Below are positions 1-64,000 of a stretch of DNA of 64,000 nucleotides, in pieces (position 1 is the first letter of the stretch; each line of letters starts with the position of its first letter). The stretch comes from Microscilla marina ATCC 23134 (GTDB lineage Bacteria > Bacteroidota > Bacteroidia > Cytophagales > Microscillaceae): NCBI RefSeq assembly GCF_000169175.1, contig NZ_AAWS01000036.1, positions 1 through 64,000 on the forward strand, given 5' to 3'. Below the pieces are notes generated by a model. The model worked only from the letters and a program-made list of their open reading frames with translations, was not told where the DNA came from and made no database searches. The translations under genes were made by a program, and so were the position numbers.

Positions 1-205
1 TTCTTGTTGCAAACCCGCTCAGACTTAGACAAATAGTTAAAAAAAAGCTAACAATAAATCTCATGTAGTTTTAGTTTAAAATTATTTATGAAATGTTTTT
101 TTGAACAAACTCTAATGGCTTAAGTATTTTCAACTTAAGCTCCTAAATAGAAGAAAGCTTTTAACTTTTGTTCAAGACCAAGTTAAAAACCTGGCGCTAT
201 TCTCA

Positions 206-231
206 GGTTTTCAGTCAGAAGACTGAAAACC
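206..231. other. Perfect hairpin at the 3' end of the GIY-YIG gene
   Basis: An 11-bp perfect inverted repeat (GGTTTTCAGTC / GACTGAAAACC) encloses an AGAA tetraloop. It lies just beyond the stop of the minus-strand GIY-YIG gene, so it may end that transcript, but there is no clean U-tract. The 205 bases to its left are AT-rich and hold no gene I can support. Confidence 0.5.
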
Positions 232-239
232 AGTAGGTG

Positions 240-533
240 TTAAATCTCATCATTCAAAAATATCCACTGTGGATTCTCTGCGTTAATGAGGGCTTCTTTT
301 TTCTCCCGCCTCCACCCTTTCAGTTCTTTTTCTCTGTCTATGGCATCCTGTGGTGTATCAAAACGCTCCCAATAGATCAGGTGATAGCAAAAATACCTTC
401 CCGTAAAAGTTTTAGGGTTCCCTGCCTGACTAGCGTGTTCCTCCAAACGCCTTACAAGATCATTGGTTACCCCAATATACAAGGTGGTTCGCTTGGGGTT
501 GGTAGTGATATAAACAAAGTAATTGCCGTTCAT
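240..533 (-). CDS. GIY-YIG nuclease superfamily protein (UvrC/URI-type)
   Basis: A 97-residue single-domain protein. Residues 5-30 show the family signature: YFVYITT, then LYIGVTNDL followed by RRLEEH. Downstream are the conserved K-x-FTGRY strand and the AIDREKELKGW helix with its catalytic-type Glu. Small stand-alone GIY-YIG proteins of this length are common in Bacteroidota and are thought to cleave DNA with a single active site; their cellular role is mostly unknown. It is isolated, with a hairpin at its 3' end and a degenerate direct-repeat block upstream of its start. The family assignment is secure; the biological role is not inferable from the context. Confidence 0.9.
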   Translation of the reverse strand: MNGNYFVYITTNPKRTTLYIGVTNDLVRRLEEHASQAGNPKTFTGRYFCYHLIYWERFDTPQDAIDREKELKGWRREKKEALINAENPQWIFLNDEI

Positions 534-551
534 TTTTTTATGTTTTTTTTA

Positions 552-898
552 GTCATGCTGAACGCACGTGAAGCATCTGGCGTTGATCCCCTTGCATTGG
601 CTCTAATAAAAGTGCTTGACACTCACTTTACACCAGTTCCCTCACACGTTCGGGAGGACTCGTAAGTCATACTGAACGCACGTGAAGCATCTGGCGTTGA
701 TCCCCTTGTGATTATAGTAAAAGCTACCTGTTTTACACCAGTTCCCTCACTCGCCCTTTGGTCATACTGAACGCACGTGAAGAACCGAGCTTGCGAGCTC
801 AGCGTAGCTAATCTGGCGCTGATCTCATATCAGTTCAGGAGCACTCATACACTGATTGTACCAAGTACCAGTTCCCTCACTTTTTCGGGAGGACTTTA
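552..898. repeat. Three degenerate direct repeats (about 100-140 bp)
   Basis: Units begin at 552, 666 and 761 with GTCATRCTGAACGCACGTGA, continue with ATCTGGCG(T/C)TGATC and end with CAGTTCCCTCAC followed by a variable tail (TTCGGGAGGACT in units 1 and 3). Unit 3 carries an extra insert containing GAGCTTGCGAGCTC. No coding sequence is supported here. It looks like a strain-type intergenic repeat. Confidence 0.8.
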
Positions 899-908
899 GT
901 TGAAGTTG

Positions 909-2282
909 TTATCCCACCAATTCCCTCAAAAACAAACGATGCGCCTTGCCGTCAAAATAACCCCGCTCGGCACTGAACCAATGCAAGTAGGTGCGCATAT
1001 CTTCGGCACTGATGTAGCGGTCACGTTTGGCGGTGGTTTGCATCACGCAATACTGGTAAAACTTCTCAATCCAGGCGGCGCTTACTGGGGCAGCCTCAGC
1101 AAGCTCGCGCCAATTGCCTGCGCCAATGCGTGGGTCAAGCTCCAGCGTGTTTGCCTGCCCAAAAAAGTGTTGCCACAAACGGCGGCGGGTACCTTCATCG
1201 GGTTTACTAAAGGTCACGAGCGAATCAAACCTTCGTTCAAAAGCCGCATCAATCGCCCCTTTGTGGTTGGTCGCCAGAAAAATCATCCCTTGATATTCTT
1301 CCAGTTTGTAGAGCAAATACGCCACCTCCTGGTTGGCGTAGCGTTCGTTGCTGCTGCCTGTACCGTTGCTGCGTTTGCCAAAGAGGGCGTCGCCTTCGTC
1401 AAAAAACAAAATCCAGTCGTGTTGTTCGGCAAGGTCAAACACCTGGCGCAGACGCTTACTGGTTTCGCCCACGTATTTGTCTACTATGTTCGACACATCT
1501 ATGCGGTACAAGGGTTTGCCCGCTGCTTGCCCCAGTAGTGCCGCAGTCAGGGTTTTGCCCGTGCCCGAAGGTCCCGCCATCAGCAAACGATAGCCTTTGG
1601 CTCCTACTATACCTGGTTGTTGGCGTACCTCGTCGTAGTGGTGTACCCATTTGCGGGCTTGGTCTAGCAGTATGCCTGTTTTTTCATCCATCACCAGGTC
1701 GTCCCAGGTTTTGCTGGTGGTCAGCAAAGTAGCCGGAAACTCTGCCCCGTATTGGGGTTGCCAGGGTTGTTGGGTCAGTAGTTGGCATTGGTAGCTAGAG
1801 TTGAGCTGTAGCACCATGTCTATAGCTGGAACGGCACGGGTAGCGGGCAAGGCAAGCGCCCCCAAACGACGGAGCGCAGCTTGGGGCAAAAAGAGTTGCC
1901 AAAATGCCCAATGCTCGTCATCTTTAGCCAATAAAAAACGTGCTGTACCCACGCTTGCCTGTAAATACTTGGTTTGGCTGATTTGTACTAAGCCCAAGCG
2001 ATTAATGGCTTGTTCGTCGAACCCTGCATCTACAGCATCAGCCAACAGCCTGCCCCATATTTCGGGAGCACTGGCATTGGCCAGAGCTAGGGCAATCACA
2101 AGTCGTTCATCTTGGCTAAAGGGCAATAGCCAGGCTTGATCATCTTCGGCCTCCAGTAGCCCTGGGCAATGAGGTAGTACCTGAGTCGTGCCGGGCTTAG
2201 CCACTTGTTGGCAGCGCACCTGCAAGTAGCTAATAAGCCATTGTAGGTCTGGAGGGTATGTTTCGGTGTTGATTGATTTCAT
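909..2282 (-). CDS. AAA+ ATPase, eCIS-associated (Pvc15/Ycf46-like)
   Basis: A 457-residue protein. Residues 1-200 form a helical N-terminal region; the AAA+ core follows. Walker A GPSGTGKT is at about 237-244, Walker B ILFFDEGDALFG at about 291-302, sensor-1 LATN at about 336-339 and the ERRF arginine finger at about 349-352, so it should hydrolyse ATP. ATPases of this type (Pvc15-like) are regular members of extracellular contractile injection loci, where they are thought to act in assembly or cargo loading. That role is supported here by the Pvc16-type protein 2.3 kb away, on the opposite strand. It is the last gene of a minus-strand run 437-aa protein, lipoprotein, ATPase (36 bp gap). No sheath, tube or baseplate gene is in the window, so the eCIS link rests on family and context. 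Confidence 0.85.
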   Translation of the reverse strand: MKSINTETYPPDLQWLISYLQVRCQQVAKPGTTQVLPHCPGLLEAEDDQAWLLPFSQDERLVIALALANASAPEIWGRLLADAVDAGFDEQAINRLGLVQISQTKYLQASVGTARFLLAKDDEHWAFWQLFLPQAALRRLGALALPATRAVPAIDMVLQLNSSYQCQLLTQQPWQPQYGAEFPATLLTTSKTWDDLVMDEKTGILLDQARKWVHHYDEVRQQPGIVGAKGYRLLMAGPSGTGKTLTAALLGQAAGKPLYRIDVSNIVDKYVGETSKRLRQVFDLAEQHDWILFFDEGDALFGKRSNGTGSSNERYANQEVAYLLYKLEEYQGMIFLATNHKGAIDAAFERRFDSLVTFSKPDEGTRRRLWQHFFGQANTLELDPRIGAGNWRELAEAAPVSAAWIEKFYQYCVMQTTAKRDRYISAEDMRTYLHWFSAERGYFDGKAHRLFLRELVG

Positions 2283-2319
2283 TTTTCAATGCGTTTTGTG
2301 GTTTTCTTTGTAGTCTACT

Positions 2320-2883
2320 TTACTCTTTTAAAATTTTATGTTGTATGTCAAGTGCCTCTTGTAAAATACCTAACTTAAAAGTATACAGTATGACAATTGC
2401 TTCTTGGGGGCTGGTGCCCTTAAAGTAAAAATCGGTAAAACTAGGGGGATTTTTTTGCTTAGTTTTAGGCAAAGTCTTGATATAGCGTCTGCTCCAAGAA
2501 GTGGTATCTTTGAGGTAAGGCGTGTAGTTTTTTTTGAGGTAATCGTTGTACTTGTCTAGCTGTTTTATAAAACCAGACAACAAGCCCACCTTGTTAGTGC
2601 GTTTGATGTAGATTACTTTTGATGTAGCTTTAGAACTTGTACCTATACTTTTACCATACAAGTACTCTAGTTTGCTTAATTTGTCAAGGCTCCTTTGGGT
2701 AGTGGCAGTGTCTTTTAAGGTTGCTATACTGACATCCATGCTTCTGCTATAATTCACAATTGATGACCAAAGCATGTTACTTATATTAGTAAGCCTATCA
2801 CTTTTATATTGATGTTTGCTAGAGTTGCAGCCTATTATCCATAAGCACAAGCTTACTAAGGTTATTTGAACGAACGCCTTCAT
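2320..2883 (-). CDS. Predicted lipoprotein of unknown function
   Basis: 187 residues, opening with a lipoprotein signal peptide whose lipobox is LWIIGC (Cys at about 19), so it is predicted to be membrane-anchored and periplasmic or outer-membrane facing. The rest is Lys-rich, mostly helical and contains no motif I recognise. Its ATG overlaps the stop codon of the upstream 437-aa gene by one base (TAATG on the minus strand), which implies translational coupling. Inference: the pair could be an effector plus its protective lipoprotein, since such overlaps are common for toxin-immunity pairs, but nothing in either sequence proves it. Confidence 0.7.
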   Translation of the reverse strand: MKAFVQITLVSLCLWIIGCNSSKHQYKSDRLTNISNMLWSSIVNYSRSMDVSIATLKDTATTQRSLDKLSKLEYLYGKSIGTSSKATSKVIYIKRTNKVGLLSGFIKQLDKYNDYLKKNYTPYLKDTTSWSRRYIKTLPKTKQKNPPSFTDFYFKGTSPQEAIVILYTFKLGILQEALDIQHKILKE

Positions 2884-4196
2884 TATTTTTTCTGATGGTT
2901 TAAGTGATAAGATTGCATTTTACCGTTTTCCAGCTTCCAAAAGGTAGCGTTCGCCAGGCCTTCGTTTTCATATACTCCTTTTTGACCAGTTGCTCTTACA
3001 TAATACCCAGGGTATTTTTTAGAGGGCTTGTAAAAGCTTTGCATTTGTTCTTTATATTGAGTTTTTACTTGCATATAAAGCTCATGATCTAAAGAGGGCA
3101 ATCGGTGTTTGCTTAACAATTGGTTAAACTCTTTGCTAATGGTATGTTGGTTTTCATTACCGTTAAGCCCTCTTTGTACATAACCCAGTGCATCCATGAC
3201 CATCTCGTCCAGTCCTTTTTTAATACCTGTAAGGGAGCGTATATTATCACCCAATTGCTTGCTTTTGCCATCGGCAGACTGCAAATGCTTGAGTCCTCGT
3301 GTTACTCCATCGACTAGTTTGAGGGTGTCCAGTTGTTTTTTTGACTTGAGCACGGTGTCCAGTGCCTTGTAAAATTTTCTTGCCACCCCCAAAGTAAGTT
3401 TCAACTTGCCTCCTTCAAAGGCAATGCCCGCATATTTAGCAAATGTTTTCATATCAAAACTGCCCTTTGCCGAACCTTTCATTCCGCCTATTACATGAAA
3501 TTGCCCATTGCCCGTAATAGACACTCCCCAGTTTTTCAAAAAACTATTTTCTTTCTGGTATTCGTTTTCGGGAGCCACCTTTTTCTTATCCATAGGGTTG
3601 CGCTTGGTTTTTATGTCGGTTTGGGCATAGGCTTGCGCTTCTTGTACGGTAAGCTGTTTAGCGTGTGCCTGTTGTTTTGCCAATACTTGTTGTTGGTACC
3701 GACGGGCGTGTTTACTACGGAGCTTGTTAAAGGCAGACCCAAATACTAAAGCGGCTTTCGAGGCTCCTGGCATTGCTGTCAGCCGGTTCCCACCTTCTAC
3801 TGCTTTTAGGTGAAAGTCGCGGCAAACCTGGGCAAGTATTTGTTTGTCGTTGGTGGGCATTTTGGCTTTGCCCATTTCTACTCTATAGTGGCTAAATACA
3901 TATTGCACCAGCACCACTCCATGGTACTTATTTACCAATGCCTCAAGATCGGGCTTTTTTATCTCAGTCGTTTCCTTGGGGCTTGTCTGGGCTTTTGCTT
4001 TAGCCTGGGCTTGGCGCTCATTATATTTTCTCACTATCTCATCCCTTTTGGCGCGACGAGCAGCTACCATTTCAGGGTTGCGTTTGGGCTTGTCTTTTAA
4101 TACTTCGTCCATGAGCAAAGGTGCTTGTTCTTGGGTAAATTGCGGTGCCTCATGTTGGGGCTGCAAATCGTGTTCGGGGTTTGCGTGTGTAGGCAT
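2883..4196 (-). CDS. Unrecognised 437-aa protein, possible injection-system cargo
   Basis: I do not recognise a family. Residues 1-90 are low-complexity and rich in Gln, Pro, Lys and Ala, with a charged helix (AKRDEIVRKYNERQ); residues 90-200 look helical, and residues about 220-437 form a second region rich in Gly/Lys/Leu ending in a hydrophilic tail (YYVRATGQ...). There is no signal peptide, so it is cytoplasmic or loaded into a secretion machine. It is the first gene of the minus-strand run 437-aa protein, lipoprotein, AAA+ ATPase and diverges from the DUF4255 gene. A disordered leading segment followed by a distinct C-terminal domain is what eCIS or toxin cargo often looks like; that is an inference from context only. 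No HExxH (DUF4157-type) motif is visible. Confidence 0.6.
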   Translation of the reverse strand: MPTHANPEHDLQPQHEAPQFTQEQAPLLMDEVLKDKPKRNPEMVAARRAKRDEIVRKYNERQAQAKAKAQTSPKETTEIKKPDLEALVNKYHGVVLVQYVFSHYRVEMGKAKMPTNDKQILAQVCRDFHLKAVEGGNRLTAMPGASKAALVFGSAFNKLRSKHARRYQQQVLAKQQAHAKQLTVQEAQAYAQTDIKTKRNPMDKKKVAPENEYQKENSFLKNWGVSITGNGQFHVIGGMKGSAKGSFDMKTFAKYAGIAFEGGKLKLTLGVARKFYKALDTVLKSKKQLDTLKLVDGVTRGLKHLQSADGKSKQLGDNIRSLTGIKKGLDEMVMDALGYVQRGLNGNENQHTISKEFNQLLSKHRLPSLDHELYMQVKTQYKEQMQSFYKPSKKYPGYYVRATGQKGVYENEGLANATFWKLENGKMQSYHLNHQKK

Positions 4197-4617
4197 GTGG
4201 TTTAGTTTTGGTTTGTAAAAAAAATCTGACGCAATGTTAGGTCTCTATCCGTCAAAAAATCAAAGTTTACATGTCAAGATGTGCAAATAGGGTGAAAAAT
4301 ACTTTATATAGTTATATTATTAATTTTTATATTTATAAAACAAACTATGTAAAATTTCTGCTCTTCCTGTTTATAATGCCTCTAAGTGCTTCCAAGGATG
4401 TTTTTGCATTTTTTTAGATGTAGATAGTATTAATACAGTTTTTTGTATAACTATAGTAATCGATATACTCCTCTTGGCACATCTTAACGTCCAGATTTTG
4501 CCTTTCGCTTGCCTTTCTCCCTAACCTTGCATCGTCAATTAATTACAAGTCTTTCGGGATTACGAATGGCTTCGCTCAAACAATAAAGTAATAAAACCAT
4601 CTAAATTAATATATCAA
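4197..4617. other. Divergent intergenic region, no gene seen
   Basis: 421 AT-rich bases separate the divergent 437-aa and DUF4255 genes. I see no open frame with coding character and no strong hairpin. It presumably holds the two divergent promoters, but I could not identify a convincing TTG/TAnnTTTG pair. Confidence 0.5.
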
Positions 4618-5169
4618 ATGATTACTCCTATACTACGACTATTACAAAGTGCATTGACCGAGCACCTGACAAGTCAGTTTATGCAAAACTCATTTACCAC
4701 ATTTAGCGTGGTGGTAGACAAACTCGTGAGCCGTGATGGTAAGTCTACCCTCGACCCGGCGCTCAATCAGGTAGTCATTACCCTGCTCGACATCCAGGAA
4801 GAACGCACCGTGCAGCGTAGCCGTACCAGCGACTCCGGAGCACCTTATCACCTCAACCTGATGTTGTTGTTATCGGTGCACGAAAAAGAAGAACAACGCG
4901 ACCAGCAAGACTACCTCAAGGGAATGGAGTACCTCGATGCGGTATTGAGTTTTTTTCAACAATACCCCACTTTTACTCCTTTGACCCATCCCAACTTGCC
5001 TGCCAGTGTGGAGTACCTCCAGTTTGAGCTTGCCAACGAAAATCTGCGCGAAAACAGCTACATCTGGACAATGACCGGAGCCAAACACGCGCCTTCGGTG
5101 CTCTACAAAGTACGCAGTGTAAGTCTGGGGACCAGGCAAATGGCAAATCGTGTTCCTCAGTTTAATTAA
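4618..5169 (+). CDS. DUF4255 / Pvc16-type protein (contractile injection system tube terminator)
   Basis: 183 residues matching the DUF4255 pattern: an N-terminal helix (ILRLLQSALTEHL), then a strand with LDPALNQVVITLLDIQEERT, the central LNLMLLLSV strand, and the helix GMEYLDAVLSFFQQ, ending with a W-containing strand. In Photorhabdus virulence cassettes and other extracellular contractile injection systems the Pvc16 family caps the sheath/tube end during assembly, and the gene normally begins the structural operon. Here it is followed by 300 bp of repeats and an unrelated T9SS surface protein, so the usual downstream sheath and tube genes are missing. It may be an orphan copy or a rearranged locus. 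Confidence 0.85.
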   Translation: MITPILRLLQSALTEHLTSQFMQNSFTTFSVVVDKLVSRDGKSTLDPALNQVVITLLDIQEERTVQRSRTSDSGAPYHLNLMLLLSVHEKEEQRDQQDYLKGMEYLDAVLSFFQQYPTFTPLTHPNLPASVEYLQFELANENLRENSYIWTMTGAKHAPSVLYKVRSVSLGTRQMANRVPQFN

Positions 5170-5255
5170 TTATGAGTTACGCAACTACGAATTGGTCAAT
5201 TACGGTAAGCACTGCGTAGACTAATTCGTAATTCCAAAAGTTTATAATTCTCAAG

Positions 5256-5328
5256 CAGTGCCTTGCCGCATTTCAATTGTTTACACAGCGATTAAATTTG
5301 TTTCCCATAGTGCAAGGTGCTGTTTTTT
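5256..5328 (+). terminator. Possible intrinsic terminator after the DUF4255 gene
   Basis: CAGTGCCTTGC at 5256-5266 pairs imperfectly with GCAAGGTGCTG at 5312-5322, which is followed by TTTTTT. The loop is unusually long (45 nt), so this is only a candidate. Confidence 0.3.
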
Positions 5329-5337
5329 AGTAAGTCA

Positions 5338-5480
5338 AGAGTTGAGAGTCGGTAGTGCCTAAAGGCTACTGACTACTGACTACCAACTATGGACTAAAAG
5401 ACCAATAAAAGAATCAAACTCTAAACCCAACCCAGGGTAGCTCAAGTCAACTACCGACTCCTGACTACCAACTAAAAAAC
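5338..5480. repeat. Degenerate heptanucleotide repeats (ACTACCG/ACTCCTG type)
   Basis: Runs of seven-base words such as GACTACT, GACTACC and GACTCCT precede the next start codon, with one reverse-complement run (GAGAGTCGGTAGT) to their left. The same repeat occurs between the genes of the 50-59 kb cluster. Confidence 0.75.
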
Positions 5481-5484
5481 TAAA

Positions 5485-8400
5485 ATGAAAACATTCACCC
5501 TATTTTGCGTGCTCCTCTGGTGCCTTGCCCAGCCCTCCTATGCCCAAACCCAACTTCGGGGACGGGGCACCAGCTTTGTCATTACCACGCTGGCTGCCAC
5601 CACTACTACTAGTACTCCTACTTATATAGAAGAAGAAGAAAGTGCCTCGGTGGGAGAAGAAAGCACATTTGCCGACCCGGTGGCAGTTATTCCTGCTACG
5701 CTTACTACTGCCTGCAACAGTGGCAAACCCGTGGAGCTTTCGCCCATTATCATCAGCGAGCAAAGCCCTGGTTCGTTTGCTGTGGGTAAAGGTACTTTGG
5801 TGCTTGCATTTGATCATCCCGATTTTGTGATCAGTAAGTTGCCCAGAGTGACAGTAACGGGAGCCCCTGGCGATTTCCTTGCTCCTACTGTAAAGTTAAA
5901 ATCAGGCAAACTCTACATAGACTATGATTTTGTGGGTACTACCAAGGTAGGGGGCATTGTGCTGAGTGGGCTGGAGGTGAGGTCAAACAGTAAAAATAAA
6001 GGCATAGTAGCTCAACTAAAACCCCTGAGTGGTTACGCCCACTTTACGGGATTGACTACTAGCGCCGTTTTTGCCACTGTACAAGGCATCAATGCCACCA
6101 CAAGCAGTGCGCTTCCTGCCCCAACTAATATTGGGGGCTTTGGTGTAGTGTGTGCCGGGGGCAATGGCTTTACTTATACTGCCGATCCGGTGCCCGATGT
6201 CACGGGCTATTTGTGGAAGCTGCCCGTGGGCTTTCTTGCCAACAATGATCCGCACGCAATTCAGGTATCGGCAGATCAGTATTACACTGCCGACAATGTC
6301 ATCACTCTGGACGTGGCAACTTCGGCAAGCGTGGGAAACAAACTGCTACAGGTCAAAAGCGTGAATGATTGCAAAATAAGTACTACGGCACGCAGCAAAA
6401 CCATTCGGGTAGCAGCTCCACCCAACCCCAAGGTAAGCTTACCCGCCACGAGCTTTCCCGACAACGATTTTTCTCCGGTAAATATCACCGTGACCAACAG
6501 CCCCGCTGGAGGCATAGGCGCGCTCCGGGGCGATGGAGTAATCGGTAACAAACTCTATCCAGGACTACTTTTTCCGGGCACGGGCTACAAGGTGTATTAC
6601 GACTATGCCATCAACAATTGTACGGTGACGGCGAGTACCTCTTTCAGCGTATACGATGCCGATGCAGTGGTATTGGGGCTTGCCACGAGTTATTGCAGTA
6701 ATGTAGTTACCAGCAGGGCTGTGACCATTGCCAATCTAAGTTCAGCGTTGGGGGCAAAACTTTACAGTCCTACAAACAGGGTAGCCCCTTTAAATTTACT
6801 GCCCTTGGGCGGCAACAACTACCGCTACACTTTTAGCGGCCAAGATTTGTATAAACGCTACGGGGCAGGGGCATACCGTTTTGAGGTGACCCAGGCCGGG
6901 GCAAGCGTACCTATCAAGGTGTCTTTTCAAATTACTACCCCTCCCGCCCAAAGCATTACCGGAGGCACAGGCGCCCAGGTATGCGGCGATGGCAGCTCTA
7001 TTTATAATTATAGTTCCAGCATTGCTGCCACCACCGACGAATTTGAATGGTCGGCACCCGCAGGGGGCGCTACTTTTGTAGGAGGCATCCACCGCCAGGC
7101 GACAGCATCGGTAGTTTGGTCAGGAGGTACCCCTACGGGAACCAGCAAAATCTTGCGCCTTGCCCAAACCCGCAATGGTTGTACTACCATTACCGACTAT
7201 GCGGTGAAAGTTTTTGCCCTGCCTGCCCCCGGCATTGTAGGGGATTTGACCCCCTGCGCGGGTGAAACGGTGACTTATACTTTAGATCAGGTTGGCAACG
7301 CAAGCGGCGGCACCTACAGTTGGCAGGTAGCAAACGGGCAAATTGTAGGAGCAAGCAATCAAGCTCAGATAACGATCAAGTGGGGCAACGCCAACGGCAG
7401 TCTTAAAGTGACCCAAAACCTCAATGGTTGCACTAAAAGCGCTGAGGTAGCCATTATCATCAAGGCATTACCCACGCTCAGCATTGAAGGGTTCAATGCC
7501 AAGCGCAGTTATTGCGTAGGAGATGCCACTCCTGTGGTACTTACCCCCGTATTTGGTGGTACTGCGGCGCTACCTGCTGATTACCTCACCACAGGCAATT
7601 TTGAAATCAAGCGCATAGCAGGTAACAAACCAGCGTCAGCTTCCTTTGTTCGCTTGGTGGCGCAAGGTGGAGCCCTTACTGATCGCTGGTTGCCTGCTTT
7701 TCCTATAATAGGCTCAGGTGAAGCTGCCATTCCAACGGATGCCAACACGAACGAGCTCAACCTCAACGCCGGGCAGTACCTTATTCGCTATACTTATACC
7801 AATGCCAACGGTTGCGTAAATCACTCGGCTGCCTATGCTATTACCATCCAACCCTTGCCTACCCTTAGTTTCACCGGGCTTGCTGCTGAGTATTGCAGTA
7901 ACGACTCACCTGTAATGCTGTCAGCATTCAAAAACGGGGTACTCACCCCGCTTTTGCCCGGTTTTATTGCAAGAAATACAGCCACGGGTGAAGAAAAAGC
8001 CTTGGGGGGCAACCTACTCAACCCTGCCGACTTCACGGCGGGCAAATATGAGTTGTTTTTAGCACTTGCCAGCACAGGCAGCACGGGCTGCGCCAACACC
8101 TCCAGCCGCGATACAACGGTGTATTTTGAAGTAATTGACCCACCCGCGAGCGTGCAGGTAGTAGCCGAAAGGCGTTGGAACGAGGATACCCTCCGTTTTA
8201 CTGCGGTTGCTGGCACTCTTGTGTCAAGTTGGGCGTGGAATTTTGGTAATTTGATCGCCACCACCGCGAGCGTGTCTTATCCGGTAAGCCCGGACAAGCA
8301 AGGAAGCATTCCATTACTGAATTATAGCCTAAACGCCACCAATGCCTCCGGTTGTAGCGAACAAATCAGCCAGGCGTTCAAAGTAGATTTTGATTTTGCG

Positions 8401-10221
8401 GGGCAGTATATTGTCGGTAAAGGGGAGTCGTATCCCACCCGGTTTACTGATCTTTCGCTGGTAGTAGGCGATTCTATCCAGGCTTATGTCTGGAACTTTG
8501 GTGATGGGGCGACTTCCAACACACAAAACCCCGTGCACCAGTACCAACGCCCAGGCACTTATGAGGTAAGCCTTACTATTCGCACCTCAGTGGCGGCTTA
8601 TACGCTGCATCGCCGCATTGATATTTTTCCATTAATAAAAGTCACTGAAACGACTCCTTACTATAGTAGTTTCGAAAACACCGCAGGTGGCTGGCTTACC
8701 CACGGCACTATAGCCAAAGAGAGCACTACCGAAGGCAGCAGCTGGCAACTTGTAAATGATGCCTGGCAAATGCCAGACGGTTATGCCCACCACGAGCAGT
8801 CTTATGTAGCAAGCCCTGCCTTTGACATTAGTGAACTGACCCGCCCCGTACTTTCGTTCGATTACGAGATTTGTACTGATGTAGGTGCCGATGGGTTGGT
8901 GTTGCTTTATACGCTTGACGATGGCAAGACCTGGAAGCGTTTGGGAGCAGTAGGTCAAGGGATTGCCTGGTACAATACTACCCCCATTTTGGGCAAACCA
9001 GGTGATCGTTTTACGACTAGCAACGGCGATGCTCAGGGCTGGTCAGGCAAGTTCAAAGGTTGGCGCACGGCACGCATTGCCTTGGATAGAGCCATTTCTA
9101 ATTTACCTGCTGCTGCTGCCAATCCCAACATCATCCGGTTCAGGTTTGCTTTTGGCTCCAATCCTGATAACCCACCGGGCAGCACGTACCAAGGGATTAC
9201 TTTTGACAACTTCGAGCTGCGTAATCGCAACCGGGTGGCACTCCTGGAATATTTTATCAATCAAGGCATAGCAAATGCGGCGATTAAAAGCACTCAATTA
9301 GCTCAGGTAATGAGTGCCAGCAGCAACAGCGAAATCGTGAGCATTCATTACCATACCAGCTTCCCCACGATAGATGAATTCAACACCGAAAACTCTAAAG
9401 ACCCCAGCGCCCGGACTTTGCATTATGGTTTGCGCAACGTACCCGCTACGGTGGTAAATGGCAGGGTGAAAGATTCCTTGTCTACAGCACAACTCAAAGA
9501 CAGCCTACTCAAAGAGACCCTATTGCCTGCGGCTTTTGCTATTACAATTGATCCTATGCAATGGCAAAACAAACAGCTCAAAATTTCAGCAAAGATTACT
9601 GCCTTGACTGCCTTTGAACGCCCAGTGGTTTTTCACGCGGTCATTGTAGATAGTAGTCGGGTAGCCAGTAGCACAGGCGAAACCTACGCCCAGGTTCTGC
9701 GCAAGATGTTGCCCGATGCCGCAGGGATTTTTAGAGGGAGCGTGTGGCAAAAAGGCGAAGTTCAAACCTTTGGATTTAGCTACAACGCGGGACCAACTAC
9801 CACAAAATCCAGAAACTTAAAGGTATTGGTATTTGTAGCAGACTATCAAAGTAGGGGCATCTATCAGGTAGCTACCGCAAACGTGCCTGCCCAGGCTAAG
9901 CGCGATGTTGATGAAAGTACGGTCACCGGGTTAAATAAGCAGCCAAAACCAAATGCTACTGGGCTTCTTGCCTACCCCAATCCGGTGAGGCAAGAAGTGA
10001 CCCTGGCATTGCCCAAGGGTCTGACCCCTTCGCCCGATATTCGTTGGCAGGTGATGAGTGTTTTGGGGCAGGTAATAAAACAGGGACATTGGGCAAGTCG
10101 CACCCACCAGCACCAAATTTATTTGACTGACGTGCCCGATGGGGTGTATATAGTGCGGGTGTACGATGCGACAAGCCCTGAACGGAACAGTTTTGAGGTG
10201 AAGGTGAAGAAAATTAAATAG
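5485..10221 (+). CDS. Large secreted PKD-domain protein with T9SS C-terminal sorting domain
   Basis: 1578 residues. A Sec signal peptide ends at about PSYAQ (residue 21). Residues 100-950 contain many Cys-poor Ig/PKD-like beta repeats. A canonical PKD motif FGDGATSNTQNPVHQY is near residue 1010. Residues about 1055-1240 form a MAM-like or choice-of-anchor-J jelly roll (start SSFENTAGGWLTHG). The C-terminus (about 1490-1578) is a type A T9SS sorting domain: YPNPVRQEVTL, a VMSVLGQVI strand and the DVPDGVYIVRV strand. It is therefore predicted to cross the outer membrane through the type IX secretion system and be attached to the surface or released. It may act as an adhesin or matrix protein; no enzymatic site is visible. 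It stands alone between repeats and an intrinsic terminator. Confidence 0.88.
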   Translation: MKTFTLFCVLLWCLAQPSYAQTQLRGRGTSFVITTLAATTTTSTPTYIEEEESASVGEESTFADPVAVIPATLTTACNSGKPVELSPIIISEQSPGSFAVGKGTLVLAFDHPDFVISKLPRVTVTGAPGDFLAPTVKLKSGKLYIDYDFVGTTKVGGIVLSGLEVRSNSKNKGIVAQLKPLSGYAHFTGLTTSAVFATVQGINATTSSALPAPTNIGGFGVVCAGGNGFTYTADPVPDVTGYLWKLPVGFLANNDPHAIQVSADQYYTADNVITLDVATSASVGNKLLQVKSVNDCKISTTARSKTIRVAAPPNPKVSLPATSFPDNDFSPVNITVTNSPAGGIGALRGDGVIGNKLYPGLLFPGTGYKVYYDYAINNCTVTASTSFSVYDADAVVLGLATSYCSNVVTSRAVTIANLSSALGAKLYSPTNRVAPLNLLPLGGNNYRYTFSGQDLYKRYGAGAYRFEVTQAGASVPIKVSFQITTPPAQSITGGTGAQVCGDGSSIYNYSSSIAATTDEFEWSAPAGGATFVGGIHRQATASVVWSGGTPTGTSKILRLAQTRNGCTTITDYAVKVFALPAPGIVGDLTPCAGETVTYTLDQVGNASGGTYSWQVANGQIVGASNQAQITIKWGNANGSLKVTQNLNGCTKSAEVAIIIKALPTLSIEGFNAKRSYCVGDATPVVLTPVFGGTAALPADYLTTGNFEIKRIAGNKPASASFVRLVAQGGALTDRWLPAFPIIGSGEAAIPTDANTNELNLNAGQYLIRYTYTNANGCVNHSAAYAITIQPLPTLSFTGLAAEYCSNDSPVMLSAFKNGVLTPLLPGFIARNTATGEEKALGGNLLNPADFTAGKYELFLALASTGSTGCANTSSRDTTVYFEVIDPPASVQVVAERRWNEDTLRFTAVAGTLVSSWAWNFGNLIATTASVSYPVSPDKQGSIPLLNYSLNATNASGCSEQISQAFKVDFDFAGQYIVGKGESYPTRFTDLSLVVGDSIQAYVWNFGDGATSNTQNPVHQYQRPGTYEVSLTIRTSVAAYTLHRRIDIFPLIKVTETTPYYSSFENTAGGWLTHGTIAKESTTEGSSWQLVNDAWQMPDGYAHHEQSYVASPAFDISELTRPVLSFDYEICTDVGADGLVLLYTLDDGKTWKRLGAVGQGIAWYNTTPILGKPGDRFTTSNGDAQGWSGKFKGWRTARIALDRAISNLPAAAANPNIIRFRFAFGSNPDNPPGSTYQGITFDNFELRNRNRVALLEYFINQGIANAAIKSTQLAQVMSASSNSEIVSIHYHTSFPTIDEFNTENSKDPSARTLHYGLRNVPATVVNGRVKDSLSTAQLKDSLLKETLLPAAFAITIDPMQWQNKQLKISAKITALTAFERPVVFHAVIVDSSRVASSTGETYAQVLRKMLPDAAGIFRGSVWQKGEVQTFGFSYNAGPTTTKSRNLKVLVFVADYQSRGIYQVATANVPAQAKRDVDESTVTGLNKQPKPNATGLLAYPNPVRQEVTLALPKGLTPSPDIRWQVMSVLGQVIKQGHWASRTHQHQIYLTDVPDGVYIVRVYDATSPERNSFEVKVKKIK

Positions 10222-10421
10222 CCGATAGCATTCAGACGATAGTCAATAGCTGTTCCAGAGGCATAAAGTAATAGTAGTGTAATAGTTAAGTGTAATTTAG
10301 TTGATGTGTCCTGTTTTACCCTCATCTATAAGCAAAGTAACTAGAGCTGATGTATGTGTGTGTTCTTAAATAGTTACCAAGTGAAGGTTAGTGATAGATG
10401 GATGGATAACAGGGATAAACC

Positions 10422-10460
10422 AAGAAGGCAGGTTTGCTGAACCTGTCCTTCTTTTTTTTA
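10422..10460 (+). terminator. Intrinsic terminator after the 1578-aa T9SS gene
   Basis: The stem AAGAAGG(C)AGGTT / AACCT(GT)CCTTCTT closes on TGCTG and runs into TTTTTTT. It lies 200 bp downstream of the T9SS gene and 80 bp upstream of the next start, so it separates the two transcripts. Confidence 0.8.
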
Positions 10461-10540
10461 AAAAGTGACAAGATTCAAGCCACAAGTTTTCAAATACTGA
10501 CAGATTAGTTTTAGATAATTCTTAATTCGCAAATATTCAA

Positions 10541-11173
10541 ATGATAGATACAATCCAACAATCATTAATATCAGAAGGCTTGCAGGAAGCCAGGCAATTG
10601 GTGCAGACGATGAAGCAAAAAGCTTACAAGTTGGCAAATACCGATTTGCTCAAAAGAATCAGTGAACTCGAAGACACCCTTCGCAGCATTGATGATGTCA
10701 ATAATATCTCTACTGAAGCCCTGCACATAGAAAAGTGCAGCCTGAAGGCGCTTATTGATACAGCTTACCAAATGTACCACCTCTACTTTAGTCGCCAGGA
10801 CATTTGTTTTTCGAGCTACGTGGCAAACTTGCACGTGAGGGTAGACAAGATGAGTTTTTTTAGAATGTTCTTCAGTTTGGTACACTACATGGGCAAACAC
10901 GCTGACCCCGATGAAGATCGCTTTATTAGCATTGAAGCGGCTGCCTACAATGCCCAAACTATTGCGATGTATATAGAAGACAATGGCCTGTATCCGACCA
11001 GCAGTGCAGATATTTTCGACCATTCGTTCAAACGCCGGATTACGGGAGCAATTTCGGGAGTAGGGCTTGCTGCCATCCAGCAGTGGGCTCACTCGGTAGG
11101 GGGCAAGGTGTGCCCCGTCGACAAAGTGGGTACAGGCTTGAAACTGTGTTTTTTGTTGCCAGGTATGTTGTGA
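10541..11173 (+). CDS. Histidine-kinase-like ATPase domain protein (degenerate)
   Basis: 210 residues. Residues 1-75 are helical; residues about 95-210 resemble the HATPase_c fold of sensor kinases. An N-box-like helix (FRMFFSLVHYMGKHA) is followed by a strand, a G1-like box IEDNGL near residue 146, and a G2-like box ISGVGLAAIQQWAHSVGGKV near residues 170-190, then a GTGLKLCFLLP final strand. There is no clear phospho-acceptor His dimerisation helix, and the conserved N-box Asn appears to be Tyr. It could be an ATP-binding or protein-binding relic that modulates another kinase, or an anti-sigma-like module. No receptor domain or partner regulator is adjacent. Family assignment is fair; activity is doubtful. 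Confidence 0.6.
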   Translation: MIDTIQQSLISEGLQEARQLVQTMKQKAYKLANTDLLKRISELEDTLRSIDDVNNISTEALHIEKCSLKALIDTAYQMYHLYFSRQDICFSSYVANLHVRVDKMSFFRMFFSLVHYMGKHADPDEDRFISIEAAAYNAQTIAMYIEDNGLYPTSSADIFDHSFKRRITGAISGVGLAAIQQWAHSVGGKVCPVDKVGTGLKLCFLLPGML

Positions 11174-11335
11174 TATGTTTAAATAGGAATATTTATTCTT
11201 TAGGTAGTTCTGTATCCCTTAAGTATCAGTATTCTATCAACACCCTTCAAAGCAGGTTATAAGTTGGTTTTGATAGTTAGGGGGACTTTGGTGTTATTTT
11301 TGATAAAAAGTAATGCTGTGTTAGGTTGGTTATAT

Positions 11336-12073
11336 TTAATTTCTTTTTGTGTTGGCATCATTAATAAATTGATTTAGCCTACTTTCTTCTATTCCAATAA
11401 TATCAAATTTGAAAAATAGTATTTTGCCTTCTTCTCCATTGTAGAATACATTTTCAGACTTATAGCGAGATTGATAAGTGGAACTTTTGTGTTCCTCAAA
11501 AAAAGCTTCATCGTACTGATCTACTACTTTTCATACTATTGAGTAGAAGCCATCCTTCAAGTGAACCATTGATCTACCATCTCATCGCAATTCTAATGCT
11601 TCAGGGATAAAAATAGTCGATTTTATAACTGGTTTATTGCCAAAATAAATATAGTTTTTGTCATAACTATGGTATTGTGATAAAGGGGTAAACGAACTCA
11701 TATCAGCTCCTGAAATTACTTTTCACTGAAAATATATATTATGGTTATCAATTGCATAAGGTTCAAGTACATGATTAACAGAATAGCATTTTTCTAATGC
11801 ATTCTCTTTACATCACCAATTACCAAAAAAACGAGTTTTAACGTTTTCATTTGATGATCAATTGAACTTATCCAAAGTTGAGAAGTAGGTTGGATTGATG
11901 GAAGTTTTGTGATTTTTATAAAAAACTATTTGTTCATCTATATGATAGGATTGATAGTTATCAATACTTTGAACCTTCTTGTCTATTTTAAAGTGCTGTA
12001 ATAAAATAAATAGTATAGAGGTGGCTCATAAGATAAAAGACGAAAAGATATATACATAATTTTTATTTAGCAT
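11336..12073 (-). CDS. DKNYY-like membrane-anchored protein with six in-frame TGA codons
   Basis: Reading the minus strand from ATG at 12073 gives 245 codons to TAA at 11336. Six codons are TGA (codons 16, 72, 87, 117, 164, 181); there are no TAA or TAG codons and no frameshift. Read with TGA as Trp, the product begins with an N-terminal membrane anchor (about residues 6-26), then a DKNYY-type region at about residues 100-150: YAIDNHNIYF, KVISGAD, SYDKNYIYF. That pattern is typical of DKNYY repeats of Bacteroidota. One ordinary TGG codon (86) also occurs. An in-frame TAA lies 11 codons upstream of the ATG, which supports the start. Under the standard code it would be a heavily decayed pseudogene. 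It lies beside an integrase and att site, so it may come from a TGA-recoding lineage. Neighbouring genes use TGG. Confidence 0.6.
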
Positions 12074-12251
12074 AGCTTGAAAAATTATAAAATAAATGAA
12101 AGATTATCACGACTCAACTTATATGAGTTCAAACTAAATATTTGAAGTTTGCCAATAAATAATTTATCTATGACACCAATTTCCCCCATAATAAATGATT
12201 CGTGACAATCTCTATTTTTAAAGGTCTAAATTTATTAGCGCCTTATACCTC

Positions 12252-12743
12252 CTAATCTCTCCAAATAGAGCATTTCACCTGATATAAATTTCTGAAAGTG
12301 AACTTTACAGACTCAATGTTCTTAATATTAGGGAAATCAGAAAAAGTAACACTCTTGAGTTTAGGGTACTTAGGATCATTATAGATGGGTTTATGATAAG
12401 CCACGAAAGTGTATGAGGAAGAGCCTTTGTATTTTACATACAAACTTATAGAAGAAGTATTATAATTTCCATTTTGATTATTTCCTTGTGTCGAAAAGGC
12501 TTTGATTTGATATAATGCTACTTTCATGTCACTAGCGTTTCTCAGAGATACTGTTTTCTCTTTGTCCCATCTAGCAGTAGATGTAGTACTTCTCCAAGTG
12601 TAAGGTCCTTTGTAAGGGATATTGCCAAAGATAGATGGTGTTTGTTGATTGATTTTTGTAGGCTTGATATTTTCCTCCTGATTACAAGAAAAAGTAACCA
12701 AACTAAGTAAAACCATCATCAAGGTCTTGTTTAAATTTTTCAT
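12252..12743 (-). CDS. Small predicted lipoprotein, unknown function
   Basis: 163 residues. The signal peptide MVLLSLVTFSC ends in a lipobox Cys at about residue 20, followed by an acidic/polar linker (NQEENIKPT). The rest is a Ser/Thr/Tyr/Lys-rich beta-type domain with no known catalytic motif. It has normal TGG Trp codons, unlike the neighbouring TGA-containing gene. It lies inside the putative integrated region between that gene and the recombinase and may be cargo of the element. Base composition is AT-rich like the whole 11.2-14.5 kb stretch. Confidence 0.6.
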   Translation of the reverse strand: MKNLNKTLMMVLLSLVTFSCNQEENIKPTKINQQTPSIFGNIPYKGPYTWRSTTSTARWDKEKTVSLRNASDMKVALYQIKAFSTQGNNQNGNYNTSSISLYVKYKGSSSYTFVAYHKPIYNDPKYPKLKSVTFSDFPNIKNIESVKFTFRNLYQVKCSIWRD

Positions 12744-12777
12744 TTGTTTTGTTGTTAGTTTGCTTTGCCTTCTACAT

Positions 12778-12816
12778 ATTTTGAGTGGTAAGAAGACTTA
12801 ACCACTTTTACTCAAA
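12778..12816. other. Imperfect hairpin upstream of the small lipoprotein gene
   Basis: TTTTGAGTGGT pairs with ACCAC...ACTCAAAA across an AT-rich loop. The 350-bp gap to the integrase gene (12744-13094) otherwise shows only this and the integrase terminator. Confidence 0.35.
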
Positions 12817-13040
12817 AGAGCTTAGAACACAATTATCTATTACTATAGCTAAATCCACTACTTGACAAAATGGTAGTTAGTGGTAAAAAATTGATTCAAT
12901 AAGGCTCTATTATATATGTTCAATACTTAGGTGGTTTTTTTGTAAATTTTCTTGAAAAAAATATGGGATTACTGGCAGTGAAAATATATTGAATTAATAG
13001 TCAGTGACTTATGAACGGGATTGAGTGTGTTTTTTTGAAG

Positions 13041-13083
13041 AAAAAAAGCCTCCTATAAAACTACAGTTTTACAAAAGGCTATT
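13041..13083 (-). terminator. Intrinsic terminator of the integrase gene
   Basis: On the minus strand AGCCTTTTGTAAAACT / AGTTTTATAGGAGGCT forms a stem with an inner TAAAACT/AGTTTTA core and ends in TTTTTTT. It sits 12 bp beyond the integrase stop codon. Confidence 0.85.
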
Positions 13084-13094
13084 GATAGAGGGTA

Positions 13095-14306
13095 CTATAA
13101 CCCCACAATCACTCCGTCCAAAACCTCATTATCAAACTTACTCAAATAATGCTGGGTAGTATTAAGGTCAGCATGCCCTAAAGCTTCTGATATTACATCG
13201 GTGGCAATCCCTGTTCTTTTCATGGTAGTAGCCGAGGTATGTCTGGCAGTATAAAAAGTAATATGGGTTTCAATACCTTGGATTTTGGCGATTGCCTTTA
13301 AATCTTTATTTACTTGTCCAAGTATCTTTTCACTTCTGTTTTTTTTCTGAATGGGGTCAATGTGTACTTCTTCATCAAGTATAGGAAATATGTATTTTTT
13401 ATGCGTTCTGAAATGCTCAATGATTTCTAGTACTTCATCAGTAACCAGTAGGCTAAACTGTTTCCCTGTTTTTTGCCTTACATATTGTAAACGTCCATTG
13501 GTGAGGTTGGAGCTTTGCAAATTGCAGATATCAATGAAGTTGATGCCAAACAGTTTAAACGAAAACATGAAGTATCTCCAAGAGTTAGCTAAATCAGGAA
13601 ACCCATCTACATCAAAGTCTTTGAATTTTTGCAGCTCTTCTTCTGTCAAGCTTTTAGGGTTTTTCTTAGACTTAAGCTTTGATATCGCATAGCCATCTTT
13701 ATTGGTTGTAGTGCTATATGGGTTGGTCTCTTTTTTTGCATAACCACGTCTTACAGCTTCGTAATAAATAGCTCTGATAGACCTCATTCTTACACTGATA
13801 CCACCTGCGGTATTTCCACGAGCAAATAGTTCAGTCTCGAAGCCCTTTAAGAGATTGTAATTGAGCTTATCAAAGCTAAAATCTTTAGGATGATATTTTT
13901 TAATAGTGTTGTAGGCATCTTTGTAAGCCTTGAGCGTGCCAGCTTTACCAAGTGACTTTTTTTCAGCAATCATTTCTTCAAAGAACTGATAGAAAGTTCT
14001 TGTGTCATCTTTCTCTCCTTTGAACAATTTTTTGAACTTTTGGTAGTCAAATCGTTCGCCTTGCCTTATAAACTCCTCAATGATTTCGCTTGCATGTAGC
14101 TCGTGTTTGCGAATGTTTAAATTCTTAGCTTTTGCGTTGGGGTGACTTTTGCGAAATCTACCTTTAGTAGTATCAAACTCGTTAGGAAAAGCACTATAGC
14201 CAAGAGATAAACGGTAAGGTTTATCTTCGTAAATGTAGAGCATCACAGGATGAGTACCATCCTTTAAAGTCTTTTGTTTGTAGAGAATTGTCTTGACGTT
14301 TGACAT
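13095..14306 (-). CDS. Tyrosine recombinase / phage-type integrase (Bacteroidota type)
   Basis: About 403 residues from ATG at 14306 (MSNVKTIL); a longer frame starts at 14339. The N-terminal part matches the Arm-DNA-binding/SAM-like core seen in Bacteroidota integrases. The C-terminal catalytic domain has TARHTSATTMKRTG (the HxxR motif), then EALGHADLNTTQHYL with the second His and the catalytic Tyr. The first catalytic Arg, usually in a ...(Y/L)RGMNF... motif, appears as LFGINF, so strand-cleavage activity may be reduced. It lies about 110 bp from the 3' half of a tRNA-Arg, the classical arrangement for an element that integrates into a tRNA gene. It ends in an intrinsic terminator. Confidence 0.92.
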   Translation of the reverse strand: MSNVKTILYKQKTLKDGTHPVMLYIYEDKPYRLSLGYSAFPNEFDTTKGRFRKSHPNAKAKNLNIRKHELHASEIIEEFIRQGERFDYQKFKKLFKGEKDDTRTFYQFFEEMIAEKKSLGKAGTLKAYKDAYNTIKKYHPKDFSFDKLNYNLLKGFETELFARGNTAGGISVRMRSIRAIYYEAVRRGYAKKETNPYSTTTNKDGYAISKLKSKKNPKSLTEEELQKFKDFDVDGFPDLANSWRYFMFSFKLFGINFIDICNLQSSNLTNGRLQYVRQKTGKQFSLLVTDEVLEIIEHFRTHKKYIFPILDEEVHIDPIQKKNRSEKILGQVNKDLKAIAKIQGIETHITFYTARHTSATTMKRTGIATDVISEALGHADLNTTQHYLSKFDNEVLDGVIVGL

Positions 14307-14414
14307 TCTGGTGTAAATATAGTGTAAAAAAATAAGCACTATATGTCACCTATTGAGTGATGGGTAAAAAGTTAAGTGACTGATTTACAATAACTAAAGA
14401 AAATTAATTTTCAA

Positions 14415-14468
14415 GGGCATACTGCCTTCTAAGCAGTAGGTTGATGGTTCGAGTCCATCTGGAATCAC
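14415..14468 (+). other. tRNA-Arg(TCT) 3' half, probable attachment site
   Basis: ACTGC-CTTCTAA-GCAGT is an anticodon arm with anticodon TCT, followed by GATGG-TTCGAGT-CCATC (T arm) and TGGAATCA (acceptor 3' strand plus discriminator). No 5' half or D arm precedes it. A 3'-half tRNA next to an integrase is the expected chromosomal end of an integrated element, whose other end should carry the intact tRNA-Arg, not in this window. An intact tRNA-Pro follows at once, so the chromosome side is probably to the right. Confidence 0.8.
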
Positions 14469-14524
14469 AAAGTTGTTAAGTGCTGATCATCCACAAAGTA
14501 TCAGCACTTTTATTTTTTTTTGTT

Positions 14525-14599
14525 CGGGGTGTGGCGCAGTCCGGTTAGCGTACCTGCTTTGGGAGCAGGGGGTCGCAGGTTCGAATCCTGCCACCCCGA
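14525..14599 (+). tRNA. tRNA-Pro(TGG)
   Basis: A full cloverleaf: CGGGGTG pairs with CACCCCG, the anticodon arm CCTGC-TTTGGGA-GCAGG has anticodon TGG, and the T arm GCAGG-TTCGAAT-CCTGC is canonical. It is followed by an intrinsic terminator. Confidence 0.97.
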
Positions 14600-14606
14600 C
14601 ATTTTG

Positions 14607-14633
14607 AAACCTGTCTTTTGACAGGTTTTTTTT
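14607..14633 (+). terminator. Intrinsic terminator after tRNA-Pro
   Basis: AAACCTGTC-TTTT-GACAGGTTT followed by TTTTT. Confidence 0.9.
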
Positions 14634-14704
14634 GCTTTAGATGAGTGCTTGGTTGAAACTGTAGAATGAAACTCCTAACCAACCTATGTCTTTTTCCTGT
14701 TTAC

Positions 14705-15208
14705 TCAACCGTGAACCAAATCTTTTCCTTTTGCCCAGTCATAAATATAGTGGCGCATTTCGCCAACCCTTGCCTCAGCATCAACTTTTCCAGAACGTTT
14801 CCCCAGCATACTATGCATTGATAAAATTTTAGGACCAAGTTGATGCTCATCATGGTATCCGCCTTGATCGTCCCACCCTGGGTTGAGCCAATGCACATAC
14901 ATAGAGTAGCCTCGGTCGACAAAATAATTAAAGGTCTTCATGGCGTGGGCTACATATTGGATAGAGCATAACACAATGCGAGGGTTTTTGACCTTGATCA
15001 AGTCGCCTACATAAGCCTGCCTTTCTTCAGACGATCCGCTTACCAAATATACTGAGGTGTATTCTGTACTATTAAAGTATAGTCTACGCTCTTTTGTACC
15101 AGTTTTTACGGTACGCCCAAACAAGGTGTTCCAAGTGTACGACTTGCCCGATTTGCGATGCCCCAACACCGCTACTAATAGATTTTGGGGTGGTTGATTT
15201 GTTTGCAT
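14705..15208 (-). CDS. Small P-loop NTPase
   Basis: 167 residues with a Walker A motif GHRKSGKS at 16-23 directly after a hydrophobic strand (LLVAVL). The following segments (RIVLCSIQYV and YSMYVHWLNPGWDD) look like the beta strands of a small P-loop nucleotide-binding fold. No clear Walker B or effector domain is recognisable, and no sequence family comes to mind. It is translated 21 bp downstream of a small zinc-binding-type protein on the same strand, so the two are probably co-expressed, and it sits at the border of the type I restriction island. A role in DNA handling or defence is possible but not shown. Confidence 0.75.
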   Translation of the reverse strand: MQTNQPPQNLLVAVLGHRKSGKSYTWNTLFGRTVKTGTKERRLYFNSTEYTSVYLVSGSSEERQAYVGDLIKVKNPRIVLCSIQYVAHAMKTFNYFVDRGYSMYVHWLNPGWDDQGGYHDEHQLGPKILSMHSMLGKRSGKVDAEARVGEMRHYIYDWAKGKDLVHG

Positions 15209-15229
15209 AATGATATTTTGAAGGTTTTG

Positions 15230-15394
15230 TTATTCATTCCACTGTTTAATACTGCCCGTGGCTAAAGCACAATCTAGATGTTCCCAACCCATATATAGAA
15301 TACCTTCTTTTTCTTTTGGAGGTAAGGCTTCTAGCTGTTCTACTTGAGTCTTATTGGGTGGTGCTCCACAAATTTTGCAATTTCCAAATTTCAT
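15230..15394 (-). CDS. Small Cys/His-motif protein (54 aa)
   Basis: A short frame of 54 residues from ATG at 15394 to TAA at 15230. The N-terminus contains CKICG (CxxC), and a downstream HLDC supplies a second His/Cys pair, so a zinc-ribbon-like fold is plausible. It precedes the P-loop NTPase by 21 bp and probably forms an operon with it. No family is recognised. The clean start, Cys-pair spacing and tight spacing to the next gene support coding. Confidence 0.6.
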   Translation of the reverse strand: MKFGNCKICGAPPNKTQVEQLEALPPKEKEGILYMGWEHLDCALATGSIKQWNE

Positions 15395-15433
15395 AAGTTA
15401 ATATGTTTGCTTTAAAAGTATAATATAGATAAT

Positions 15434-15676
15434 ATGTGTTGTATTCCCTTTAAAAACCAAATATTTAACCTTGCAAAAACTCCGGATGGTTTTTTTGAAT
15501 TGTCAAAAAAATACGATTTACCACTTTTGTTAAATACTGATTTATCAGTGCCTAAAATTGGCTTAATGGAGCAAGACCATTGGCAGGAGATTTGGCAAAT
15601 GCTTATAGGAATGCAAGTGAAGCAAAGGCGTCGACATGCAGGGTTAGCTTGTATAGAAGAGTTTAAGAAACAATGA
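15434..15676 (+). CDS. Small hypothetical protein (80 aa)
   Basis: 80 residues, divergent from the zinc-type protein and just left of the restriction operon. A hydrophobic/aromatic core (IGLMEQDHWQEIWQMLIGM) precedes a basic stretch (VKQRRRHAGLACIEEF). I cannot assign a family. Coding is supported by codon-like character and position, not by homology. A possible second very short frame follows it, too short to call. Confidence 0.5.
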   Translation: MCCIPFKNQIFNLAKTPDGFFELSKKYDLPLLLNTDLSVPKIGLMEQDHWQEIWQMLIGMQVKQRRRHAGLACIEEFKKQ

Positions 15677-15786
15677 ATTATGCCAAGTATGGAGCAACTA
15701 AGTGATTGTGTAAAGGCTAAATTAACTCAGTTTACAACTGATGAAAACGATGAAAATTAGTTGAAGGGAGTAATGTATAGTTTATC

Positions 15787-16467
15787 TCACAAATCCATCC
15801 CCGCCCCATGTGCCTCAAGCCAAGCAATGTGGTCGCGGTATTGGGGCAGTGCCTTGTCTACCTCATGCCAAAAAGCCTGGGAGTGGTTGAGGTAAATCAA
15901 GTGAGCCATTTCGTGTACTACAATATAGTCGAGCACCTCTAATGGTGCCATGCCGCATTTCCAATGAAAATTGAGGTTGCCTTGCGCCGTGCACGACGCC
16001 CAACGATTTTGCAGTTCCATCACCCGCACTTTGTTGGGGCGTACCCCCATGCCATCGGCAAAGTGCTCAATACGGTCGTTTATTCTAGGCAAAAGCTTTT
16101 GTTTATAAAAAGCAATAAAATGGGCTTTGGCTTTGGGTGCGTCGTTTTTGTTGAGCACAAAATACCCATTTTTGAGTTGTAGGGGCACCGCTTGTTCAGC
16201 CTCTATCGACAAGCGGTAGTTGCGCCCCAAGTACAAAAACGATTGCCCATTGACATACTCACGCTCTATACGGGCCGCATTGGCAGCCTTCCACTCGGCA
16301 AGGTATTTATATATTTGATACTCCTTAGCTTGCACCACACTGGCAAGTTTTTCTTCGCTCAAGTGTTGGGGTGCCAATATCGACACCGTGCCATCGCGCT
16401 CTATATAAATACTCAAAGTTTTGCGTTTGCTGCGTTTAATCGTATAGTTTACGTCGTCGTTTAGCAT
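15787..16467 (-). CDS. M48-like YgjP/DUF45 metallopeptidase of the restriction operon
   Basis: 226 residues. The zinc motif HEMAH is at residues 185-189, preceded by NRWASCTAQGNLNFHWK, the family's WGSCS...N.R.-type block, and followed by NHSQAFWHEVDKALPQY. This is the YgjP/SprT-like family often found attached to type I restriction operons, although its role there is not settled. It starts 4 bp downstream of hsdR on the minus strand, so it is cotranscribed with it. The HExxH and surrounding motif look intact. Confidence 0.88.
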   Translation of the reverse strand: MLNDDVNYTIKRSKRKTLSIYIERDGTVSILAPQHLSEEKLASVVQAKEYQIYKYLAEWKAANAARIEREYVNGQSFLYLGRNYRLSIEAEQAVPLQLKNGYFVLNKNDAPKAKAHFIAFYKQKLLPRINDRIEHFADGMGVRPNKVRVMELQNRWASCTAQGNLNFHWKCGMAPLEVLDYIVVHEMAHLIYLNHSQAFWHEVDKALPQYRDHIAWLEAHGAGMDL

Positions 16468-16471
16468 ACTT

Positions 16472-19400
16472 TTATCTGGGGTTTCGTTTTTTGGCAGCCT
16501 GTATCACCGCCGCTGTAATCTTTTTGTGGGCTTGTTGCACCTCAGGCACACCGCTTTCCAAGTCGAGGTAATCGTCTATATCAGACCTTAACTCTTTTAC
16601 TTTAGACTCCTTGTTCCACAGGTTCGGAATGTCTAAATACTCGCCCAATATTTCCAAAATGCGCCGCACCACTGCCGCCAATTGTTGCTTTTGCTCGTCA
16701 GAGAGTTCATCGTTGGTTTGGTGTAGTTCGCCCACATTGATTAAATCATAATAAAACATTCCCTCCTTGCTCAATCCCAGGTCTTGGTTGGCTTGGCGAC
16801 CTTTGCGCATTTCGTTGCGCAAGTTAGACAATTCGCTTGCTATTTCCTCCCATTTGCCCGCATGATTGGTCATGATGTCCTCTATTTTTTTGCTAAAGTC
16901 GGCTTGCAACACCTCATCGTCTTGCAGGTTGTCTTTGATGTGGCGGCGCATGGCGTGTGCCATCTCCGATGCCTTGGCTTTGGGTGTGAGGGCGTTGCGG
17001 TCAAGTTCTTTCGGAAACTCGTCAGACAACAAGCTCACCTGTGCCACCTTGGTGTCTATGCCCAACGACTCTAGGTGTTGGTCTATCATTTTGCGCACCT
17101 TGGCTTTTGCCCAGCCCAAGTCCATTGTAGGGTCTTTGTAACGTTGGCGTATGCGGTTGGCAAGGTAGCCCAGGCGTTTGCCCGGAATGTGGTATTCTTG
17201 AGCTTGGGGTACATTGAACAAAGTATCGAGGCTATGCAAAAAGTCTTTGAGCAATACATCAAACTCCGCCCTAAAAGCAATATTTTCGGCAGCCTCTACG
17301 CAAGCCTCCGTTATGTCTAGCTCTAGGTCTTTGTCTTTGAGCCTTTGGTACACAAAATCTTCAATATCGGGCAAGCCACCTTTTTCTACCAAAAACTGCA
17401 TAAAGCGATCAAAGCGCGATTCTAAAATGGGTATTTCCTTGTTAATGTCACGGAAATAGTCAGTAAACTCCTGCCATTCTTCGCTGTCTATGTCATCATC
17501 GGCATAAATGGCAAGGGCTTCTTTCAGGTTTTTGGTTACCCCAAAATAATCTACCACCAAACCGTGGGTTTTGCCCTTACGGGTACGGTTTACGCGGGCT
17601 ATAGCCTGAAGCAGTTCGTGTTCGCGCAGGTTTTTGTCCAAATACATCACCTGCTCAATGGGTGCGTCGAAGCCCGTGAGCAAGCGGTCGCACACGCACA
17701 AAAAAGCAATGCCCGTGGCGGGTTTGTGATAGTCAAAATCTTTTTTGAAGTTCGCCTCCGCCTTCAGTTTTTTAGCCTTGTTATACGCCTTCTTCACGTA
17801 GCCTTGCTCGTTGTGCGAGCCAATGCTCACCACCGTGCAAGCATCCAAAAACTCCAGCTTTTTTATCAGCTCAAGGTCGGGGTGGGAGCGGGCTTTTTCT
17901 TCGGCAATGCGTTCTTTGATGGCAGCAAGTATTTGAGCTTCGTAGCGTGCTGCGGCTATTACCGACGGAGCCACTACTTGCGCCTTAAACCCATTGGGCA
18001 GCACATCGGCAATATAGTGCGCCACCATATCGCGGGCGTTTTTCTTGATGCGGTCATCGCTCTCTAAATAAGCCGTGATGGTGCCGTACCTGCGCTCAAT
18101 CTCAGCTTTTTCTTTGGGCGTGCGTTGGCTAAACTCGTCCTCAAACTGTTGGTGCAGCTTTGTCGAGTCTACCCTATCTTTGCTGGTTTTGCCTATGTAT
18201 AATATATCGGTAGTAGCCCCATCGCGCACCGCTTCTTTGAGCGTGTATACATCTATAAAACCGCCAAAACGCTGTTGGGTGGTTTGTTTGTGGCGGTTGG
18301 TGAGCAAGGGCGTGCCCGTAAAGCCCAACTTGGTGGCATTCGGAAAAGCCAAAAACAAATTGTTGCCCATGTCGCCGCCTTGGGTGCGGTGCGCCTCGTC
18401 TACCATCATCAATATGCGGTCAGAATCGTTTACCGTAGAAAACTGCTTAAACTGGGGCACATCGTCTGTTTGCTGCATTGCTTTTTGCAACGATTGGGCG
18501 TGCTTTTGCTCTTCTTCCAAAAACTTATGAATCATCACCATCGTGAGGTCAGAGCTATTGCCCGAAAGGGCAGTAGGCAGGTCATGCCTATTGTTTACCT
18601 TGCGCACTTGGTCTTTGGTATACGCCAAAGTCTCCGAGAGTTGACTCTCTAGGTCTACTCTGTCTGTCACCACTACCACCTTAAAATCTTTGAGTGCTAC
18701 CGTATTGCGTAGTTTTCTCACCAAAAAAGCCATCGTGAGCGACTTGCCCGAGCCTTGAGTATGCCAGACCGTGCCCGACCGCTCCATTGGGCTACTTTGT
18801 TGGTGCAACCGCTCCAGTATCTTGCCCACCGCGCGGTATTGTTGGTAGCGGCAAATAATCTTGACCTCTAGCTGTTGGTTGGGCTGAAAAAACAGCGTAT
18901 AGTTTTGCCACACATCTATGAGCACCTCAGGGTTGAGCAAACCACTAATCATCACCTCTTGGTGCACGGCAGGGTCTTTGGTGTGTTGGTTGGGGGTGTA
19001 TTGGGCAATGGGGCGCGTTTTATATTTCTCAGGAAAAATGTCTTTCCAATGGGCATAATGCTCCATTTCGCCGCTAATGGTGCCCACTTTAGCCTCTATG
19101 CCGTGGGTAAGCACGCTAAACAAATTATAATAAAACAAACGCGGCTCACCCTCTATAGTGTGGGCATTATAAACATCGTCCTGGCGTTGGTTGGCATAGC
19201 GCCTGAGCTGGTCGAAGGCATCAGAGAGCGGGTCGGCTACGTCTTGGTCTTTGCACTCTACCACCACCCAGGGCAACCCATTGACAAACAGCACAATGTC
19301 GGGAATGATGCAGCTATTTACTCCGTGGGGCGTGTTTACCCTAAACTGGGGCACGGCATCGAACAAGTTGTTTTGCCAATGGTCGAAATCGACAAATTGT

Positions 19401-19762
19401 ACCAAGGCATTTTTTTGTTGGGTCACCTCGTTTTTAGCCACCGTGTCGCCCTCTTGTACCCGCTCAAAAATCGCCTTGTTGGTTTCGTGCAAAGTAGAGC
19501 TACTCTGCTCTAGTTGGATAAACCCCTGCAAGAGCTCGTCTTTTTGTTTGGCGGTGAGCCAAGGCTTGCCATTGGGTAGGCAGTTGACAAGGTCGAGGCT
19601 TTCTTTGAAACGTTCGGCAAGCACCACTTCGTCAAAGTTGTTGCGCAACGATTCTTTAGCCGATTTTGGGATGCCCTTGCGGGTTTTGGGGCGATGTATT
19701 TGCCAACCCAAACCGCTGAGTTGGTCTAAAAAAGGGCGTTCTACATTTGTGTATTCCGACAT
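16472..19762 (-). CDS. hsdR: Type I restriction enzyme R subunit (HsdR)
   Basis: 1096 residues. The nuclease core of the PD-ExK type is visible as IIPDIVLFVNGLPWVVVECK (Asp155, Glu169, Lys171). The helicase motor follows: Walker A HTQGSGKS at about 334-341, the DEAH box (MMVDEAHRTQ), and a motif-III-like LGFTGTP. C-terminal parts carry the usual HsdR helical region. HsdR translocates unmodified DNA and cuts it at a distance, using specificity from HsdS and methylation status from HsdM. It is the third gene of the minus-strand operon hsdM-hsdS-hsdR, but a 297-bp MITE sits between hsdS and hsdR, 36 bp upstream of this start, and could alter its expression. Confidence 0.97.
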   Translation of the reverse strand: MSEYTNVERPFLDQLSGLGWQIHRPKTRKGIPKSAKESLRNNFDEVVLAERFKESLDLVNCLPNGKPWLTAKQKDELLQGFIQLEQSSSTLHETNKAIFERVQEGDTVAKNEVTQQKNALVQFVDFDHWQNNLFDAVPQFRVNTPHGVNSCIIPDIVLFVNGLPWVVVECKDQDVADPLSDAFDQLRRYANQRQDDVYNAHTIEGEPRLFYYNLFSVLTHGIEAKVGTISGEMEHYAHWKDIFPEKYKTRPIAQYTPNQHTKDPAVHQEVMISGLLNPEVLIDVWQNYTLFFQPNQQLEVKIICRYQQYRAVGKILERLHQQSSPMERSGTVWHTQGSGKSLTMAFLVRKLRNTVALKDFKVVVVTDRVDLESQLSETLAYTKDQVRKVNNRHDLPTALSGNSSDLTMVMIHKFLEEEQKHAQSLQKAMQQTDDVPQFKQFSTVNDSDRILMMVDEAHRTQGGDMGNNLFLAFPNATKLGFTGTPLLTNRHKQTTQQRFGGFIDVYTLKEAVRDGATTDILYIGKTSKDRVDSTKLHQQFEDEFSQRTPKEKAEIERRYGTITAYLESDDRIKKNARDMVAHYIADVLPNGFKAQVVAPSVIAAARYEAQILAAIKERIAEEKARSHPDLELIKKLEFLDACTVVSIGSHNEQGYVKKAYNKAKKLKAEANFKKDFDYHKPATGIAFLCVCDRLLTGFDAPIEQVMYLDKNLREHELLQAIARVNRTRKGKTHGLVVDYFGVTKNLKEALAIYADDDIDSEEWQEFTDYFRDINKEIPILESRFDRFMQFLVEKGGLPDIEDFVYQRLKDKDLELDITEACVEAAENIAFRAEFDVLLKDFLHSLDTLFNVPQAQEYHIPGKRLGYLANRIRQRYKDPTMDLGWAKAKVRKMIDQHLESLGIDTKVAQVSLLSDEFPKELDRNALTPKAKASEMAHAMRRHIKDNLQDDEVLQADFSKKIEDIMTNHAGKWEEIASELSNLRNEMRKGRQANQDLGLSKEGMFYYDLINVGELHQTNDELSDEQKQQLAAVVRRILEILGEYLDIPNLWNKESKVKELRSDIDDYLDLESGVPEVQQAHKKITAAVIQAAKKRNPR

Positions 19763-19797
19763 GATAGTAAGTTTTGGATGTTGGTGTAATATAAATA

Positions 19798-20094
19798 ACT
19801 CAAGTTACGCAGATGCAAAGGCATTAAGTCACCAACCATCTCAAATAACTACCTCCTGTGTTGGTCTTAAGGCTTTAGCCTGACCAACACAATGCTACCA
19901 TCATTGCTTGATTTCTAGGTCTGTTTTGCTTATAAAAAAGACAGACCAAAAGCGTGGTTAATAAGGTAGTAGTGAGGCAAGGGTGGTGGTCTGCTGCGCT
20001 TAAGACCACCACCCTGAGAACTAGTTATTTGAGATGGTTGAACAACTAAAATATTTAAAATAAGTAGTTCTAGTGTTTGCTGCGTAACTTGAGT
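19798..20094. mobile_element. MITE-like element between hsdS and hsdR
   Basis: 297 bp bounded by perfect 15-bp terminal inverted repeats (ACTCAAGTTACGCAG / CTGCGTAACTTGAGT) and flanked by a 5-bp target duplication AAATA. Nested inside is an 18-bp inverted repeat (AACCATCTCAAATAACTA) and three further hairpins: GTTGGTC...GACCAAC, GGTCTGT...ACAGACC and GGGTGGTGGTC...GACCACCACCC. No transposase is encoded. A lone partial terminal repeat (CAAGTTACGCA) recurs near 24900. Confidence 0.8.
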
Positions 20095-20158
20095 AAATAA
20101 TCTAGGCTATTTGAAGTTGGTTAAAATACCAAGAAACTCATTGCATGCTACTTATTCC

Positions 20159-20205
20159 ACACCAGTCAGGTTTTTTTAGCGTTGTCACACAAACCCGACT
20201 GGTGT
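20159..20205. other. Hairpin with a conserved loop, 3' of hsdS
   Basis: A 15-bp stem with one mismatch (ACACCAGTCAGGTTT / AAACCCGACTGGTGT) encloses the loop TTTTAGCGTTGTCACAC. The same loop in the same orientation occurs in a different stem at 43709. The hsdS gene ends at 20229 on the opposite strand, so it may also act as a terminator. Confidence 0.6.
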
Positions 20206-20228
20206 TTGCCTGTATTGTAGGCTTGTTT

Positions 20229-21539
20229 TTATGCCCCTTTCGGGGAAACCATTGCCTCGGCTGCCTCTACCGATACCTTGCCCGTGAGCAAGTCTTGCAT
20301 AAGGGCTTGTTTGAGGGTTTTTAGTTTTTGAAATGATTTTTGTTCAGACTCAATTTGCTTCTCCAAATTATTCAATTTTTCTACAATGTTATTTTGCTCT
20401 TGAATACTTGGGGGTTGAGCAATTTTAAACTCTCTAATTTCCTCTAGGTGTAGGTTAGTTACCGTACCTTGTTTAGCTTGTCTTATTATTTGATTTTTTA
20501 TAAGTTCTGATTTTAAAAAGTATAGTAAATATTCTACATTAATTAGTCTATGGTTTGGTTTAATTAAAGCAAGGCTAACAAAAATAGAAAATTCCCAATC
20601 CCAGTCAACTACCTTAGGAATCCCAATTGTACCATTCTTAGATAATAGTAAGTCTCCTTTTTCAGGATTACATCGTTTAGTTAGTATTTGATGTTCTTCT
20701 AGTGAGACAAACTTTAGTTTATCAAAATTAATATCCTTTGTTTGAACATCTGTTACTCTTAAAAAAGGTATTCCACTTTCAGTATATTTAGGGGTATGAT
20801 GAGTCCCATCTATTATTTTCAAAGTTAAGTCTTCTAACCGTACAAAACTATAGTCCTTTGGAATCCAGCCCAACTCCGTTTTTTGATACAATTCGGGGGC
20901 TACTTGGCGAGGCGGGCGCAACTTGCCCGTGCTTACATCAATGCCTCGGCTAAACAAATCTTGCATCAGCCCCTCTTTGAGCGTTTGGTATTTCTCAATG
21001 GCGCGTTGGGTGCCATCAATCACCCGATCTACTGTGCTCAATATTTGGGCGATTTTGCGTTGATAAGTTAATGGAGGATACTGTACTACTAAGTTTAATA
21101 TGCGGTATAAAGCAAGTTTAGGTACACCTCCTCCAATACCTATTTCTTTGTTAATTTGTGATTTGGTTTCTTCAGAACTTAGGTAGTATTGCAGATAATT
21201 TTTGTCAATAATGCTTTTGTCTATGTTTGTGATTTTAGCCGCATTCTCTGTTAGTAAGGCATTATGAAGTAATTCAGGTATGTTTCCTACGGAGCCAATA
21301 GTTCCTGCAATAGTAATGTATAAGTCATCTGCTGATATTCTATAGTTACGAATAACTTTTTCTATTTCTTCATCTACATATTGTAAATTAGAAGTGTCAA
21401 TGCTTCCATTTACCATATCTGTTACTCTTAGATATGGGTGTTTGGTAGGAGTTAGCGAAAATTCTTTTCCCGCAGGTAATCTTTTACCTCCTTTTACTTC
21501 TGCAAAGTCTTGTATTTTTTTTTCTTCCCAATTACTCAT
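20229..21539 (-). CDS. hsdS: Type I restriction-modification specificity subunit (HsdS)
   Basis: 436 residues with two target-recognition domains. TRD1 starts with [21 protein letters not shown]2 with [17 protein letters not shown]. Each is followed by the coiled-coil linker helices ([17 protein letters not shown] and [21 protein letters not shown]). The subunit holds two HsdM copies and reads the bipartite DNA site; the two TRDs differ, so the target should be asymmetric. The start overlaps hsdM by 8 bp, a normal arrangement. The A+T content of the TRDs is clearly higher than that of hsdM and hsdR, consistent with TRD exchange. Confidence 0.96.
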
Positions 21540-24297
21540 ACCCCAATTCCATTAAATACCCATTCAACAATTCATTGGCTTGCTCTCTTTCGCGTAAAAT
21601 CTCCTGCAAAGTAGTATTATACTTGTCCCAAAGGCGTTCGAGAGCGGTTGCCAAACCTCGCTGGTAGCGTTGCACATAATCCATAATAATGTGGTGCAAA
21701 CTGCGTTGCCAACGCGCCAAAATAAGGGCTTGTGCCTCGGCTTGGCTTATCTTTTCGCGGGCTTTGTCTACCAAGTCCTCCTTGCGTTTGCGTATTTCGC
21801 CTATCACTTTTTTGCATTCTTTCAGCTCAGTTTCTAGGTCGAGGTGGGGTTGTAGCTCGGCTTGCAAGGCGTCGCGGTCGGTTGCTACATCGGCTCGCTC
21901 GGCGTGCAAATTGTTCCATTCGGCTATCAATTTTGCGAGTGCCTCGTTCAAGCCCTCTTCCATTGCTTTGAGCTGGGCAAGTTGGGCTTGGTTGGCGTCG
22001 CTTTGTTGTTGGTGTTCGGCTATTTGTTTTTCCAAATCTGCCTTTTTGCCAGTTTCGGCAGTTTTGAGTTGCTTTCGCAAATCTGCTAAAGCTTTTTTGC
22101 GCGTTGCGTTGTCGGCTTTCAAGGCTTTTTCGGGCACGGCGGCGTTTTTCTTGTAGCGCGCGTGCACATTTCTGAGCAATTTATCATATTTTCCTATTTT
22201 GCCGTTCAGCCCCTTGAGCCTCTCCTTCATCCTTTTGAGCTCGTCTTTGGGGTACACCCATACCTCTTCTAACCCCGTGCGCTCGTCTTCTTTTTCTTGG
22301 TATTCTTCGGGGCTCAAAGCGTTTACCTCGGCAAACAACGCCTCTATTTCGTCGCGGCGTGCCTCGTTTTGGGCAAGCTCGCGCAACACCTCAGGAAACT
22401 GCGATTGCAATATCTCGTCGTCAGGAATCAGTTCGGCGTTCCAATTACTCGCCGCCACCGACTTCAAATCGGTTTCTATAGCGTCCCAATAAGTAGCAAA
22501 AGCACCTCGGCTTTTGTACAAATCCAACACCCCCAAACGGCTAAAATCTTGGGCTATAGTTTCCGAAAAAGTTTGCAACAACTCATACACATTTTTGCGC
22601 TCAGGCAAGGCTTGTAGCTGGGGCAAGTGCTGTTGCCACCATTGGGCGATGCTGTCTTCGTATTGTTGGTGCTTTTGGGCTATTTCGGGGCTTTGCTCCA
22701 GCGCTGCCTTCAGCGTGGCTTTGTCGGCTATGCTGTCGGCAAACTGCATATAACCAGCTTGTGAGGGGTAAGGCACCAGCACGCGTTCGCGCAGCCCAGG
22801 GTAGTTTTGCCAATAAGCCTCTAGTGCGGCTACCTCGGCGGCAGGAATGCCCCCGTGCAAATGCGCCCGCACGTCTTGAGGTTCGGCAGGGGGCGAGTTG
22901 TCTACATAGCGGCGAATGTTAAAATTATAATCTTCGCGCAAAAAATCGTTGTAGCTCATCAAGCGTGAATATTGGGGCAGCTCTTGGCGCTGATGATACA
23001 CATAAGTAATCTTGCTGATGTCTTCGGGGCGCAGCTTGTTTTGGTTTTTCTCTTCCTTGTACTCGCGGTCGGCATTGATAAACAACACCTTGCGGCGTTT
23101 GTCAGCCCCTTTTTTATTGATAATAATCAAAGAGGCAGGTATGCCTGTGCCGTAAAACAACGAAGCAGGCAAGCCAATCACCGCATCGAGGTAGCCTCGC
23201 TCAAGCAGCCAATGGCGCATGTCTTTTTCGGTGCTCCCTCTAAACAACACCCCGTGCGGCATCACCACGCCCATTCTGCCGTTGTCTTTGAGCACCCGCA
23301 CCATGTGTTGCACAAACATAAAATCAGCCTTGCTTTTTTCGGGCATCCAGTGCCTAAAGCGGTCTTTGAAACCTATGATGTTATCTTGCTTATAATCTGC
23401 CGAAAAAGGCGGGTTTGCCATCACTACATCAAAGCGCTGAAGCTCGCCATCTACTACATGCAGCGGGTTGTTAATCGTGTCGCCTTGCTCAATTTTAGCG
23501 TCATAAATGTCGTGAAAGAGCATGTTCATTTTGCACAGCGCCCAAGTGGTGCCGCTGAGCTCTTGCCCATAAAAACTCAACTTAGACGCGTTGTTGTAGC
23601 GTGCCTCTACGTAGTTTTTGCATTGAATGAGCATCCCACCCGAGCCACAAGTAGGGTCGTATACCTCGGCGTTGGGGGCGGGCTCTAGCAATTGCACCAT
23701 CAGCTTTACTACCTCGGCAGGGGTATAAAACTCGCCCCCCTTTTTGCCCGCACTATCGGCAAAAAACTTGATCAAATATTCGTAAGCCGCCCCCAATATA
23801 TCAGGAAACTCAAAGTTTTCGTCGCGCAAGTCTACCGTGTCGAAATGCTGAATAAAATTAATCAGCTTGGTATCGTCGAGCGTTTTTTTGTTTTTGCCAA
23901 TGGTGCGGTTAAAATCAATGCTCTTTAGCACCCCCGACAGCTTATCTAGGTTGGCGTCTTCTATAGCCGCCAAAGCCTTGTTGAGCGCATCGCCCACGTG
24001 TTTTTTAAGGTGTTGAATCCCGTCTTTGCCCTTCCAGCGGGCGTTTTCGGGGATGTAATAATCATAGGCATTGGCTTTGTTGAGCGCACGGGCGACCACC
24101 TCGGCAGCCAGCCCTTTTTTTTCTAGTGCTTTGCGTCGTTTCTCTTGGTCTTGCTCAAACTTATCGTTGAGGCGTTTTAAAAACAAAATGCCAAAAATGT
24201 ATTCCTTGTACTCTGAGGCATCCATGTTGCCTCGTAAAATATCACAGGCTTGAAACAAAAAGTTTTCGAGCCATGCCAAAGTAATTTTCTTTTTCAA
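21532..24297 (-). CDS. hsdM: Type I restriction-modification DNA methyltransferase subunit (HsdM), extended
   Basis: 921 residues. HsdM N-domain at about 1-160, then the adenine-N6 methyltransferase core with [10 protein letters not shown], motif [10 protein letters not shown] at about 214-222 and motif IV NPPF (about 294-297), so it should be active with S-adenosylmethionine. At 921 residues it is far longer than the usual 500-550: after about residue 490 there is an added region that includes a long Lys/Glu/Gln-rich coiled-coil stretch (about 640-830). It may brace the HsdS/HsdR contact. First gene of the operon; its stop overlaps hsdS. Confidence 0.95.
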
Positions 24298-24403
24298 TAT
24301 CTATTAGTTTTTTAGTCAATAGTCGGGAGTCGGTAGCTTCTTATTTAGTCGATAGTTTCTCAGAATTGATAATTACCAATTAGGAGTGTGTGAAGCTTCG
24401 AAA

Positions 24404-24513
24404 ATCCTTGATATACAAGTGTTTACGTGTAAATTAAGGGCAAATTTGTAGGGGCTACCCCTTGCTGTAATGCAATGGAAGTTCTCGATTTATCGGAATG
24501 GTCGCCCTAGCGA
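24404..24513. repeat. Dispersed repeat, copy 1
   Basis: TTGATATACAAGTGTTTA...GTAGGGGCTACCCCTTG...GGTCGCCCTAGC, with further copies at 34003 and 49356. The central GGGGCTACCCC can fold as a hairpin. Confidence 0.65.
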
Positions 24514-24639
24514 AAAACAGACAACTTAATGAAGCAGCCGCTTCGCGAACCATAAAGCCATAAAACAATAAAACCATACATTCATACATCCAAGCGTAAA
24601 TATACAAAAGCTATATTGCGAACAGCGACCCTTGAGTGC

Positions 24640-24674
24640 TTTTTTGCAAAGGCTTGGTGTTTTCTGTATCTTTG
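24640..24674 (+). promoter_or_regulatory. Bacteroidota-type promoter for the ncRNA
   Basis: TTTTTTG at 24640-24646, a 20-bp spacer and TATCTTTG at 24667-24674. This fits the Bacteroidetes consensus TTTG/TTG-N19-21-TAnnTTTG very well, and transcription is predicted to start near 24681. Confidence 0.75.
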
Positions 24675-24681
24675 TATATAA

Positions 24682-24836
24682 TAAAAAAAAGGAATCTCAG
24701 GCAAGGCGACAAACCTCTCCTGTAGTTTTACTCATCCTCAAAGCACACTCGCCAAAGTTACTGCTTTGGGTTTTCAAACTGTCAGATTCCCTTATCAACT
24801 TAATGAAGAGCAGGTGTATACACACTTGCTTTTTTT
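24682..24836 (+). ncRNA. Candidate free-standing structured RNA, about 155 nt
   Basis: It lies between a consensus promoter and an intrinsic terminator, with no real coding frame. GGAATCT-CAG (691-700 of its kilobase) pairs with CTG-TC-AGATTCC (779-790) to form a closing stem. Inside are GGCGA/TCGCC and a CCAAAG/CTTTGG hairpin (which compete). The architecture of one long closing stem around an internal region followed by a terminator resembles 6S RNA, but I cannot show that it belongs to that family. The genes on both sides are on the opposite strand, so it is not a leader of any of them. Confidence 0.6.
24809..24836 (+). terminator. Intrinsic terminator of the ncRNA
   Basis: GCAGGTGT-ATAC-ACACTTGC (one G-T pair), then TTTTTTT. 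Confidence 0.85.
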
Positions 24837-25046
24837 GTGTTCAATGTTTTGTCAGCGTTCTGTGTTATTTTTATTGTCAATCAATTATTTTCTAAGTCAA
24901 GTTACGCAAATTTGATTTATTGTTTGAATAACTAGGAGTTGAGCAACGCTTCGCGCAACCATAAAACCATAAAGCCATCTAACAATTAAAGTAAGTAGTG
25001 TTGGATCACAATGTGTAACATCAGTTGCTAAGTCAATCACTTGTCA

Positions 25047-26462
25047 CTAAAAGCTTGACTCTGCAAAAACGTCTACCCAAGCCTCCAAGAGTGAGCTTTG
25101 GTGTTGGCTGAGCCCACCCGCGTTCAATAGCGCCTCGGCATCTGCCAAAAACCGTTCTATCGACCTCTTTCTGCCGCCTTTGTAGTCTTTCAAAGTGGCT
25201 AAGTCGCTCACTGGAGCCACACTGTCAGCAATAAACCTTTGCCAATCGGTAGTCATACCCAACGCCCCCATGTCGTGCACAAAGTTGCGGTACAAAATGC
25301 GTTGGCCAATAGCTGCCGTCCGTTGAGTAGGCGCCGTGTTTACCACCTGCATTTTTTCCTGGGCATTGGGCGCCTCGTGAAACTCAGCAAAAAAACGTTT
25401 TTCGTTTGTTGCCCAAAAACCTCCTTGGTACAACTGAGCGTCCAGGTCTACATTGTTGCGGTGGGCAAAACTTTTTCCTGCCACATATTCGCCCAATTGC
25501 TGCATCAAGTTTGGGTTATTAGCCACAAAAGCTGCATTGCGTTTGATAAGTGCCCCACGTGCCGCATCAAACACAGCAGGATCGCGGTGTTTCCAGTTCA
25601 GCAATAGCTTTTCGTCGGTCAACTTTTTCTTTTGCACCCAAAAACGGCTTTCGAGGTTTTTGGTGTTCAAAGTGCTCAAGTCGGGATCATCGAGCGGTAC
25701 ATAATGCACATCTTTTCCTACCTGCCCCAACACGTGCACAGGCTGTTGAAAACCAGCGTCAGCGCCTAGTTGTGCGTCTACCAAGAGCGCCCCATTTACC
25801 CCTTCTATTTGTCCTTGGGCAGCTTTTACTCTGTTTTGATCTTCTTTTTTGTCAAAAAAGCCCAAAGCCTGTTCCCAGAGCATAGGGTTGGCATTGTGCA
25901 GTAGTTTTGCCAGCTCCATGATGGTTTGGGCATTGGTAGCACCTTTGCCTACAGTCAAGCCATTTGCCTGCGCTATATCATCCAGTTCAAGGCTCACCTT
26001 GCCCGCCGCATTCTTCGAAAACACCAATGCATTGGGTGCTTGGAGGTAATACAACGTCACTATAGTCCGCAAGTCTACACGTCGGCAACTCCGTTGCCAT
26101 TGGTGGGTATAGGGGGTTAAGCCATTGCGGTAAAACCCAAAGCGCACCAAGAGGTCGTCGTTGTTCAGGTTGCCATAGCCTACATTATAGCTATGGGGCG
26201 TATTGAACAACTCGTGTATGTGGCGCATTGCCTCATACTCGGTACTGCCCTTAGCTAAGTCTGAAGGGAGCCAATTGTTGGCAATGAGCGCCTCTGGGCT
26301 AGGCACCACATCGGGGCGTTTTTTTATCTCTATATGATGCGTTTCCAATAGGTTGAACGCGTGGTCGGTAACATACGTGTCCGCTCGTAGTATTTGGTCA
26401 AAAACGGGGTTGTCGCCCGATGACCTGGTGTCGTAAAACACCAAATTTTTGTTTTTTATCAT
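25047..26462 (-). CDS. Exonuclease I (SbcB)-like protein with a degenerate active site
   Basis: About 471 residues from ATG at 26462 (MIKNKNLVFYD); a longer frame opens 16 codons earlier. It aligns with E. coli exonuclease I along its length: FYD at residues 9-11, GYGNLNNDD at 95-103, a WxxxxxRxDL block near 122-131, and the C-terminal NVDLDAQLYQGGF block near residue 350. In active ExoI, D15, E17, D108, H181 and D186 bind the metals. Here D11 and D102/D103 remain, but E17 is Arg (FYDTRSS), and the H..D helix (AHDAMAD in E. coli) is ATNAQT or similar, without His or Asp. It is therefore predicted to bind but not digest single-stranded DNA. Last gene of the operon single-TRD HsdS, HsdM-like, this. 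Confidence 0.82.
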   Translation of the reverse strand: MIKNKNLVFYDTRSSGDNPVFDQILRADTYVTDHAFNLLETHHIEIKKRPDVVPSPEALIANNWLPSDLAKGSTEYEAMRHIHELFNTPHSYNVGYGNLNNDDLLVRFGFYRNGLTPYTHQWQRSCRRVDLRTIVTLYYLQAPNALVFSKNAAGKVSLELDDIAQANGLTVGKGATNAQTIMELAKLLHNANPMLWEQALGFFDKKEDQNRVKAAQGQIEGVNGALLVDAQLGADAGFQQPVHVLGQVGKDVHYVPLDDPDLSTLNTKNLESRFWVQKKKLTDEKLLLNWKHRDPAVFDAARGALIKRNAAFVANNPNLMQQLGEYVAGKSFAHRNNVDLDAQLYQGGFWATNEKRFFAEFHEAPNAQEKMQVVNTAPTQRTAAIGQRILYRNFVHDMGALGMTTDWQRFIADSVAPVSDLATLKDYKGGRKRSIERFLADAEALLNAGGLSQHQSSLLEAWVDVFAESSF

Positions 26463-26624
26463 TATAAATGGATTAAAATTAAGTAACAAGACAAAGTTAT
26501 TGGTAAACAATAGTACGTTTTTAACTGATTTACTATCAGCGATTTAATCGCACAAATTCTTAACACCAATCGCTTGCTACAGCTTTAGTTTACTTGTAGC
26601 TGATGGCTCAAGGCTTGTAGCTAC

Positions 26625-27920
26625 TCATAAATCTAAAAGATCACCAATATTATTATCTAGCGTACCTCGTAGCTCAGCTAAACGAGTCTTGAGCGTTTGC
26701 TCCTCCTGCGCCAGTTCTTCCAAAGACTTTAGTTCTTCTTTGGTAGCTTTGGCAGGCACCAATGCAGCGATGTTCATACCCATATGGGCATCATAAAGTT
26801 GTTCGTTTTTATACACTTTACTAAAAAATTCCACCTCCTTTCGTTGTTCTATAGTATTTACAATTTTTTCAATATCTTCGGTTTCCAGCGTTTTATAACG
26901 GGTTTTTGCTTGGTTGATGTGTTCGGCATTGATCACCACCACCTCGTCGAACCGTTGGCTGGTGTCAAACACCAACATCACCATTTTTATGCGCGAGTAA
27001 AACTTCTGGTTAGAAGGCAACGCCACTATAGCCCGCAACATGCCGCTTTTCAATAGTTCGATTCTCAAATTTGCCACCTCATACTCGTTGCGCGGACTGC
27101 CCTTATACAATATAGCGGCACTCGTTACCAGCGCCGACATGCGCGCTTGTTTAATATAAGGCAATAGCTCACTCACCAAGCTATGCGGATGTTGTTTGCG
27201 CACGGGTAATATGCCCAACACCGTGTCTACAGGGGTAAGCGCGTAGTCTTTTACCCGCAAAAAAGGACCAATGTCTAAGTGCGTATTTTGCCAACCCATG
27301 ACAAAAGCAGTACACTGACTAATGAGGTGCGCATCGGTTACTTGGTCGAGCGCCCATAGTTCGCGACTCGTGCTAGGCTTTTGTTGGTGCAGTGCCAGGG
27401 CTATGCCATTGCCATAGGCAAAAGGGCAATAGAGACTCCGTAGCTCTGGCGAAAGCCTTGCCGCCAAGGTTGCCAATAGTTGATTAAAACCCACAGGGTC
27501 GCCCCAACCATCGGTAGCACTGGGATGGGTCAAATATTGGTTTACCACCTGTACATATATTTGCTGCCAGTCTTCGGGCGGAGCGGGGCGTTGCCACAGT
27601 CTATTTATAATGCTGCGCCAATGAGCTATAGCCTCGGCATCTACAAAGCGCTTACTAAGGTTGAGTAGGTTTCTGAAAGGCACTGCCTGGTCTATGCCCA
27701 AGTGCGCCCCCAGCTTGTCAGCCACTTCTTTGAGCTCCTCTATGGTGGAGTACATCCCCCTTAAAAAGGGCATTATATCAAGGTTTTTGGGCAGCTTTAG
27801 CCTTTTGCCTGCCTGTGCCCACACCAACAAAAACAGCTGTAGCCCTATGTACTCATTGCTTTGCTTTTGACTCAACTCCTCAAACTCTTGCAGTAATTTA
27901 GTTTTTTTGCTTTGTTTCAT
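26625..27920 (-). CDS. HsdM-like protein lacking methyltransferase motifs
   Basis: 431 residues that follow the HsdM fold: a helical N-domain, then a methyltransferase-like core. SAM motif I, normally DPTCGSGGM, reads CPFAYGNGI (165-173), and catalytic motif IV, normally NPPF/Y, reads GILPVR (236-241). The neighbouring landmarks are still HsdM-like: WALDQVTDAH... (the GxE.n.. strand) and VTSAAILYKGSPRNEYEVANLR...LRAIVALPSN.KFY (the HsdM VLPxGVLFRG...LxAVIGLPxxLFY segment). So a genuine homologue has lost catalysis. It ends in a Leu/Glu-rich coiled coil. Its start overlaps the upstream single-TRD HsdS gene by 23 bp, which is strong evidence that the two subunits work together. A dead methyltransferase next to an S-like subunit suggests a DNA-recognition complex, not a modification enzyme. 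Confidence 0.85.
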   Translation of the reverse strand: MKQSKKTKLLQEFEELSQKQSNEYIGLQLFLLVWAQAGKRLKLPKNLDIMPFLRGMYSTIEELKEVADKLGAHLGIDQAVPFRNLLNLSKRFVDAEAIAHWRSIINRLWQRPAPPEDWQQIYVQVVNQYLTHPSATDGWGDPVGFNQLLATLAARLSPELRSLYCPFAYGNGIALALHQQKPSTSRELWALDQVTDAHLISQCTAFVMGWQNTHLDIGPFLRVKDYALTPVDTVLGILPVRKQHPHSLVSELLPYIKQARMSALVTSAAILYKGSPRNEYEVANLRIELLKSGMLRAIVALPSNQKFYSRIKMVMLVFDTSQRFDEVVVINAEHINQAKTRYKTLETEDIEKIVNTIEQRKEVEFFSKVYKNEQLYDAHMGMNIAALVPAKATKEELKSLEELAQEEQTLKTRLAELRGTLDNNIGDLLDL

Positions 27921-28518
27921 CTCCCGTTATTTTGTTTAACACTCCCTTCAATATTTGTTTGCGCACCCCTTGCAATGCCTCAAAGTCTCGCGCCTCTTGC
28001 TGAAGCAGGGCATAAGTTTGCGCTATTTTTTGTTGCACTTGTAGGGCAGGCAAGGGTACTTCTATGTTTTCTAATACCTTCATAGAGATATTCTTGACGG
28101 TTGCCCCCGTGCCCTGTTGGGCAAAATAGCCTTGTGCCGCTTCGTTGAGGTACCACACCACATACTCTAGGTGTAGGCGACTTTTCCAGTCGCGTTTGTA
28201 CCTCAGAATAAAAAAATGGTTGCTAGGCACTGCATACTCATCCGTGCTCAAATTGCTCAAAGGTATGGTAGTGTTTCGGTCGCCCTTTGCCACAAACAAC
28301 AAATCGCTGCGATGTAGCAAACGGTCTTCGTTGGGTATTTCCAACGCCATTGCTTCCACTTTGCCCCAATCTACCTTGCCCAAACTATGGTCAATGTGTT
28401 TCATTTTTACTACTTGCATAGGGCGCGCCTTGGCGCTCTCGGTGTAGCGCTTGGTAAGGGTTGCCCCACTTTTTATAATAAACAATTCCCCCAATGGTAT
28501 TTTTTCTACCTTTTCCAT
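27898..28518 (-). CDS. Single-TRD HsdS-like half subunit
   Basis: 206 residues, about half a normal HsdS. It begins with the TRD opening IPLGELFIIKSGATLTKRY, contains the AVPSNHFFILRYK-type core (about 120-135), and ends with the conserved helix pair PLPALQVQQKIAQTYALLQQEA and VRKQILKGVLNKI. Half-size S subunits can dimerise to form a palindromic recognition module. It is the first gene of the three-gene operon and overlaps the HsdM-like gene by 23 bp. Two direct copies of a promoter-like block lie upstream (28576-28726). Confidence 0.85.
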   Translation of the reverse strand: MEKVEKIPLGELFIIKSGATLTKRYTESAKARPMQVVKMKHIDHSLGKVDWGKVEAMALEIPNEDRLLHRSDLLFVAKGDRNTTIPLSNLSTDEYAVPSNHFFILRYKRDWKSRLHLEYVVWYLNEAAQGYFAQQGTGATVKNISMKVLENIEVPLPALQVQQKIAQTYALLQQEARDFEALQGVRKQILKGVLNKITGDETKQKN

Positions 28519-28575
28519 AAGCTGTCTCTTGTACTTTGTTTAAACTTTCTTTTTTTGATAAAGAAGTTTTGTGAA

Positions 28576-28726
28576 ACAAAGGTAGTAATAATTATTTAAC
28601 CAATATAGAGGGATAAAAAAGGTTTTATCTATTTTTGCCACAATCGGCAAGTAATCACCCATACTTTTTAGGTTTGTATGACAAAGGTAGCATGTATTTT
28701 TGTTTCAAGCAAGATAGAGGGATAAA
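28576..28726 (-). promoter_or_regulatory. Two copies of a promoter-plus-upstream-box upstream of the HsdS-half operon
   Basis: On the minus strand TACCTTTG (a TAnnTTTG match) is preceded by TTTATCCCTCTAT in both copies. In the distal copy TTG lies 20 bp before TACCTTTG, the ideal spacing; in the proximal copy the spacing is about 16. The shared TTTATCCCTCTAT box may be an operator. Transcription from the proximal one would give a leader of about 50 nt. Confidence 0.55.
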
Positions 28727-28957
28727 TATTCGAAAAATTCTTGTTTGGTAAAAAACTTCCCACAACTGACATTCATCAAGCTTCATGATATTCAACCATA
28801 TTCAGTTTTACACAAGTCAATCAGTAGTACCTTTTAAAGTTACTTGATCTCGATGCATTAGGAGATATGTTCTAAACCGGACAGTTATTGCGATCACGTT
28901 CCTAAGTATCATTGTTATCAAGATTAGCCAGTGGGTGTTCCTGCTGGCTATTTTTTT
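28727..28957 (+). terminator. Orphan intrinsic terminator (28925-28957) on the + strand
   Basis: TAGCCAG...CTGGCTA followed by TTTTTTT. No plus-strand coding gene precedes it within 400 bp, and all nearby genes are on the minus strand. The 200 bases upstream hold no coding frame, so it may end a small RNA; its promoter is not clear (a weak TACCTTTT at 28826). Confidence 0.6.
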
Positions 28958-29082
28958 AAACGGTGGTTTTTGTAAACACGAAATGACTTATAGTGTTCTA
29001 ACCTAGGTTTGAGCGAAGTGATAACTCAGGAATATAAAAGACAGATAATATACTTGGTTTTGGTTACACGCTGCCGAGCAGT

Positions 29083-29511
29083 TTAGTTACTTCTTCCAAG
29101 AATATAGGTTTTGAAAACATATTTCCAAGGGGTAAAAATAATTGGAATAACAATCAAGATAAAAACTTGAGTCCACCCTTCTTCTTCGGTTCCCGAAAGT
29201 TGATCGGTTTTCCAAAGAGGATATGCCACAAAACAAAGCCACAGGCCTTTATAAAAATACATGAACAGCATGATGGGCAACATTTTTAACGTGCGAAACA
29301 CCCCTACACCTGCCAATGTGGTATAGGCAGCTATGGCACACCAAGCAATGGCAATTTCAGGGTTCCACTTTTTTTGATGGGTAAATAGTTCTATCCAGGC
29401 ATCTTTGGCAGCAAACAGAAACATGAGCAAAAAGAAGAGTTTCATCACATATACCTGAATAGGCAAAACGCCCTCATATTTTTCGGAAGGTTTGAATAAG
29501 TTTTTTATCAT
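29083..29511 (-). CDS. Small integral membrane protein, unknown
   Basis: 142 residues with four hydrophobic stretches (about 25-40, 52-70, 78-97, 110-130) and a C-terminal basic segment, so it is predicted to be a four-helix inner-membrane protein. I cannot name a family. The nearest neighbour is a Crp-type regulator on the same strand, 81 bp upstream, so the two may share a transcript. Confidence 0.65.
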   Translation of the reverse strand: MIKNLFKPSEKYEGVLPIQVYVMKLFFLLMFLFAAKDAWIELFTHQKKWNPEIAIAWCAIAAYTTLAGVGVFRTLKMLPIMLFMYFYKGLWLCFVAYPLWKTDQLSGTEEEGWTQVFILIVIPIIFTPWKYVFKTYILGRSN

Positions 29512-29591
29512 TTTTATGAATTTATTTAAAGTTCACAATGTACATAAAATCATAAAAAACTGGTCTTCACATTTGTGAAGAAATCAACCCA

Positions 29592-30236
29592 TTATATTTC
29601 TTGACGAATTCGGCTTAAACTTCCGGGGTTTATGCCTAAATATGATGCAATATAGATTAAAGGGACATTTTTGATGATTGTTGGACGGTTATGCATTAAT
29701 TTAAGGTAGCGTTCTTTTGCTGTCAAAGTGGTTAAATCAATCATTCTTTGCTTACTTGATTCTACATAATATTGAAGCATTTTCTCACTATACTCTTGCG
29801 ATGTAATCCCCACATCTCTTGCTTTGCTTACATTCTCTCTACTGATTCTAAGCAACTTACAATCAGTTATACAATGTAGGTTTTCGTTAGAAACCGTTTG
29901 GTGGACAAAGTGGTTGTAAGAAGTAAAGAACCTTGGACCATCATTAATATCTATAGTAACCTCTCTTTGTTTACCATCAAGGTGGTAATTCCGAATAAAT
30001 CCAGAAACAATGAAATTGTGGTATTTATGTACAGTTCCTTGGGTTTCCAGTAATGTGTTTTTGGGAGCATAAACGGGTTCAAAGAGTTGACGGCAATAAT
30101 CCTGGTCGCTTTGGGGAATAGCTGTTAATAATCTCACATAATCGAAGAACACCTGAAAGAGGTGATTAACTTCATCTTGGTTTTGTATTGTGCTGTATCT
30201 TTTCATAGGAAAACTGTAGGACTTACACTTAAACAA
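29592..30236 (-). CDS. Crp/Fnr-family transcriptional regulator
   Basis: About 204-214 residues (start at 30236 or at the internal ATG MKRYST, 30206). An N-terminal cyclic-nucleotide-type beta-barrel (YAPKNTLLETQG, FIVSGFIRNYH, TIDINDGPRFFTSY) is followed by the dimer helix (SKQRMIDLTTLTAKERY) and an HTH with YIASYLGINPGSLSRIRQ. Crp/Fnr proteins bind a palindromic DNA site, with a ligand or redox signal that cannot be read from this sequence. It is divergent from the DinB-like operon; the palindrome at 30454 lies in that shared intergenic region, although its odd-centred dyad is not typical for Crp-family sites. Confidence 0.85.
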   Translation of the reverse strand: MFKCKSYSFPMKRYSTIQNQDEVNHLFQVFFDYVRLLTAIPQSDQDYCRQLFEPVYAPKNTLLETQGTVHKYHNFIVSGFIRNYHLDGKQREVTIDINDGPRFFTSYNHFVHQTVSNENLHCITDCKLLRISRENVSKARDVGITSQEYSEKMLQYYVESSKQRMIDLTTLTAKERYLKLMHNRPTIIKNVPLIYIASYLGINPGSLSRIRQEI

Positions 30237-30453
30237 AAATGGTTTTGAGGATGGATTTTGACTAATTGTACCTCACACCCCAATGATACAACATTCGTTC
30301 AGGCTTACCTCATAAGAATTAGTAAAACTACCAAAATAGCCTGAGCCATTTGACTAATCTCTTATCGCCAGGCTTCTTGTAAAAATATGTCCATAGCTTT
30401 GATTGATAAAGCACTGACTGACTTTCTCACGCCTTTCACCTATATATATTAAA

Positions 30454-30468
30454 TGCAACATTGTTGCA
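30454..30468. promoter_or_regulatory. Palindromic operator TGCAACATTGTTGCA
   Basis: A 15-bp perfect dyad TGCAACA-T-TGTTGCA about 100 bp upstream of the DinB-like gene. Its right arm contains the TTG of a plausible -33 box that lies about 21 bp before TACTTTAC. Two close variants are upstream of the DUF5916 gene at 38183 and 38218. Confidence 0.7.
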
Positions 30469-30568
30469 TTTGAAAAAAATCACTTACTTTACCATGTGGT
30501 TGAAATAAATTGATCAACACAAGATACTATTCGCTGCAATAATCCTTAATTTATAAATCAAATTTGAA

Positions 30569-31159
30569 ATGAATCGTACTCGTTTTCTTAAGAATTTTTT
30601 AGGCCTAAGTCTGCTTTCATTATGGGGCTGTCAAACAGAAAGTAGCAAAGCAAGGCTGGCTGTCTTGAAGGGTACTGCAGAAAAGCAGGATGACCAAGCC
30701 ATCAAATCGCTCCGGCAAGAACTGAAGGCAGCCTGGCTTCGCTCCGAAACCATGACGCTGACTAATGTAGGGCAAATGCCTGCTGAGTTGTTCACCTTTA
30801 AATATACCGATGAGGCGATGACCTTTACCGAGCAATGGCGACATTGTGTAATTTATACCTGTGGGCAGTTGTCTGGGCGTGCAGGGCTCAAAAACCCTTA
30901 CAAGGATGTAAAGCTTCCTGTGCAAATGTCTAAGGAGAATATTATTAAAGAATTAAAAAAAATGTACACCTTTGTACGACAGTCAATTGACGAGCTATCC
31001 AATGAAAAACTCCTGTCTAGCTGTAAGTTTGCAGGTGACACTATCCCAGTATGGCGTTTATTTTATGCCCTGGAAAATCACATCATCCATCATAGGGGAC
31101 AATGTGTAGTATACTTACGTCTAAAAGGAGTAGTGCCAAAAGGTTATTATGGATGGTAA
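30569..31159 (+). CDS. DinB-superfamily lipoprotein
   Basis: 196 residues. A lipoprotein signal with lipobox LLSLWGC (Cys at about 20) precedes a DinB-like four-helix domain. The ENHIIHHRGQCVVYLRLKGVVP segment contributes the His cluster that binds metal in DinB/YfiT-type proteins. The catalytic reaction of these small DinB proteins is usually a metal-dependent thiol transferase or is unknown. First gene of the run DinB-like, beta-lactamase, PhoX-like (46 and 29 bp gaps), so these three probably share one transcript under the palindromic operator. Confidence 0.82.
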   Translation: MNRTRFLKNFLGLSLLSLWGCQTESSKARLAVLKGTAEKQDDQAIKSLRQELKAAWLRSETMTLTNVGQMPAELFTFKYTDEAMTFTEQWRHCVIYTCGQLSGRAGLKNPYKDVKLPVQMSKENIIKELKKMYTFVRQSIDELSNEKLLSSCKFAGDTIPVWRLFYALENHIIHHRGQCVVYLRLKGVVPKGYYGW

Positions 31160-31205
31160 ACATGACAATATTGTCTACAATCAGGTAATCATTTAAAGAA
31201 AACAA

Positions 31206-32111
31206 ATGACAAGTAAAACATCACTATTTACTCTATTCTTCTTACTCGCTTTTGGATTTGTAAAAGCGCAATCCATTGAGGTTCTTAAACAAAAAATCCA
31301 TCAGGTATTCAAAGGTAAATCAGCTACTGTTGGGGTGGCAATTAGAGGGAGTAATTCAGCAGATGCCATTTCTATTAACGGTAATAAGCGTCTGCCCATG
31401 CAAAGTGTATTTAAATATCACCTGGCATTGGCAGTATTGCATCAAGTTGACCAAGGAAAGTTTAGCTTGAACGAAAAAATTGCCATTACCCAAAAAATGG
31501 TTAACGCTTATAGCCATTTGTGGAGCCCTCTAAGAAAAAAGTACCCAAACGGGGCAAAGTTAACTTTAGCCGAAATACTTAGATATACTGTTGCCTGGAG
31601 CGATAACCTAGGGTGTGATGTGCTTTTTAAACTAATAGGAGGCACTAAAGTAGTAGAATCTTATGTCCATAAAATAGGGGTTAAAGACATTGCCATTGTC
31701 CATAACGAAATTGTAATGCAAGCCAAATGGAAGCATCAGTATGAAAATTGGACTACAGCCAATGCAGCCAATCAAGTGCTGCAGTTGTTTTTTGAAAACA
31801 ATGATAACCTATTAAGTACCAAGAGCTATAACTTTCTGTTGGATGTGCTAAAAGGTACCAAAACTGGTAAAAAAAGTATCAGAGGCTTATTACCTAAAGA
31901 TGCGGTGGTGGCTCATAAAACTGGTCATTCAGGAAAAAACAAACAAGGCTTAACAGGAGCTGTAAATGATATTGGGATTGTTTTTCTGCCAGACAACTCT
32001 TATTTCTATGTAAGTGTGTTGGTAAGCAACTCTTTAGAAAGTGATGCCACCAACCAAAAGATAATTGCTGACATCGCAAAATTGACTTGGGATTATTTCA
32101 AAAATAAATAA
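31206..32111 (+). CDS. Class A beta-lactamase (subclass A2-like)
   Basis: 301 residues with a signal peptide (cleavage after FVKAQ). The serine active-site motif SVFK is at 67-70, SDN at 132-134, Glu168 within the NEIVM omega-loop segment and KTG at 238-240, so the catalytic set is complete. The tail resembles the CfxA/CepA/PER-type A2 branch typical of Bacteroidota (for example WTTANAANQVL). It hydrolyses beta-lactams in the periplasm. Second gene of the DinB-bla-PhoX run. Whether it confers resistance cannot be told from the sequence. Confidence 0.92.
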   Translation: MTSKTSLFTLFFLLAFGFVKAQSIEVLKQKIHQVFKGKSATVGVAIRGSNSADAISINGNKRLPMQSVFKYHLALAVLHQVDQGKFSLNEKIAITQKMVNAYSHLWSPLRKKYPNGAKLTLAEILRYTVAWSDNLGCDVLFKLIGGTKVVESYVHKIGVKDIAIVHNEIVMQAKWKHQYENWTTANAANQVLQLFFENNDNLLSTKSYNFLLDVLKGTKTGKKSIRGLLPKDAVVAHKTGHSGKNKQGLTGAVNDIGIVFLPDNSYFYVSVLVSNSLESDATNQKIIADIAKLTWDYFKNK

Positions 32112-32140
32112 ACATGGGCAATCATTGACAAACAATTCAA

Positions 32141-33829
32141 ATGGAGACTAAAAACAAAAAGTATAGCCGAAAAGAATTTATGTCCTTTTTGGGCAAAGCT
32201 AGTTTAGGAGCTATGTTAGCTCCTCCGTTTTTAACAAGTTGTGGTGGCACCAGTACCCCTGCTCATACTACTGATACCCTATCTAAGGGAAACCTTGAAA
32301 ATTTGAAAACGCTGGTATTGGAAGCGTTGCCTGCTTCGGATAAAGATGATTTATTACTTGCCAAAGGGTTAGATTATCATATCGTAATCAAATGGGGTGA
32401 TCAAATCAGTGATAAAGACACCTTTGGGTTCAACAATGATTTTACTTGTTTTATTCCCCTTGATGAAAAGAACCCTAAAGACGGACTGTTATGGGTAAAC
32501 CATGAATATATCAACCCACTTTTTGTGTCTGACTTTGATTATGAAAAATACGAAAACCCACAGAAACATAGAACCAAAGCACAGGTAGACAAGGAGATGT
32601 ACAATGTGGGTGGAAGCATTGTCAGAGTGAAAGAAGAAAATGGTCAATGGAAGGTAGTACAGAACGATCCTCTCAATCGACGAATTACTGCACAAACTCC
32701 CATGCGACTCAACTGGGATATGCCCATCAAGGGCAAAACTACAGTAATAGGTACCCATAGTAATTGTTCGGGTGGCATTACTCCCTGGAAAACTTTTATT
32801 ACCTGTGAAGAAAACTACGATAGTTTTTTTGGCGAAACCGAGTACGATAAAAACAACCAAGCCACCCATATACCAAGCCTGTATGACTGGGAAAAATTTT
32901 ATAACTATCCACCAGAGCATTATGGTTGGGTAGTAGAAATAAACCCAAAAGACGGCACTGCCCAAAAGCACATTGCCCTTGGAAGGTTTGCCCATGAATG
33001 TTGTACTTTGTATGAACTAGCCGATAAGCGAATAGTGGCTTATACTGGAGATGATAAAAATAATGAACATTTGTATAAGTTTATCTCATCTAAACCAGGT
33101 TCTTTAAAAGAAGGAACGTTGTATGTAGCCAATACAGAAAAAGGACAATGGCTTGCGCTGGATTGGGAAACACAACCCGCATTAAAGAAAAAATTCAAAG
33201 ACCAAACCGAGGTTTTAATCAGGGCAAGGGAAGCTGCCAAACTATTGGGAGCCACCGAGTTAAACCGTCCTGAAGACATTGAAATTGACCCCATTACTGG
33301 AAATATATTTGTTTCGCTCACCAACAATAATAGCAAAAAAGATTTTCACGGTTCCATTCTAAAAATTGAAGAAACCAAGGGAGCTTTCGATGCCCTCACC
33401 TTTAAAGCCTCTACTTACCTGGCAGGTGGCGAAGAAAACGGCTTTTCTTGCCCTGATAATTTAGCCTTTGATTTGGCAGGAAACCTTTGGATGACCTCCG
33501 ATATATCGGGTAGCTCGATGAACAAAAAAGGAAAACCTTATATGCCTTTTAAAAACAATGGTTTGTTTGTGATTCCACGCCACGGAAAAGACGCCGGAAA
33601 GGTAATTCGGGTAGCTTCTGCTCCAAGAGATGCTGAACTCACTGGTCCCTGGTTTTCGCCCGATGGCAAGACATTATTTTTGAGTGTGCAACATCCGGGC
33701 GAGCAAACTAAAGATGTGAAAAATCCTACAAGCCAATGGCCTTTTGATAAAGACAATATTCCGAAACCTGCGGTGGTGGCCATCACGGGCGATTTGATAG
33801 AGAAAATGAATAAGTTGAATAAAATTTAA
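32141..33829 (+). CDS. PhoX-like DUF839 phosphatase family protein
   Basis: 562 residues. The N-terminus is a twin-arginine-like or lipoprotein-type signal (SRKEFMSFLG, then LAPPFLTSC with Cys at about 34). Conserved PhoX landmarks follow: HSNCSGGITPWKTFITCEENYDSFFGE near residues 206-230, and GRFAHECC near 287-294. These bind the Ca2+/iron cofactor in PhoX-type alkaline phosphatases. Beta-propeller-like repeats lie between. Third gene of the palindrome-controlled run. The phosphate-ester specificity cannot be read from sequence alone. Confidence 0.88.
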   Translation: METKNKKYSRKEFMSFLGKASLGAMLAPPFLTSCGGTSTPAHTTDTLSKGNLENLKTLVLEALPASDKDDLLLAKGLDYHIVIKWGDQISDKDTFGFNNDFTCFIPLDEKNPKDGLLWVNHEYINPLFVSDFDYEKYENPQKHRTKAQVDKEMYNVGGSIVRVKEENGQWKVVQNDPLNRRITAQTPMRLNWDMPIKGKTTVIGTHSNCSGGITPWKTFITCEENYDSFFGETEYDKNNQATHIPSLYDWEKFYNYPPEHYGWVVEINPKDGTAQKHIALGRFAHECCTLYELADKRIVAYTGDDKNNEHLYKFISSKPGSLKEGTLYVANTEKGQWLALDWETQPALKKKFKDQTEVLIRAREAAKLLGATELNRPEDIEIDPITGNIFVSLTNNNSKKDFHGSILKIEETKGAFDALTFKASTYLAGGEENGFSCPDNLAFDLAGNLWMTSDISGSSMNKKGKPYMPFKNNGLFVIPRHGKDAGKVIRVASAPRDAELTGPWFSPDGKTLFLSVQHPGEQTKDVKNPTSQWPFDKDNIPKPAVVAITGDLIEKMNKLNKI

Positions 33830-33923
33830 ATGCATCGCCCGGTTCAGGTAAAAACTGTGTCGGGCTATATTACCTACCGTTATTCACCGGGTAAACATTT
33901 ATTCTGATATGTATCCATTTACG

Positions 33924-34209
33924 GTAGTACCACATTAAAGTGTGTATGGAAATTTTTTCAATCATACACGGTGAAAGGTAGGACTACCAGTTTTTAAAAT
34001 CTCTGATATACAGGTATTTATGTCTAAATCAAGGTGATGTAGGGGCAATCCCTTGTGGTTGCCCTAGTGAAGAGCCCTCATAAAGAGCAAACCTGAGCGC
34101 ATAATATGTCCCTTCAAGGAAAAACGCCCTTATTTTCACTCACTGTAGTACCACATTAAAGTATGTATGGAAATTTTTTCAATCATACACGGTGAAAGGT
34201 AGGACTACC
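33924..34209. repeat. Flanking pair of 65-bp direct repeats
   Basis: Nearly identical 65-bp copies at 33924-33988 and 34145-34209 (GTAGTACCACATTAAAGTG... ...GGTAGGACTACC). Each contains the inverted pair GTGTATG...CATACAC. They flank a copy of the dispersed repeat (34003-34078). The rest of the 450-bp stretch after the PhoX-like gene holds no gene. Confidence 0.75.
34003..34078. repeat. Dispersed repeat, copy 2
   Basis: CTGATATACAGGTATTTATG...AATCAAGG...GTAGGGGCAATCCCTTGTGGTTGCCCTAG; related copies at 24404 and 49356. Confidence 0.65.
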
Positions 34210-34308
34210 TCCATCTACTGATTTTATAAGTTGTTAAAAATCAGCATACTATCAAACTGGATAAAATAAGGTGTAAAATCCAGTGCCAAGTAAAATTCTA
34301 GTACCTAT

Positions 34309-34893
34309 GAAACTTTTAGCCTTATACCTTTTCGTTCAATTATCATCTTTGAGTGTTAATCATCTCCCTCATATTCAATACTACCAAGAATGTGTGGCTA
34401 CCTACGATAGTGTAAGCAAACAAGTAGTATATGTTTTTGTAGAACAGATGCCCCAATACTCTGGCGGGCAATAGGCTTTGATGAAATACCTGACCAATCG
34501 CTTTCAACATCCCAAACAAGATTATTTTCAGGCCAGTTTCATGGTAGAATTTGTGGTAGATAAAAAAGGTAAAGTGACCGCGCCTCGAATAAAAGGTAAA
34601 CCGAAGGAGAAGCTCACCAAAGCTGAAACGAGATTAGAGTATGTTTAAATTTTGTCTTCGGAGTTAAAAATGATGAGTTTTTTGTGCTGGCGAGGCATAT
34701 TTTTAAGTGAATAGCCAAAGTTATTGACGCAAAAATTAACGAAGCTAGCGCGTAAAAATCACTTTTTTAGCCCAGATTATGATTTTTAAACATACTCTTA
34801 TTACAAATCTTCGAGAAAATGCCGGCTTGGACTCCAGGAAAGTGTAATCAACAAAACGTGGCTACTAAAATGTTTCTTCCGTTGAAGTTTTAA
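34309..34893 (+). pseudogene. TonB C-terminal-domain protein, split by a MITE and an amber codon
   Basis: Start MKLLALYLFVQL (signal peptide) and then a region ending VEQMPQYSGGQ at 34471. An in-frame TAG at 34472-34474 replaces a residue after GGQ, where TonB_C proteins usually carry E or K followed by ALM. Reading through, the frame continues ALMKYLTNRFQ...FMVEFVVDKKGKVT, then is broken at codon TTA by a 161-bp insertion. Removing it (and one copy of TTA) restores ...AETRLLQIFEKMPAWTPGK..., the typical TonB_C ending with KMPxWxPGK, down to TAA at 34891. The likely role was an energy-transducing or TonB-like periplasmic domain; it is now inactive unless both faults are bypassed. Confidence 0.8.
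34637..34797. mobile_element. MITE (161 bp) inserted in the TonB-like gene
   Basis: Perfect 13-bp terminal inverted repeats GAGTATGTTTAAA / TTTAAACATACTC, flanked by a 3-bp target duplication TTA. Excision with one TTA restores the host reading frame exactly, which shows it is a genuine insertion. No transposase inside. Confidence 0.9.
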
Positions 34894-35505
34894 GTCATTG
34901 CTTTTGTGCCAGAGGGTTAAAAGTTGTTATGAACTAAAAACATCAAGACTTAAAAATCCTTATCTTTATTCCCCAAAAAATTAACTGGTCTTTTGTTTAC
35001 GTGATAAAAAATACAGTGAATAATTGAGACCGCGTTAGCTGGATTTGCCCTGCGGTTTGGCGTAGTTTAGACAAAACAAGTTACAGTTGATGTGCTTGAC
35101 CTCTCCAAGAACAGGTCTGCCTGCTCCCCAAGTGCAAGCTCGGAGCTCTAAGCCGAACTTAATTAGGGGAAATAACGGCTCATAGACACCCAAAGCATTG
35201 TATTAGCTTGTTTGCCGAATGGTATATCATTTTATTAAACAAATTTTTGACCTGCGAAAGGTCAGTCATAATTTGGAATATTCAACCCAAGCACTATATC
35301 TCGCTTGATAACTCTGTTTTTACTTAAACCATTCTTTTTTTTACCCCATAGTTTTAGCATATTTAGGCCACGGAGATAGCTTCAGACTTAAGTTTATTGT
35401 GAAGTGGCAGTTTACTTTGTTTAGTGACAGAAGCAAGGCAAATTAGCCCAGTTAGCTATAGATTTTCGCTCCGCAGCTTTAGACTTAATTGCTCTTGAGC
35501 CACAA
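34894..35505. other. Non-coding region before the tRNA-like cluster
   Basis: About 600 bases with no supported coding frame. A GC-richer block (about 35035-35190, including GCGGTTTGGCG and CAAGCTCGGAGCTCTAAGC) and a partial repeat of AGCTT(C/T)AGACTTAA at about 35380 and 35475 stand out. It may be part of a larger RNA transcript, but I see no fold that I can name. Confidence 0.5.
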
Positions 35506-35624
35506 ACAGTTTGTAAACACCCAGTGCAGGGGTTCGATTCCCCTCTCTCTTACCATCTTAACAAAAAACAACATAAGAGAGTAGCTCAGTGGCAGAGCAA
35601 GGGTAGCAGGTCATGACAAACTGT
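35506..35624 (+). tRNA. Possible circularly permuted tRNA: 3' half upstream of 5' half
   Basis: 3' half: ACCC (anticodon-stem strand, 35519-35522), GTGC, T arm AGGGG-TTCGATT-CCCCT, acceptor CTCTCTT, A, CCA (ends 35555). A 19-nt spacer follows, then the 5' half: acceptor AAGAGAG (35575-35581), TA, D arm GCTC-AGTGGCA-GAGC, A, AGGGT. The acceptors pair perfectly (7 bp), GGGT pairs with ACCC, and the flanks extend that helix: leader ACAGTTTGT (35506-35514) pairs perfectly with trailer ACAAACTGT (35616-35624). Such an arrangement is the hallmark of permuted tRNA genes in some algae. Alternatively it is the junction of two broken tandem tRNAs. The anticodon cannot be deduced. Confidence 0.45.
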
Positions 35625-35676
35625 GTTGATTGTTGAAGAGTAATACTTGCGTTGGGGGTGATACCTCAAGCAAACC

Positions 35677-35750
35677 GCCATAGTAGCTCAGCTAGGTAGA
35701 GCAATTGACTGCTAATCAGTAGGACGCGGGTTCGACTCCCGTCTCTGGCT
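35677..35750 (+). tRNA. tRNA-like gene with GCT anticodon (Ser) but a short variable arm
   Basis: A full cloverleaf: acceptor GCCATAG/CTCTGGC (one T-C mismatch), D arm GCTC...GAGC, anticodon arm ATTGA-CTGCTAA-TCAGT (anticodon GCT, reading AGC/U Ser), 5-nt variable loop AGGAC, T arm GCGGG-TTCGACT-CCCGT, discriminator T, no encoded CCA. Bacterial tRNA-Ser normally has a long variable arm, so this one is unusual: it may be misclassified, a mobile-element or decayed tRNA, or carry another identity. It sits 52 nt after the permuted tRNA-like segment and directly before an intrinsic terminator. Confidence 0.7.
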
Positions 35751-35751
35751 C

Positions 35752-35788
35752 GGCAGCCGTAAGGTTAGAGCGGCTGCCATTTTTTTAT
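35752..35788 (+). terminator. Intrinsic terminator of the tRNA-like transcript
   Basis: GGCAGCCG-TAAGGTTAGAG-CGGCTGCC followed by ATTTTTTT. It shows that the upstream tRNA-like segments lie on a + strand transcript that ends here. Confidence 0.88.
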
Positions 35789-35889
35789 TTATGGGCATCA
35801 TCTAATAAAGAGATACCTTGTCAATAACATCGCAGAGCGCTTTGACCCTCTTGAAACAGACAATCTTTTGGACGCTCTTATAAGAAGGT

Positions 35890-35928
35890 AAAAAGCGATT
35901 TTCCCAATATTGAGGAAAACCGCTTTTT
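35890..35928. terminator. Bidirectional terminator, downstream of DUF5916
   Basis: AAAAAGCG(A)TTTTCC / GGAAAA(C)CGCTTTTT, with a loop CAATATTGA. It is 20 bp beyond the minus-strand DUF5916 stop codon. Confidence 0.8.
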
Positions 35929-35948
35929 GATGGAGCAATAAGCATCCA

Positions 35949-38168
35949 CTAAAATTGTTTTAGATAAGTAACTTTTCCTATGACTTGCTGAGCGTGTTGA
36001 ACCGACGTAAGCCCTTCGTTTTGGGTATCGTTAAAGACCAGGTAAATGAATGACAAAGGTTGAAACTCCCAGGAAAAACGAATATTCCAATTGGCAAATT
36101 TTGACAAAGAATTGTATTGATAAAAAGCGTTTAATTGAACCCTTGCATTGAGCGCCAGCCTTAGTTCAGGAGCAATCAAGTGAGCTTCTTTGCTTTCCTT
36201 TTCTGTCCCTAATTGTCGGGCATTGTTGTATTGATAGTTTACCGAAAAATAGGTGTGAGGTATGGGGGCAGTTGTCAATCGTGCCTGATAGGTGTCCAGC
36301 TGACCATCAAAAAAATTACCTGTTTCGTATTGCAGATAAAAAGAAAGTTTTTTAGAAATATCGGAGGAGTAGGTAAGCCTGTAACGAGTATAATCGTACT
36401 CTCCTTGAGCAATGTCTACAAGCAATGGGCTGAAAGTGTTGAGTAAATTCTGGCGGGTAGGCTCTATCTCGCCAACCAATCGACTTCCGTCTTGAAATAA
36501 TATCCAGATGGGAAAAAAGGTGACCGAACTTTCCAAAAACTGTCGGTCTTCGTTGCGGTGGATCACCGTGGCAAAAACCCCTGGCTCGTAGGAACGAATA
36601 AACTTGGGTTTCCAGCTTGGACGCAAAATAGCATAACCTCCCCCACTATTGGCCATATAGTTGCGTCGCCGGACAAAACCCGCCGTAGATTCGTAGTTCT
36701 TTTCAATAAATTGATAATCGTAGTAAAAATACCATTGATTGCTTCTGTAGCGCAAGCTCGAATATCCCGCCCAGCCATTGCTGTTTTGGTCTTTGGTTTC
36801 GGAGCCTGATACATAAAACTGCCATGACAAGGGGCGATTAAAGCGAAAAAAGCCATCTATTGTCCCCGTAAAATTATAACGGTCTTGTATCCCTTGATGC
36901 TCTAGTGCTTCGTCGTATCGGGCGGTCACCATTCCCCCCAGGCGGTTTTGTTTACCAAAGTTTTGCACGTAGCGTAATACCCCAAAGTTGGCGGCTGGAC
37001 TATCACCGAGACCTCGTTGCCGTACCATCAAGGCTCCCATGCTTCGTTTAGAACTACGATGGGTGAGCCGCAAACCTGCGTCAATTGGAATGGGATTACC
37101 TTGATTGTCTAAGCCAATAGTTCGGCTAAAAAAAGGTTGTACATGGTCATTGCTCCCTGCCGCAAACAAACTGGCGTTTTCAAGAAAAAACTGCCTTCTT
37201 TCGGGTAAAAAGACCGAAAAACGAGTCAGGTTTACTACCTGGCGGTCTACATCGGTTTGGGCAAAGTCTGTATTGACGGTGAAGTCTAACACCGTATTAG
37301 GAGTAATAGCCCACTTGACTTCGCCCCCCATTTTGGTAAACAGGTTATCGGAGGCAAATAAGTTGGTAGAATCGTTATTGCGATTGGCAGAAGCAAATAC
37401 ATAAGGTTGGACGCGAATGTTGGTAGAGGGTGGGGGAGGTTTGATACCTTTGAGAATGCCCGCATAACTCATGCGGTAAGGGTTAAAAGCCCTGGGGTAG
37501 GCTGCCCAACTCGATATTTCGTTTACCCGCCGGGCCCGCCTTACAAAGTTAATTCCCCATTCCTGATGATCACCCTTTGGGTAACGAATGGTAGCCCAGG
37601 GAATACGCATTTCGGCAATCCATCCCTCATCAGTACGGCTGGTGCGCACTTTCCAAAATCCATCCCAATCGGTATCAAAAATATTGCTGTCAAACACCTG
37701 CATGTCGCGTCGGGCTCCGTAGGGGTTGGTCTGAAAGCTGATGGCATTGCGTTCGTCTCGAAAAGCATCTATCACCACCCCAAACAAGTCGCCGCTGCCC
37801 CAGTCAAAGTCACGGCGCAAGTTGGGTACTCTCAGTCCTTTTTTGCCCAAACTATCTTTGCAAAAAGCCCCAATGTACAAGTATTGGTCATTGTACAAAA
37901 CTTTTACCTCGGTAATAAAATCCGAAACTTGTCCCTGATTGGGTTCTACCTGAGTAAACGCCTGGTATTTTTTTGCTTTCGCCCAAACCGACTCATTCAA
38001 CACTCCATCTATCTTGAGGTTGGCAGTAATTTGGGTGGCTTTGATGATTTTTTTCTGATCTTGGGGAGGGGGTTCAAAAATTTTTTGGGCATAAACAGAC
38101 GAAAATATACCTAATTTGAAAATTAAGAAAGAAATAACATTCAATAGAATTGTTTTAAAATTTTTCAT
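35949..38168 (-). CDS. DUF5916 outer-membrane protein with CBM9-like domain
   Basis: About 739 residues from ATG at 38168 (MKNFKTILLN, signal peptide ending SVYAQ); a longer frame starts 19 codons earlier. Residues about 25-240 match the CBM9-like domain that opens DUF5916 proteins (IDGVLNESVWAKAKKYQ..., YNDQYLYIGAFCKD, then WIAEMRIPWATIRY). The rest is a beta-rich region that in this family forms an outer-membrane barrel, ending with repeated aromatic strands. Carbohydrate binding or polysaccharide handling at the cell surface is inferred for the family, not proven. The promoter region carries two copies of the palindrome TGCAAC-N3-GTTGCA shared with the DinB-bla-PhoX operon. Confidence 0.88.
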   Translation of the reverse strand: MKNFKTILLNVISFLIFKLGIFSSVYAQKIFEPPPQDQKKIIKATQITANLKIDGVLNESVWAKAKKYQAFTQVEPNQGQVSDFITEVKVLYNDQYLYIGAFCKDSLGKKGLRVPNLRRDFDWGSGDLFGVVIDAFRDERNAISFQTNPYGARRDMQVFDSNIFDTDWDGFWKVRTSRTDEGWIAEMRIPWATIRYPKGDHQEWGINFVRRARRVNEISSWAAYPRAFNPYRMSYAGILKGIKPPPPSTNIRVQPYVFASANRNNDSTNLFASDNLFTKMGGEVKWAITPNTVLDFTVNTDFAQTDVDRQVVNLTRFSVFLPERRQFFLENASLFAAGSNDHVQPFFSRTIGLDNQGNPIPIDAGLRLTHRSSKRSMGALMVRQRGLGDSPAANFGVLRYVQNFGKQNRLGGMVTARYDEALEHQGIQDRYNFTGTIDGFFRFNRPLSWQFYVSGSETKDQNSNGWAGYSSLRYRSNQWYFYYDYQFIEKNYESTAGFVRRRNYMANSGGGYAILRPSWKPKFIRSYEPGVFATVIHRNEDRQFLESSVTFFPIWILFQDGSRLVGEIEPTRQNLLNTFSPLLVDIAQGEYDYTRYRLTYSSDISKKLSFYLQYETGNFFDGQLDTYQARLTTAPIPHTYFSVNYQYNNARQLGTEKESKEAHLIAPELRLALNARVQLNAFYQYNSLSKFANWNIRFSWEFQPLSFIYLVFNDTQNEGLTSVQHAQQVIGKVTYLKQF

Positions 38169-38182
38169 GGTTTTAATTTTAA

Positions 38183-38197
38183 TGCAACAAGGTTGCA
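38183..38197. promoter_or_regulatory. Operator copy 2, TGCAACAAGGTTGCA
   Basis: An inverted repeat TGCAAC-AAG-GTTGCA 15 bp upstream of the DUF5916 start. It overlaps a TATATTGC-type -7 box. Confidence 0.65.
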
Positions 38198-38217
38198 ATA
38201 TACTTAAAATAATAAAA

Positions 38218-38232
38218 TGCAACACTGTTGCA
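38218..38232. promoter_or_regulatory. Operator copy 3, TGCAACACTGTTGCA
   Basis: A perfect dyad TGCAACA-C-TGTTGCA, 20 bp upstream of copy 2. The minus-strand TTG within it is a plausible -33 box, about 17 bp before TATATTGC. Both sites therefore straddle the promoter, which suggests repression. Confidence 0.7.
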
Positions 38233-38280
38233 TATAGAGTGTTGATGTATTACTTACATTTGTTATTTCAAATGTCTATA

Positions 38281-40460
38281 AATGCCTTTCGGTAAGACCT
38301 TCGCGGGAGGTGTTATAATGTTGTGATGGTTCGTCAGGCGCCCCTGGCGCAAGCTTCCTTCGCTTGTGCTTATAATTGCGAAAGCATCTTGCCCCGAAGC
38401 AAGTTCGGGATGGCTCACTTCCATGTTTTTGCAAAAAAACAAATACTCAATCTTGAATTTGCTACGATGGACACAAGTCTGGAGACTTGCGCCAGCGTGT
38501 GTGTTAAAGCTACTGACTACCGTCTCCCAACTCTTGACTTGAACGTTGCTCAGGTCACCCTTCGGTAAGACCTTCGCGGGAGGTGTTATAATTGATGGTT
38601 CGTCAGGCGCCCCTGGCGCAAGCTTCCTTCGCTCGTGCTTATAATTGCGGAAGCATCTTGCCCCGAAGCAAGTTCGGGATGGCTCACTTCCATGTTTTTG
38701 CAAAAAACAAATACTCAATCTTGAATTTGCTACGATGGACACAAGTCTGGAGACTTGCGCCAGCGTGTGCTAAAAAATCCTGGAAGGTTTTCGCAGTCAA
38801 TTCAACAAAAAAACTACCTCTCCCGTGTTGGTCTTCAGGCTTTAGCCCGACCAACCACTGCCAACTCAAGGGCTTGTAAATGAGTTTTTACTAACCCCTC
38901 ATTTGATGGACAAGTGATTTTTCCAACTCTTGACTTTAATATTGCTCAGGTCACCCTTCGGTAAGACCTTCGCGGGAGGTGTTATAATGTTGTGATGGTT
39001 CGTCAGGCGCCCCTGGCGCAAGCTTCCTTCGCTTGTGCTTATAATTGCGAAAGCATCTTGCCCCGAAGCAAGTTCGGGATGGCTCACTTCCATGTTTTTG
39101 CAAAAAACAAATACTCAATCTTGAATTTGCTACGATGGACACAAGTCTGGAGACTTGCGCCAGCATGTGCTAAAAAATCCTGGAAGGTTTTCGCAGTCAA
39201 TTCAACAAAAAAACTACCTCTCCCGTGTTGGTCTTCAGGCTTTAGCCCGACCAACCACTGCCAACTCAAGGGCTTGTAAATGAGTTTTTACTAACCCCTC
39301 ATTTGATGGACAAGTGATTTTTCCAACTCTTGACTTTAATATTGCTCAGGTCACCCTTCGGTAAGACCTTCGCGGGAGGTGTTATAATGTTGTGATGGTT
39401 CGTCAGGCGCCCCTGGCGCAAGCTTCCTTCGCTCGTGCTTATAATTGCGAAAGCATCTTGCCCCGAAGCAAGTTCGGGATGGCTCACTTCCATGTTTTTG
39501 CAAAAAACAAATACTCAATCTTGAATTTGCTACGATGGACACAAGTCTGGAGACTTGCGCCAGCATGTGCTAAAAAATCCTGGAAGGTTTTCGCAGTCAA
39601 TTCAACAAAAAAACTACCTCTCCCGTGTTGGTCTTCAGGCTTTAGCCCGACCAACCACTGCCAACTCAAGGGCTTGTAAATGAGTTTTTACTAACCCCTC
39701 ATTTGATGGACAAGTGATTTTTCCAACTCTTGACTTTAATATTGCTCAGGTCACCCTTCGGTAAGACCTTCGCGGGAGGTGTTATAATGTTGTGATGGTT
39801 CGTCAGGCGCCCCTGGCGCAAGCTTCCTTCGCTTGTGCTTATAATTGCGGAAGCATCTTGTTTCCATGTTTTTGCAAAAACAAATACTCAATCTTGAATT
39901 TGCTACGATGGACACAAGTCTGGAGACTTGCGCCAGCGTGTGTGTTAAAGCTACTGACTACCGTCTCCCAACTCTTGACTTTAACGTTGCTCAGGTCACC
40001 CTTCGGTAAGACCTTCGCGGGAGGTGTTATAATGTTGTGATGGTTCGTCAGGCGCCCCTGGCGCAAGCTTCCTTCGCTTGTGCTTATAATTGCGAAAGCA
40101 TCTTGCCCCGAAGCAAGTTCGGGATGGCTCACTTCCATGTTTTTGCAAAAAACAAATACTCAATCTTGAATTTGCTACGATGGACACAAGTCTGGAGACT
40201 TGCGCCAGCGTGTGATGGTTCGTCAGGCGCCCCTGGCGCAAGCTTCCTTCGCTTATGCTTATAATTGCGGAAGCATCTTGTTTCCATGTTTTTGCAAAAA
40301 ACAAATACTCAATCTTGAATTTGCTACGATGGACACAAGTCTGGAGACTTGCGCCAGCGTGTGGAGACTTGCGCCAGCGTGTGCAAAGCGAAAACTGCCA
40401 ACTACTGTCTCCCAACTCTTGACTTTAATGTCGCCCTGCGGTAAGACCTTCGCGAGGTAA
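38281..40460. repeat. Repeat array A: hairpin-bearing 250-400 bp units
   Basis: Unit starts (TTCGGTAAGACCTTCGCG) lie at about 38287, 38561, 38957, 39357, 39757 and 40002, with a partial at 40437. Three units are exactly 396-400 bp long. Each contains CCCGAAGCAAGTTCGGG, CAAGTCTGGAGACTTG and (in long units) GTTGGTC...GGCTTTAGCC...GACCAAC. These can fold as hairpins. Open frames in this array repeat from unit to unit and are artefacts. It spans the whole gap between the DUF5916 and next T9SS genes. The same family forms array B. Confidence 0.9.
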
Positions 40461-40800
40461 AGAGGATAGTTGTTTTTTAAACAAGCTTTTACTTTTCTGA
40501 TTCGTGCCCATGCACCTCTTCCCTCAAAACCTTTATTTTCCAAAACTTACCGCTTATGAACCTAAACCCACGTTTGGTGAAGTTGCCCCAAGTTTTGCTG
40601 CCCAACTTTGTTATGTTTGAGCTTCATTCACACACTCAGGGCATTCCTGTTGATTTAAAAATAAGAATGCTTTTAAAGTTATGAGACGCAACCAAAACAG
40701 TTCTTTACTCCTGTGAAGGTATGTAAGGAAATATCAGGTACAGCTTGCCATAATTTTATAAGAAAAGCCCTGCTTAACAAACCATTACAAAACATCACTT

Positions 40801-42408
40801 ATGAGAAATTTTAAAATTACCTTATTGGTTCTATGCCTTGTTGGAAGTTACGCCACGCAAGCACAAAACCCTTACTGGGCTTTGTATCCGTTGAAAAAGT
40901 TTACACTGTCTACCAACTCCATGACCATCTTGCCCGGTACCGCTGTTACCTGTGCCACAGCAAACACCAAAGGCTTGTTTGATGCCAACGGCAACCCGGT
41001 ATTTTATGTATTGCACAACCGCATCTACAACAAAACAGGAGGCGTTGCCTTTACCATTCCTGGACCGTCTTATTGTGTGAGGGGTTTCCATATTGTACCA
41101 GTGCCCGGAGGCAGTTGTGGCGAGTATTATGTGGTGTATGTCAAAGTAACGGAACTGGGAGCTTTTCCTAATGGAGGTGCTTCTTATGATGGTTACGAAA
41201 TAGGAGCGATTAGAGTAACAGTAGATGCCAATCAAAATATTACAGTGTCTAACTCAATATCAAAGGTTACCTATGCAGATTTTCCTCTTGTAATTAGTAC
41301 CAACATAGAAACCGCCCTCTCGAAAGAAAGCAACAGTGAGCGAACCTTATATGCGACCATTAGAAGAAGCGCCAGCCCAAACTTTAATACCGACCAACTT
41401 GTGAAAGTGAGGCTCAACAACAGCGGGTTAACCAAAAACGGAAGCTTGATGTCTACCAAAGACCCCGCAAACAAAATTATCAATACACGTACGCTAGAGC
41501 TTTCGCCCAATCAGGCGTCGCTTGCCTGGATATATTGGGTTGGTGGAGTAGGGGCTCGTATAGCTGTAATGAACGTGGCTACAGGTGCTATAAGCGATAT
41601 CCAGGTCTCTAATATTGACCATAACAGTGAACTAGAGTTTGGTGCCAACAGCAATGACCTTTATGTAACGACTTCTCAGGGCATTGTGCGAACTTCTTTG
41701 TCCAATCCTCAATCCAGTACATTTGTAACAGGCACCAGTAGTATTCATCATACAGGTAACATTGAGTTGGGACTCAATGGTAAACTATACGCTACTGCTA
41801 CCAATGATATTCTTTATACCATTACTGGTACTTCTGCCACTCCAGGCAACTACTACGGATCACTCATTTTGCCAGAACAAGTAGACGGCGAAACGATTGT
41901 GTACCAAGCACCTAGCCCATTGACTATATATTTGATGATGATGGTCAATGGCAATACGCAAGCAACTGTAACGGGTGGAAGTGGCAACTATACTTATACT
42001 TGGTACGATAGCTTTGGGGGAGTGGTAGCCACTGGAATATCTGTAAAACTTTGTCGCAGAGGGCAGCACACTTTAGTAGTAAGAGACAATGCCTCAGGAT
42101 GTAGTACAAGCCATTCGTTTACCAATTACCCTTCGTTTGCCTGTCGTTCTACCAGCGCAGACATTACCATTGGTAAGGTAGGAGTATACCCTAACCCTGC
42201 TACTGATTATTTGAAAATACAAACCAATAGCAAAGAGCAAATAGTGCAATTGCAAGTGGTAAACCTCAAAGGGCAGGTAATGGTACAGGAAGAAGGCAAT
42301 CAAACTGCCACTCAACGTTTATCAGTCAATGGTTTGAAAAAAGGTTTATACATTCTGAACGTGGTGACAGAGAAGTCTTCGAGTCAAACCAAATTTTTTG
42401 TAAAGTAA
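40801..42408 (+). CDS. Secreted protein with T9SS C-terminal sorting domain
   Basis: 535 residues. A signal peptide ends at ATQAQ (about residue 22). The main part (25-430) is rich in Asn/Gly/Thr and resembles a WD/beta-propeller-like repeat region of LamG/SprB-type surface proteins, with no enzyme motif. An Ig-like insert follows near 375-440. The C-terminus is a type A sorting domain: GVYPNPATDYLKIQ, a VVNLKGQVMVQ strand and KKGLYILNVVTE. It is predicted to be exported through T9SS. A clear intrinsic terminator follows. Function unknown. Confidence 0.88.
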   Translation: MRNFKITLLVLCLVGSYATQAQNPYWALYPLKKFTLSTNSMTILPGTAVTCATANTKGLFDANGNPVFYVLHNRIYNKTGGVAFTIPGPSYCVRGFHIVPVPGGSCGEYYVVYVKVTELGAFPNGGASYDGYEIGAIRVTVDANQNITVSNSISKVTYADFPLVISTNIETALSKESNSERTLYATIRRSASPNFNTDQLVKVRLNNSGLTKNGSLMSTKDPANKIINTRTLELSPNQASLAWIYWVGGVGARIAVMNVATGAISDIQVSNIDHNSELEFGANSNDLYVTTSQGIVRTSLSNPQSSTFVTGTSSIHHTGNIELGLNGKLYATATNDILYTITGTSATPGNYYGSLILPEQVDGETIVYQAPSPLTIYLMMMVNGNTQATVTGGSGNYTYTWYDSFGGVVATGISVKLCRRGQHTLVVRDNASGCSTSHSFTNYPSFACRSTSADITIGKVGVYPNPATDYLKIQTNSKEQIVQLQVVNLKGQVMVQEEGNQTATQRLSVNGLKKGLYILNVVTEKSSSQTKFFVK

Positions 42409-42444
42409 TGAAGCACGCATAGTGTTGATTTTCAGTTGATAAAG

Positions 42445-42478
42445 GGTGGTGTAAAAGACGTTTACACTACCTTTTTTT
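42445..42478 (+). terminator. Intrinsic terminator after the 535-aa T9SS gene
   Basis: GGTGGTGTAAA-AGACG-TTTACACTACC (one G-T pair), followed by TTTTTTT. Confidence 0.88.
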
Positions 42479-42527
42479 ACGTTTTATTCTCAGGCTGGGC
42501 ATTTTTTGTTACAAATGCACCAAAACA

Positions 42528-42558
42528 AAAAGCCATCTCAAAATTTGAGATGGCTTTT
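42528..42558. other. Perfect 15-bp inverted repeat
   Basis: AAAAGCCATCTCAAA and its complement TTTGAGATGGCTTTT around one central base; could end transcripts from either side. Confidence 0.55.
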
Positions 42559-42639
42559 GTGCTTCTAACTAACAAGTTTATAGCCTCTTGAAAATGAGTG
42601 TACTATGAATTTGTTAGCTACCTATGGAATAGGGCGTAC

Positions 42640-42835
42640 CTAGTGCACTGGGGATTAAATAAATGCGCTATTTATTCGAGGGTATTTTGTTTGCTGACGC
42701 ACTTCAAAAAGTGCGCAGAGTTAGTTTACAATTCCGATGTATATCGGAACCAAAGCTACGCAAACTTTTTTAAGTAAAGTCAGCGGGCTAAAGACTCCGA
42801 ATAATGTAGTAGGAATTTAGTTCCCAGTGCACTAG
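42640..42835. mobile_element. MITE-like element (196 bp), no transposase
   Basis: Terminal inverted repeats CTAGTGCACTGGG...CCCAGTGCACTAG extend imperfectly through TTAAAT/ATTTAG. Inside are GCGCACTT...AAGTGCGC and TTCCGATGTATATCGGAA hairpins. The palindrome CCGATGTATATCGG recurs near 49518. There is no clean target duplication; the CTAG ends are palindromic, so this could also be an intergenic RNA element. Confidence 0.5.
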
Positions 42836-43035
42836 AACCTTGTCGGGGCTATGTATAACAGGTAATATAGGCTAATCATTTACCAACTTATGTGTATATT
42901 TGGCTTGGACAATGTTGGGGTGATCTGTGCAAAACAATGTTTACTTTGAGTCTCCTGACAGTTGCCGTCATACTAAGAAAATAACGATGTTGGATGTGTA
43001 ATAGAGTGTACACAAGCCCTTAAATCCACAAAACA

Positions 43036-43674
43036 ATGAAATACTTTTTATCAATAATTATATTATCAGGAATGATGGGTTGTGCCCCACGGCTACATTC
43101 CAGTTGGACAAAACCCAATTATCAGGCCACCCGCTTTGCCAAAATTGTAGTCATAGGAGTGAGTCAGGATTTAACCGCCCGCAATGCGTTCGAAAAGAAA
43201 GCCGTACAACTTTTGAAAGAAAAAGGAATCAACGCAGTGCCAGGGGTAGAGGTGTTTCCTCCTGACCAAAAAGTTAACCGAAAAGACACTTCAAAAATAA
43301 GGCAAATACTTCAAGACCATCAGCTAGACGGGGTCATTACTATGAGTTTGCTCAAGAGTGAACAGTCTAAAAAGTATGTATCAGGAGATCCTGCCAATGT
43401 AGCCGATGCTTATGGAAATTTTAAAGGATATTACTATCAAACTTACCAACAAGTGTCAAAAACAGGGTATTACCTCAACGAGAAATCTTATTTGATTGAA
43501 GCGGCATTGTACGATCTCAAGCAGCGTCCTGTTCAGGGAAAAAGCAGCATTGTATGGTCGGGTCAATCTACATTGATCAACCCTTCGTGCGTTCAAACTG
43601 CGGCGGCTGAATTTACAAAAAAAATGGTGTCTTCACTTCTCAAAACTCCTGTTGTGTTGCCCAACAATGATTAG
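43036..43674 (+). CDS. Predicted lipoprotein (DUF4136-like)
   Basis: 212 residues. A lipoprotein signal ends LSGMMGC (Cys at about 16). The mature part is an alpha/beta domain with a first strand AKIVVIGVSQD and a second helix FEKKAVQLLKEKGINAVPGVEVFPP, similar to DUF4136-type periplasmic lipoproteins. No catalytic motif. It stands alone upstream of the surface-apparatus cluster and is followed by a conserved-loop hairpin. Confidence 0.75.
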   Translation: MKYFLSIIILSGMMGCAPRLHSSWTKPNYQATRFAKIVVIGVSQDLTARNAFEKKAVQLLKEKGINAVPGVEVFPPDQKVNRKDTSKIRQILQDHQLDGVITMSLLKSEQSKKYVSGDPANVADAYGNFKGYYYQTYQQVSKTGYYLNEKSYLIEAALYDLKQRPVQGKSSIVWSGQSTLINPSCVQTAAAEFTKKMVSSLLKTPVVLPNND

Positions 43675-43708
43675 GGGGCAATGCTTTTTTACAAACGCCT
43701 TTAGTTTT

Positions 43709-43755
43709 AAACCTGCCAGGATTTTTTAGCGTCGTCATAGAATCCTGGCAGGTTT
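43709..43755. other. Conserved-loop hairpin, copy 2
   Basis: AAACCTGCCAGGATT / AATCCTGGCAGGTTT (15 bp, perfect) enclose the loop TTTTAGCGTCGTCATAG. The loop matches that at 20174-20190, while the stem sequence is different, so base pairing seems to be conserved. Confidence 0.65.
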
Positions 43756-43759
43756 TCGA

Positions 43760-44269
43760 ATAAATAAAAAAAGTATTTAAAAAACTTCTCTTTCTACACA
43801 ACTTATTGCTTTTACACTCCGTTCTAAGTGCGCATTGTAAAGGTAGTAAAGTGGTTGATTTATTTGTGTATTGCAACTAAATGTTTTCAAACTGAAATGT
43901 AAAGTTTCTCAAAAAACAATGCGTTTTAGAGAGTATTTCCTTTTTATCGTCTTATTTTCCTCCCCAAACCTCCAAAAAGGCACTACAAAAAGTACTTTTT
44001 AGTGACCATCGTTCATTTTTTTTACAGGCTGTCCATTTACCCCTTTGTTTACTTCAAAATTGCCCTGAGTACCCCGTACGCCCCTACCTGTTTACTTTTA
44101 ACATGTCTTCAAAAATGCCAAATTAATTGAATGTATACCATTTGTAGGGGTATAAATATTTGAATTACATATTCTTTTACCGAATATTGTTCTGAATTAA
44201 GATGATAAGCTTATACTATCTTAGGTATTTCACGATACCATTTACTCAAACCACTAAACTACCTTAAAA
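43760..44269. other. Leader region of the surface-apparatus cluster, no gene
   Basis: About 510 AT-rich bases with no supported coding frame or terminator. The promoter of the following cluster must be here, but I could not fix a TTG/TAnnTTTG pair. Confidence 0.5.
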
Positions 44270-47200
44270 ATGCTGAGAACAAGTTTTGCATGTTGGCGCA
44301 TACGCTACTTGCATGCAGCACGAGGGAGTACTACAGCTTTGGCTGTGCTCGCCTTCCTGCTCGCTACACTGCTTTGTCATATTGAGGCTAAAGCACATCG
44401 GGTGATAACAGACACCCTGCAAACCCAACGGACAAAAGCCCAAAAAAGATACACTTTGGGGCAAACCCGTAGTTTTACACAATTACAAAACATTTCACTT
44501 CCTGCCCATGCTTTTTCAACAACCAATGACCCCATGGGGCAGTTGTGGCAAAAGCGTGTGGCTCAGACCAAAACTCCTCCCAACGTCAAGGAGTGGATTC
44601 AGAAAGCCCACGATTTATTAGAGAAAGTCGATCGCGAAAACCGTTTCGTGTCTTTCTTAAAGCCGCAAACCCTGGTCGAGCTTCCGGTGGGCATTAAGCG
44701 CACCATTGGCAACGTAGCGTATGTGGTGGTGATAGACAGTGTGATATTGACCCCTACCGGAGCTACTTTGGTGGCGTACATGTCACTAGAGCTACCCGAT
44801 ACCCAACCCACCGACCAACAAGCCCAGCTAAAGCCAGGCGAAGAAGGTAAAAAACCTGGTGCGGGTAAACGTAGGTTGGCTTTTCGTGGCAGCAACATCC
44901 ACATTAGCAGTACAGGCGGTATCTCTAACGGGCGGTTGAGTTTGCTCGAAGATTTTCCGATGGACATTGGCAATAGTTTGCTTACCTTGAAAGGCGGCGA
45001 TAACGAAACTTTTGTATCGTTTGACTGCAACGGTTTTAAGCAATTGGGCTTGTCGGCATCGTTGGATTTTTCACGTGATTGGTTGATACCAGAAAACCCG
45101 GATGGCTCACGCAGCACCGATCCCAACCAACGCGTAAAGGGACACTTTAAAGCAGACATTAAAAGCTGGAACGATTTATTGGCAAAAGTAAGTTTTGACC
45201 AAACTTTTCAGGTAAAATCGCTGAATGGTTTTGGGTTTAGAGTAACCAACGCCATTTTTGATTTTAGTGACCTCCGCAACTCGCCCGATTTTCGTTTGCC
45301 TGAAGGTTTCCCTACCGGTAATCCTGGCGACCCTAGTGGAGGACCCATTGGCACTCCTGGCGACCCTGGTTTACCTACCAACCCTGGCAGCGAGCTTGCC
45401 TTGACCTCTATCACGGGGAACCAAGTAGAGCTTTGGCGAGGTGTTTTTATATCAGAAGTAACCGTATTTTTACCACCCCAGTTTAACAAAGGCACTGCTC
45501 AGGCGCGTACTTCTTTTTCTGGAAAGGATGTATTGCTGGACAAAACCGGATTTAGCGGGACTTTTATTGCCCAAAACTTGATTGCAGGCGACGAAGGCAA
45601 AATGGGAAAATGGTTCTTTTCGGTAGACTATTTCGAAATGTCGTTTTTGTCGAACGAGGTAAAATATGCGCGTTTCAACGGAGGCATCAAACTACCCATT
45701 GCCGAAGGCTTTGTGTCTTATGATGGTATGATTGACCCGATCAAGGACGAATACTTGTTTCACGCTAACTACAGCAAACCAGTAAATGTACCTTTGTGGC
45801 TTGCCACCATGACTTTTGACCCTTCGTCGGTGTTAGAGGTATCGGTCAAAGACAACCAGTTTGTGGCAAAAGCTACTTTGAACGGTAAGCTGACCATTGG
45901 TAAGAAAAAGGCAGATAATCCAAGTACACCGGGTACCCCTGGTAAGCCAGGTACGCCTAGTAGCCCAGGGTTGCCCGAGCCAGTAAACAAAACCACCATA
46001 GCAAGCAAAGAAAAGGTAGACAAAGACAGCAAGTTTGTGTATGTTCCCGATATGCGCTTCGAACAATTGGTGATTCAAACCCAAAAGCCTTACATAGATT
46101 TAGGTAAATTTTCGGCGGGCTCAGAGGTAGACCAAACCCAATTGGGCAAGTATCCCTTGGAAATTCAGGAAATACGCACAGTACGCAAGATTGATAATTC
46201 GGGCAAAGAGTTGTTCGGGATCAAGTTTAAGGCTGGAGTAAACCTGGTAGGAGGGAGCAAAAGTGGTAAATCTAAAAGTTTAAGTTTCAAAGGCGAAGGT
46301 GGTTTTACTATCTGGGGCGCTTTGGAAGAAGGCAACATCAGTCAGAAGTTTGTATACAGCGACATTGAGGTAGACAAAGTACTGGTAGACGTAGATGCAG
46401 GTGCTTTTAAACTGATGGGAAGCGTAGAGTTTTTTAAAGAAGACTTTACCTTTGGCGATGGCTTTAAGGGAATGATGGATGTACGCTTTGGTCCTGAGAA
46501 TATGGGCGTAGAGCTACAGGCAACTGTCATGTTTGGCAATGTAAATAGCATGCGTTATTGGTATGCCGACGCCATGGCTACCTTGCCTACTGGTATTCCT
46601 ATCACCCCTGAGGGTAGCATTAAGTTTTATGGTTTTGGTGGTGGTGCTTATTACAAAATGGCTCCTGCCGGATTCAGCGAAAACGTATCAAATGCTGCAC
46701 TGGGCTACACTCCTTCGGGCGTTACCTACTTGCCCAACAAAGACGCCTTCCTTGGCTTAAAAGCCTCCGTTGTTTTGGGAGGTCCTACCCTGGAAACCTA
46801 CAAGATAAAAGCTACTTTTGAGATGACCCTCAACAATTCGGGCGGTCTGAAATATGTAGGCTTTCGAGGACGCGCTACTTTCTTAAACGTAAAGTTGCCT
46901 GTGCCTATAGCCCAACTGAGAGATCAGGTAAAACGCCTTGCCGACGTAGCTTCTAAAATGAAAGCGCCTAACGGCTTAATTGGCGATCAAATCAACAAAT
47001 TAATTCCTGAAGCATCGAGTGGCAACCTCAATACGGGAGCGGGTGAAAACGGTGCCATTACTGCCGATGCTGCCATAGACTTCGACGTAGACAATAAAAC
47101 CCTGCATGGCAACCTCAACGTGAACATCAACGTAGCAGGTGGTGTGCTCGACGGCGGCGGACAAGCCGTGTTCCACGTAGAGCCAGGCAAATGGTATGTA

Positions 47201-49261
47201 CACATAGGTACTCCCGAAAACCGCATCAAATTGCGTTTGTTAGGGCTTGCCGAAACTGGGGCATATTTTATGACGGGTAACAGTATTCCCGAAATGCCCA
47301 CTCCTCCTCGTCACATTCTTGACGTACTCAAAGAACGTTACCCCGAATCAAGAGAAGAAATGTCGTTGCTGCAAGGCGGCGGTGTAGTGTTTGGTGCCAA
47401 TATGGGCGTCAATACGGGTGACCTTTCCTTTTTGGTATTTTATGGCAAATTTGAAGGCGATGCAGGTTTTGACGTAATGCTGAAAAAATACGGCGATAAT
47501 GTACGCTGTAAAGGACGCCAGGGCACAGTGGGTATCAATGGCTGGTATGCTCAAGGGCAAGCTTATGCCGGACTCAACTGTGAGATAGGCATTAAAGTAA
47601 ACTTGTTTGGTTCTGAAAAACGTTACCAAATACTGAAAATGGGCGCAGGAGCTCTATTACAAGCCAAACTACCCAACCCTGCCTGGATGAAGGGTACCGT
47701 AGGTGGCTACTTTAGTATTTTGGGAGGTTTGGTCAAGGGCAATTGCCGTTTTGAGGTAACCCTGGGGCAACCTTGCGAACTGGTAGGCGGATCGGTACTC
47801 AGCGGGGTGAACGTAGTGTCTGAACTCACGCCACGCAACCAAACCCAACAAGTAGATGTATTTACCTCGCCTCAGGCGGTGTTTAACCTCCCGGTTGACA
47901 AGCCTTTTGAAATGGTAGACATCGATGAAATCAAGAAAACTTATCGAATTAAATTACAGCATTTTAAACTGACTGTAGACAACCAGGAAGTAGCCGGAAA
48001 GCTGCAATGGAACGACGACCACACGGTGTTGGCGTTGATTCCTGAAGAAGTGCTTGCCCCACAAAAAGCGGGTAAAGTAACGGTGAAAGTTGTTTTTGAA
48101 GAAAAAGTAAACAATACCTGGAAACCAGTAAAAGATGTAAGCGAAGAAGTAACCAGCGACTTTGTGTCGGGCGATGCACCTACTTATGTGCCGCTTGCCA
48201 ATGTAGCCTATGCTTACCCTGTAGTGAGCCAACGCAACTACTTTATTAGCCAAAGCCGCCAAGGCTATATCCAGTTGGCACAAGGGCAAGCTTATTTGTT
48301 TAAGCCCGACGCCGATCAATGGGAAAAACAAGTAGTACGGATTCGTCAGGCGGGCGCCCAAAAACCCGTAGATGTACCGCTTACTTACAACGCTTCGGCT
48401 AAAAAAGTAGCCTTTACGATGCCCGAAAAGCTAGACCCTGCCAAAGTATACCAGGTAGACTTGGTAAACATACCTAAAGCAGGCAAAGCTATAGATGCTA
48501 ACGTAACCAAGCAAAGCCGCAAGTTGGAAGGCGACGAAAATGTGACCATCAATACCGGAAGCATTGACGAAGTACTCACCAACAGCAAAGAAACCTCTAT
48601 ACTAGGACCCCTAGGCTATCATTTTCGCACGAGCGAGTATGCCACCTTTGCCAAAAAAATGGCAAGGCTCAATACCCGTTCCAAGTGGAAAGAGTTTGTT
48701 TCTCCGCAGGTAGACCGCCTTGGTTTAACAGTAGCAACAAGTGAGATATTTGACAAGGCTGACTTGTTGGGTACGGCTGCCGCCAAACCTTTGGTGCAAT
48801 TAGAAGCCCGCCTGACCGACAGCCGTTGGTATCGTCGTGATATTTATCCATTGGTATACAAAAACTACCCTTATAACCACCACTTAAGCATTGGCTGGCG
48901 CAACACTGCCACCATAGGCACGCCTCCTGTATATGGCACCGAGCTGCTGCAGGATATCAGCCACCAAATGCTGGAAGCGGGAGAGATTAAGAGTGGGCAG
49001 GCAATGAATATGCCTTCAAACGCTGCTTTTGTGTACAATATTCCTTATTACGCCGAGCGCGATTTGAGGGATTTGCAAAACCAAGCCGCTCATCGCCTTA
49101 CTCAAGGGTTGTCTCTTACCAACGAGGAGAAGTCGTTAATGCAAGGTCAGTTTAGCCGCATACCTTATGGCAAATACGATGTGACTGTAAAGTACATCTT
49201 GCCGGGTACTACCGAGCCAATATCGACCAAAACAATGACGATTTATAACCCGGTGAGGTAA
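44270..49261 (+). CDS. Very large exported protein of unknown family (1663 aa)
   Basis: 1663 residues. A signal-like N-terminus (ALAVLAFLLATLLCHIEAKAHRV) is followed by a long beta-rich body. Two Pro/Gly-rich collagen-like linkers, around residues 355-380 (GDPSGG, GTPGDPG) and 545-565 (TPGTPGKPGTPSSPG), divide it. Extended Gly/Asn-rich beta segments at 600-1200 resemble outer-membrane or fibrous passenger folds. C-terminal 1250-1663 contains an Ig-like region (LQWNDDHTVLALIP) and a Pro/Tyr-rich tail. It has no T9SS domain and no recognised enzyme. As the first and largest gene of the six-gene cluster, it is probably a structural or scaffold part of a surface machine. Confidence 0.85.
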   Translation: MLRTSFACWRIRYLHAARGSTTALAVLAFLLATLLCHIEAKAHRVITDTLQTQRTKAQKRYTLGQTRSFTQLQNISLPAHAFSTTNDPMGQLWQKRVAQTKTPPNVKEWIQKAHDLLEKVDRENRFVSFLKPQTLVELPVGIKRTIGNVAYVVVIDSVILTPTGATLVAYMSLELPDTQPTDQQAQLKPGEEGKKPGAGKRRLAFRGSNIHISSTGGISNGRLSLLEDFPMDIGNSLLTLKGGDNETFVSFDCNGFKQLGLSASLDFSRDWLIPENPDGSRSTDPNQRVKGHFKADIKSWNDLLAKVSFDQTFQVKSLNGFGFRVTNAIFDFSDLRNSPDFRLPEGFPTGNPGDPSGGPIGTPGDPGLPTNPGSELALTSITGNQVELWRGVFISEVTVFLPPQFNKGTAQARTSFSGKDVLLDKTGFSGTFIAQNLIAGDEGKMGKWFFSVDYFEMSFLSNEVKYARFNGGIKLPIAEGFVSYDGMIDPIKDEYLFHANYSKPVNVPLWLATMTFDPSSVLEVSVKDNQFVAKATLNGKLTIGKKKADNPSTPGTPGKPGTPSSPGLPEPVNKTTIASKEKVDKDSKFVYVPDMRFEQLVIQTQKPYIDLGKFSAGSEVDQTQLGKYPLEIQEIRTVRKIDNSGKELFGIKFKAGVNLVGGSKSGKSKSLSFKGEGGFTIWGALEEGNISQKFVYSDIEVDKVLVDVDAGAFKLMGSVEFFKEDFTFGDGFKGMMDVRFGPENMGVELQATVMFGNVNSMRYWYADAMATLPTGIPITPEGSIKFYGFGGGAYYKMAPAGFSENVSNAALGYTPSGVTYLPNKDAFLGLKASVVLGGPTLETYKIKATFEMTLNNSGGLKYVGFRGRATFLNVKLPVPIAQLRDQVKRLADVASKMKAPNGLIGDQINKLIPEASSGNLNTGAGENGAITADAAIDFDVDNKTLHGNLNVNINVAGGVLDGGGQAVFHVEPGKWYVHIGTPENRIKLRLLGLAETGAYFMTGNSIPEMPTPPRHILDVLKERYPESREEMSLLQGGGVVFGANMGVNTGDLSFLVFYGKFEGDAGFDVMLKKYGDNVRCKGRQGTVGINGWYAQGQAYAGLNCEIGIKVNLFGSEKRYQILKMGAGALLQAKLPNPAWMKGTVGGYFSILGGLVKGNCRFEVTLGQPCELVGGSVLSGVNVVSELTPRNQTQQVDVFTSPQAVFNLPVDKPFEMVDIDEIKKTYRIKLQHFKLTVDNQEVAGKLQWNDDHTVLALIPEEVLAPQKAGKVTVKVVFEEKVNNTWKPVKDVSEEVTSDFVSGDAPTYVPLANVAYAYPVVSQRNYFISQSRQGYIQLAQGQAYLFKPDADQWEKQVVRIRQAGAQKPVDVPLTYNASAKKVAFTMPEKLDPAKVYQVDLVNIPKAGKAIDANVTKQSRKLEGDENVTINTGSIDEVLTNSKETSILGPLGYHFRTSEYATFAKKMARLNTRSKWKEFVSPQVDRLGLTVATSEIFDKADLLGTAAAKPLVQLEARLTDSRWYRRDIYPLVYKNYPYNHHLSIGWRNTATIGTPPVYGTELLQDISHQMLEAGEIKSGQAMNMPSNAAFVYNIPYYAERDLRDLQNQAAHRLTQGLSLTNEEKSLMQGQFSRIPYGKYDVTVKYILPGTTEPISTKTMTIYNPVR

Positions 49262-49355
49262 GCTGGTAGATAAATTAATTGTTGAATTGTTCAATGGTTT
49301 TATGGTTCGCAAAGCGAGGCTTTTTTAATTAAGAATATACGAAGTGTTATTAATG

Positions 49356-49429
49356 ATTGATATACAAGTGTTTATGAATAAATCAAGGAGTAGGGGCTAC
49401 CCTTGTGGTCGCCCTAGCCAAGAGCTTTG
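49356..49429. repeat. Dispersed repeat, copy 3
   Basis: TTGATATACAAGTGTTTATG...AATCAAGGAGTAGGGGCTACCC...GGTCGCCCTAGCC. Related to copies at 24404 and 34003. Confidence 0.65.
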
Positions 49430-49602
49430 TATAGTCCTAATTCTTAATTAAGATTTTCTTCGCTTTGCGCAACCATTTTAACCATAAAACAATCAAGCGA
49501 AGAGCTTGAATACCGATGTATATCGGTACGACAACAATTGAACATACTAGCTTAAAAATTAGAATCTTATTTGACATTTACATATTACACAATGAGCTAC
49601 CT

Positions 49603-49950
49603 ATTCGTAATTGATAATTCGCAATTAGGAGTGCCTGGGGTTTTAAAGCACTGATTTTCAGTTACCTAAAAGACTGCATCCATTCGTAATTGATAATTCG
49701 CAATTAGGAGTGTCTGGGGTTTTAAAGCACTGATTTTCAGTTACCTAAAAGACTTCATCTATTCGTAATTGATAATTCGCAATTAGGAGTGTCTGGGGTT
49801 TTAAAGCACTGATTTTCAGTTGCCTAAAAGACTTCATTCATTCGTAATTGATAATTCGCAATTAGGAGTGTCCGGGGTTTTAAAGCACTGATTTTCAGTT
49901 ACCTAAAAGACTTCATTCATTCGTAATTCGTAATTGATAATTCGTAATTA
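49603..49950. repeat. Tandem 79-bp repeat, four copies and a partial
   Basis: Units begin with ATTCGTAATTGATAATTCG at 49603, 49682, 49761, 49840 and (variant) 49919. Each unit also contains GGGGTTTTAAAGCACTGATT and CCTAAAAGACTTCAT. No coding frame. The unit may be an expanded intergenic element. Confidence 0.92.
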
Positions 49951-49979
49951 CTTAGATAGCTCATACCTTGAAGCCCATT

Positions 49980-52130
49980 ATGATATTGCATCAAAAATAC
50001 CTGCGCCTGTTGTGGTTGTTGCTGGTATGGATCGGCATTAGCCAATTTGGTTATGCCCAGTCTACCCAAGAAGACGCCAAACCTGCCGTGGGACTGATCA
50101 CCCGCGCTTACCCCGATTCTATTGCTTTGCGGTGGGCGCCCAACAATGCCGTTGCCTGGAAGTATACCACAAAATATGGCTACACGCTGCAAAAGTTTTT
50201 GGTATGGAAAGACGGCAAAGTGCTTGACAAGGCGATCAGATTGGATATACCCGTACAGACCTTCAAGCCGTTGCCTTTGGCTGCCTGGAAAAAACTGGTG
50301 GCTAACCCAACGATTGAAAAACAAGCGGCAATTGCTGCCCAGGCTTTGTATGGCAAAACTTTTAGCGCCGAAACCCAAACTGCCAAAGACCGCTTTACCA
50401 AAATAGCCAACACTGTAAGGGAGCAAAACATGCGTTTTACTTATGCATTGCTTGCCGCCGATCAGTCGTTTGTAGTGGCTAAAGCTATGGGCTTGGCCTG
50501 GGTAGACCGCAACATCCGCCCCAACGAAAAGTATTTGTACAAAGTAGTGCCCAAAGTGCCCAAGGCAAAATATGCTATAGAGGGAGGCTTTCGCTATACT
50601 GGTGCCAGCGACTACCAACCGCTGCCTGCTCCGGTAGACCTCAAGGCGTATTTTGGCAACCAAGCCGCAGTACTACGCTGGAACAGAAGCTACCACGAAC
50701 ACTTGTTTACAAGTTATTTTGTGGAGCGTTCGGCTGACGGCAAAAACTTTGAGTTGGCGAGCCCCTTGCCTGTAACCAATCCGGTACAAAACGACCCCCA
50801 ACGCCCTAACAATCAAATGTTTTATAATGATTCGTTGCCCACCAATGGGCAAGTATACCATTATAGGGTGTATGGAGTAACGCCTTTCGGCGAAAAAAGC
50901 AAGCCGTCGAAAGTGGTATCGGGCAAAGGCAAAAGCCTGGAGACTTTGATGCCAGTAATGGATCAGCCTCAGGTAATGCCAGGGGGCAAAGTGCAGTTGC
51001 GCTGGAGTTTTCCAAAAAACAAAGAGATGCGTATCAAGGGTTTTTGGGTAGAGCGTGCCCGCAAAGCCGATGGCAGGTATCAAGCGATTCATCAAAGCAT
51101 ATTGGTGCCCAATGTACGCGCCTATGTAGACCTGGGCAACGGTGGTGCAAGTTATTACCGCATAAAAGTGGTAGACAAAGCCGCCAAAACCAGTCAAACG
51201 TTTCCTTACCTTGCCCAACAGCCCGACTCTATACCGCCTGTAAAGCCTACCCAACTCATGGGTAAGATTGACAGCAACGGAGTAGTAAGGTTGAGCTGGC
51301 AGGCAGTGCCCGACAAAGACGTGAAAGGTTACAAAGTGTTTAGAGCCAATTTTGCCAATGCCGAATATGCCTTGGTGAGCCGCCGCATTGTGAGCCAGAC
51401 CTCTTTTGTCGACACGGTTTCGCTCAATACCCTTACTCCCACGGTGCACTACAAGGTAATGGCACTAGACCAATACCTGAACCAGTCTGACATGTCGGAC
51501 GCCTACGTAGTATTGCGCCCCGACACTATTCCGCCCGTACAACCCGCCTTTCAGTTGGTCATGTCAACCGATACGGCAGTGGTGATTAAATGGATCAAGA
51601 GTAGTAGTCATGATGTGCGCAAACACGTGCTGTACCGGGCTAAAATAGGAACCAACGAATGGAAACAAATAGCCTTGTTTGAGAAAAACAAGCCCCAAAA
51701 TAATGAAGAAAGCGCCAACGTCTATAGCGACTATACCGACAAGGACATAGAAGCCAATAAGGTGTATCAATACACTTTGGTGGCAGTAGACGCAGCAGGG
51801 CTGGAGTCGGCTCCGGCAAAACCTGTAGCGGGCAAGATCATTGACCGGGGACTCAAGCAACCCATTCGCAAGATCAACTATGAGGTAAACACCCAACAGC
51901 AGCACATTCGCCTAAAGTGGGAATACCCCCTCAAAAATGTCAGTAAGATTCTAATTTACCGAGCCAAAGAGTTTGAGCCTTTACAATTGTATTCTACGGT
52001 AGGTGGCAACACCCGCACATTTAAGGATACCAAAATACACCCTAATGTAAGCTACAGGTATTGCCTCAAGGCTGAATTTAAGGGTGGTGGACAATCTGTA
52101 TTTAGTAAAGAAATAATAGTTAGTCAATAG
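49980..52130 (+). CDS. Exported fibronectin-type-III-repeat protein
   Basis: 717 residues from ATG at 49980 (an earlier TTG at 49968 is possible). A signal peptide ends near GYAQ (about residue 27). Residues about 220-710 are a chain of FN3-like modules: PVDLKAYFGNQAAVLRWNRS, ...QVMPGGKVQLRWSFPKN, ...NGVVRLSWQAVPDKDVKGY, ...TAVVIKWIKSSSHDVRK, and ...HIRLKWEYPL; each has the W..Y-type core. These are protein- or polysaccharide-binding spacers. Residues 30-200 are a distinct unrecognised domain. Second gene of the surface cluster, separated from the next by heptad repeats. Confidence 0.85.
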   Translation: MILHQKYLRLLWLLLVWIGISQFGYAQSTQEDAKPAVGLITRAYPDSIALRWAPNNAVAWKYTTKYGYTLQKFLVWKDGKVLDKAIRLDIPVQTFKPLPLAAWKKLVANPTIEKQAAIAAQALYGKTFSAETQTAKDRFTKIANTVREQNMRFTYALLAADQSFVVAKAMGLAWVDRNIRPNEKYLYKVVPKVPKAKYAIEGGFRYTGASDYQPLPAPVDLKAYFGNQAAVLRWNRSYHEHLFTSYFVERSADGKNFELASPLPVTNPVQNDPQRPNNQMFYNDSLPTNGQVYHYRVYGVTPFGEKSKPSKVVSGKGKSLETLMPVMDQPQVMPGGKVQLRWSFPKNKEMRIKGFWVERARKADGRYQAIHQSILVPNVRAYVDLGNGGASYYRIKVVDKAAKTSQTFPYLAQQPDSIPPVKPTQLMGKIDSNGVVRLSWQAVPDKDVKGYKVFRANFANAEYALVSRRIVSQTSFVDTVSLNTLTPTVHYKVMALDQYLNQSDMSDAYVVLRPDTIPPVQPAFQLVMSTDTAVVIKWIKSSSHDVRKHVLYRAKIGTNEWKQIALFEKNKPQNNEESANVYSDYTDKDIEANKVYQYTLVAVDAAGLESAPAKPVAGKIIDRGLKQPIRKINYEVNTQQQHIRLKWEYPLKNVSKILIYRAKEFEPLQLYSTVGGNTRTFKDTKIHPNVSYRYCLKAEFKGGGQSVFSKEIIVSQ

Positions 52131-52245
52131 TCGAGAGTCGGTAGTCAGTAGTTGGTAGACGGTAGTCCAAAGTTAGGAGACAATACTCCTGACTACCGAC
52201 TCCTGACTAAAAGCTCCCGACTCCCAACTAAAAAACTAACCAAAC
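52131..52245. repeat. Heptanucleotide repeats between cluster genes
   Basis: After the stop codon come GTAGTC/GGTAGAC-type words, and before the next start their complement (GACTACC, GACTCCT, GACTCCC). Confidence 0.8.
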
Positions 52246-52255
52246 CCAATACACA

Positions 52256-55126
52256 ATGAAACGACGAATACATCTCAGATATCTACTCTTGATGTGGCTG
52301 CTGGTGGGAATAAGTGCAGTAGGGCAGGCACAGCAATATTACCTGAAGGTAAACTTTAATACCAGCACAGGTTGTGGGTACAGTCAAACCGACAAGTACT
52401 ACCACGTAAAACGCAATGGAAACAGGATATATCCTGTGGCTTATCGCAATGGCTTTGCGGTGTATAACCAACAGCCCAATCAGATAAGAATATATTTTAA
52501 AGCAAGAAAGACCTTCTTGTTTATTCCAGTCAAACACATCTGGTATGACAATACCTGGGATATTAGCACTTGTCGCAACAGCACTTTTAGGGGGCGTTCA
52601 AACAATTGTAGTAGCTTCAAATACGACTTGATAGTAAATCTATTTAAAGAAGAAAAGCCCACTACCAGTAGAACCAATTATTGCGATGATACTTATGCGC
52701 GGGTAACCAACCGTACTTGCTATGGCAAATACTACAGCAGGTATACCTGGAAAATAATAGACCAAGACAATAAAGTGTACTACAAAGAAACCAGCCACAA
52801 ATACTTAAACTTTCGCTTAAGCGATATTTACGGCAGCAACGTGATCAATAACAAGTACAACAAGAACATTCGGTTTCAGGTGTACCCCAAAGGTATGCCC
52901 CAGTTGTCGACGCTTGCCAGTAACCACATTCGCTTTTACCCCAAGGCTCCTGTGATTAGTACACCTCGGGTAAAAGGCACCACTTGTAGTGCCGACTTAG
53001 ACGCAGCCATTAGCATTGCTTCTACCACGATGAATGGCAACAGCAACCGCTTTGAGTATACATTGGTGCGCTTGATAGAAGATGCCAATGGGAGTATACC
53101 TTATGGAGGCAAACGCTACCGCAAAAGTGTGAGCGACAAATATACCAAGCAGGGCAATGGCGGCAGAATAGACTTTACCCGCCTGGGCGGAGGGGCTTAT
53201 TGGTTGCTCAATGTAAACAGTGCGGGAAGCTTAAGCGCTTGCCAACCTGCCACCAAAATCATACACATACCATTGGTGCCTGTGTTCAACATTGCTTCGG
53301 TGGCACCAGCCAACGAATATACTGCAGTAGACGGCCGCAAATACCAAATTGCCCGTCACGATGGGCAAGGCAACATCAGGGTAAAAGTGAGTGGCGGCAA
53401 AGCGCCTTATCGCTATTCGATCAACGGTGGGCGTACTTATTCGTCGGCAACAAACCAAGCCACCAGAGAGATAGCTGTACCCGCAGGTACTTACCACATT
53501 AAGGTGAAAACCGCCACTGGCTGTGAGAAAACCTGGACAAGAAGCGTGAAAATGACTCAACCCGATCCTTTGCAAAAAGCATTGCTGGCAAGCACCGATC
53601 CTTTGTGTACCGACAACGCCAACGGAAGCATTACTTTTGAATTCAAAGGAGGCATCACCCCTTATACGGTCAAATTGATGGGTGCCACCAACAAAACCGA
53701 GACTTTCAACACGGCAGGCAGTCACACTATTAGCGGACTATTGCCAGGCAAGTATACTTACCAGCTAAAAGACGCCCCGAATGCTTATTTGGCGGTAGCC
53801 AATGCTGCCAACTTGCTCAACCCTGCTGCCTTGCAAATTGCATTGGTAGACCAAAAAGACCTGCTATGTAATGGTGGCAACAACGGACGCCTTGAGGTGA
53901 AAGCATCGGGCGGCAAAGCGCCTTATATATATAAGTGGAGCGTCCCCAACGGTGAAAATACCAAAGCCGAAAACCTGACCGCAGGTAAGTATACAGTGAT
54001 CATTACCGACCAAAACGGCTGTACTTTGAGCCAATCTTATACTTTGAGTGAGCCTACTCCTTTGCAGGTGACTCAGGTAATAGGTGGGTCTAAAGATCCT
54101 ACTTGCTACAATGGCAATGATGGGCAATTGATGGCACAAGCATCGGGTGGTGCGGGCAACTATACCTATATCTGGGCGGGTGCTACGGGCAAACCCCAGC
54201 AAGGGGCAATGGTGTCGGGCTTAACGGCGGGTACTTATACCCTTAAGGTAATAGATGGCAATCAATGCGAAGTAACCACTACTTATACCTTAGACAATCC
54301 ACGTGAACTTAAATCTGACCTGGGCGAAGATGTGACCATCTGTAAAGGGCAATCGGTTACCCTGGATGCGGGTAACCCTGGGGCAAAATACCATTGGGCA
54401 TCGGCAGACGGTAGTTTTGTGTCGCATACTCAAAAAGTAACTTTGGCTAAAGCCGGAGAATACACCTTGACTATTACTAACCAAAAGGGGCAATGTGCCC
54501 ATACTGAGCGTTTGGTAGTGACCGAATCGGACAATTTGTTAGAAGCTGATTTTTTGATGGACGAAGAGGTAGCCGTAAACACCAGTGTATCGGCAATTGA
54601 GGCGTCTATTATTCAAGCCGTGGGGCAAGACCTGCCCGACCGTTTGAAGTGGGAAGTGGTACCCAACGATAAGGGCAACCAACCTACCATGCAAAAAGAC
54701 GAAAGCCACTACGAACAAGTGTTTACCTTTCCGGCAACGGGTACTTATACCATTAGGCTCTACGCCTGGTTGGGTGGTTGTTACTCGGTGGTAGAGAAAA
54801 CCATTACCGTAAAGGATTACCAAAAACCCGAAGAGCAATTGGCAGGAGGAGGCAACTCTGAGGAGAGCAACATCAAGGTATACAAGCTGTTTCCGAATCC
54901 TAACAATGGCAAGTTTAGCTTTAATATTGAGTTGAAAAAGCCTACCGATATAAAAGCCAAAATATACGATGGCTACAATTGGCAAGAGGTAACCAAGCAA
55001 GAGGGCAAAGCCACCAAGAACCATACCTTTAGCTTCGACGCAGCGGGCAAGCTTTCGCAAGGGGTTCATTACCTCATTGTAGACACCCCGCAAGAGCGCA
55101 AAATGATTCGGTTTGTAGTTTTTTAA
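52256..55126 (+). CDS. SprB-repeat adhesin with T9SS sorting domain
   Basis: 956 residues. The signal peptide ends GQAQ (about residue 26). Residues about 30-220 are a Tyr/Asn-rich beta domain with Cys pairs. Residues about 440-680 contain SprB-type repeats: LCNGGNNGRLEVKASGGK... GCTLSQSYTLSEPTPLQV, with two to three copies; these repeats occur in SprB, the moving adhesin of flavobacterial gliding. A type A sorting domain ends the protein: YKLFPNPNNGKFSF, QGVHYLIVDTP. It should be exported through T9SS and placed on the cell surface. Third gene of the six-gene cluster. Confidence 0.92.
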   Translation: MKRRIHLRYLLLMWLLVGISAVGQAQQYYLKVNFNTSTGCGYSQTDKYYHVKRNGNRIYPVAYRNGFAVYNQQPNQIRIYFKARKTFLFIPVKHIWYDNTWDISTCRNSTFRGRSNNCSSFKYDLIVNLFKEEKPTTSRTNYCDDTYARVTNRTCYGKYYSRYTWKIIDQDNKVYYKETSHKYLNFRLSDIYGSNVINNKYNKNIRFQVYPKGMPQLSTLASNHIRFYPKAPVISTPRVKGTTCSADLDAAISIASTTMNGNSNRFEYTLVRLIEDANGSIPYGGKRYRKSVSDKYTKQGNGGRIDFTRLGGGAYWLLNVNSAGSLSACQPATKIIHIPLVPVFNIASVAPANEYTAVDGRKYQIARHDGQGNIRVKVSGGKAPYRYSINGGRTYSSATNQATREIAVPAGTYHIKVKTATGCEKTWTRSVKMTQPDPLQKALLASTDPLCTDNANGSITFEFKGGITPYTVKLMGATNKTETFNTAGSHTISGLLPGKYTYQLKDAPNAYLAVANAANLLNPAALQIALVDQKDLLCNGGNNGRLEVKASGGKAPYIYKWSVPNGENTKAENLTAGKYTVIITDQNGCTLSQSYTLSEPTPLQVTQVIGGSKDPTCYNGNDGQLMAQASGGAGNYTYIWAGATGKPQQGAMVSGLTAGTYTLKVIDGNQCEVTTTYTLDNPRELKSDLGEDVTICKGQSVTLDAGNPGAKYHWASADGSFVSHTQKVTLAKAGEYTLTITNQKGQCAHTERLVVTESDNLLEADFLMDEEVAVNTSVSAIEASIIQAVGQDLPDRLKWEVVPNDKGNQPTMQKDESHYEQVFTFPATGTYTIRLYAWLGGCYSVVEKTITVKDYQKPEEQLAGGGNSEESNIKVYKLFPNPNNGKFSFNIELKKPTDIKAKIYDGYNWQEVTKQEGKATKNHTFSFDAAGKLSQGVHYLIVDTPQERKMIRFVVF

Positions 55127-55493
55127 ATTTTAGTCGGTAGTCGGTAGACGGGAGTTTTTTAATAGTCAAGAGTCCATAGTTTTTAGTCGGGAGTCGGTAG
55201 TCCGTAGTCAGGAGCTTTTAGTCAGGAGACCAGAGTCCGTAGTCGGTAGACAATAGTTTTTATCACTTTTGCGAAGATGATATTAGCTACTAACTCCCGA
55301 CTACCGACTCTCAACTCTAAAATGATAGTTTTTATCACTTTTGCGAATATGATACTAATTATAGACTCCTGACTCCTAACTACCAACTATTGACTACTGA
55401 CTCCCAACTACTGACTACTAACTCCCGACTACTGACTACCAACTCCCGACTATTGACTACTGACTCCCAACTCTGGACTAATAAAAAAAATAA
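55127..55493. repeat. Longest heptad block, about 365 bp
   Basis: The block just before the next start codon contains about 15 consecutive seven-base words (GACTACT, GACTACC, AACTCCC, GACTATT, AACTCTG), with their complement (GTAGTCC, GGAGTCG) in the left half. The unusual frame through it reads L-L-T-T-(D/N)-S-(Q/R) repeats and is not a protein. Repeat tracts of this type in the reverse orientation sit beside the ends of neighbouring genes. Confidence 0.85.
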
Positions 55494-55495
55494 CA

Positions 55496-56929
55496 ATGAA
55501 AAAGATCACATTACTATTTATATATCTACTGGCAGCAGGGTGGCAACAGTTGCACGCCCAAGCCAGAATCGTGACGGGGAACATAGCCATTACCCCGCCC
55601 TATAGTCCTTATATAGAAGACTATACCAGTGTAGGCGCCAACAAGATGCGGATAATGCTGCTGCTAAAAGATACTCGCCGCAAGCAGTACAACGCCAAAA
55701 TACGCATCAGCATTACCGGAGCGCAGGCAAGCTTGCAAACCAGGCGTGCAATACCTGTTACGTTGCAGGGAGGGGTACCCTTGTATTTGAGCGGCAGCGA
55801 TTTGTTGCCCATGCTTAAGTACAACAACTTGATTTTTAAAGGCATTGCGCCCCAGGATTACCTGCGACGCAAAAAGATGCCCGATGGCGAATACATCATT
55901 GGGGTAGAAGTGTTGGATGCCCGCCGCGAAAATCTGGTAGTATCTGACTTAGTACCTTTGCCTGTGTCGTTTCGCTTGAGTCCTCCGCCTGAGCCTTTTA
56001 TCACGAGGTTAGAGTACAACAGTGTAACCAAAACCCGCAACTTGCTGAAAACCAACAGCCACAATGCGCCCATTCAGTTTGAGTGGACGCCTCGCCATGC
56101 GGGTTTTGCGGCGCAATACCACTTAAGAATTGCCAGAGTAAGCAAAGACATTACCGATGTGAATGTGGCGGTAAACTCAGGGCGAATCAACCCGATTGAT
56201 GGTGGTTTTACGCAGGCAAACCTGATGGTACACACGGGCAATGCCCTGGGTTTGCAACCGGGCGAACGCTATGCGTTTTGGGTAGAGGCGAAAAATGTCG
56301 AAGGGCGCAACTTGTTTATGAACGATGGACGTAGCCGGGTGGTAGAGTTTATCTATGGCGAAAACTGTCAGCCTCCTGTCAACTTGCGCTTGAAAAACAT
56401 TAGCCCCGAAAACATAGAGGTGGGTTTTGCCACCACTAGCCGGGCAGGCGAATATGTGATTCAGTACCGCAAGGTGGGTGCCGAGAAGTGGTACGAAAAG
56501 CGCACGTTTTTGACTACCCTGGAGGTAGACCAGCTACAAGCCGGTACCGAATACGAGTTTGCGGTGTTTTCGGCGTGTGGAGAGATCAAAAGTGAGCCTA
56601 CCCAAACCCAAAAAATAACAACAGAAGCTTACGCAAAAAACCAAGTACAGTGTGGAGCCGCTCCGCCAGCTTATAATATGAACAACAAGAATCCTAAACC
56701 TGCTTTGGTGCAGGGCGATGTGATAAAAGTGGCTGATTTTGAGGTAAAATTGACTACAGTAACCGGAGGCAACGGACAGTTTTCGGGCGAAGGTTATGTA
56801 GTGGTCAGCACTTTTAACAATGCCCGCCTAAAGGTGGCTTTCAACAATATAACGGTAAACACCGATAATCGAATGATTGCGGGAAAAATGCCGATTACTA
56901 AACTAGATTATCACTTATTGAATGATTAG
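55496..56929 (+). CDS. Exported protein with a C-terminal FN3-type domain
   Basis: 477 residues. A signal peptide ends QLHAQ (about residue 22). Residues 25-170 form an N-terminal beta-rich region (ITPPYSPYIEDYTS, IRISITGAQ). A fibronectin type III domain follows near residues 295-380 (PPVNLRLKNISPENIEVGF, YVIQYRKVGAEKWYEKR, AGTEYEFAVFSACG). The C-terminal 90 residues are a distinct beta segment. The domain layout resembles large Bacteroidota outer-membrane secretion proteins annotated as TANFOR-type, but I cannot confirm this. Fourth gene of the surface cluster. Confidence 0.75.
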   Translation: MKKITLLFIYLLAAGWQQLHAQARIVTGNIAITPPYSPYIEDYTSVGANKMRIMLLLKDTRRKQYNAKIRISITGAQASLQTRRAIPVTLQGGVPLYLSGSDLLPMLKYNNLIFKGIAPQDYLRRKKMPDGEYIIGVEVLDARRENLVVSDLVPLPVSFRLSPPPEPFITRLEYNSVTKTRNLLKTNSHNAPIQFEWTPRHAGFAAQYHLRIARVSKDITDVNVAVNSGRINPIDGGFTQANLMVHTGNALGLQPGERYAFWVEAKNVEGRNLFMNDGRSRVVEFIYGENCQPPVNLRLKNISPENIEVGFATTSRAGEYVIQYRKVGAEKWYEKRTFLTTLEVDQLQAGTEYEFAVFSACGEIKSEPTQTQKITTEAYAKNQVQCGAAPPAYNMNNKNPKPALVQGDVIKVADFEVKLTTVTGGNGQFSGEGYVVVSTFNNARLKVAFNNITVNTDNRMIAGKMPITKLDYHLLND

Positions 56930-56935
56930 TCTTAT

Positions 56936-57010
56936 AGTTGGGAGTCGGTAGTCCGTAGTTGGGAGTCGGTAGTCCGTAGTCGGGAGTCAGTAGCTTCCGA
57001 TTCCCTACTA
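56936..57010. repeat. Heptad repeats
   Basis: GGTAGTC, GGGAGTC, GGTAGTCC words follow the stop codon of the FN3-type gene; the rest of the 230-bp gap up to 57159 holds no gene. Confidence 0.75.
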
Positions 57011-57159
57011 CTAACTCTCGATTTCATAAACAGTTAATAATCAGTGATCTGTGAAATTGGCAACAGGCTTGCAAACCAGCCTAAAGCTAAAGGCTAAGGG
57101 CTAAAAGCTTAAGACTGTAGAAGCTACCAACTCCCAACTAAATAAAAATACTAACCCTC

Positions 57160-59091
57160 ATGAACCCCAATGTATATAAAAGAAAATATAGCACTTATTT
57201 GAAACAAATGATGTGTTGTGGGTGGCTCGTAGTATGGTTTGCCATAGGAGGCAATTGCCACGTGTACGCCCAAAATACGCCCCAAAGCCTGAGCGATGTC
57301 AAGCGGATGTGGGACCAAAAAAAACCACGATTGGACGGCTCGGTAGACATTAGTCAGATATTTTATGGGGCATCGGGTACCGAGGCACTGCGCCAGCCCT
57401 ATAGCTATTTGGTTTCTGGCGATTTTAGTTTCTCGATGTTCAACCTTGCCATCCCCGTGTCCTTTAGTTTTACCAATCAGAATGCCGATTTTCAGGGGGC
57501 ATTGCCCTCGTTCGACCTCAACCAGTTTGGCATACGCCCCACCTACAAAAGTGTTACGCTGTATGCCGGGCACAACAGCATGTTTTTTTCGCCTTATACT
57601 ATGAATGGACACATTTTTTTAGGGGCAGGCGTAGAGGTGCGCCCCAAAGGCAGGTGGAGCGTAAGTGCATTGTATGGGCGTTTTCAGAAAAGCGTGCAGC
57701 CCGATAGTTTGGGCAACGATGTACTGCCCGCCTATCGCCGGATGGGCTATGGTACCAAAGTGCGTTACCACTTCAAAAGACGCCAGCCCAAGTACAAAGA
57801 AATGCTCGAAATAGCGAGCAAGTATGATAAAAACGGCGACGAAATTGTACGCAAACCAGCCCCGCCAGTAGCCCCACCCAAGTCTACCTTCAACGAGGAA
57901 GAGGATTACCTGGAAATGATTTATTTTGGGGCGACCGACAACGCCAACTCTTTGCCTGCCCTGCCCGATTCGTTGGGCGTAAAGCCTGAAGAAAATGCAG
58001 TGTTGAGCGCAAGGTTGAACAAACGGATTGGTAAACATTGGTTGTTTGAATCTGAGGTAGCCTCAAGTGCCCTCACCCGCGACAAACGCATAGAAACCAA
58101 AGACCCCTCGGAAGATAATTTGTTTAGACTGACCGACCCTATTTTTACCCGACGTACGTCTACGGCTTATTATAATGCTTACAAAGCAAGCCTAAATTTT
58201 AATGCCCAATTGTTTACGGCAGGGGTAGGCTACGAGCGCATAGATCCAGGCTACCGTACCTTGGGCGCTTATTTCTTTAACAATGATTTGGAAAATATTA
58301 CGGTCAATTTTTCTACCCGATTGTTTAAAAACAAACTAAGCATTACCACCAACCTGGGTACCCAACGCAACAACCTGGACGACGACCAACTCAATACTTT
58401 GCGTAGGGGAGTAGGCTCGGTCAATGTAAACTTTATGCCCCATCCTAAGCTCAACATCAACGCCGCTTATTCAGGTTTTCAGAGCTTTTCGCAAATAAGA
58501 ACCCGGTTCGACCAACTCAATCAGCTTACCCCGCTCGACCGTTACCGCGATTCGCTCAAGTTTACCCAGATTTCGCAAAACGCCAGTCTGAACATTAACT
58601 ATGAGTTGGCACGCAGCCGTACCAGTCAGCAATACCTCAATATCAATGGGTCTTACCAAATAGCCGACAACCAACAAAGTGTGGGCAATATTCAAACTGA
58701 TATTTCGAGGTTTTACAACTCCAACGTGTCTTATTCTCTGAGCATTCGTCCGTTGGGTTTCAATGCGGTAGTGGCGTTTGACTTTAACCAAAACGTGGCG
58801 CAAAACCTGAGCAACCGCATACTGGGACCAACCCTGATGCTCAAAAAACTGCTGCTAGAGCAAAAGCTACAAAGTAGCCTTACGCTTTCGCAGAATAATT
58901 CGTATACCGATGGGCGCCTGAGCGACAGTATTTTTAATGTGCGCTGGAGCAATGGCTACAATGTAGCACGTCAACACATGCTTTCGCTCAATGCGATTTG
59001 GCTTACCCGTACGCGTTACGAACAAACGACTCAAGCGGCTCAAAAGGCCTCAGAGTTTACACTTACTTTTAAATATACATTTGTTCTTTAG
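57160..59091 (+). CDS. Outer-membrane beta-barrel protein
   Basis: 643 residues. A signal peptide ends HVYAQ (about residue 38). The mature protein is made of alternating amphipathic strands with frequent aromatic ends (for example RWSVSALYGRFQ, FSFSMFNLAIPVSFSF) and finishes with FTLTFKYTFVL, whose terminal Phe-type strand is typical of outer-membrane barrels. It is likely a channel or secretion/assembly pore for the extracellular proteins of the cluster. No enzyme motif is seen. Fifth gene. Confidence 0.82.
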   Translation: MNPNVYKRKYSTYLKQMMCCGWLVVWFAIGGNCHVYAQNTPQSLSDVKRMWDQKKPRLDGSVDISQIFYGASGTEALRQPYSYLVSGDFSFSMFNLAIPVSFSFTNQNADFQGALPSFDLNQFGIRPTYKSVTLYAGHNSMFFSPYTMNGHIFLGAGVEVRPKGRWSVSALYGRFQKSVQPDSLGNDVLPAYRRMGYGTKVRYHFKRRQPKYKEMLEIASKYDKNGDEIVRKPAPPVAPPKSTFNEEEDYLEMIYFGATDNANSLPALPDSLGVKPEENAVLSARLNKRIGKHWLFESEVASSALTRDKRIETKDPSEDNLFRLTDPIFTRRTSTAYYNAYKASLNFNAQLFTAGVGYERIDPGYRTLGAYFFNNDLENITVNFSTRLFKNKLSITTNLGTQRNNLDDDQLNTLRRGVGSVNVNFMPHPKLNINAAYSGFQSFSQIRTRFDQLNQLTPLDRYRDSLKFTQISQNASLNINYELARSRTSQQYLNINGSYQIADNQQSVGNIQTDISRFYNSNVSYSLSIRPLGFNAVVAFDFNQNVAQNLSNRILGPTLMLKKLLLEQKLQSSLTLSQNNSYTDGRLSDSIFNVRWSNGYNVARQHMLSLNAIWLTRTRYEQTTQAAQKASEFTLTFKYTFVL

Positions 59092-59322
59092 TCAATAGTC
59101 CGTAGTCGGGAGCTTTTTAAAGCTGTTCGTTTTTAGTTGGGAGTCCATAGTCTGGAGTCGGTAGTTTTTTTAAAGCTGTTCGCTTTTAGTTGGGAGTCCA
59201 TAGTCGGTAGTTTTTTAGTAGTCGTTAGATGATATTTTTATCACTTTTGCAAATATGATATTAACTGCTAACTCCCAACTACTAACTCCCGACTCCCGAC
59301 TACTGACTCCCAACTCCCAACT
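59092..59322. repeat. Heptad repeats, with an in-frame misleading start
   Basis: Reverse-oriented words follow the stop (GTCCGTAGTCGGGAG), then + words (CTAACTCCCGACTCCCGAC) precede the next start. The frame upstream of 59330 runs through the repeat and only mimics a protein N-terminus. Confidence 0.8.
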
Positions 59323-59329
59323 TTTTATT

Positions 59330-61021
59330 ATGAAAAAACTACTTTTACCCCTATTTATATTTTGCTTTGGAGCACTACATGCCCAAAAGATAGAGCGCAT
59401 ACGCGCCGTGAGCACCCATACCTTTGTAGAATATGCTCCTACGGTGAGTGCCGATGGCAAAACAATGGTATTTCAGTCGAACAACAACCCTTACAAAGCC
59501 TGGTTTTTGTACGAAAGTACCCGCCTCAAAAGTGGACGTTGGTCGGCACCCGAACCCATTGAAAGCATCAACACTTTTGGGCAACGCCCCACCGAAGTCA
59601 ATGGTTTTCAAACCGATTTTATTGCTACCCCTTGCCTCAGTGCCAATGGCAAAACCCTGCTTTTTTCGGCAACCTTTCGCGGGGGCAAAGGAGGCAGAGA
59701 TATATATTATGCAAGAAAAATAAATGGCAATTGGACGCGCCCCGTCAATATGGGCAAGGTGATCAACTCTAAAGGGCACGACGACTGCCCGGCGATTTCG
59801 GCAGATGGGCAACGCTTGTATTTTGCCCGCCCCCTGAAAGATAAAAAAGAAGGACAACGTTGTTATAAATTATTTGTCGCACGCAAAAACAAACGTGGAT
59901 ATTGGCAAGCTCCCCACCCATTGCCTTACCCCATTAATACGGGTTGTGAAAAATGCCCCAGAATTATGAGCGATAATGCTACCTTGTTGTTTGCCTCTAT
60001 CCGCAAAGGTGGCAAAGGAGGGTTTGACCTGTACAAAGCCGTATTGGACATTGAAGGCAAGGAATGGGTAGAACTGAAGGCATTAGAATTTTTGAATACC
60101 CCCAAGTCAGAAGAGTTTGCTACGTTGACTTTGCCCGATAACGCTTTATATTTTACCACCCAAGGCAAACGAAACGATGATATTTTTAGGACAAAAAAGC
60201 TCCCTACCTATATGCAGCTCAAGCAAAACATTGGTGTGGTGGGAGTAGCCACCAGTGCCAAAACCCGTCAACCTATAGCTACCAATATTTTGGTGAAATT
60301 ACAACGCAATGGACAAGCAATTGCTGGGAAACACGCCCCCCGCCAAGGGTTTAGACTGGTGCTGCGTCAAGGCTACCAATACGAGCTTGTGATCAGTGCC
60401 GAGGGTTACCAAACGGCTTACCAAAAGGTAGATTTACGTGATTGGCAAAAGCCTTGGTTGAAGCTGGACAAAATAGTCATGAAGCCGCAAGAAGTATTGG
60501 TGGCAAAAGCCCATGCTGCCCCCCAACACTTGCCTAAAAAGGCGATAGGGGAGGCGCTACTGGTAGATGTAAAAACGGGAGAGGTCATAAGCAAAGCCGA
60601 TGAAGCAAAAGCCCTTGCCAATACAACCAAACTTGCCAGGCATCGCCCGGAGAACCTGCGCCCGCTGGAATCGCTGAAGGCATATAAAAAATTGATTTTT
60701 AGTCACTTGTTGTTTGATTATAATTCGGCAAAGTTAGACGACAAAACCTTGGGGTATTTGCAAACCATTGCCCAATTGCTCAAGAAAGAGCCTCAGTTAA
60801 AGCTGGAAATATCGGCACATACCGATAATCACGGTACTCATGACGACAACATGAACTTATCGAAACAAAGGGCCCAGGCTGTCAAAGAGTTTTTGGTAAA
60901 AGCAGGCGTTGATGTAAAGCGCCTTTCGGCAAAAGGCTATGGCGAAACCCGCCCCTTGGTACCCAATACTACAGTTGCCAACCGCGAGCGCAACCGAAGG
61001 GTGGAGTTGAAGGTGTTGTAA
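59330..61021 (+). CDS. PD40-repeat OmpA-domain outer-membrane anchor protein
   Basis: 563 residues from ATG at 59330 (MKKLLLPLFIF), chosen because the upstream frame is repeat-encoded. The signal peptide ends LHAQ. Residues about 30-300 are PD40/WD40-like propeller blades (PTVSADGKTMVFQSNNN, LSANGKTLLFSA, PAISADGQRLYFAR, PRIMSDNATLLFAS). Residues about 440-563 are an OmpA/peptidoglycan-binding domain (LLFDYNSAKLDDKTLGYL, ISAHTDNHGT, NLSKQRAQAVKEFLV, GYGETRPLVPN, NRERNRRVEL). PD40-OmpA proteins of this form (for example PorE) anchor T9SS or gliding structures to peptidoglycan. Last gene of the surface cluster, and repeat array B follows it immediately. Confidence 0.92.
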   Translation: MKKLLLPLFIFCFGALHAQKIERIRAVSTHTFVEYAPTVSADGKTMVFQSNNNPYKAWFLYESTRLKSGRWSAPEPIESINTFGQRPTEVNGFQTDFIATPCLSANGKTLLFSATFRGGKGGRDIYYARKINGNWTRPVNMGKVINSKGHDDCPAISADGQRLYFARPLKDKKEGQRCYKLFVARKNKRGYWQAPHPLPYPINTGCEKCPRIMSDNATLLFASIRKGGKGGFDLYKAVLDIEGKEWVELKALEFLNTPKSEEFATLTLPDNALYFTTQGKRNDDIFRTKKLPTYMQLKQNIGVVGVATSAKTRQPIATNILVKLQRNGQAIAGKHAPRQGFRLVLRQGYQYELVISAEGYQTAYQKVDLRDWQKPWLKLDKIVMKPQEVLVAKAHAAPQHLPKKAIGEALLVDVKTGEVISKADEAKALANTTKLARHRPENLRPLESLKAYKKLIFSHLLFDYNSAKLDDKTLGYLQTIAQLLKKEPQLKLEISAHTDNHGTHDDNMNLSKQRAQAVKEFLVKAGVDVKRLSAKGYGETRPLVPNTTVANRERNRRVELKVL

Positions 61022-61029
61022 GTTTTACT

Positions 61030-62205
61030 GTTTTCGCTTCGCCCCTAGCGCAAGCGTCCTTCGCTTGTGCTTATAATTGCGGAAGTATCTTGCCCCGAAG
61101 CAAGTTCGGGATGGCTCACTTTCATGTTTTTGCAAAAAAACAAACATACAAGTTTGAATTTGCTACGATGGACACAAGTCTGGATACTTGCGCCAGCGTG
61201 TGAGGTCTGGGTAGGCAATTCAACCAAAAAAACAACCTCTCCCGTGTTGGTCTTCAGGCTTTAGCCCGACCAACCCCAACCAACCCAGGGGGCTTGTGCT
61301 TATAATTGCGGAAGCATCTTGCCCCGAAGCAAGTTCGGGATGGCTCACTTTCATGTTTTTGCAAAAAAACAAACATACAAGCTTGAATTTGCTACGATGG
61401 ACACAAGTCTGGAGACTTGCGCCAGCGTGTGAGGTCTGGGTAGGCAATTCAACCAAAAAAACAACCTCTCCCGTGTTGGTCTTCAGGCTTTAGCCCGACC
61501 AACACCTACCAACCCAAGGGGCTTGTGCTTATAATTGCGGAAGCATCTTGCCCCGAAGCAAGTTCGGGATGGCTCACTTTCATATTTTTGCAAAAAAACA
61601 AACATACAAGCTTGAATTTGCTACGATGGACACAAGTCTGGAGACTTGCGCCAGCGTGTGAGGTCTGGGTAGGCAATTCAACCAAAAAAACAACCTCTCC
61701 CGTGTTGGTCTTTAGGCTTTAGCCCGACCAACACCAACCAACCCAGGGGGCTTGTGCTTATAATTGCGGAAGCATCTTGCCCCGAAGCAAGTTCGGGATG
61801 GCTCACTTTCATGTTTTTGCAAAAAAACAAATACTCAACCTTGAATTTGCTATGATGGACACAAGTCTGGAGACTTGCGCCAGCGTGTGTGTTAAAACTA
61901 CTGACTACCGTCTCCCAACTCTTGACTTTAACGTTCTCCCGTGTTGGTCTTTAGGCTTTAGCCCGACCAACACCAACCAACCCAAGGGGCTTGTGCTTAT
62001 AATTGCGGAAGTATCTTGCCCCGAAGCAAGTTCGGGATGGCTCACTTTCATGTTTTTGCAAAAAAACAAACATACAAGCTTGAATTTGCTACGATGGACA
62101 CAAGTATGGAGACTTGTGCCAGCGTGTGTGTTAAAACTACTGACTACCGTCTCCCAACTCTTGACTTTAACGTTGCTCAGGTCACCCTTCAGTAAGACCT
62201 TCGCA
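61030..62205. repeat. Repeat array B: five 229-239 bp hairpin-bearing units
   Basis: Units begin with CTTGTGCTTATAATTGCGGAAG at about 61064, 61293, 61522, 61751 and 61990 (spacings 229, 229, 229, 239). Each carries CCCGAAGCAAGTTCGGG, CAAGTCTGGAGACTTG and (most) GTTGGTC...GGCTTTAGCC...GACCAAC. They are the same modules as in array A. Confidence 0.9.
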
Positions 62206-62240
62206 AGGAGGGGAAATTGGGACAGGTCAACATGAAAACA

Positions 62241-62279
62241 ACCCACCCCAGTGAAGCCTGGTGGCTTTTGGAGTGGGTG
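62241..62279. terminator. Hairpin ending the peptide operon
   Basis: ACCCACCCC...AGCC-TGGT-GGCT...GGAGTGGGT. It lies 26 bp beyond the stop of the last peptide on the minus strand and is followed there by TTGTTTTC. Confidence 0.5.
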
Positions 62280-62304
62280 TTTACGCAAAAAAAACAAACA
62301 ATAA

Positions 62305-62463
62305 TTAACCTTGAATAACACAATGTTTGTCACCATTAATTACCCATACGTTGCCCCCAGCCATGCGGCAGGCATCATCGTCTATGGCTTGTCGCCCTCC
62401 TACAGTGCTTTGTGCTTCTTGAGTAGATAATTGGTTGTTCTTGAAGTTTTTAAGATTTTTCAT
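62305..62463 (-). CDS. GG-leader small peptide 1 (52 aa)
   Basis: Leader MKNLKNFKNNQLSTQE...TVGG ends in a double-glycine at 22-23, typical of peptides exported and trimmed by C39-type ABC transporters. Core (29 aa) contains one C...AGGNVW...C segment: Cys34, GG40-41, W43?, Cys48-region. Two Cys flank a Gly-Gly/Trp. Last of three tandem genes. ATG 62463, TAA 62305. No modification or transport gene is in the window, so the chemistry is open. Confidence 0.8.
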   Translation of the reverse strand: MKNLKNFKNNQLSTQEAQSTVGGRQAIDDDACRMAGGNVWVINGDKHCVIQG

Positions 62464-62503
62464 GTTTTGTGTATGTTATATTATTGAGTGAATAAATTAA
62501 AAA

Positions 62504-62653
62504 TCAATTATACCAAGGAGTACAGCTATTGCCATTCCAATACCCGCCTGAATCCTCGCATTCCTTTCCGTTAATTAGCCTAAACCCTCCTTTTACTTTT
62601 TTCAAATCAGATTTTACAACCTCGTCGTTCTTAAATTTTTTAAGGTTTTTCAT
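62504..62653 (-). CDS. GG-leader small peptide 2 (49 aa)
   Basis: Leader MKNLKKFKN...VKSDLKKVKGG (23 aa) shares nearly all of its leader with peptide 3. Core: FRLINGKECEDSGGYWNG NSCTPWYN, i.e. Cys-x3-GG-x-W-x4-Cys. The tight similarity of leader and Cys/Trp spacing to peptides 1 and 3 supports real coding despite the size. ATG 62653, TGA 62504. Confidence 0.82.
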   Translation of the reverse strand: MKNLKKFKNDEVVKSDLKKVKGGFRLINGKECEDSGGYWNGNSCTPWYN

Positions 62654-62804
62654 GTAGTTATATCTAAAGTGTTTTGTGAATAAAAATAAATAGGTTGATT
62701 GGGGTAAGTGCCAGGGCAGTATTCATACCTTACAGGTAAATTTTACCTACAGTTAGGTTATACGCCCCAATACCCAGCGCACTTAGCCCCCAATACCTAA
62801 GGCA

Positions 62805-62951
62805 TTACTTCCAGCCAATGCACAAACAAGGCTCTACCCACTGGTAACCATCAGCAAGACATTGCGCTCTGGTGATTCTGATACCACCTTTTACTTTTTG
62901 CAAATCAGTTTTTACAATTGCATTGTTCTTGAAATTTTTAAGATTTTTCAT
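62805..62951 (-). CDS. GG-leader small peptide 3 (48 aa)
   Basis: Leader MKNLKNFKN...VKTDLQKVKGG (23 aa) followed by a 25-aa core with Cys-x3-G-x2-W-x3-Cys-x-Cys (IRITRAQCLADGYQWVEP, then CLCIGWK). First of the three tandem peptides on the minus strand, upstream of peptides 2 and 1; they probably form one transcription unit. ATG 62951, TAA 62805. Confidence 0.82.
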   Translation of the reverse strand: MKNLKNFKNNAIVKTDLQKVKGGIRITRAQCLADGYQWVEPCLCIGWK

Positions 62952-63120
62952 GTTTTGTTATTTGTTTAAAAAGGTTTCTAAATAGTTGAATAAGACTTGT
63001 AACCTATCTCGACTTTTAATAATGGGCGACCATCATTCACTTTGTCCGTTGACTTCAAGTTTTCTCGTCATTTAACAAAAGCAATAGTTTTCGCAAACAC
63101 TCAAAAAGACGAGACGAGTT

Positions 63121-63209
63121 CTCAAACAATACTTGTGATTGACAACCTCAATGAGATATAAGGCTTAAAGTATTGTTGAGTTCTGATTGCCTCACGAGCA
63201 TTGTTTGAG
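63121..63209. other. Imperfect 18-bp inverted repeat, no gene
   Basis: CTCAAACAATACTTGTGA and TCACGAGCATTGTTTGAG (16 of 18 pair), 54 bp apart. It may be another hairpin element. The 62952-63481 gap holds no other feature; an 80-codon frame here has no coding support. Confidence 0.5.
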
Positions 63210-63481
63210 TCATTCAACGAGGGTAAAGGTAGAGGGGCAAAACCTGGCAAACGCTTTACATTATAAGGTGGGCCTTTTTTTTGTTGAAAAATGGGTTTGG
63301 AGAGTCTACGGGGTGATTTTATGTCTTGAGTATTTATAAATTTAACAAAAGTAGCGAGTGTCATGAAGCGAATTGATACTTGCCTGGCAACAAAATGTAG
63401 AGGGAAAATTGACTGGGGGTAAAAAAATGAAGAGATTTAGGCAAGTGAAAGGAGTATTGTTAAATCAACACAAAACAAAAG

Positions 63482-64000
63482 ATGAACACCTATAAGAAAT
63501 TTACCGAAAGGATGCAAAAAATTGCCGACATCAACAACTCGGCTGCTTTGCTACAGTGGGACCAGGAAGTATACATGCCACCCAAAAGTGCTGGCCGACG
63601 TGCCCAGCAATTGTCTACTTTGGCAGGCTTGGCACATGAGCTATTTACTGCTGATGACACTGGTCACTTGTTAGACGAGCTTGCCAATGCCGACTTGAGC
63701 GAGGCTGAAAAAGCGAATGTAAGCTATACCAAAGCGGAGTACGACAAGTACAAAAAAGTACCCAAGGAGTTTGTAGAAAAAACCAGTGCGGCAGTGTCCA
63801 AAGCTTTTCAGTCGTGGAACAACGCCAAGCAACAAAAAAACTTTGCCCTATATGCGCCCGATTTAGAAGCATTGCTTGAGCTAAAGTTGCAAGAGTGTGA
63901 GTACCTGGGCTACGAGGAACACCCTTATAATGCCCAGCTCGATATTTACGAAAAGAACATGACCGTAGACCAGCTCGAAGTATTGTTTGGGCAGGTAAAA
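63482..64000 (+). CDS. M32-family carboxypeptidase (Taq type), partial at window end
   Basis: 173 codons are visible; the gene runs off the window. The N-terminus starts MNTYKKFTERMQKIADINNS and continues with AALLQWDQEVYMPPKSAGRRAQQLSTLAGLAHE, the conserved opening of M32 metallocarboxypeptidases. The catalytic HExxH motif lies farther downstream and cannot be seen. These are cytoplasmic zinc peptidases that trim peptides from the C-terminus. The gene diverges from the GG-leader peptide operon; whether they are related is not shown. Confidence 0.92.
   Translation, partial: MNTYKKFTERMQKIADINNSAALLQWDQEVYMPPKSAGRRAQQLSTLAGLAHELFTADDTGHLLDELANADLSEAEKANVSYTKAEYDKYKKVPKEFVEKTSAAVSKAFQSWNNAKQQKNFALYAPDLEALLELKLQECEYLGYEEHPYNAQLDIYEKNMTVDQLEVLFGQVK

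Follow-up and report, generated by a model that had tools for sequence, protein, structure and literature searches.

In the hsdRSMS type I system of Staphylococcus xylosus a long hsdS is accompanied by a second, single-TRD hsdS of about 191 aa, which lies immediately ahead of hsdM; according to the available part of the report, proper methylation requires both hsdS_short and hsdS_long, and hsdS_short is never part of a long hsdS (PMC10030836). Separate M and single-TRD S subunits also occur in the type 1 1/2 methyltransferases M.AhdI and M.BsaBI, for which a palindromic two-part site is expected, and the composition of M.AhdI is given as 2M+2S in the accessible portion of that paper (PMC3874165). 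In BlihIA an extra, truncated single-TRD HsdS lies beside a full one, and the authors speculate in the text available that it has a regulatory role (PMC12429846). The repressor RptR, as described in the part of its report at hand, is encoded by the first gene of its operon and, as a homodimer, represses the promoter of the type I operon via palindromes (PMC12255303). Here we analyse a 64,000-nt stretch of the Microscilla marina ATCC 23134 genome (the window), in which a gene of the single-TRD HsdS-like family that we call mini-S (S') is followed by a degenerate HsdM-like gene (M') and a degenerate exonuclease I-like gene (Exo').

A gene trio beside a type I operon

Table 1. Features of the trio, its promoter region and the adjacent genes (window coordinates).
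Feature	Coordinates	Strand	Description
S'	28518-27898	-	206 aa, single recognition domain; mini-S (hsdS_short-like family); Pfam Methylase_S 1.9e-8
M'	27920-26625	-	431 aa, HsdM-like pseudo-methyltransferase; lacks motifs I and IV, keeps its C-terminal part
Exo'	26462-25047	-	ExoI-like pseudo-exonuclease; ATG start, about 471 aa
S' promoter region	28518-28740	-	two modules in tandem, spaced about 105-109 nt
TTTATCCCTCTAT (13-mer)	28617-28605, 28726-28714	-	one per promoter module; no further exact copy in the window
True hsdM	24297-21532	-	921 aa, DPTCGSGG and NPPF intact
True hsdS	21539-20229	-	two specificity domains
True hsdR	19762-16472	-	adjacent type I system
YgjP-like gene	16467-15787	-	beyond hsdR

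An earlier sequence-only reading had described the trio as an operon of a half HsdS, a dead HsdM and a dead exonuclease I. The 23-bp overlap that it gave for the S' and M' frames was confirmed, and all three open reading frames run without interruption. For Exo' a TTG start is the alternative (26510-25047, 487 aa), the ATG being more likely. GC by codon position was coding-like in S', M' and Exo' (0.53/0.32/0.51, 0.55/0.34/0.51 and 0.57/0.37/0.54), close to that of the neighbouring hsdM (0.57/0.33/0.57) and hsdR (0.56/0.32/0.59) and unlike that of the neighbouring hsdS (0.48/0.31/0.28). Each module of the S' promoter holds a TACCTTTG box, which we take to be a Bacteroidota-type consensus. No Rfam family was found within 24200-29100, and sigma-70 and terminator scans gave chance-level results. 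The trio contains no full hsdS or hsdR, M' being followed by Exo'; the hsdM-hsdS-hsdR genes of a true type I system begin 749 bp past Exo', and S' is 3.6 kb and two genes away from hsdM.

Catalytic losses in M' and Exo'

Aligned to true HsdMs, M' reads CPFAYGNG in place of DPTCGSG at motif I, and NPPF of motif IV is absent together with about 24 residues after it, with LPVR bordering the gap; the loss of both motifs had been called correctly from the sequence. Pfam N6_Mtase matched residues 253-395 only (6.2e-12). While the SAM and catalytic motifs are gone, M' retains its C-terminal part, which in HsdM adjoins the S subunit. Residues 1-314 had no match except the own genome among 395 genomes of the class and 395 of the phylum. 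Matches to M' as a whole occurred in 30 of 96 genomes, its own included, and at all places outside its own record they start at residue 223 or later, single BLAST alignments extending back to residues 115-152. In plasmids and phages M' matched 556 and 2 records, respectively, in no case over more than 80% of its length, and among the matches listed these relatives were mostly annotated as ordinary HsdM. Searches of viral contigs and of genome contigs by exact short patterns, which detect close relatives only, yielded none for M'.

Exo' is similar to exonuclease I (SbcB) over its full length, matching NCBIfam exodeoxyribonuclease I across 19-479 (1.6e-40, under the family cut-off) and Pfam Exonuc_X-T_C (9e-7). 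In residue numbers that presumably follow E. coli exonuclease I, the DxE motif has become DTR (Glu17 to Arg) and the HxxxxD block reads KGATNAQT, without His181 and with Asp186 changed to Asn, which bears out the three losses named earlier; Asp15 and Asp108 are retained, and the DEDDh set is not complete. Conserved residues were lost at 22 of 35 positions within the Exo motifs, whose bounds we set ourselves, versus 15 of 73 elsewhere (Fisher 2.7e-5). The C-terminal part is 23-27% identical to its relatives, which share 22-34% among themselves. Of 16 ExoI relatives, 13 were aligned (L034, L035 and L042 omitted). The closest relatives (L044, L050, L051 and L052; 29-34% identity) are intact, stand-alone nucleases. 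Exo' was not found in viral contigs; it matched 56 plasmid and 2 phage records, and five of the plasmid ones were inspected. The ExoI-like genes of Pseudomonas megaplasmids (L045, L047) are also degenerate and were considered as counterparts; they were set aside, the next two genes giving no type I match with Pfam or PADLOC, nor in direct comparison for L045.

When the three-gene arrangement was sought elsewhere, as the sequence-only reading had proposed, no second trio was found in any genome searched. The conserved context claimed for the trio was not supported, given also that M' residues 1-314 matched no genome but their own in the class and phylum sets and that the nearest Exo' relatives are intact and stand alone. 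This isolation, the extreme divergence of M' and the existence of intact relatives for each gene would fit decay, the trio being a remnant in which a former mini-S/hsdM operon and an exonuclease acquired by capture still have unbroken frames. We regard this as unlikely, as the three frames are clean and coding-like, the catalytic blocks of Exo' have been lost far more than the rest while its C-terminal divergence resembles that among its relatives, and neutral loss would not first remove catalysis from two different enzymes with their frames open.

Another possibility is that Exo' is an unrelated neighbour and S'-M' the sole unit. A gap of 162 nt separates M' from the ATG of Exo', against the overlap of S' and M', and no ExoI-like gene was found near mini-S in the 14 loci read in the taxonomic order of the window; on the other side stand the shared strand, the similar codon-position composition and the parallel loss of catalysis. 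This is compatible with the explanation that we favour below, and we give it a substantial chance, if under an even one. A defence sensor along the lines of the earlier reading, in which S'-M' would mark or occupy sites and Exo' would hold single-stranded or SSB-coated ends so that, together with the neighbouring type I system, restriction or abortive action is triggered, appears improbable. The trio does adjoin hsdMSR, a tyrosine integrase lying about 2 kb further on, and Exo' matches PADLOC RTasSbcB, the ExoI-like protein of DRT systems (2.7e-30), but apart from position nothing was found that links the trio to defence, we saw no recurring association with other defence genes and the three genes have no evident enzymatic output.

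The mini-S family and its promoters

Mini-S genes are about 185-213 aa long and distinct in sequence from long HsdS; S' agrees with them in size, sequence and placement directly before an hsdM-like gene. In class A, mini-S sits ahead of hsdM in working S-M-S-R type I operons; class B consists of orphan pairs with a disabled HsdM. S' scored 113 bits with the class A mini-S HMM and 71 bits with that of class B, versus only 26.6 bits against the window's own HsdS. With tblastn against plasmids, S' matched five records only, all mini-S loci: the four annotated ones have a gene of 191-213 aa immediately before hsdM, and the ORFs of L083, which lacks annotation, are arranged likewise. Mini-S was the gene before hsdM in all 22 plasmid loci read (19 annotated; L083, L162 and L163 read by ORFs), and in seven loci of the window's order it lies ahead of hsdM, with a small ORF between in two (L123, L129). 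The description of S' as a half HsdS was wrong in this respect: S' has one recognition domain, but by HMM and tblastn layout it is a member of a separate family and not a halved ordinary HsdS.

As both hsdS genes are reportedly required in S. xylosus and S' lies upstream of hsdM-hsdS-hsdR, S' might be a working hsdS_short for the adjacent HsdM-HsdS, with M' and Exo' as passengers. This seems quite improbable, mini-S being adjacent to hsdM in the plasmid loci and at most one small ORF away in the seven of the order, against 3.6 kb here, and the 921-aa HsdM groups in the tree, if without strong support, among HsdMs outside class A.

Class A HsdMs keep NPPF of motif IV in 7/7 loci of the window's order and 22/22 plasmid loci, motif I varying in a few. 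Class counts exclude L127 (a mini-S match with a stop) and L128 (a match inside a full HsdS). S'-M' falls outside class A by both motifs of M' and by having no full hsdS or hsdR in the same operon. The sequence-only reading had named homologous operons with intact active sites as evidence against it; class A pairs with intact HsdM exist, and for S'-M' they count against it in this sense. Class B was present in 8/8 genomes of one bacterial family (f5), where the HsdM has HPP or QPP for NPP(F/Y), the catalytic Asn of motif IV being His or Gln, and keeps motif I. L135 escaped the motif pattern; its genome (G091), with one stop counted inside the match, was read from L119, where the gene is shorter at the C-terminus. 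The five class B pairs tested are under purifying selection (dN 0.10-0.57, dS at least 1.23 or saturated). S was more conserved than M in 21/21 class B pairs and M more than S in 55/55 class A pairs; class A covers far wider relatives, and therefore the within-pair order counts, not the levels. S'-M' shares with class B the lack of a full S or R partner inside the unit, a true type I system being adjacent here; it is not class B by motif, M' having also lost motif I, and M' scored 77 bits with the remaining type I HsdMs, its best group, against 58 with class A and 41 with class B. Placement of M' by tree failed because its branch was saturated (length 10). The earlier interpretation is partly supported. 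Its proposal of a non-catalytic DNA-binding module agrees with our reading, and a mini-S/dead-HsdM pair is kept elsewhere, in one family; for the trio itself, conservation was not found.

Fixed-spacing palindromes were found in the mini-S promoters of 15 of 25 class A loci, ten having no exact motif. GCATNA-N7-TNATGC has 9 copies in 7 loci, CTGTA-N7/8-TACAG 12 copies in 8 loci. In the 262,731 bases of these loci, exact copies of either occur nowhere outside mini-S promoters, and the two are never found in the same locus; the count left out the minus-strand loci L120, L124, L125 and L129. Among seven loci added once the motifs were fixed, four had an exact copy of the predicted motif, two (L159, L161) the same-spacing variant CACCA-N7-TGGTG and one (L160) none. 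Tests for palindromes in general gave a weaker signal than the two specific motifs (19/22 loci where shuffling averaged 10.0, with 0/300 shuffles reaching the observed count; in another form, 23/29 against 16.4, 3/200 shuffles), and single-locus tests were mostly not significant (4/19 at p <0.02, one of them class B). Class B promoters had no common palindrome (some palindrome in 5/7 loci versus 4.6 by shuffling), and neither class A motif is present upstream of S'.

A proposed DNA-binding switch and its known counterparts

We propose, at somewhat less than even confidence in the explanation as a whole, that S'-M' is a catalysis-free DNA-binding regulator descended from the mini-S/hsdM head of S-M-S-R operons, with Exo' a pseudo-exonuclease that may have been retained to bind and not to cut. 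Within a working operon, HsdM would probably carry mini-S as a dimer (M2S'2, the type 1 1/2 geometry), and mini-S would recognise the palindromic two-part site in its own operon promoter and so regulate the operon; with HsdM catalysis lost, the pair would remain a pure sequence-specific binder. S'-M' would be an extreme case in which S' and M', the latter presumably derived from the same HsdMs, bind each other and the tandem modules of their promoter, perhaps also the adjacent hsdMSR operon. The fixed place of mini-S ahead of hsdM, the C-terminal retention in M', the two promoter modules, the concentration of Exo' losses in the Exo motifs, the class B pairs with their purifying selection and reversed conservation, and the palindromes argue for this explanation. 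Against it stand the closer scores of M' to other type I HsdMs, and of S' to class A than to class B, the saturated M' branch, the absence of both motifs upstream of S' and of a common palindrome in class B, the ten class A loci lacking an exact motif, the reported need for hsdS_short in methylation and the failure to find a second trio. More generally, and more tentatively, S-M-S-R operons may contain an autoregulator of their own, in which mini-S together with HsdM binds a type-I-like palindrome of its promoter, possibly under methylation control; this regulator would have been freed at least once from R, long S and catalysis as the core binder of f5 and in the window have gained a pseudo-exonuclease.

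The retention of an S-family protein beside a disabled partner in other bacteria suggests that parts of DNA-defence enzymes can become a DNA-binding switch, restriction parts being kept purely to recognise sequence. The promoter palindromes assign the mini-S family a testable job, the role of hsdS_short being left open in the available part of its report (PMC10030836), and the window trio, the most degenerate example here, tests how far such reuse can go.

Mini-S is likened to hsdS_short of S. xylosus by size and layout, with no Staphylococcus records among the matches listed; that system has HsdM, full S and R, and in the part of the report available hsdS_short is described for methylation, not as a regulator (PMC10030836). 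The type 1 1/2 methyltransferases differ, as far as the accessible text describes them, in being catalytically active enzymes of Type II systems (PMC3874165), and a dead HsdM or an operator is not among the features reported for BlihIA in the portion available (PMC12429846). RptR, in the text at hand a 79-aa helical protein that is not HsdS-like and uses 6-bp palindromes, was rejected as the known equivalent of mini-S because of its different size and make-up (PMC12255303). Exo' differs from exonuclease I in its broken DEDDh site, its relatives being intact and stand-alone.

The trio and its neighbourhood

The window's trio of an HsdS-like gene with a single recognition domain (S', 206 aa), an HsdM-like gene (M', 431 aa) and an ExoI-like gene (Exo', ~471 aa) is real and unusual. 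The ORFs and their Pfam domains on the minus strand bore out this arrangement, with its 23 bp overlap between S' and M'; codon-position composition is coding-like and the frames are clean. A true type I system had also been placed beside the trio, and a complete conventional one does lie 749 bp downstream on the same strand (hsdM, hsdS, hsdR, then a YgjP-like peptidase gene). The gap between Exo' and hsdM holds an 8-nt repeat (ACCATAAA-like) in two short tracts. About 2 kb from hsdR, on the far side of the YgjP-like gene, lies a gene for a tyrosine integrase with an Arm-DNA-binding domain, and an integrated element may be the home of the restriction block. Elsewhere in the window, repeated units of ~400 bp carry near-identical ORFs on both strands that are probably spurious.

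The conserved context claimed for the trio by the sequence-only reading was not supported, as no second trio was found in the searchable genomes, plasmids and metagenome loci. The trio does point to broader things: a family of short single-domain HsdS proteins (mini-S) whose promoters carry palindromes of their own, and an orphan pair, also conserved, whose HsdM has lost its catalytic residue.

Coordinates of features in the window and in comparison loci (L, fetched loci; G, genome)
Feature	Position or locus	Strand	Description
S'	28518-27898	-	Pfam specificity domain
M'	27920-26625	-	Pfam N6_Mtase, C-terminal part only
Exo'	3' end at 25047	-	Pfam ExoI C-terminal domain
13-mer TTTATCCCTCTAT	28617-28605; 28726-28714		before S'
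8-nt repeat tracts	24548-24593; 24949-24994		
Tyrosine integrase	13095-14339		
~400-bp repeated units	38263-40415; ~61777-62235		
Class B loci	L114-L119, L122; eighth, by coordinates, G052:C1:1319662-1321727		orphan mini-S and HsdM pair
ExoI-like, Pseudomonas strain H15 plasmid	L045 5983-7365		degenerate
ExoI-like, Pseudomonas pQBR57	L047 5983-7386		degenerate
ExoI-like, Rhizobium plasmid	L046 5995-7395		intact
Palindrome-bearing loci	L079, L080, L082, L083, L126, L149, L151-L154, L158, L162-L165		GCATNA-N7-TNATGC or CTGTA-N7/8-TACAG, 5' of mini-S

Mini-S in working operons and in an orphan pair

In a tblastn search of 72,556 plasmids S' matched only 5 records, although an HsdM of this kind has matches in 2,715. 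The 4 annotated S' matches are separate genes (191-213 aa) immediately 5' of hsdM (505-507 aa); a full hsdS comes after hsdM, and in 3 the stretch also includes hsdR; the fifth (L083), read from ORFs, has the layout mini-S, hsdM, full S. The description of S' as half an HsdS is right as to its single specificity domain but wrong in that S' is a mini-S, which is a separate gene in the matched plasmid loci. A profile built from S' and four of the plasmid mini-S gave 14 matches at E < 1e-27 in 177 genomes of the Cytophagales, the window's own included, in frames of 190-224 aa, and weaker matches grade down to ordinary HsdS. Sixteen loci were fetched from this list and 14 were judged mini-S loci.

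Seven loci of the order (class A) comprise mini-S, an hsdM with NPPF and a full S, with hsdR in six (the contig of the seventh is too short). A small ORF separates mini-S from hsdM in L123 and L129. Within the extent of the stretches, the same layout was found at 10 annotated plasmid loci picked from matches of two other mini-S queries and at 7 fetched later, and NPPF is present in all 22 plasmid HsdMs of mini-S loci. Homologous pairs with an intact HsdM, which count against the sequence-only reading, exist for S'-M' in these operons. The class A gene order is, by layout alone, that published for S. xylosus, hsdS_short-hsdM-hsdS_long; there, proper methylation required both S genes and the authors left the role of the short one open (PMC10030836).

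In class B, the gene after mini-S encodes an HsdM-like protein (467-491 aa), and no full S or R relative occurs within 5-15 kb of the pair in the 7 loci read. Both genes are present in 8/8 genomes examined of one family. The HsdM keeps motif I (YDPAxGxG), and the catalytic Asn of NPPF is replaced by His or Gln (HPP or QPP) in all eight. Purifying selection acts on both genes in the 5 pairs tested (dN 0.10-0.57, dS at least 1.23 or saturated). In 21/21 class B pairs mini-S shows higher conservation than HsdM (58-85% vs 39-67%), whereas HsdM is more conserved than mini-S in 55/55 class A pairs (49-84% vs 23-53%); class A relatives are far wider, and the order within pairs is therefore the informative measure. 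A fixed target with a relaxed HsdM is what would be expected if the class B pair only reads DNA. Neighbouring genes run through Pfam at two loci were metabolic (glucosamine-6-phosphate isomerase/PIG-L and oxidoreductase at L114, deoxyhypusine synthase and aquaporin at L116).

Lost catalytic residues in M' and Exo'

Alignment with HsdMs confirmed the loss of motifs I and IV from M', which has CPFAYGNG where they have DPTCGSG and lacks NPPF with ~24 following residues. S' is a mini-S and M' a dead HsdM. M' is without a close relative within searchable data, because residues 1-314 matched only its own genome in overlapping lists of 395 genomes of the class and 395 of the phylum, and matches of the full-length protein (30/96 genomes, its own included) begin outside its own record at residue 223 or later; some BLAST alignments with ordinary HsdMs start as early as residues 115-152. 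M' falls outside the class B HsdMs; its branch is saturated and its best score is to other type I HsdMs. The proposed DNA-binding module with lost catalysis finds a counterpart in the conserved class B pair; M' may have come to a like state independently.

Alignment with its relatives likewise upheld the loss from Exo' of the metal-site residues Glu17, His181 and Asp186 (E. coli numbering); Asp15 and Asp108 are retained. Its closest relatives all have intact sites: one is encoded on an Aureibacter plasmid (L044, 30% identity), and the other three come from metagenomes (L050-L052, 29-34%). No M' or S' relative was found in their fetched stretches, where the genes, from annotation (L044) or ORFs read by eye (L050-L052), are unrelated or housekeeping. 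An Exo' profile matched 22/390 genomes of the order, its own included; the nine strong matches besides the window (E < 1e-50) belong to one genus and have intact sites, and the flanks fetched for six of them showed no M or S relative. The main rival explanation of the trio is decay. Exo' retains 71 of 108 residues invariant across its four closest relatives, and this loss pattern fits a pseudoenzyme more than even decay, because 22/35 are lost within three Exo motif blocks vs 15/73 outside. The best reading of the trio is as an extreme form of DNA reader with a putative pseudo-exonuclease alongside.

Among 13 of 16 ExoI relatives aligned, the site is intact in 11 and degenerate in two, on Pseudomonas megaplasmids, where the gene precedes two unknown genes; this adds another ExoI-like pseudoenzyme to Exo'. 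The intact Rhizobium gene (PADLOC RTasSbcB match, 3.5e-105) adjoins HTH and ImmA/IrrE genes, with multiubiquitin/ThiF genes close by and no reverse transcriptase among the genes listed for the 13-kb stretch.

Promoter palindromes

Fixed-spacing palindromes were seen 5' of class A mini-S genes. In 25 class A loci, some of which served to derive both motifs, GCATNA-N7-TNATGC has 9 copies in 7 loci and CTGTA-N7/8-TACAG 12 copies in 8; none has both and 10 have neither. Two copies lie 58-73 nt apart in 6 loci. No exact copy falls outside mini-S promoters in the 262,731 bases of these loci, in which ~0.25 and ~0.5 copies, respectively, would be expected by chance at even base composition; one copy was counted as promoter although it lies at +86 from the annotated start, since that start is over-long and the copy is 25 nt before the conserved one. 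In 7 loci fetched afterwards as a test, the motif predicted from mini-S relatives was present exactly in 4, a variant (CACCA-N7-TGGTG) in 2 and no motif in 1.

The class A motifs are absent before S', which is preceded by two tandem modules spaced ~105-109 nt. Both contain TTTATCCCTCTAT together with a TACCTTTG box of the Bacteroidota type, and they look like a regulated promoter.

From the form and place of the motifs, we propose that mini-S, probably with HsdM, binds the palindromes and that this binding would control its own operon; the literature covered by our search, seen in part, held no report of such control. A type I site read by two identical recognition domains consists of paired half-sites, inverted and at constant spacing (PMC3874165), and the mini-S promoter palindromes share this form.
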